Position numbers and translations under genes: made by a program
Shown: piece by piece, positions 1 through 19,579 of the stretch
Numbering within the stretch: the first letter of the stretch is position 1
How the letters are laid out: each line of letters starts with the position of its first letter
Origin: an uncultured Eubacteriaceae bacterium
Lineage (GTDB): Bacteria; Bacillota; Clostridia; Eubacteriales; Eubacteriaceae
Assembly (NCBI GenBank): GCA_947625175.1
Contig: CANQNI010000005.1
Coordinates: forward strand, 1-19,579
Direction: 5' to 3'
DNA length: 19,579 bases
The notes under the pieces: generated by a model
What the model was told of the DNA's origin: nothing
The model's database searches: none
Seen by the model: the letters and a program-made list of their open reading frames with translations, nothing else

Positions 1-17
1 CTCTTATAAAATAAGAG
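1..17. repeat. Short perfect palindrome next to the tRNA fragment
   Basis: Positions 1-7 and 11-17 are perfect inverted repeats (CTCTTAT/ATAAGAG) around a 3-base spacer. The hairpin lies just downstream of the tRNA-Asn 3' end on the minus strand, probably in host flank. It could be part of the tRNA terminator, but the U-tract that would prove this would lie outside the window. Confidence 0.4.
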
Positions 18-32
18 TTTAATAAATATAAA

Positions 33-82
33 TGGCGCCTCAACTAGGACTTGAACCTAGGACCCCTTGATTAACAGCCAAA
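33..82 (-). other. Prophage attachment site: 3' half of tRNA-Asn (anticodon GTT)
   Basis: Read on the minus strand, this is the 3' half of a tRNA. It has the anticodon loop CTGTTAA (anticodon GTT at 73-75), a 3' anticodon stem TCAAG, a 5-nt variable loop, a T arm with stem CTAGG/CCTAG around a 7-base TTCAAGT loop, a 7-base acceptor strand, discriminator G and encoded CCA (33-35). No D arm or acceptor 5' strand is present further upstream; the sequence becomes unrelated AT-rich DNA at about 83. A lone tRNA 3' half at the lysis end of a prophage is the classic mark of integration into a tRNA gene by a tyrosine integrase. The intact tRNA should lie at the other prophage end, outside the window. 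Confidence 0.8.
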
Positions 83-120
83 GTTCTTTTTTGATATATT
101 AAGAGAAAAAACGTAATTTT

Positions 121-140
121 GTACTCTACCCGTACTCTAC
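121..140. repeat. Tandem 9-bp direct repeat, possible integrase arm site
   Basis: The 9-mer GTACTCTAC occurs at 121-129 and again at 132-140, a spacing of 11 bp or about one helical turn. It lies about 40 bp inside the prophage from the tRNA-Asn attachment core, in a stretch without genes. Short direct repeats at this distance and phase are typical of arm-type binding sites of tyrosine integrases. No integrase gene is in the window to test this, so the function is inferred from position and repeat form only. Confidence 0.4.
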
Positions 141-185
141 TGGTATTATTTTATAAAATTAAATTATAAACACATTCAAAATAAA

Positions 186-220
186 AAAAGACTTAGGAAT
201 CAATGATTCCTAAGTCTTTT
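186..220 (-). terminator. Strong intrinsic terminator after the endolysin gene
   Basis: A near-perfect hairpin of 16 bp (186-201 with 205-220, loop about 3 nt) lies four bases beyond the endolysin stop codon. On the minus strand the stem is followed by a run of seven or more T. It is the natural end of the late operon. The A-rich other side means it could also stop transcription entering from the attachment-site side. Confidence 0.9.
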
Positions 221-224
221 AACT

Positions 225-1181
225 TTATCTAACTCTTATTTTTTGTCCTGTATAAATCAAGTTTGGATTTTTAATTCCATTCCAAGAAACTAATTGATTA
301 ACAGTAGTACCATATTTATTTGCTATCTTTGTAAGATTATCTCCTTTTTGAACAATATAATACTCTACACTTGATTTATTAACTCCAAGTTTTGAATTTA
401 CTCTAGCTTGTACTTCATCATAATTATATCCTGCTGCGGTTAATCTATTTTTTCTATCTTGTCCATTACCCCATTGACCTGCAATTACTTCATTAGCAAG
501 TTCTTCTACTGATTTAGTCTGTACTGTTGGTGTTGTTGGTGTGGAATTATTTGATGGAGTACCACCTGCGTATTTATCCCAAGCACTCGAATCTCCACTA
601 AAGTAGTTTAGATCTAAATTACCATTATATCCTGATAATCTTCCTACAGAAGTGTATTGCCATAGTGCATAGAAATTCCAATATTTTAATGGATAACTAT
701 TAAATACTCCTTCGTTAGCATTACCATTATTAGAGCCATAATTAGCCACCCATAAGCCATAATCTGCATTTGCTACATTACTCCAATCATAGCTTCTCAT
801 TGGACTTGCAGACATATAAATAACAGGTTTAACACCTGTTTTTTGATAAACTCTATCTAGCCACGTTTTAGCCCAACCAACATTGCTTACGTGTCCCCCA
901 GATGGCTCCCAGTCAAGAATTAACATTGATTCTTTAATATATCCTTGTATTTGAGATACAAACCAATCAGCCTCAGCAATTGCACTATTACCCAAATCAG
1001 GTCTTGCAAAATGATATACTCCTAATTTTTTACCTAAAGATTTAGCCTTTTGATAAAACATATCACAGCACTCATCTGTATATCCATTACCTTCTGTTGC
1101 CTTAATGATTACAAAATCTGTTTGGATAGCACTTAAATTAATATTCCTTTGATGATGACTTATATCAATTCCTTTTAACAT
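225..1181 (-). CDS. Endolysin: GH25 muramidase with CW_7 and LysM domains
   Basis: Peptidoglycan hydrolase that cleaves the MurNAc-GlcNAc bond at the end of infection, after holin permeabilises the membrane. The 318-residue protein has three modules. Residues 1-205 are a GH25 (Chalaropsis/Cpl-1 type) lysozyme with the opening GIDISHHQ (Asp6), the strand LILDWEP (Asp90, Glu92) and a closing WQY...DLNYF segment. After a Thr/Pro/Asn linker (about 206-222), residues 226-266 match the Cpl-7 (CW_7) wall-binding repeat, with [14 protein letters not shown]. Residues 274-318 are a LysM domain starting [10 protein letters not shown] place the start at ATG 1181, not at the in-frame ATG nine bases upstream, because the AAGGAGG site sits about 10 bases before 1181 and almost touches the upstream ATG. 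The start overlaps the holin stop. No signal peptide is seen, as expected for a holin-dependent lysin. Confidence 0.95.
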
Positions 1182-1183
1182 TG

Positions 1184-1396
1184 TTACCATTCCTCCTTAT
1201 CTTTATCTAAATAATTAATCAATAAATTCATAACAGCACAAAAACCTCCTGCTACTGCACCAATTAAAGCAGATTTTAACAGTTTTTCATCAAAACTAGA
1301 TGTTGAATTGACTGTTACTACTAGACTTGCTAAGAAACCTTGTATAAAAGTTTTTGCAATTCTTTGCACTATATCATTTTTTAAAAATTCTTTCAT
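1184..1396 (-). CDS. Holin, small two-helix membrane protein
   Basis: A 70-residue protein with two hydrophobic stretches, about residues 14-33 ([13 protein letters not shown]) and 42-63 ([18 protein letters not shown]), joined by a short polar turn, and ending in a charged tail (DKDKEE). Size, topology, charged C-terminus and position immediately before the muramidase gene are those of phage holins, which form the timed membrane lesion that lets endolysin reach the wall. The stop codon overlaps the endolysin's upstream region, so the two are probably translationally coupled. An AGGAG site lies about 9 bases before the ATG. The exact holin family cannot be named without a profile search. Confidence 0.85.
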
Positions 1397-1408
1397 TTAT
1401 ATCATCTC

Positions 1409-1693
1409 CTAATCGATAATTTTAAAAGTCATAATCTGTGTATCTAAAGTATGAATAAATCCATCACCTTTTAATTTGTAATATAGATCACGACTCTCTA
1501 TATAACTATCCAATTGAAATTTAGTTATTGTTTTAGAATTCTTACATTTATCCCAAATTTCAAGAATGTCATTCCTTAAACTACATCTCGTTGCTTCACG
1601 AGATGTTTTTATTTGAACTATTAAAGTGGATATTACTCCGCATAAAAAGACTATTTGTATCCAATAGTCCTTTATAAATTTAACTATTTCCAT
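1409..1693 (-). CDS. Small single-pass membrane protein of the lysis cassette
   Basis: A 94-residue protein with one clear transmembrane segment near the N-terminus (about residues 10-28, WIQIVFLCGVISTLIVQI) and a soluble, charged C-terminal part of about 65 residues. Proteins of this plan, with TM segment, then a TSREATRCSLRNDI-like basic stretch, then a small helical domain, commonly sit between tail-fibre and holin genes in Bacillota siphophages. A holin partner, antiholin or XhlA-like membrane anchor are all possible. A strong AAAGGAG site stands 7 bases before the ATG. The role is inferred from neighbourhood; the membrane topology is read from the sequence. Confidence 0.75.
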   Translation of the reverse strand: MEIVKFIKDYWIQIVFLCGVISTLIVQIKTSREATRCSLRNDILEIWDKCKNSKTITKFQLDSYIESRDLYYKLKGDGFIHTLDTQIMTFKIID

Positions 1694-1723
1694 TCCAACT
1701 CTCCTTTACTATAAATTTTATAT

Positions 1724-2122
1724 TTATGGATTCATATTAGTCATATCTCCCATATAAAATATTGAATAACTAATTCTAACTGTTACGTTGTTTGGATCAC
1801 GTAAAATCATTCTTATTCCACCCGATGTGCCACCACCACTCAAAAGACCTTTTTTATCAATTCTTATCGATACAACTAATTGATTCCCAACACTATTACC
1901 TTCCTCGACAGTAGAAACAAATACAACAAAATCACTTGGTTTACAAGTTTTCAAATTAAATAAATTTTGTACTTCATCCATTGTAAATAACCATGCTGCC
2001 CCGTCAGAAAAATTAACATTCTTAACCCCATATCTTATTCTTCTAACAAATTCTTCATATCTAGGAATGTATGGCTTTAATATATTTCCATCTTTATCCT
2101 TTAAGACATTTAAAACTGCCAT
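1724..2122 (-). CDS. Tail-fibre/receptor-binding-like protein, paralogue 3 of 3
   Basis: A 132-residue protein starting MAVLNVLKDKDGNILKPYIPRY. Its first ~24 residues match those of the two genes transcribed just before it (VLKDKxGNIxxPxIPRY), while the rest is different. A shared N-terminal anchor with divergent, beta-rich C-terminal parts suggests interchangeable tail-tip or baseplate adhesins. It lacks the WIDxxPIYRK motif of the other two and instead has a Ser/Gly-rich turn (LSGGGTSGG) near the centre. No good Shine-Dalgarno is visible close to the ATG; a weak AGAAGAG lies more than 20 bases away, so coupling to the preceding gene is possible. Structural role is inferred from position between baseplate and lysis genes. 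Confidence 0.7.
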   Translation of the reverse strand: MAVLNVLKDKDGNILKPYIPRYEEFVRRIRYGVKNVNFSDGAAWLFTMDEVQNLFNLKTCKPSDFVVFVSTVEEGNSVGNQLVVSIRIDKKGLLSGGGTSGGIRMILRDPNNVTVRISYSIFYMGDMTNMNP

Positions 2123-2148
2123 AAAATCGGCTCATAATTTTCTCTTCT

Positions 2149-2586
2149 TTATTCAATTGGATCATCAGTAGTAACTGTATATTCCATTGTTATTGTTAAA
2201 TCTCTTCTAGTAGAACTCGAATTAAAATAATCACCTATGTTTATTACGATAGTACCTTTTGCTTTATCACTCATACCAAGCCTACTATAAAGAGTACCAC
2301 CAAGATTTTGTGTTAATGGTAGCCAAGAATTACTTTGACGTGAAGTCATTCCACCTCTCAAGTCTAAATAACCTACATTTGTAACACCGCTTTCTATATA
2401 GTAATCGGAAGGTTTAAATTTATCAGTATTTTCAATGTAAATCATTTTTCTATAAATAGGTCTATTGTCTATCCATTTTCCGATGACAACAGGCTCAGTT
2501 GAATAAACTCTTAATGCTTCATAACGTGGAATAAATGGATCTAAAATATTTCCTAATTTATCTTTTAATACTTTTATTATTGCCAT
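2149..2586 (-). CDS. Tail-fibre/receptor-binding-like protein, paralogue 2 of 3
   Basis: A 145-residue protein beginning MAIIKVLKDKLGNILDPFIPRY, then YSTEPVVIGKWIDNRPIYRK at about residues 28-47. The WIDxxPIYRK element is common in C-terminal modules of Bacillota phage tail proteins, where it precedes a beta-rich domain. The C-terminal half (GYLDLRGGMTSRQ... to TITMEYTVTTDD) looks like a small beta-sandwich. It shares the N-terminal anchor and this motif with the gene at 2621-3028 but differs further on. No Shine-Dalgarno is seen in the short gap before the ATG. It probably attaches to the baseplate and contacts the host surface; this is inference from family features and gene order. Confidence 0.75.
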   Translation of the reverse strand: MAIIKVLKDKLGNILDPFIPRYEALRVYSTEPVVIGKWIDNRPIYRKMIYIENTDKFKPSDYYIESGVTNVGYLDLRGGMTSRQSNSWLPLTQNLGGTLYSRLGMSDKAKGTIVINIGDYFNSSSTRRDLTITMEYTVTTDDPIE

Positions 2587-2620
2587 AACATTACGTTATC
2601 GACTATATGCTTACGTTGAT

Positions 2621-3028
2621 TTACTGTTTGGTATATTCAATAATAAAAACTAAACGATTTATTTTACTAATTTCAGAGCCACATTGAAATGATATATTTC
2701 CACTAGAAGCTGAAAGATAAAAACCTCCGACCCAATCAGTATAACTTCCTACTGGATGTGCTACATTTGGAATTGGTCTCCATGCTCCTGATGAATCATG
2801 AGTATTTCTTACAAAACATTTCATCTCTATTACTGAATCTATATTTGAAATTCCAGTATGGATAGTAGCAGTACTTGTTTGCTGAAAACATTTTCTATAA
2901 ATAGGCTTATCATCTATCCACGTTTTGCCAGTTTTTATCTCATCAGTAGAATACTTACTTAAATTATCGTATCTTGGAATATGTGGATCTATTATATTTC
3001 CTAACTTATCTTTAAGCACCTCAAACAT
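2621..3028 (-). CDS. Tail-fibre/receptor-binding-like protein, paralogue 1 of 3
   Basis: A 135-residue protein, first of three tandem paralogues. It starts MFEVLKDKLGNIIDPHIPRY and then has a GKTWIDDKPIYRK motif (about residues 35-47) shared with the next gene. The C-terminal part is beta-rich and ends in a strand pattern (LVFIIEYTKQ) very like the end of paralogue 2 (TITMEYTV). I chose ATG 3028 because AAAGGAG lies about 7 bases upstream. An in-frame ATG at 3034 nearly touches that site and would add two residues not seen in the paralogues. It is likely a tail-tip adhesin or accessory fibre. A 9-G tract and a tiny ORF lie just upstream. Confidence 0.75.
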   Translation of the reverse strand: MFEVLKDKLGNIIDPHIPRYDNLSKYSTDEIKTGKTWIDDKPIYRKCFQQTSTATIHTGISNIDSVIEMKCFVRNTHDSSGAWRPIPNVAHPVGSYTDWVGGFYLSASSGNISFQCGSEISKINRLVFIIEYTKQ

Positions 3029-3069
3029 AAGCATACTCCTTTGTTAAAAAAAGAAGAGAAAAAACTATA

Positions 3070-3150
3070 TTAAGCCTTTCCCTCCTTTCTTGTTGAGGAG
3101 TTAGTCGATAAACCAACCCCCCCCCACTTAACTTTTAGTAAATTTTTCAT
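3070..3150 (-). CDS. Tiny ORF (26 aa) containing the 9-G tract
   Basis: A possible 26-residue peptide, MKNLLKVKWGGVGLSTNSST followed by RKEGKA, starts at ATG 3150 with AAAGGA about 13 bases upstream. It runs through a run of nine G (minus strand; positions 3117-3125). No known function is recognised. With one G fewer the frame would stay open to 3021, giving 43 residues and overlapping the first tail-fibre paralogue; with one G more it would stop soon after the tract. An unused AGGAGG (3081-3086) in the ORF can pair with CTCCT at 3096-3100. It may be a real small gene, a remnant, or leader sequence. Confidence 0.35.
   Translation of the reverse strand: MKNLLKVKWGGVGLSTNSSTRKEGKA
3117..3125. 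repeat. Homopolymer tract of 9 C (poly-G on the coding strand)
   Basis: Nine consecutive C on the plus strand in an otherwise very AT-rich region. Such tracts slip during replication and can act as phase-variation switches. It sits between the upper-baseplate-like gene and the three tail-fibre-like paralogues, inside a possible 26-codon ORF. The run is read directly; any switching role is inference. Confidence 0.9.
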
Positions 3151-3174
3151 TTTATTATCACTTTCCTTTCTAAA

Positions 3175-3870
3175 TTAACTTAGTTCTGCCATCGCTGCTT
3201 GAAACTCTTCCTCTGTACAAGTTCCATAAAGTATTTGATTATTTTCTAAAGTATCTAGTCTTTTTGTTACTGCATTTATTTCATTTTGTAATCGACCTGC
3301 GGTATCTTCATCTAACAAGTTACGCATTTGAGTAATCAATTTATCAAATTCAGCTTCATATTGAGCAAATACACCAGATGTATCTATTTGCTGAACTGTC
3401 GCAGTAACATTACCACATTCATTTCCAAATCTTGCATCATAAATATTTTCTGTTGTAATTCTATTTGAACCAGCGGAAATTGATATATCCGCAAGTCTTA
3501 AATCATATATAGAACTAGATCTTGTTAAAGTAGGCTTTGTTGGTGCCGTTGAAAATGCACCTTTTAAGACTTGAGCAGTTATTTGTTTATTAATTAAATC
3601 TAATCTTAAAATTATACTATCAATTCTACTTTGCGATGAATCCGATGGTTCAATATCTAATATTAAATCCTCGTCATTGTCATAAAGATATCCATTGATA
3701 TTACCACTACCTATGCTAACAGATATTGTCATATTATTATTTGATTTAACTTGTAAACCATTGTTAAACACACCATTTGTAAAATATCTTGAAAAAACTC
3801 TTGCAAAATCAGCTGCATCATATACACGATCATGATTTTCAGAATTAAAGAAAAAACTTCTTTGTGCCAT
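3175..3870 (-). CDS. Upper-baseplate-like (BppU-type) structural protein
   Basis: A 231-residue protein opening MAQRSFFFNSENHDRVYDAADFARVFS, the typical start of baseplate/structural proteins following the tail hub in Bacillota siphophages. Residues about 45-150 carry the usual beta-rich core (GNINGYLYDNDEDLILDIEPSD, SRIDSIILRLDL). Residues about 165-215 are a helical, coiled-coil-like stretch (YEAEFDKLITQMRNLL, LQNEINAVTKRLDTL) that may trimerise. The protein ends with a short acidic peptide (GTCTEEEFQAAMAELS). It probably bridges the tail hub and the receptor-binding proteins encoded next. AGGAGG lies 8 bases before the ATG and overlaps the region of the preceding stop. The family assignment rests on the N-terminal pattern and location. 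Confidence 0.8.
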   Translation of the reverse strand: MAQRSFFFNSENHDRVYDAADFARVFSRYFTNGVFNNGLQVKSNNNMTISVSIGSGNINGYLYDNDEDLILDIEPSDSSQSRIDSIILRLDLINKQITAQVLKGAFSTAPTKPTLTRSSSIYDLRLADISISAGSNRITTENIYDARFGNECGNVTATVQQIDTSGVFAQYEAEFDKLITQMRNLLDEDTAGRLQNEINAVTKRLDTLENNQILYGTCTEEEFQAAMAELS

Positions 3871-3882
3871 TTTATTTACCTC

Positions 3883-5961
3883 CTATTTATCATCTTCCCA
3901 CGCAGTTCCAAGTGGACTGCCAAATGTAGGATAGATCGTTCTTTTTCCATCTTCTATTATTTCTTCTACTTCAATTATTCTATAAGATGTCACCACTCCC
4001 CATCTATTCTTTTTGATATTAACTATATCTCCTAAATCCCATTTATCTTTGTAGTCTTGTTGAACCAAAGCAGTAACTTCTAATTGGAATGTTCCATCAG
4101 AAATTAATCCTTCTCCTACTTGACGTAATTTAGAACGATATTCACTATCCGATAAGTTTTGATTACTAAGACCTTTTTGATCACTAAACACCTCATATCT
4201 ATCAAAACCACTTTTATTTTTATCAACTGTTTCAATTATTCTTGCAGTACCTTCACCAGTTCCACCAACTAAAACATAATTAACTTTAGTTTTTGAACTT
4301 ATAGTAAGGCTTCCTTGCTCAATGTTATAATTATCATCAGAGAATGAATATTGTTCATTTTCATCTTGATTTACTGTTCTATCAAGACCTTTGTAAACTT
4401 CGAACATATATACCTTATTTTCAATATTTGGTACGACTCTAAAACCTACATTAGAATATTTTGATAACTTAATCATATACTCATATACATTTTTATACGT
4501 ACATTGGAAGTTAATACTAGGTGATTCCATTGTTACACTCTCAGTTTCCCAATCAGCAGAAATAGGTGTCATTGCATTTATTAAAGTATTCATACCCTCA
4601 ATAGTATTCCCATTAAAGTTAATCCTACTTTTTATAATCCTTCTTTCTAATATCGAACTTAAAAATCTCCCACTTATTGTAACCTCTTCATCTGTACCAT
4701 TATCACTAAATTCTATATTCTCTATAATCCCAGCTTCAGTATAATTATTCCTTAAAATTAACACATTAGCATCTGTTAAATCTTTTACATAGGGATCTAT
4801 TAAATTCATTACATAATTTGTAACTGGTAATATTATTTCAAAATCTCCTGCTTCAAAGTATTTCCTTCTCCATCTAAGCGAAATAAAGTAATCTATTATA
4901 CCAAGCAAGTCGAATTTTTCATTAAAGAAAAAAAGTGAACTATCTTCATCTTCATATTCTGATAATTCACGTGTTAAATCACAATAAAATATAGGAATTG
5001 TACCACTATTGGTATAATAAGTAGCACCTATTACTATTCTATTATGAATATTGTCATAGCTCATACTATAAAGTAATCCACCTATTTCTCTAGGAATAAT
5101 ATTTTTCCAACTGATACCATCTAAACTTATCAATATAGTGCCATTATAACCGCAAGCAAAAAATGTACCATTTGCGTATCTAATACGCATCAATGATGAT
5201 GTAGTTTCAGAATTTTGCTTTGACCAATTCGTTCCATTATTTGACGTTAATATAATACCATTATCTCCTACTATAACAGCCTTACTTTTTCCTGTTATAA
5301 TGCTACGTAAATAATTTGCAACTCCAGAACTTCTTTTCGCCCAATTAACTAAATTAGGCGAAGTGTAAATATTACCATGAAGTCCTATTAAAATATACAA
5401 ACCATTAAAATAATCTATATCATATGCATAAGTATATTTACTATCGTATTCTGCTTGTGTACTATAAGTTTCTATAATATTATGTTGATTCCAATTAGTA
5501 CCATTTGTACTTTCAAAAACTGGTATATAAGATTCAATCTTTGTTATTACACCATTTGTTCTATATGTTGTACGCCAACCTTCGCAAAATGTTATAAATT
5601 TATTATTAACAAATCTTATGCCGAGACTTTCAAAAGAAAAATTAAAACCTTGGCTACTTTGACTACCTGCAACATTTATTGTAACTTTATCCCATTTCAT
5701 TCCACTTGTTGAAGTATATAAACAAATTTTACCATTTACTTGACTTTCTCCACAAATCACAAATTTACCATTACCATAAGTTATTTCAAGAGGCTTTACA
5801 AAATTCCCATCTAATTGATATTCTACCCATGTTTCTAAATCTTCGGAAACACAAACTTTAGCAGGATTATAAGAAAGTAAATAATATTTACCATCAACAA
5901 AAATCATTCCTTTCCCTTGCCCTACAACATTTGTGTCTCTTTCAATTAACTGATAATCCAT
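3883..5961 (-). CDS. Tail hub protein (ReqiPepy6 Gp37-like) with N-terminal beta-propeller
   Basis: A 692-residue baseplate protein in two parts. Residues about 345-692 match the siphovirus Gp37-like tail protein domain, opening FNEKFDLLGIIDYFISLRWRRKYFEAGDFE, a hub that usually begins within the first few residues of the protein. Here it is preceded by about 335 residues of repeats of the form 'ST-x-G-x-x-W' (Trp at 45, 90, 157, 207, 246, 285), each after a 'Y-x-N-G-x-F-x-x-C/V-G' strand, for example ITYGNGKFVICG and IRYANGTFFACG. These resemble Asp-box/BNR-like blades of a six- or seven-bladed beta-propeller. The hub closes the tail tube and anchors the baseplate. The propeller could bind host glycans. 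An AGAGGTG site precedes the ATG. The hub part is confident; the propeller fold is inferred from repeat pattern. Confidence 0.85.
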   Translation of the reverse strand: MDYQLIERDTNVVGQGKGMIFVDGKYYLLSYNPAKVCVSEDLETWVEYQLDGNFVKPLEITYGNGKFVICGESQVNGKICLYTSTSGMKWDKVTINVAGSQSSQGFNFSFESLGIRFVNNKFITFCEGWRTTYRTNGVITKIESYIPVFESTNGTNWNQHNIIETYSTQAEYDSKYTYAYDIDYFNGLYILIGLHGNIYTSPNLVNWAKRSSGVANYLRSIITGKSKAVIVGDNGIILTSNNGTNWSKQNSETTSSLMRIRYANGTFFACGYNGTILISLDGISWKNIIPREIGGLLYSMSYDNIHNRIVIGATYYTNSGTIPIFYCDLTRELSEYEDEDSSLFFFNEKFDLLGIIDYFISLRWRRKYFEAGDFEIILPVTNYVMNLIDPYVKDLTDANVLILRNNYTEAGIIENIEFSDNGTDEEVTISGRFLSSILERRIIKSRINFNGNTIEGMNTLINAMTPISADWETESVTMESPSINFQCTYKNVYEYMIKLSKYSNVGFRVVPNIENKVYMFEVYKGLDRTVNQDENEQYSFSDDNYNIEQGSLTISSKTKVNYVLVGGTGEGTARIIETVDKNKSGFDRYEVFSDQKGLSNQNLSDSEYRSKLRQVGEGLISDGTFQLEVTALVQQDYKDKWDLGDIVNIKKNRWGVVTSYRIIEVEEIIEDGKRTIYPTFGSPLGTAWEDDK

Positions 5962-5972
5962 AATGTCACCTC

Positions 5973-6851
5973 TTATACAGCCTCATAATAATTGTAATAA
6001 CTAATAGAGCATTCTAAGTTTTCAATACCACTTTCAGCATTAGGAACAAATGAATTAACACCATATTGTGCCTGTAAAAATAATGTTCCAAAAACTAAAG
6101 AGTTTGTTATATTTTTGCTTTTACCATTATTATCAATTAAAGTAATGGTCTTATTATTGTTGTAAGTTTCAACAATAATTTGTTCACCTATTTTTAAATC
6201 GTAATTTAACTTTAAAGTTTCCTGATTTAAATTATTTGTTAGCGATGGATTTTTAACATTTCCAGATGCAGTAAAAACAATAGTCAAACCATAAGAAATA
6301 TGACTATCATTAATTATCTCTATGTTAGTATTGCTATTTTTTGTACCAAATTCTATTCCTACTCCCTCAGGTATTTCAAGTGGGAATTCTAATAGTTTAT
6401 CCCAATTCGAAAGTGTTGCTATTGTTTCATCAGAATCCATAAAATATGGACTAGGACAAACTAAATTCATTGTAGCAAAAACATAATTTGCTTTTCTTGT
6501 CAAAGAAACATGTTCAACATAGTAATTAATTTTTCTTTCAATTGTTCCCTCATAATAATAAAGTGTTCCTTCATCTTTTAAAGGGAAGATGTTAAATATT
6601 TGTTGTTTATGTATTATTAAATCTGCATCATCTCTAAAAGAAATAACAAGATTTATTGCACGATTATTTACAGAAGTTCCAATATAACTAACACCTATTC
6701 CAAAGGCACTTTTAATTGTTGCAACATCACCAGAATATTCATGTATACCACTATAATCATAAAGATGAAAAGGTGGATAATAACCAAATTCCATTTTGTA
6801 ACCATAACTATTTTCACAAACTATTCTTTTTGTATTAGAATAATAAGCCAT
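5973..6851 (-). CDS. Distal tail protein (Dit, Sipho_tail family)
   Basis: A 292-residue protein placed between tape measure and tail hub, the fixed position of the distal tail protein that forms the hexameric ring at the tail end and joins tube to baseplate. The N-terminal half has the features of the Sipho_tail family: an early strand-rich part (GYKMEFGYYPPFHLYDYSGI), then GVSYIGTSVNNRAINLVISFRDDAD, and YVEHVSLTRKANYVFATMNLVCPSPYF near residues 110-135. The C-terminal part is a beta-sandwich of galectin type in this family. The gene starts two bases after the tape-measure stop, and the GGAGGTG site lies across that stop, so translation is coupled. Confidence 0.9.
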   Translation of the reverse strand: MAYYSNTKRIVCENSYGYKMEFGYYPPFHLYDYSGIHEYSGDVATIKSAFGIGVSYIGTSVNNRAINLVISFRDDADLIIHKQQIFNIFPLKDEGTLYYYEGTIERKINYYVEHVSLTRKANYVFATMNLVCPSPYFMDSDETIATLSNWDKLLEFPLEIPEGVGIEFGTKNSNTNIEIINDSHISYGLTIVFTASGNVKNPSLTNNLNQETLKLNYDLKIGEQIIVETYNNNKTITLIDNNGKSKNITNSLVFGTLFLQAQYGVNSFVPNAESGIENLECSISYYNYYEAV

Positions 6852-6853
6852 TA

Positions 6854-9166
6854 TTATACACCTCCATATTTAAGTTTATAAAGTTCATATTCTCTTCTTA
6901 ATCTTCTAACATTATCCGCTGGTGAAGTATACTTAGAATTATTATTTATAATTGCAGTAAACCCTCCCTCTGTTTTAGTATTATTTGTGTTACTATTGTT
7001 AGAATTTTGATTATCCAATATTAATCTATTAGCATTAGGATTAACCATGGGATTTAACGAATTATTAACTCCATAATTAAGAGATTTCATAGCCTTAGTT
7101 GTATCTTTAATTACGTTTGCAAAAGATAACTTATCAGACATATTTTGAGCCATTTTATCAGTTGCATTTTCTAATAAATAACTTGATTTGTTTATCCCTT
7201 GAGCCATTCCTTTAATCATATCTGGCATCCAAGTTTCATAATCACGTAAAGGTCCTAGATCTGGTTTTGAGAAATGTAAGAAACTTTTAATTTTATCAGC
7301 AATACCTTTAGCAGCTTTACCAATATTTCCAATCATATTTTTAATACCATTAATAAATCCTTGAATCATATCTTTTCCCCATTGAACAGCAGAAGAACCA
7401 AGATTACCAATTCCTTCTTTCACTTTATTAAATATTTGACTGGTCCACTCACCTATTTTTCCAAGCATAGCTATTATACCTTGACCGAGTGCTAAAAGTA
7501 TTCTACCTCCAGCTTCAACTAGTTTAGGTAAATTTCTAATAAGTGCATCAACGATTTTAATAATAATCTCTGGAATTTTATCCATCAATTTTTCTATAGT
7601 ATCAGGATCTGTTAATCCTTCAACTAAACCAACTATTAATTGTATTCCAGCATCTATTATCAAATCTATATTATCTAAAATCACATCGACAAGTTGTAAT
7701 AGACAATCTATAATTTGTGGTATTAATGTAGGTAATTGTTGTCCTAAAGCAATAGCAAGTTGAGCGATTACTTGTATAATTGCATTAAGTAAAGTAGGTA
7801 AATTATCAAGTATCAATGAAGATATATTTTGAATTAAATTAGTAATTAAAGGAATTAGTTGTGGAAGTAATTGAGGTATCATTTGAATAATACCATTTAG
7901 CATTTGACTTATAACTGGTATATATTTATCAGACATTTCAATTAAATGTGTTGCTGCAGTACTTACAAAAGTTTGTAGTTGTGTCATTAGTTCTGGAATT
8001 TGTCCGCTTATATCATCACCATTTACCATGTTTTTAATCATATCTTTAAACGTATTCATGATAGGAGTCACACCCTCTAAAAGAGGTGTCATTATTTCTG
8101 CACCTATCCTTGCAGTTGCACTTTTTAAATTCGCAAGTGATGACGTAAATGTTTCTCCAGATTTTTGAGCAGCACCTCCGAGCCCTTGTTCCATCGCTTT
8201 GGAAAACTCATCGAAACCTACTTTTCCTTCTGAAACTAATTTTCTAACTTCTTCAGTAGATTTTCCCATTGATTGAGAAAGTAATTGCAGAATCGGTATA
8301 CCACTATCAGATAATTGATTTAATTCTTCACCAGAAATCTTTCCATTGGCTGCAATTTTATTAAAAATAGAACCTATTTCTTCCATAGAACGACCTGATA
8401 CTTGAGCAGCATCTCCAACAAGTTTTAAAGAGTTAGTCATGTCATCTCCCTCTTTAATACCAGCTGCGAACAATCCTGCTGCAACTGTTGCTGCACTATC
8501 CATTGAAAATGCTGTTCCATCTACCGAATCAGATACATTTTTCATAATTTCATCTAACTGTTCTGTTGATTTAGTAAATGTTGACATTTTGGCTCTTGCA
8601 TTCTCAAGATTTAAAGCTCTATCAATTCCTCCAGATATAACCATATTACCAATAGAACTTGAAATATCTTTTATTTTATTTTTTATACTATCAAAAATTC
8701 TAACTATAGCTTCACTTGCTAAATTAGCCTTTATTAAATCTCCTACTCTAACAGCAGTCTTACCTACTTTATCTATTTCATTATTTACAGAAGATAAATT
8801 ACCTTTTTTAGTATTTTCAAGTTCAGTATTCATTTTTTTTAGATTACTTTCACTTTTTGCAATTTCAATCGATAAATTATTATATTGTTTTTTTTGTTCA
8901 TCAGTAAGTTTTGAATACTCCCCCATTTGAGATTGTGCGGCTTTCAATTTGTTTAATTTTTCTGTTGTTGCTTCGATATTTTGAGATAACAATTTTTGTT
9001 TTGTAGCCAATGCATCTGTATTTTTAGGATCTAACTTTAATGCTCTATCTAATTCTCTTAGATTTGAATTAGTTGAATAAATAACTTTATTAACATTTTC
9101 TAATGCCTTTGTTAATTTTGAAGTTTCACCACCAATTTCAATAGTTATTCCTTTAATACTTGCCAT
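6854..9166 (-). CDS. Tape measure protein
   Basis: A 770-residue tail length ruler. The N-terminal ~130 residues form a coiled coil (SKLTKALENVNKVIYSTNSN, LRELDRALKLDPKNTDALA, then repeated heptads). Residues about 185-340 match the TMP core with DSVDGTAFSMDSAATVAAGL, the SGEELNQLSDSGIPIL stretch and the following 'KVGFDEF' helix. Residues about 415-560 are strongly hydrophobic (repeated PQLLPQLIPLI / LLQLVDVIL), likely membrane-active at DNA injection. Near residue 640 there is the familiar HFSKPDLGPLRDYETWMPDM motif. At about 0.15 nm per residue the tail would be about 115 nm. A good AGGAGG site precedes the ATG. No chaperone gene lies between it and the major tail protein, which is unusual. 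Confidence 0.95.
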   Translation of the reverse strand: MASIKGITIEIGGETSKLTKALENVNKVIYSTNSNLRELDRALKLDPKNTDALATKQKLLSQNIEATTEKLNKLKAAQSQMGEYSKLTDEQKKQYNNLSIEIAKSESNLKKMNTELENTKKGNLSSVNNEIDKVGKTAVRVGDLIKANLASEAIVRIFDSIKNKIKDISSSIGNMVISGGIDRALNLENARAKMSTFTKSTEQLDEIMKNVSDSVDGTAFSMDSAATVAAGLFAAGIKEGDDMTNSLKLVGDAAQVSGRSMEEIGSIFNKIAANGKISGEELNQLSDSGIPILQLLSQSMGKSTEEVRKLVSEGKVGFDEFSKAMEQGLGGAAQKSGETFTSSLANLKSATARIGAEIMTPLLEGVTPIMNTFKDMIKNMVNGDDISGQIPELMTQLQTFVSTAATHLIEMSDKYIPVISQMLNGIIQMIPQLLPQLIPLITNLIQNISSLILDNLPTLLNAIIQVIAQLAIALGQQLPTLIPQIIDCLLQLVDVILDNIDLIIDAGIQLIVGLVEGLTDPDTIEKLMDKIPEIIIKIVDALIRNLPKLVEAGGRILLALGQGIIAMLGKIGEWTSQIFNKVKEGIGNLGSSAVQWGKDMIQGFINGIKNMIGNIGKAAKGIADKIKSFLHFSKPDLGPLRDYETWMPDMIKGMAQGINKSSYLLENATDKMAQNMSDKLSFANVIKDTTKAMKSLNYGVNNSLNPMVNPNANRLILDNQNSNNSNTNNTKTEGGFTAIINNNSKYTSPADNVRRLRREYELYKLKYGGV

Positions 9167-9190
9167 TATCCCACCTCCTTATAAATACTA

Positions 9191-9216
9191 AAAAACTACC
9201 CTTACGAGTAGTTTTT
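9191..9216 (-). terminator. Intrinsic terminator-like hairpin before the tape measure gene
   Basis: An 11-bp stem with one G-T wobble (9191-9201 with 9206-9216) and a 4-base loop is followed on the minus strand by six T. It sits between major tail protein and tape measure, next to a second hairpin of similar sequence. It probably terminates part of the transcripts after the abundant tail-tube gene, lowering tape-measure expression. Confidence 0.75.
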
Positions 9217-9217
9217 T

Positions 9218-9235
9218 ACTACTCATAAGAGTAGT
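9218..9235 (-). terminator. Second hairpin, right after the major tail protein stop
   Basis: A perfect 7-bp stem (ACTACTC/GAGTAGT) around ATAA, beginning three bases after the major tail protein stop codon. Its sequence is nearly the same as the neighbouring terminator hairpin, so the pair looks like a local duplication. There is no long T-tract directly after it; it may work as a 3' end stabiliser of the tail-tube message. Confidence 0.5.
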
Positions 9236-9238
9236 CTT

Positions 9239-9817
9239 TTATGCTGACATTGTTCCTTCGTAAACTGAATTAAAGAATTCGTCATATTCAGTAGTGTTTT
9301 CATCATTTGGCTCTAAATATACTCTAACCTTTTTATCAGTTGCTCTTGGACTTGCAGTAATATTTAGAGTATCTGTACTTGGCTCTTTTGTACCTTCTGT
9401 AGTTGAACCTGTTGTTGAAGGTCTTTGTGCTGATACATTATAAAACCAGTATTTACGATTTGATTGATCTCCATCAATTTGAAAACCAAGTGCAAAATCT
9501 TTTACTATATCATCAGAACCTTCAAACATTGCTCCTTTTTCATCTGTTGTTTCACCAAGAACTTCAGTTCTAAATTTATCTGTAATTAGTGCCATTTCAA
9601 GTGAACCACTATAACCATTATTAGCAGAAGATGAAAAATATCTAATATTATCTGCATTAAAATCAGCATTTTCTCCTTCTGGATCTAAAGTTAAGTTAAC
9701 AGCACCAGGTATTGCAAATGGTGTACCATAAGTTATCTTCTCACCTGTAACTTCTGTAATAGGTGCAATATGAACATTACATAATCCAAATTTTACTTTA
9801 TTATTCTTTTTTGGCAT
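9239..9817 (-). CDS. Major tail protein (tail tube)
   Basis: A 192-residue protein typical in size and pattern of phi13/TP901-like major tail proteins, which stack as hexameric rings into the tail tube. Recognisable segments are the opening KVKFGLCNVHIAPITE, GAVNLTLDPEGENADFNADN near residues 38-57, YSGSLEMALITD near 70, and the DFALGFQIDGDQSNRKYWFYNVS segment with a following Ser/Thr/Glu-rich stretch and NITASPRATDKKVRVYL. It lies directly after the connector genes, and a strong AGGAGG stands before its ATG, as expected for an abundant structural protein. The gene is followed by tandem hairpins. No C-terminal Ig extension is seen in any frame after the stop. Confidence 0.9.
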   Translation of the reverse strand: MPKKNNKVKFGLCNVHIAPITEVTGEKITYGTPFAIPGAVNLTLDPEGENADFNADNIRYFSSSANNGYSGSLEMALITDKFRTEVLGETTDEKGAMFEGSDDIVKDFALGFQIDGDQSNRKYWFYNVSAQRPSTTGSTTEGTKEPSTDTLNITASPRATDKKVRVYLEPNDENTTEYDEFFNSVYEGTMSA

Positions 9818-9828
9818 ATCTTTTCCTC

Positions 9829-10143
9829 CTATATTTCATAATAATTATGATAAATTTTTTCTTCATCATCCCATACTTCATCTGATTTATCGTATGGAAT
9901 ATTATTTTCATTCAATAAACTTTCAATAGTTTTTTCTAAATCAACATCTTTCTTTTCTGTAACAAGTTCTATTTCGAAATTGTAAGGTCTATAATAAGTT
10001 TTACAATCAGCTTTAAAATTTTCTGGTGAAGTTTCTCTGTATGCTATAAAAGGTGGAATTATATTTTGACTTGATTTAAAATGATCATAAGCAACTGGTA
10101 TATTTAAGGTTTTAAGTAGTTTAAAAATATTCTCATGTTCCAT
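9829..10143 (-). CDS. Tail terminator / tail completion-like protein
   Basis: A 104-residue protein in the slot just before the major tail protein, where siphophages of this architecture carry the tail terminator that caps the tube at its head-proximal end. The pattern fits: an N-terminal helix (IFKLLKTLNIPVAYDHF), a strand PPFIAYRET, then RPYNFEIELVTEKKD followed by a helix (DLEKTIESLLNENNIPY), resembling small DUF3168-like completion proteins. It overlaps the preceding gene by 11 bases, indicating coupled translation. Identity is from gene order and secondary-structure pattern, so the exact family is tentative. Confidence 0.75.
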   Translation of the reverse strand: MEHENIFKLLKTLNIPVAYDHFKSSQNIIPPFIAYRETSPENFKADCKTYYRPYNFEIELVTEKKDVDLEKTIESLLNENNIPYDKSDEVWDDEEKIYHNYYEI

Positions 10144-10534
10144 AACTATTTCCTTTCTTTATTCCATTTTCAACTCTTTTAACGAATTCGTTAGTGATTT
10201 TTTCTGCAACAGGTGCAATATGAACTATTGCTTTAGTTTTAGAACCATCACGATTTAAATGCCCATTTTCAAGTAAATGAGTTAGTTGATAATTAGTAGC
10301 ATTATGAATAATAAAATGTACTTCTCCTCTTTTATTTTCTTTTTTTATTTTCCAACCTTTTGCATAGCTTCCTTTCTTTTTTCTTCTCCTTTTGTTAATA
10401 GGAGAAGTAGATTTTAACTCTTTAACACCTTCTTTTGCGATTTTTTCTACTTCTGTTTTAACTAAACTCTCTATATCATCACAATAACCATCGAGAATGT
10501 CATTTATATCTAATACTGAATTATTTTTTGCCAT
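10133..10534 (-). CDS. HK97 gp10-like head-tail connector protein
   Basis: A 133-residue basic protein of the HK97 gp10 family. Typical features are an N-terminal helix with repeated Glu/Lys (IESLVKTEVEKIAKEGVKELKSTSP), then the basic 'SPINKRRRKKKGSYAKGWKIKK' region, the beta pair EVHFIIHNATNYQLTHLLENGH, which is close to the family signature 'N...Y..THLLE.GH', and an HIAP...V.RVENGIKKG end. It is involved in completing the head-tail interface or tail terminator region. The gene overlaps both neighbours, by 14 bases upstream and 11 downstream, as in many connector operons. Confidence 0.88.
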   Translation of the reverse strand: MAKNNSVLDINDILDGYCDDIESLVKTEVEKIAKEGVKELKSTSPINKRRRKKKGSYAKGWKIKKENKRGEVHFIIHNATNYQLTHLLENGHLNRDGSKTKAIVHIAPVAEKITNEFVKRVENGIKKGNSYGT

Positions 10535-10841
10535 TTACACCAATTCTTTTAGAGCAAACTAAAACAATATCAAATTTGTTTTTAGGATCTACTGTCCTAA
10601 TAACTTGATATCGTTCATTATTCCACTCAAGTTGATCTTCGTTATGATAATTTAGTTTTTTAATAATAAACTCGCATGTTGGAGAAAATCCTGCCTCTAC
10701 AGCATTATAAAACTCATTTAATCTAACACTTTGTTTTTTAGCATAGCACTTGTTTTTAGTTTCAGAAGATGAAATAATATTACCTATTCCATCTTCTGTC
10801 TCAACTAAACTTATTAAATATATAATTTCACTATATTCCAT
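10521..10841 (-). CDS. Head-tail joining (head closure) protein
   Basis: A 106-residue protein with the pattern of the Phage_H_T_join/SPP1 gp16-like stopper family: a beta-rich small barrel, with YLISLVETEDGIGNIISSSETKNKCYAKKQSV at the start, SVRLNEFYNAVEAGFSPTCEFIIKK in the middle and WNNERYQVIRTVDPKNKFDIVLVCSK at the end. The 'V..TEFY.A...G..P...F' core is characteristic. It would close the connector below the adaptor to keep DNA inside the head until the tail attaches. It overlaps the adaptor gene by 11 bases and the gp10-like gene by 14. Confidence 0.85.
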   Translation of the reverse strand: MEYSEIIYLISLVETEDGIGNIISSSETKNKCYAKKQSVRLNEFYNAVEAGFSPTCEFIIKKLNYHNEDQLEWNNERYQVIRTVDPKNKFDIVLVCSKRIGVNGKK

Positions 10842-11112
10842 TGCCAGTGTCCTTCATATATTCTTTTGTATGCCTTAACGCATCTTTTTGAAGTGCATAA
10901 CTATTAGCATATAACTCTGCGTTCGAAACGTCTATTAAACTTAATACATAAGTAATTATTGCAGTATTTATTAAACTATCTTGTTTATCGATTTTAGCAT
11001 CGTCAATTCCGATACTTTTAAGGTCTAATTTTGCTGATTCGATCCAGGTATCAATCATTGAATCAAATTCATTATGATTAATACCTTGAATTTTTTTTAT
11101 TTCATCTAGCAT
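10831..11112 (-). CDS. Head-tail connector (gp6-like adaptor)
   Basis: A 93-residue mostly helical protein in the position of the HK97 gp6/SPP1 gp15 adaptor, the ring that docks under the portal after packaging. Helices can be traced as MLDEIKKIQGIN, EFDSMIDTWIESAKLDLKSIGI, SLINTAIITYVLSLIDVS and LYANSYALQKDALRHTKEYM. The spacing of the helices and the short length agree with this family. An AGAGGT site lies 7 bases before the ATG. It follows the capsid extension frame by 18 bases. Assignment is by pattern and gene order. Confidence 0.8.
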   Translation of the reverse strand: MLDEIKKIQGINHNEFDSMIDTWIESAKLDLKSIGIDDAKIDKQDSLINTAIITYVLSLIDVSNAELYANSYALQKDALRHTKEYMKDTGNGI

Positions 11113-11130
11113 ATTTCAACCTCTTTTCTA

Positions 11131-11512
11131 TCATTCACTAGGACTTAATGTTAGTCCTGTTAAATCTAATACTTTTTTAGCTTCGCCATTAGTTATTGTA
11201 ATGGTTTGCGTTTTATCGTGTATCTTACTTACAAGGAAATAATCCTTAGAATTCAAAGTACCTTTTCCTTTCTTTTCTGGATCTGATAATTCCCAAGTCA
11301 CAGTATCACCATTCTTAGCCTCTTCAACTTCGATAGCTAAAAAATTTCCTTCTGCACCTTTTTCAAATTTATCAAAATTCTTAACATATTTTAAAGTTCC
11401 TGTTACTTTATCACCTTCTATTTGAACATTGTCATGTAAATCTGATACATCCATGCCATAAACTTGCCCCTCAGATAATTTAATTGTTACTGACTTTTGG
11501 GGCTCGCTAGGG
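11131..11512 (-). CDS. Ig-like C-terminal extension of the capsid protein, reached by +1 frameshift
   Basis: An open frame in the +1 phase relative to the capsid gene, about 125 residues beyond the shift (PSEPQKSVTIKLSEGQVYGM onward). It has the beta-rich pattern of a small decoration domain: KVTGTLKYVKNFDKF, NFLAIEVEEAKNGDTVTWEL, then TLNSKDYFLVSKI, TQTITITNG and KKVLDLTGLTLSPSE at the end. Similar sequences occur as separate small capsid-adjacent proteins or as Ig-like domains in Bacillota phages. No ATG, GTG or TTG with a ribosome site starts this frame; the only in-frame start-like codon is a TTG inside the capsid gene at 11532. The domain therefore most likely appears as a minor 505-residue capsid form that decorates the head surface. 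Independent translation from TTG is the alternative. Confidence 0.75.
11466..11512 (-). promoter_or_regulatory. +1 programmed frameshift site at the end of the capsid gene
   Basis: The capsid gene ends ATA CCC TAG. A slip of the Pro codon from CCC (11512-11510) to CCT lets reading continue as AGC GAG CCC. Six bases after CCC begins a GC-rich stem: GCCCC (11503-11499) pairs with GGGGC (11470-11466), and TCAG (11493-11490) with CTGA (11474-11471), with a 5-base bulge. This spacing is typical of frameshift-stimulating structures. Listeria phage PSA uses CCC-UGA +1 shifts in its structural genes, so a precedent exists. Confidence 0.75.
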
Positions 11513-12649
11513 TATAGATTTAGGTTTAGCAACTAAAGTAAATGCTTTATCTGCCACAACACCAAGACCTACATATTGACGCCCAAGGATTTCAACTAAA
11601 TCCTCTTTCTTACGTGAAAGTTCATCAACTTTAATAGTAAGTTCTTCTCCATTAGGGAAATTTGCTATTGATCCTTGACTATAATCCCCTACAATCATAT
11701 AGACAGCTTGTTCATCTGCTGCATCATATGCAGGTAATTGATTATTGAATTTTACATCAAATCCTTCAAATACATCTACACCATAATTGTTAGCATATTG
11801 TACTTGTTTAAACTTAGCATAAGTAAGTTTATTCATAGTAACTACAGGATTTGTTGCTTCATCACTTAAATGAGCAAACGCAGTTGCTATAGTTGCTGCT
11901 TCTGGTGCTAATTCTATCTTTGCAGCACTTGGACTTTCTTTTGTTGCAGATTGTGGTAATTTTACAATCATATTAATTAATTCGTCAGTTGCTTTCTTTA
12001 TTATTCTATAAGTTAACTCAGCATAAATATATCTTAAGAAATATTCACCAGTTAAATCCATAACTTCATCAGATATTGAAATCCATTTCTTAATAGACTG
12101 TGGACTTATTTCAGCAATACCTTCTGTTAGTTTTTCTTCATCAACTGCTGCAGTACCTTCTTCATGTATTACTGCATCATCACCGCTGATTTCAAACTGA
12201 ACCTTTAAATTTCCTTTAATATTAACCTTTCGTACAAGAGACATTATATCAGATTTTTCCCAAGCAGTTTTTACTTCTTGTAACACAAAATCTGGTACTG
12301 CAATAGTTCCTGATTCAGCAACATTTTCTGTTAATAATGCTCTAATTTCTTCATCATTACCAGTTTTTACATACTCAGCATATGCATTTACATATTCTTT
12401 TGAATTTCTAAATTCTTTAATATCCATTCTTTTATCCTCTTCTTTCTCAATTTTTTTTGCTTCAACACTTTTGATTTCAAGTTCTTTAGCAGTTTTATCA
12501 AGTGTTTCTTGCTTACTAATTAAATTTTTTTCTTCTTTTAAAGCATCAACTTCTTTATCAAGTTCTTTTACTTGCTCTTCTGTTTCTGCTTTTTCTACTT
12601 CTTCACGTATTTCTTTCATACGAGATTCTATTTCTTCTTTTCTTGTCAT
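11507..12649 (-). CDS. Major capsid protein, HK97 fold, with N-terminal delta domain
   Basis: A 380-residue HK97-type capsid precursor. Residues about 1-75 are a highly charged coiled coil (EEIESRMKEIREEVEKAETE and on), the internal scaffold-like delta domain normally removed by the prohead protease encoded upstream. The HK97 core follows: the N-arm (KEFRNSKEYVNAYAEYVK near 78-95), TENVAESGTIAVPDFVLQEV near 107-126, the E-loop/spine region (EGTAAVDEEKLTEGIAEISPQSIKKWISISDEVMD), PVVTMNKLTYAKFKQ, FEGFDVKFNNQLP and VYMIVGDYSQG near the A-domain. A GGGAGGT site precedes the ATG. The gene has its own leader after a terminator, suggesting separate high expression. The stop is part of a probable +1 frameshift signal that adds an Ig-like domain to some copies. 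Confidence 0.95.
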   Translation of the reverse strand: MTRKEEIESRMKEIREEVEKAETEEQVKELDKEVDALKEEKNLISKQETLDKTAKELEIKSVEAKKIEKEEDKRMDIKEFRNSKEYVNAYAEYVKTGNDEEIRALLTENVAESGTIAVPDFVLQEVKTAWEKSDIMSLVRKVNIKGNLKVQFEISGDDAVIHEEGTAAVDEEKLTEGIAEISPQSIKKWISISDEVMDLTGEYFLRYIYAELTYRIIKKATDELINMIVKLPQSATKESPSAAKIELAPEAATIATAFAHLSDEATNPVVTMNKLTYAKFKQVQYANNYGVDVFEGFDVKFNNQLPAYDAADEQAVYMIVGDYSQGSIANFPNGEELTIKVDELSRKKEDLVEILGRQYVGLGVVADKAFTLVAKPKSIP

Positions 12650-12683
12650 AATTGACCTCCCTTTGTTTCTTATACTCTTTAGG

Positions 12684-12714
12684 GCTGTATAACTCCCATT
12701 ACAGCTCTCCAGCC
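12684..12714 (-). promoter_or_regulatory. Structured leader of the capsid gene with two exclusive hairpins
   Basis: The 135-bp gap before the capsid gene contains GCTGTA (12684-12689) that can pair with TACAGC (12700-12705), while the overlapping GGCTG (12683-12687) can instead pair with CAGCC (12710-12714). The two stems exclude each other. Together with the terminator upstream in the same gap, this suggests a leader that affects message stability or translation. No clear sigma-A promoter was found; a weak TTGATA-like hexamer lies just upstream. Confidence 0.35.
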
Positions 12715-12750
12715 TTTATCAAAACGACTTAGTTAGTCTCCACCAACAAA

Positions 12751-12772
12751 AAAAGAACTCTCCAGTTCTTTT
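12751..12772 (-). terminator. Intrinsic terminator between prohead protease and capsid genes
   Basis: A perfect 9-bp stem (AAAAGAACT/AGTTCTTTT) around a 4-base loop, followed on the minus strand by a run of seven T. It starts 12 bases after the protease stop codon. It would end transcripts from the portal-protease segment, so capsid transcription would depend on read-through or a separate promoter in the following ~100 bases. Confidence 0.8.
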
Positions 12773-12784
12773 CTCATAATCGTA

Positions 12785-13372
12785 TTAACCTAATTTTTCT
12801 AATAGTTTTTTCTTCGCATCATCTAATGCTTTCTTTTCTTCATATTGTTTTCTTAATTTTTTCCTTTTTTCCAAGAAATCATCACTCTTACTAGCAACAC
12901 TTACATCAGTAGCATTATAAAATGGCTGATCTACTACTGATACATCGAATAATTTACCTATTTTAGTAATAATTCTAGTATCAGATTCATAGTCATAGTT
13001 ATCTTCTTCTACTGTAAATGCAAATGATTGTTTATCTATTAATTTACTCTTTATGGCATTAAAAATATTTCTATGTTCAGATATATCATCTTGGAGTATA
13101 GCATCCATAAATAAACCTTTTTCATCTTTATTTAGTTTTAAACTATTATTTCTAGTTCTTGCTAATACAATAAATGAATCATTATGATTGTATCTTAAAA
13201 CCACATCTGACATATCTGCATTATCTAATGCTCTATCACTAATAATCTCAGTATATCCATAAGTTTCAGGACTATTAAATACTACTGCATATCCCTTAAT
13301 TTCCATTTTTTCATCATCAGTAGTTTCTGCTCTAAATTGAATATCTAGTTTCCTGATTTCTTTTTCTTTCAT
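12785..13372 (-). CDS. Prohead protease (HK97 gp4-like, family U35)
   Basis: A 195-residue serine protease that cleaves the capsid delta domain and scaffold during head maturation. Typical features, numbered from ATG 13372, are the opening IKGYAVVFNSPE (26-36), the catalytic-His strand LRYNHNDS (His63), the catalytic-Ser segment KQSFAFTV (Ser116), and FDVSVVDQPFYNATDVSVA (142-160). The C-terminal ~30 residues are a charged helix (EKRKKLRKQYEEKKALDDAK), probably the self-cleaved tail that directs incorporation into the prohead. I prefer ATG 13372 because AAAGGA sits about 10 bases upstream; an in-frame GTG at 13381 almost touches that site. The gene follows a weak hairpin and the small acidic gene. 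Confidence 0.92.
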   Translation of the reverse strand: MKEKEIRKLDIQFRAETTDDEKMEIKGYAVVFNSPETYGYTEIISDRALDNADMSDVVLRYNHNDSFIVLARTRNNSLKLNKDEKGLFMDAILQDDISEHRNIFNAIKSKLIDKQSFAFTVEEDNYDYESDTRIITKIGKLFDVSVVDQPFYNATDVSVASKSDDFLEKRKKLRKQYEEKKALDDAKKKLLEKLG

Positions 13373-13401
13373 TTTTTTCACTTCCTTTCATCAAAATAAA
13401 A

Positions 13402-13417
13402 ACACTCTTTTGAGTGT
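13402..13417 (-). terminator. Weak intrinsic terminator-like hairpin before the protease gene
   Basis: A 6-bp stem (ACACTC/GAGTGT) with a 4-base loop directly abuts the stop codon of the small acidic gene. On the minus strand it is followed by TTTTTATTTT. Stem strength is modest, so it may only attenuate transcription into the protease gene or protect the 3' end. Confidence 0.5.
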
Positions 13418-13648
13418 CTATTCATCTTCTTCAACTCCATCAATATATTCAAAGTCATCGCATAATTTAATTCCATAATCATAAATATCATCTGTATCAG
13501 TAATATTATTATCAACTATATAATCATACATTTTTTGCATATCTTTTTCAGTATCAAGTAAACCCATAATTCCTGAAATGTCATTATTTTCATAATCGAA
13601 AGTATATTCTTTCAATTTTTTTCTTAATTTTTCTTCTATTTCGCTCAT
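13418..13648 (-). CDS. Small acidic protein after the portal, function unknown
   Basis: A 76-residue, strongly acidic protein (MSEIEEKLRKKLKEYTFDYE..., ending DFEYIDGVEEDE) with few basic residues after the first 15. It looks helical with a repeated pattern of Asp/Glu and Tyr (DMQKMYDYIVDNN, DDIYDYGIKLCDD). Its start overlaps the portal stop in an ATGA arrangement, and its AAAGGAG site lies inside the portal gene, so it is translated with the portal. No family is recognised. Its neighbour, the portal's extra C-terminal domain, may be of phage toxin type, and a small acidic partner encoded directly downstream would fit an immunity or masking protein. A scaffold helper is another option. The inhibitor idea is speculative. 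Confidence 0.7.
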   Translation of the reverse strand: MSEIEEKLRKKLKEYTFDYENNDISGIMGLLDTEKDMQKMYDYIVDNNITDTDDIYDYGIKLCDDFEYIDGVEEDE

Positions 13649-15072
13649 TTTTTATACTTTCTCCTTTCTATAACATTAAAGTCATCATAACTATTATACT
13701 TAAAAATATATTCTTTGTCGTCAATTATTTGAGAATTTTTGCCTTTTTTCCATTTATCAGGATTAGAATTTATTAAATGTGCTAATCTACCATATTCTTT
13801 TTTTGATAGTTTTATCTTTTTACTACCAGTAGTAAATCTGCCATGTTTATCGTGATTAGGATTAGCTTTAGTTTCATCTTTACTATCATTTCCTACTTGA
13901 TAATCATTTGCTATTGAACTATCAATATGATTTAAATCTTGCATTATAACATCACCATCTTCTCTAGGAGCAAGATTAAATACTTCTCTTAATTCATTAA
14001 TAGTCATTATATTATTTGCATACCTTAATAAATTAACTTTTGTATTGTTCGATACATATTGAAGTCTGTTACTTTCAAAAATTATTTCATTTCCAAAATG
14101 CCTTTCTGTTGGTGTGAAAATTTTATTAGTAAATTCTAAACTCATTTGTAATCCGATTGGTTCTAAAACTGATTCATAAAAAGCATTCCACTCATCTTCT
14201 GTATATTTTGATTGAATAATTTTATTACTTATTCCAAAATAAGAGAGTATCTTATCATCGATACTCTTAATTTGACTCTCGTCTGCGGTTGTTGGATCTA
14301 ATTTAACAGGTGTAAAATCAGTAGTTGAATCTAAACCTCCAATCCCACTATAATTTTTATTATTTACAAAATCTTCAACAAATTGATCACGCATCTTTTT
14401 GACATCTTCAGGTTTTAATATTGCTTTTGTAGATTTAATTATACCTCTAATTGATTGAGTTGTTTTTATAGCATTTATAATTCCTTCATCTAATACATGT
14501 TTCATAGACAAAATTTTTGTTATTGGAATATTACTCCCGCCTGTAATGCCACTATCACTTATAAATCTTGTCAAATGAATACAATCTCTATAGGGAACAA
14601 ATCTTTCTTTTGCATAACCAAATTTAAATTTAACCCATATTTCATCATGATATTCATAAAGTTTTCCATCACTAAAATCTAAAGGGTATAAACCAGTAAC
14701 TTTCAAATCTTTATCTCTTTGAATATATATAAAACTGTCATTATATAATTCTAAGTTATAAATTACTTGATAATAAAATTGATAAGCATTTTGCAATTCA
14801 TTAGGTCTTTTTGCAATTAAATTATATAAAGATTCAGTTCTATTTTCAAAATTACCCTTAAAATTTCTTATGTGCTTTGGATTCATTTTAGCACCATTTC
14901 TAGCAATCGCATCTATACATGCTCTTATATCAGCATCATTTTTATAATCTCCATTATATCTAGTAAATACAGCTCTAGTACCATCTAATATTTTAAATTC
15001 ACTTGCTGTTTGTGGAATAGTGCTATCTTTTTCTGTTCCGAAAATTTTACTAAAAAAACTTCGTTTAGCCAT
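13645..15072 (-). CDS. Portal protein (HK97 family) with extra C-terminal domain
   Basis: The 12-fold ring at the unique capsid vertex through which DNA is packaged and ejected. Residues about 25-385 match HK97-type portals: VFTRYNGDYKNDADIRACID near 35-54, KRPNELQNAYQFYYQVIYNLELYNDSFIYI near 88-117, the stem/wing helix GIINAIKTTQSIRGIIKSTK near 197-216, and DDKILSYFGISNKIIQSKYTEDEWNAFYESVLEPI near 272-306. The portal proper ends near residue 390. A linker (VGNDSKDETKANPNHDKHGRFTTGS) is followed by about 57 residues (SKKIKLSKKEYGRLAHLINS... to the end). The 'HDxxGRF..G...K.SKKEY' pattern is one I associate with toxin-like nuclease domains on phage head proteins. AGGAGG lies 8 bases before the ATG. 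Confidence 0.93.
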   Translation of the reverse strand: MAKRSFFSKIFGTEKDSTIPQTASEFKILDGTRAVFTRYNGDYKNDADIRACIDAIARNGAKMNPKHIRNFKGNFENRTESLYNLIAKRPNELQNAYQFYYQVIYNLELYNDSFIYIQRDKDLKVTGLYPLDFSDGKLYEYHDEIWVKFKFGYAKERFVPYRDCIHLTRFISDSGITGGSNIPITKILSMKHVLDEGIINAIKTTQSIRGIIKSTKAILKPEDVKKMRDQFVEDFVNNKNYSGIGGLDSTTDFTPVKLDPTTADESQIKSIDDKILSYFGISNKIIQSKYTEDEWNAFYESVLEPIGLQMSLEFTNKIFTPTERHFGNEIIFESNRLQYVSNNTKVNLLRYANNIMTINELREVFNLAPREDGDVIMQDLNHIDSSIANDYQVGNDSKDETKANPNHDKHGRFTTGSKKIKLSKKEYGRLAHLINSNPDKWKKGKNSQIIDDKEYIFKYNSYDDFNVIERRKYKK

Positions 15073-15082
15073 CTTCTACCTC

Positions 15083-16792
15083 CTATCTGATATAATCCAA
15101 ATATTCCTGTTGTTTTTCAATAAAAATACAGTATGCATCTATCAAACTTACTGCACCATCTATTCTTTGTCGTGATTTTTCTTTTACTGGTCGTATATTC
15201 TCATTTTCATCTTGCTTTATTGATACATTTGATAGACACCATTTTAATATAGGATTATTATTGTAATTAATTTTTTTATCACTTAAATCTGCTTTCATCT
15301 GTTTCATTGGTGCAGACATTGTTTTTGCACCTTGTCTAACTTCTAACATGTCAAATCCATGTTCTTTCATATCATCACACCAATATTGAGCATTCCAACT
15401 ATCATATCCAACCCAAAGTGGTCGTAAATCGAATTCTTCTACTTGCTCTAAAAACCATTGTGTTACATCACGATAATCAACTTTAGATCCTTTACTTAAT
15501 CGTAACCATCCTTTTTCTTTCCAAATATCATAAGGTATTTGATCATCATTTATTTTAAATTCCAAATTATTACTAGGAATCCAATACATTTGCTTAACTT
15601 TTATTTCTCCATTTTGATATCCTAATAATGTAGCACATGTTAAATCTGTAGTACTTGATAAATCACAGCCACCAATACAATAACAATCCTTAAATTCGTC
15701 GTATTCTTTTTCGTTATTTAATTCTTCATATCTTAACCAACTATTAACATCATTCTGCCTAATATTAAAATCTTTACATAATAAATTAGTTAATTTAGTT
15801 GGATCATTTATTGCTTTTTGTACTTGGTTTCTTAAATATTCAATTCTTTTTGAAACACCTAAATTAGGATTGGCTTTATACCAAGACTCTTCGTTTTTCC
15901 ATTCTGATTTATCATCTAATTCATAAATAATTGGTAATATAGTTTCATCAATAATTCCACCAGGTTCTCCCAAATAACCTTTTATAACTTTTTCACAATA
16001 AGCATACTCATTATCAAATACTCTCTCTCTAACTGTTCCCATTGTAGAAGTTTCAAAAGTAAGCGGTTGTTCTCTTGCAGATACACCATCTTCCATTATT
16101 GTAATCATTGATAAATCAGTCCAAGCCCATGTCTCATCTTCTAAAATATAATAAGGATTTTTTCCATCCAAGGAATCTGTTTTACTAGCCAATGGAGAAA
16201 AAACTCCATTCTCTTTATCATAATAAATACCACTAATAGTTCTTCTTAGCCGCTTTTTTAATGCCGGACTTTTTCCTATCATATTTTTTGCTTCTTGCCA
16301 AACTATTTTAGCTTGATCTCGTGTAGTAGCAACTGAATATACTTCAGCACCACCTTCTCCATCTGAGGTTAAACCATATAAACCAGTTCCACTAGACATA
16401 AAGCTTTTTCCATTTTTTTTTGCAACAAAAAGGACTACTTTTTTATATTTTCGTAGTCCTGTATTTTTATCAACAAATCCATACGCACTTTCAAAAAGTG
16501 CTTTTTGCCATGGTTCTAATTTAACGGGTTGATTTGCCCATTTACCTTTTGAATGTCTACAAAATTTTTCAAAAAAATAAATTGGTCTTTGTGCTTTTTT
16601 TGCATCAAAAATGTACTCTTTTTTTTCTATTTCTCCAGTTTCTTTATTTAAAAACTCTACTGTTTTACCATTTTGCAAATCGCCCAATAACTTTCCATAA
16701 ACTGCTTTAATTTTTTTATTTACTTTATTAGGATTATCATTTATCCAATTATTATATTTTTCAATATTGCTTATTAAATTCATCAAAATCAT
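15083..16792 (-). CDS. Terminase large subunit (Terminase_1 family)
   Basis: The DNA-packaging motor: an ATPase that pumps DNA through the portal and a nuclease that cuts concatemers. The ATPase half has Walker A AKKNGKS (residues about 124-130), Walker B YILEDE (215-220) and a coupling motif ETSTMG (247-252). The C-terminal RNase-H-like nuclease has its acidic residues in GCDLSSTTD (Asp377), VGYDSWNA (Asp464) and RIDGAVSLIDAY (Asp545). The length of 569 residues is usual. This family is mostly found in cos phages with an HNH partner, as here. The start overlaps the small terminase by 32 bases; ATG 16792 and ATG 16783 are both possible, and neither has a strong ribosome site, suggesting coupled translation. 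Confidence 0.96.
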   Translation of the reverse strand: MILMNLISNIEKYNNWINDNPNKVNKKIKAVYGKLLGDLQNGKTVEFLNKETGEIEKKEYIFDAKKAQRPIYFFEKFCRHSKGKWANQPVKLEPWQKALFESAYGFVDKNTGLRKYKKVVLFVAKKNGKSFMSSGTGLYGLTSDGEGGAEVYSVATTRDQAKIVWQEAKNMIGKSPALKKRLRRTISGIYYDKENGVFSPLASKTDSLDGKNPYYILEDETWAWTDLSMITIMEDGVSAREQPLTFETSTMGTVRERVFDNEYAYCEKVIKGYLGEPGGIIDETILPIIYELDDKSEWKNEESWYKANPNLGVSKRIEYLRNQVQKAINDPTKLTNLLCKDFNIRQNDVNSWLRYEELNNEKEYDEFKDCYCIGGCDLSSTTDLTCATLLGYQNGEIKVKQMYWIPSNNLEFKINDDQIPYDIWKEKGWLRLSKGSKVDYRDVTQWFLEQVEEFDLRPLWVGYDSWNAQYWCDDMKEHGFDMLEVRQGAKTMSAPMKQMKADLSDKKINYNNNPILKWCLSNVSIKQDENENIRPVKEKSRQRIDGAVSLIDAYCIFIEKQQEYLDYIR

Positions 16793-17096
16793 CTTCTAAC
16801 GATTTTGCAATATCATCAGTTATTAAATCATTTAATTGTTTAACAGTAGATTGATAGTTTTTAATCATAGAATTATATTGAGAAAGTGCTGGATTGGCTC
16901 TATCTATACTATATTTTCCTTGAGACATTTCGGTAACTACTCCATCCTTTTTAATTGCAGTTTTCAATTTATTTAACGTCGTTTTCATAAACTCTAATTC
17001 TTTTACAAGAGTTAATCCTAACATTCCTTTTTCGTTATCCATCTCATTAAATAATTTTTTCAGTATTTTGAAATTAATTGGCTTTATTTTATCCAT
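16761..17096 (-). CDS. Terminase small subunit (P27 family)
   Basis: A 111-residue helical protein immediately before the large terminase, the usual place of the DNA-recognition subunit. It matches the P27-type small terminases in size and in the C-terminal pattern ANPALSQYNSMIKNYQSTVKQLNDLI (residues about 68-93), preceded by the KTTLNKLKTAIKKDGVVTEMSQGKYSIDR segment. It should bind the packaging site and regulate the large subunit. The AAAGGAG site lies about 7 bases before the ATG. The gene-free GC-rich gap directly upstream is the likely cos region. The gene overlaps the large subunit by 32 bases. Confidence 0.88.
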   Translation of the reverse strand: MDKIKPINFKILKKLFNEMDNEKGMLGLTLVKELEFMKTTLNKLKTAIKKDGVVTEMSQGKYSIDRANPALSQYNSMIKNYQSTVKQLNDLITDDIAKSLEDDFDEFNKQY

Positions 17097-17100
17097 TTTA

Positions 17101-17205
17101 TGCTCCTTTCAGAAAAGGTAGGGGGGATATGCGTGAATTTGCACTTTTTTCGTTTGCTCGGACGTCGGTTTCTCGTAGACGTCATTTTTACCTTGATTAG
17201 GGGGG
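17101..17205. other. GC-rich gene-free gap between HNH and terminase: candidate cos site
   Basis: A ~105-bp stretch without an ORF and with clearly higher GC than the rest. It carries TAGGGGGG twice as direct repeats (17119-17126 and 17198-17205) and the palindrome GACGTC twice (17161-17166 and 17178-17183, 17 bp apart). Phages with an HNH nuclease next to a Terminase_1 pair commonly have their cohesive-end site in this gap. The exact nick positions cannot be told from sequence alone. Confidence 0.45.
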
Positions 17206-17547
17206 CTAAACTCGAGGAATTAAGTTCCCTTCATCATCAAATTTATATTCTTTTTTAGTAGCAATATCTTGATGATGTTCTTTTTCATGACATTCTTTAC
17301 ATAATCCTTCAAGGTTGTCTTCATTAAGAGATACATTATCATCATACACATTGTTATTATCTAAATATTTTTTATGATGAACTATACCTCTTCTTCTTTT
17401 TTCTTTTGGAATCCACTCACTTATTCCATCTACATAAACAGGCTTATGACATCTATTGCATAATAGATTTTGTTTAAGCCATACATTCTTTCTTACACTT
17501 TTCCAAGCCTTTGAGTTATAGAATTCTTTTCTAACACCATAACTCAT
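17206..17547 (-). CDS. HNH endonuclease associated with terminase
   Basis: A 113-residue HNH nuclease. Zinc ligands are CNRC (Cys30, Cys33) and CKEC (Cys83, Cys86), with the catalytic core VHHKK (His57, His58), Asn78 in EDNLEGLC and His91 in CHEKEH. The opening YNSKAWKSVRKNVWLKQNLL is typical of phage packaging HNH proteins (HK97 gp74-like), which act together with TerL in cutting cos. The location next to the presumed cos gap and terminase pair supports this role over a homing endonuclease. The start codon shares one base with the preceding stop (TAATG), so the two genes are translationally coupled. Confidence 0.92.
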   Translation of the reverse strand: MSYGVRKEFYNSKAWKSVRKNVWLKQNLLCNRCHKPVYVDGISEWIPKEKRRRGIVHHKKYLDNNNVYDDNVSLNEDNLEGLCKECHEKEHHQDIATKKEYKFDDEGNLIPRV

Positions 17548-17798
17548 TACTTCTCTCTTTTCTTTTTGTTAGAAGTTCGTACAGCTCTTTCACAATCAAC
17601 CTCTAACATAGCATTATCTATTTTTTCTTCTTTAACTACTCCTATTATCTTAATAGCACCATTAGTCTTAGATATTATCTCATCTGCTCTAATCTTATCT
17701 ATTGTTCTTTCGTAATCCTTGTCTGATTTATCAGGCTTTATAATACGACCTAATTCTTTGTCGTGATATTCTTTTTCACATCTTACTCTTACTTTCAT
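17547..17798 (-). CDS. Small conserved phage protein, function unknown
   Basis: An 83-residue protein beginning MKVRVRCEKEYHDKELGRII and KPDK, a pattern familiar from small proteins near head and packaging genes of Bacillota phages ('MKVRV...YxDK.....KPG'). The first half suggests a small SH3-like beta fold; the C-terminal end is basic (VRTSNKKKREK). No enzymatic motif is seen. I chose ATG 17798, since AGGAG lies 7 bases upstream; a TTG at 17816 in the same frame is within the upstream gene. The AGGAG overlaps the stop of the tail-chaperone extension, so coupling is likely. It overlaps the HNH gene start by one base. Confidence 0.7.
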   Translation of the reverse strand: MKVRVRCEKEYHDKELGRIIKPDKSDKDYERTIDKIRADEIISKTNGAIKIIGVVKEEKIDNAMLEVDCERAVRTSNKKKREK

Positions 17799-17808
17799 AT
17801 CATATCTC

Positions 17809-18358
17809 CTAACCAAAAAATTTATCTATATCTGCTTGAGTAGCATTCCTTACTCCATTGTTTGAAACACCATCATCAAGATTAGATAATAATATATTTA
17901 ATAAACTTGTAAATGACATATCTTTCATTTCTTCTATAGATATTCCTAATCTTTTAGCGAAAGCTATTATTTCGTATTCATCTATTGGTTCTATTTCCTC
18001 ATTATTATCTGGGAACTGCTTTAAGTCCCCCTGATAAGGGTGACATTGCTAGTGTTATAACTTCACTAACCCAGTTATCATCTGCAAATAAATTGTCATT
18101 ATTCTTTAAAAATTCCTCAAATGAATTTATTTGCGTTTTATCTGCTTCTTCAATCATAGTGTAAGCAACTCTTAATACAATTTCCAAAAAATCATCTATT
18201 TTATTCAAAGTATCTTTTGTATCATCAACATTAAATTCTGTTAATTTATTTAAATCTTGCATTAATTTTCTTCCGGTATCATTTTTGTATTTAAATTGAG
18301 TATATGCACTAGCTTGCATATTATAATCTTTTTCTCCTATTTTTATAGTTTTTCTCAT
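17809..18358 (-). CDS. Tail assembly chaperone, frameshifted long form (gpGT-like)
   Basis: The short chaperone frame ends GCA GTT CCC AGA TAA. In the +1 phase, reading continues as GAT AAT AAT and stays open to TAG at 17809, adding 66 residues: DNNEEIEPIDEYEIIAFAKR, LGISIEEMKDMSFTSLLNIL and a 26-residue tail. 'LGIS.EEM..MSF..LLNIL' is a pattern of the T-domain part of tail chaperone fusions, which binds the tape measure. The added part has no start codon with a ribosome site of its own. A total length of about 182 residues is expected. Slippage could occur at CCC-A (18013-18010) or at the GGGGG run (18031-18027), where a +1 slip re-pairs fully. That a shift occurs is inferred from the conserved-looking extension. 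Confidence 0.75.
18005..18358 (-). CDS. Tail assembly chaperone, short form (gpG-like)
   Basis: A 117-residue protein of the siphovirus tail assembly chaperone type: MRKTIKIGEKDYNMQASAYT followed by QFKYKNDTGRKLMQDLNKL, then a helical core (LEIVLRVAYTMIEEADKTQI, NSFEEFLKN, WVSEVITLAMSPLSGG). The chaperone coats the tape measure while the tail tube assembles and is absent from virions. AGGAGG stands 7-8 bases before the ATG. The position is odd: the chaperone normally lies between the major tail protein and tape measure, but here it is the first gene after the late regulator, upstream of the terminase, and that usual slot is empty. A perfect stop two codons after CCC is followed by a +1 open frame. 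Confidence 0.8.
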   Translation of the reverse strand: MRKTIKIGEKDYNMQASAYTQFKYKNDTGRKLMQDLNKLTEFNVDDTKDTLNKIDDFLEIVLRVAYTMIEEADKTQINSFEEFLKNNDNLFADDNWVSEVITLAMSPLSGGLKAVPR

Positions 18359-18419
18359 AGTCTTTTCCTCCTATTTTAACAAAAAAAAGAACAGTTATCA
18401 CACTATCCTTTATCATTTA

Positions 18420-18478
18420 AGTCTAATCTCTCGATAATATCATTTTATCACAAACTTAGTATAATGAGAGTATAGTCT
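18420..18478. promoter_or_regulatory. Inverted repeat in the probable late-promoter gap
   Basis: Within the 120-bp gap between the late regulator and tail chaperone genes, 18420-18432 (AGTCTAATCTCTC) and 18466-18478 (GAGAGTATAGTCT) form an imperfect inverted repeat with 10 of 13 matches. Between them is a smaller GATAA/TTATC hairpin. Late regulators of this class commonly act on a promoter just downstream of their own gene, so this may be the operator or the late promoter region. No convincing -35/-10 pair was found; the repeat also lies where a terminator for the regulator gene could sit. Confidence 0.4.
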
Positions 18479-18479
18479 T

Positions 18480-18899
18480 TTAATTTTTTAATTTATTATT
18501 AATATCAATACTAATCTGTTTTATTCGAGCTAAACTATAATCTTCTGCTTCCGCAATTTCTTGTTGAGTCTTTCCCCATAAATACATACCTCTAAATACT
18601 TTGAGTTCTATATCATTAAGTTCTGATATTTTACGATCCACTTTATTTAACATATCATCAATTATACTTTCTTCTTTTAAAAGTTCTTCTCGTTGTTTAT
18701 CAAGTTCTTCTATATCTGCAAATACTTTAGCAAATCTATCTACATGCTTAGTTGTCATTTCAATTTTAACTTCTTGAAAAGACATTCCCTTTAAACCTAA
18801 TTGATTATCTATTTTAAATCTTATTCTATTTTCTATTCCTAATCTTATTTCATGAATAACATTTTTGTCTGCTATTTGTTTTTTTAATTCTTTATACAT
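18480..18899 (-). CDS. Late transcription regulator, sigma-70 region 4-like (ArpU/DUF1492 type)
   Basis: A 139-residue protein ending in a sigma-70 region 4-like helix-turn-helix: LNDIELKVFRGMYLWGKTQQ, EIAEAEDYSLARIKQISIDI and NNKLKN (about residues 95-139). The middle (about 50-95) is a charged coiled coil (FADIEELDKQREELLKEESI...). Small proteins of this plan (ArpU, DUF1492 families) sit directly ahead of the packaging and structural genes of Bacillota phages and switch on late transcription. Here a structured gap and then the tail chaperone follow. Its start is three bases after the stop of a 26-residue membrane peptide gene, with AAGGGG upstream. A direct role as a regulator is well supported by position, but the promoter it acts on is not identified. 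Confidence 0.85.
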   Translation of the reverse strand: MYKELKKQIADKNVIHEIRLGIENRIRFKIDNQLGLKGMSFQEVKIEMTTKHVDRFAKVFADIEELDKQREELLKEESIIDDMLNKVDRKISELNDIELKVFRGMYLWGKTQQEIAEAEDYSLARIKQISIDINNKLKN

Positions 18900-18902
18900 A
18901 TA

Positions 18903-18983
18903 TCATTCCCCTTTTTTATTTATTAAACATACAAGTAAAATTGTCACACAAATTATTAAGGTCATTATTATTCCCTCACTCAT
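18903..18983 (-). CDS. 26-residue membrane peptide
   Basis: A short ORF with an excellent ribosome site (AAAGGAG, about 7 bases before ATG 18983) encodes MSEGIIMTLIICVTILLVCL followed by INKKGE. It is one hydrophobic helix (residues 5-21) flanked by a polar N-terminus and a basic C-terminus, which suggests a single-pass membrane peptide. Its stop lies three bases before the ATG of the late regulator gene, so the two may be translationally coupled. The function is unknown. Membrane microproteins of this size occur in many phages, and the well-formed start makes chance unlikely. Confidence 0.65.
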   Translation of the reverse strand: MSEGIIMTLIICVTILLVCLINKKGE

Positions 18984-19026
18984 TTTTTACTCCTTTCTTT
19001 TATAGTTCTATTTCTATATTTTTTAT

Positions 19027-19233
19027 TTAATTAAAAACGACAATAAATTCCTGACTCAACTTGAGTGTTAAATGAACATGATAGCCAATTATGCCAGTTA
19101 TTTCTTCTCTAGTATCATCTAAAAACAAATCAGATTCATAAGGTAATTTGTCTAAAATAGAATAAAGTTCTTTTAAATCTTTATTAATACCCTTTATCTT
19201 TTTTTCTATTTTATTTTGTATTATTGAATTCAT
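19027..19233 (-). CDS. Hypothetical small phage protein
   Basis: A 68-residue protein with no recognised family. The first 30 residues are helical and charged (MNSIIQNKIEKKIKGINKDL, KELYSILDKLPY), probably a coiled coil. The rest has mixed hydrophobic strands (EITGIIGYHVHLTLKLSQEF). A GAAGGAG site is about 11 bases before ATG 19233; an out-of-frame ATG lies between them. It is in line with its neighbours and separated from them by short gaps, so it is probably a real gene of the early-late transition block. Confidence 0.55.
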   Translation of the reverse strand: MNSIIQNKIEKKIKGINKDLKELYSILDKLPYESDLFLDDTREEITGIIGYHVHLTLKLSQEFIVVFN

Positions 19234-19262
19234 TGTATCATTTTCTCCTTCTAATCAATTTA

Positions 19263-19556
19263 TTAAAAATGCATTAAATCAATCAAATAATATCGTCCAC
19301 GCTTTTTTAAAAAATAATCAGCTATTTCTTTAGCACCATTTCTTTGAATACCTTTTGCCATTAATTTCTTTATAAACCTTTTTCGTGAAATATTAATTGG
19401 AGTAATTGTTGCCTCAAATTCGTTAATATAATTTATATGACAATCTGATACTGTTATTTTTTTCGATTCATATCTTTCACATTCGATTGATTCAATTGAA
19501 CCTAATAATTCATACTCGCCTTCAACAGTCTTTATTAATATCGATGGCTTTATCAC
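19263..19556 (-). CDS. Hypothetical small phage protein (97 aa)
   Basis: A 97-residue protein starting from GTG 19556, with AAGGAG about 10 bases upstream at the window edge. The N-terminal half is beta-rich (SILIKTVEGEYELLGSIESI and a following strand with Cys). The C-terminal half looks like a small helical, basic segment with helix-turn-helix flavour (SRKRFIKKLMAKGIQRNGAK, then EIADYFLKKRGRYYLIDLMHF). DNA binding is possible, but no family is recognised. No ATG is available at a suitable distance, so the GTG start is preferred. Its neighbours are small late-control genes of the phage. Confidence 0.6.
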   Translation of the reverse strand: MIKPSILIKTVEGEYELLGSIESIECERYESKKITVSDCHINYINEFEATITPINISRKRFIKKLMAKGIQRNGAKEIADYFLKKRGRYYLIDLMHF

Positions 19557-19579
19557 TAATTTTTATCTCCTTCCTTTTC

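Follow-up and report, generated by a model that had tools for sequence, protein, structure and literature searches.

Why does a phage capsid gene that closes with CCC TAG run on, in the +1 frame, into a long open frame for a further domain, and where does such an arrangement come from? The question is raised by the window, a stretch of 19,579 nucleotides corresponding to a 19.6-kb contig of a draft genome (1.6 Mb, 238 contigs, 84% complete), which carries on its minus strand the phage structural genes for terminase large subunit, portal, protease, capsid, connector and major tail protein (Table 1). Judged from the sequence, a programmed +1 frameshift at the capsid end is very likely. We also consider it highly probable that this shift, a minority 505-residue capsid form, its Ig/FN3-like domain and the horizontal spread of the underlying cassette among phages of gut Firmicutes hold jointly.

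Table 1. Features at the capsid end of the window.
Feature	Position	Strand	Evidence
Head-tail connector, next gene directly behind the cassette	10831..11112	-	PF24829 5.7e-07, phrog_5223 6.7e-14
Transferable cassette: shift site, hairpin, domain and stop, ~380 bp	11131..11515	-	Shared-DNA boundaries, different upstream genes
Extension in the +1 frame (125 codons, then a stop), predicted to fold as an Ig/FN3-like beta sandwich	11131..11508	-	AlphaFold2 pLDDT 93.6, fold searches, 29 homologues
3' hairpin, outer stem GCCCC/GGGGC six bases after CCC	11466..11503	-	Folding, synonymous-codon tests
Shift site ATA CCC TAG	11507..11515	-	Sequence; CCC-stop with +1 extension in 33/39 rows
Major capsid gene, HK97 type, 380 aa, 0-frame end ...KPKSIP	11507..12649	-	PF05065 4.1e-14, phrog_10 3.1e-29

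As the preliminary description of this DNA had stated, the capsid gene ends in ATA CCC TAG (AAA TCT ATA CCC TAG, with CCC at 11512-11510 and TAG at 11509-11507), and the 125-residue extension that it had placed in the +1 frame directly behind the stop was found there as well. The extension (SEPQKSVTIKL...) occupies codons 11508 to 11134 and is followed by the stop TGA at 11133-11131; the shifted capsid product would measure 505 aa. The arrangement is that of a shifty stop, CCC being the last sense codon, overlapping a CCU in the +1 frame and leaving the stop in the A site. CCC is a rare codon, representing 8 of the 147 proline codons in the 25 window genes plus the extension and 90 of 1685 in the ORFs of the related loci L012-L048. 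According to a tRNA survey in which the loci of 30 of the 33 tRNA matches were scanned, the draft genome contains both tRNA-Pro(GGG) and tRNA-Pro(UGG), and a tRNA pattern search gave no result. CCC thus has a cognate tRNA, which rules out the absence of a CCC-reading tRNA as the cause of the shift, and a slip would rest on the rare codon, the slow stop and the hairpin. Readthrough of TAG in the 0 frame was rejected since the frame behind it closes after 8 codons.

Among the 120 listed homologues of the capsid protein, the window's own protein is the only one to end in proline, and neither a CCC end nor the domain was detected in the nine capsid relatives from viral contigs. In locus L002, the capsid of which is 72% identical to that of the window, the stop is followed by a next gene that begins alike (compared by eye), with no cassette in between.

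The extension is predicted to form an Ig/FN3-like beta sandwich, and it has 29 homologous proteins besides the window's own with an E of 1e-3 or lower, of which 28 show 55-84% identity. The earlier proposal of a beta-rich addition to the capsid protein is supported by comparison. A CAP-Gly match (E 0.0062, under the cut-off) was disregarded. Bacterial genome contigs were searched with alignment A1 (15 rows) by way of two conserved peptides; since these peptides lie deep inside the domain, the search could not have selected for the shift site. This extension-only search returned 38 loci, 32 of which carry CCC TAG or CCC TAA with the domain in the +1 frame. Including the window, 33 of 39 rows show this arrangement over a long open frame, with TAG in 22 and TAA in 11 of them. 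The comparison supports the +1 programmed frameshift at CCC-TAG. Homologues lacking CCC-stop and carrying the domain as a standalone ATG gene had been named as a refutation, and the result was the reverse.

The remaining loci are of several kinds. In L012, L038 and L043 the domain lies in the -1 frame behind an A-run, and in L017 it lies in the +1 frame behind CCC AGC TGA. Locus L016 contains a single continuous ORF of 421 aa, an in-frame fusion whose capsid belongs to the same BLASTP cluster as capsids of +1 loci; the fusion (L016, 2940-3060) lies behind a run of ten A, where reading one base fewer would run into a stop within a few codons, and slippage at this run might yield the short form rather than the long one. 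In L049 only 50 residues matched inside a long ORF, which is not this cassette. As a gauge of chance occurrence, a six-frame survey of L012-L048 showed 31 of 264 distinct ORFs of at least 120 aa to end in CCC-stop; at a minimum length of 100 aa there were 34 such ORFs, all of them reading CCC TAR followed by GCC within 3-5 bases.

With the exception of L049, which is from a horse, the loci (37 of 38, L012-L048) are derived from records named Lapin (French for rabbit), metagenome bins labelled Bacilli or Clostridia, a concentration that may have ecological reasons or stem from what the collection contains. The domain profile matched 3 of 391 genomes of the class including the window's own, one of the three (G143) having in-frame copies, and 1 of 40 genomes of the family, 1 of 67 of the order and 1 of 398 in a sample of the phylum, the single match in each case being the window's own. 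The plasmid collection gave no match, and a scan of the viral contigs with the extension alignment revealed one distant in-frame relative (L011). Two further distant relatives (L082 and L084 on G294:C1) both lie in the -1 frame behind A AAC CCT TAA, a heptamer of the X_XXY_YYZ type; the open run upstream of L084 comprises 501 codons.

Folding confirmed the hairpin pairs and the distance of six bases after CCC given in the preliminary description. The outer stem pairs 11503-11499 (GCCCC) with 11470-11466 (GGGGC) and the inner stem 11493-11487 with 11478-11471, the latter comprising the pairs 11493-11490/11474-11471 and, in addition to those described, 11489-11487/11478-11476. By itself the window's hairpin is modestly unusual against shuffled sequences: in 52 nt it reached -12.1 kcal/mol (z -1.92, with 9 of 200 dinucleotide shuffles as good), and in a 77-nt context z -0.69 (54 of 200). 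It is the comparison between loci that provides the strong evidence. When codons 1-17 of the extension were replaced by synonymous ones, the native sequence folded more strongly (mean z -2.17, with 30 of 34 rows below -1.5), as compared with mean z values of -0.75 to 0.12 for the six following windows of the same genes. This result, obtained with L012, L016, L038, L043, L011 and L049 omitted, implies a constraint that exceeds the coding need.

A stem starting 6-7 bases after CCC was present in 32 of 33 rows (L017 omitted as well) and missing at L037, which supports the proposed stimulatory type; the fraction of shuffles as good was at most 0.05 in 28 rows and higher in five. These rows are related, so that the counts are not independent. 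Two hairpin designs were recognised. One combines GCCC..GGGC with GGTAA/TTACC as the inner stem; the other, GCCAC..GTGGC, occurs in L032, L035, L036, L039-L042, L044, L045 and L047, its 5' arm lying at the same position but pairing with a different partner. Strict covariation is thin (one pair changed on both sides, 4 cells), partly because the stems slide by a base. The -1 locus L012 is without this stem.

The +1 chemistry at CCC-stop is known from other phages. In SPP1 a +1 shift at CCC.UAA yields gp17.1* besides gp17.1 by adding an FN3-type domain, with a short to long ratio of 3:1 in the tails (PMC6316719; PMC8718954). Going by the text of these papers, the likeness comprises a +1 CCC-stop that closes the gene of an abundant virion protein and an FN3-type extension, the domains being compared by published description, but SPP1 extends the tail tube and the window the capsid. 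For the Lactococcus 936-group phage PhiC0139 the MTP-TpeX fusion has been seen by Western blot and is ascribed to a +1 "shifty stop" at CCC.UAG, as in the window (PMC4759559); according to that account it differs in concerning a tail protein and in its other extension, a reported carbohydrate-binding domain.

The preliminary description had cited Listeria phage PSA for +1 shifts at CCC-UGA in capsid and tail genes. This is correct for tsh (CCC_UGA), whereas cps shifts at ACA_CCC_UCC, before the stop, in the account given by the review (PMC5009743). In the PSA record (AJ312240), ACA CCC TGA AAC at tsh precedes a 6-bp stem that has an inner stem, and ACA CCC TCC GAA at cps precedes a GC stem; before the CCC of tsh the review text prints (AAA), where the record has ACA. 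PSA is similar in using +1 shifts at CCC in capsid and tail genes of one phage, and tsh, with ACA-CCC-stop, 3 nt and a stem, shows the same layout and spacing as the cassette, so that the different sequence context formerly claimed is not so different. The tsh stem alone is not unusual (z -0.72, 43 of 200 shuffles as good). Differences are the tsh extension of only 24 residues past the stop and the lack of sequence similarity of the domain to PSA extensions, since tblastn with the extensions of the window and L021 against 50,697 phage records including PSA gave no match at 0.01.

Ig-like C-terminal extensions produced by -1 shifts have been described for phage T3, Lactobacillus phage A2 and others on diverse virion proteins, and Ig-like domains are thought to move between phages, the presence and direction of a shift resulting, as the review suggests, from chance landing (PMC5009743). 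As far as that text goes, the likeness lies in Ig-like domains that frameshifting adds to the C-termini of diverse virion proteins, but the named cases are -1, whereas here a +1 signal travels with the domain. It is this portability of the signal with the domain that is new.

The 38 upstream ORFs (window and L012-L048) fell into 14 BLASTP clusters with no cross-matches at 1e-5. Twelve of these hold CCC-stop rows, one consists of L017 alone and one of the -1 pair L038/L043. Scanning one or two members of each cluster against PHROGs and Pfam assigned them to capsids (HK97 phrog_10/PF05065, two clusters; phrog_544/PF25209; phrog_422; SU10-type PF17236; phrog_247; phrog_267, two clusters), tail proteins (phrog_3099/820, phrog_88, phrog_158) and other virion proteins (phrog_909, major head or decoration-like; phrog_2729, virion structural protein). 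The cluster L012/L021/L042 had no convincing PHROGs or Pfam match; the upstream gene of L021 has a scaffold gene on one side and a head-tail adaptor on the other, the expected place of a capsid gene. Since two pairs of clusters share a PHROG, the upstream genes are different at the BLASTP level, and the capsids of tailed phages may have a common fold. These identities place the cassette mainly behind abundant head and tail proteins.

Comparisons between loci of different clusters yielded 399 blastn HSPs of at least 250 nt. Of their starts, 264 lie at -11 to -3 relative to the stop codon, 191 of these at -7 to -5; 22 are further upstream, none beyond -30, and 113 are inside the extension. At the other side, 388 of the 399 finish close to where the domain gene does (-31 to +53 nt), four extend well past it and the rest stop short. 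The clearest case is the pair L029 (SU10-type capsid) and L030 (phrog_267 capsid), which share 97.6% identity over 370 nt in a match that begins at AACTCCC (from -7) and ends just before the domain stop, the identity being 1.00 over -6..+60 versus 0.34 over -126..-7. Similarly, the match of L035 (phrog_909) to L039 (phrog_422 capsid) runs from -5 for 379 nt at 92.9% identity, and that of L025 to L026, which also have different upstream genes, begins at -6 with 87.6%. The cluster-weighted information per base is 0.1-0.8 bit between -36 and -7 and 1.0-2.0 between -6 and +2, with the jump at -6 (ACACCC), for 34 rows in 13 clusters (L012, L016, L038 and L043, which have no CCC-stop, as well as L011 and L049 omitted). 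Based on the occurrence of CCC-stop behind different clusters, the starts of the shared DNA and the hairpin constraint beyond coding, the shift signal appears to be transferred jointly with the domain, in a cassette of about 380 bp.

A tree of the domain DNA (37 rows, the first 54 bases removed; L048, L011 and L049 left out) requires 21 changes of the upstream cluster, compared with a minimum of 12 and a shuffled mean of 27.7 (none of 200 shuffles as low), so that the upstream family is clustered on the tree to some degree; as 11 of the 33 inner branches are well supported, the 21 changes are an estimate. The window's domain is nearest to those of L013 and L014, which sit on another capsid family. 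The shift type changes four times on this tree, a number without power of its own with only four rows not being +1.

Furthermore, whole genomes of 20 of the loci L012-L048 were searched for second sites. In L019 two copies of the cassette occur on a single contig, one following a capsid (phrog_10, E 2e-5, part scanned) and the other a phrog_88 tail protein. In L022 the capsid part (phrog_10, E 1.5e-7) is followed by ACA CCC TAG TGA GCCCGAAGAGGGC and a different extension of 216 residues, which the domain profile missed, and the usual cassette stands behind the tail protein. The 20 genomes also contained seven copies of a diverged domain branch (E 4e-24 to 6e-14), four with CCC TAG or CCC TAA and +1 (L220-L223), one with -1 (L224) and two in frame (L218, L219). 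L022 and the diverged copies indicate that signal and domain can also be recombined.

Alternatively, no mobile cassette might exist, and ACA CCC TAR with a hairpin might have arisen repeatedly by selection at each gene. The presence of ACA_CCC and a hairpin in PSA, where domain similarity is undetectable, makes convergence or a very old ancestry of the motif possible, and the shared blocks that begin inside the extension would fit as well. Since the close pairs described above share their DNA from the motif on despite different upstream genes, we regard repeated origin as unlikely.

A second alternative does without any frameshift: internal initiation or stop-start re-initiation would produce a free Ig-like protein that binds the capsid. 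The preliminary description had denied the extension a start codon or ribosome site of its own, which is not strictly correct. A TTG in the extension frame at 11532 lies 24 nt before extension codon 1, and an ATG at codon 18 lies 12 nt behind GAGGGG. An upstream ATG or TTG in this frame exists in some rows, and in the distant homologue P0150 the domain is encoded by an ORF of its own, start codon included. Neither start is conserved: the ATG is shared by 8 of 34 rows, L027, L029, L030, L031 and L046 have no start upstream or in the first 89 extension codons, and in L034 the whole extension frame is devoid of starts. In addition, the residues T8, P12, G14 and V16, which precede codon 18, are kept in at least 90% of the 33 rows of alignment A4, L016 forms one continuous fusion ORF, and a conserved CCC before the stop would be purposeless for a separate protein. 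Taken together, the unconserved starts, the fusion and the conserved residues argue against a separate protein, which seems quite improbable.

Still less probable is that CCC-stop merely represents the scar of a landing and the extension a decaying or unexpressed frame, although the review reports the view that Ig domains land by chance, whether in frame or not (PMC5009743). CCC-stop recurs behind 12 upstream clusters, the extension protein is conserved (50-78% identity to the window in the A4 rows, 37% in P0150) with its frame kept open, the hairpin is constrained beyond coding, and loci lacking CCC-stop have the domain either in frame or in -1 following an A-run. An indel introduced by sequencing or assembly into what is really a normal in-frame fusion, conceivable for a single contig of such a draft, was refuted by the same frame relation at 32 other loci and can hardly be entertained.

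The programmed shift would operate as follows. A ribosome with tRNA-Pro on the rare CCC and TAG in the A site would pause, presumably aided by the hairpin at the mRNA entrance, and in a fraction of cases the P-site tRNA would slip by +1 and re-pair on CCT, so that translation continues in the +1 frame. The majority product would be the 380-residue capsid protein and the minority the 505-residue form, whose Ig/FN3-like domain is expected to project from the head once incorporated. A use for such a domain is suggested by a 2026 study of a -1 site in phage K1F, in which proteins with Ig-like domains were displayed on a subset of the capsid subunits and epithelial adhesion was reported (PMC13370021); by analogy, the domain might here serve as an adhesin. 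The cassette itself would spread horizontally between phages of gut Firmicutes, settling behind many different major virion proteins.

The cassette probably represents a transmissible frameshift module, in which ACA-CCC-stop, hairpin, Ig-like domain and stop are pasted with sharp ends onto abundant virion genes, the signal being reused with other extensions, so that partial decoration at a preset ratio would be gained in one step. As far as the open-access literature could be consulted, it yielded no description of a transferable +1 site of this kind. As some 21 changes of the upstream gene have left the recoding signal attached to the domain, the origin of programmed frameshifts becomes testable, and the loci provide more than 30 natural constructs of one site with many genes, TAG or TAA, two hairpin designs, and -1 and in-frame versions. 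They also offer an annotation rule (ACA CCC TAR with a hairpin behind a capsid or tail gene) and point to a possible exchange of surface domains among gut phages.

Pattern searches gave a mixed yield. The exact cassette pattern was not found in the viral-contig collection. A pattern search of the class had no hit in 391 genomes, but its pattern could not match the window itself, which reads ATA; another, over 21 records (7 of 21), misses most of the known cassettes. Patterns for ACA CCC-stop with a GC hairpin returned 14 and 84 stretches, of which the 94 matches L097-L190 were examined, with L191-L194 left out. An upstream open run of at least 90 codons was present in 24 of these, and 16 of the 24 had a +1 run of at least 20; most of the 16 look accidental, and L122, L160, L161 and L176 are the PSA tsh sequence itself. 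Two stretches, L146:3000 and L105:5431, have ACA CCC TGA and ACA CCC TAG, respectively, with a GC hairpin behind open runs of 385 and 199 codons, and continue in the +1 frame for 52 codons (with an ATG inside) and 50 codons.

A second candidate +1 site, also at a CCC codon, was noticed in the window at 18358..17820 on the minus strand, where a phrog_709 protein of 117 aa is encoded at 18358..18005 and an overlapping +1 frame continues for about 65 codons. The CCC occurs in the pattern CCC WTW TCN RGG in the window and all 10 viral-contig relatives, some of them near-duplicates, and the +1 frame is open in all 11. The two frames, for which there is no supporting family name, resemble a pair of tail-assembly chaperones; the gene lies ahead of the terminase gene, and the gap between the tail protein (9239) and the tape measure (9166) is too small for it. 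Finally, three adjoining small proteins at 1724-3034 on the minus strand of the window start near-identically (VLKDKxGNIxxPxIPRY) and then diverge, and are perhaps duplicated tail or fibre parts.
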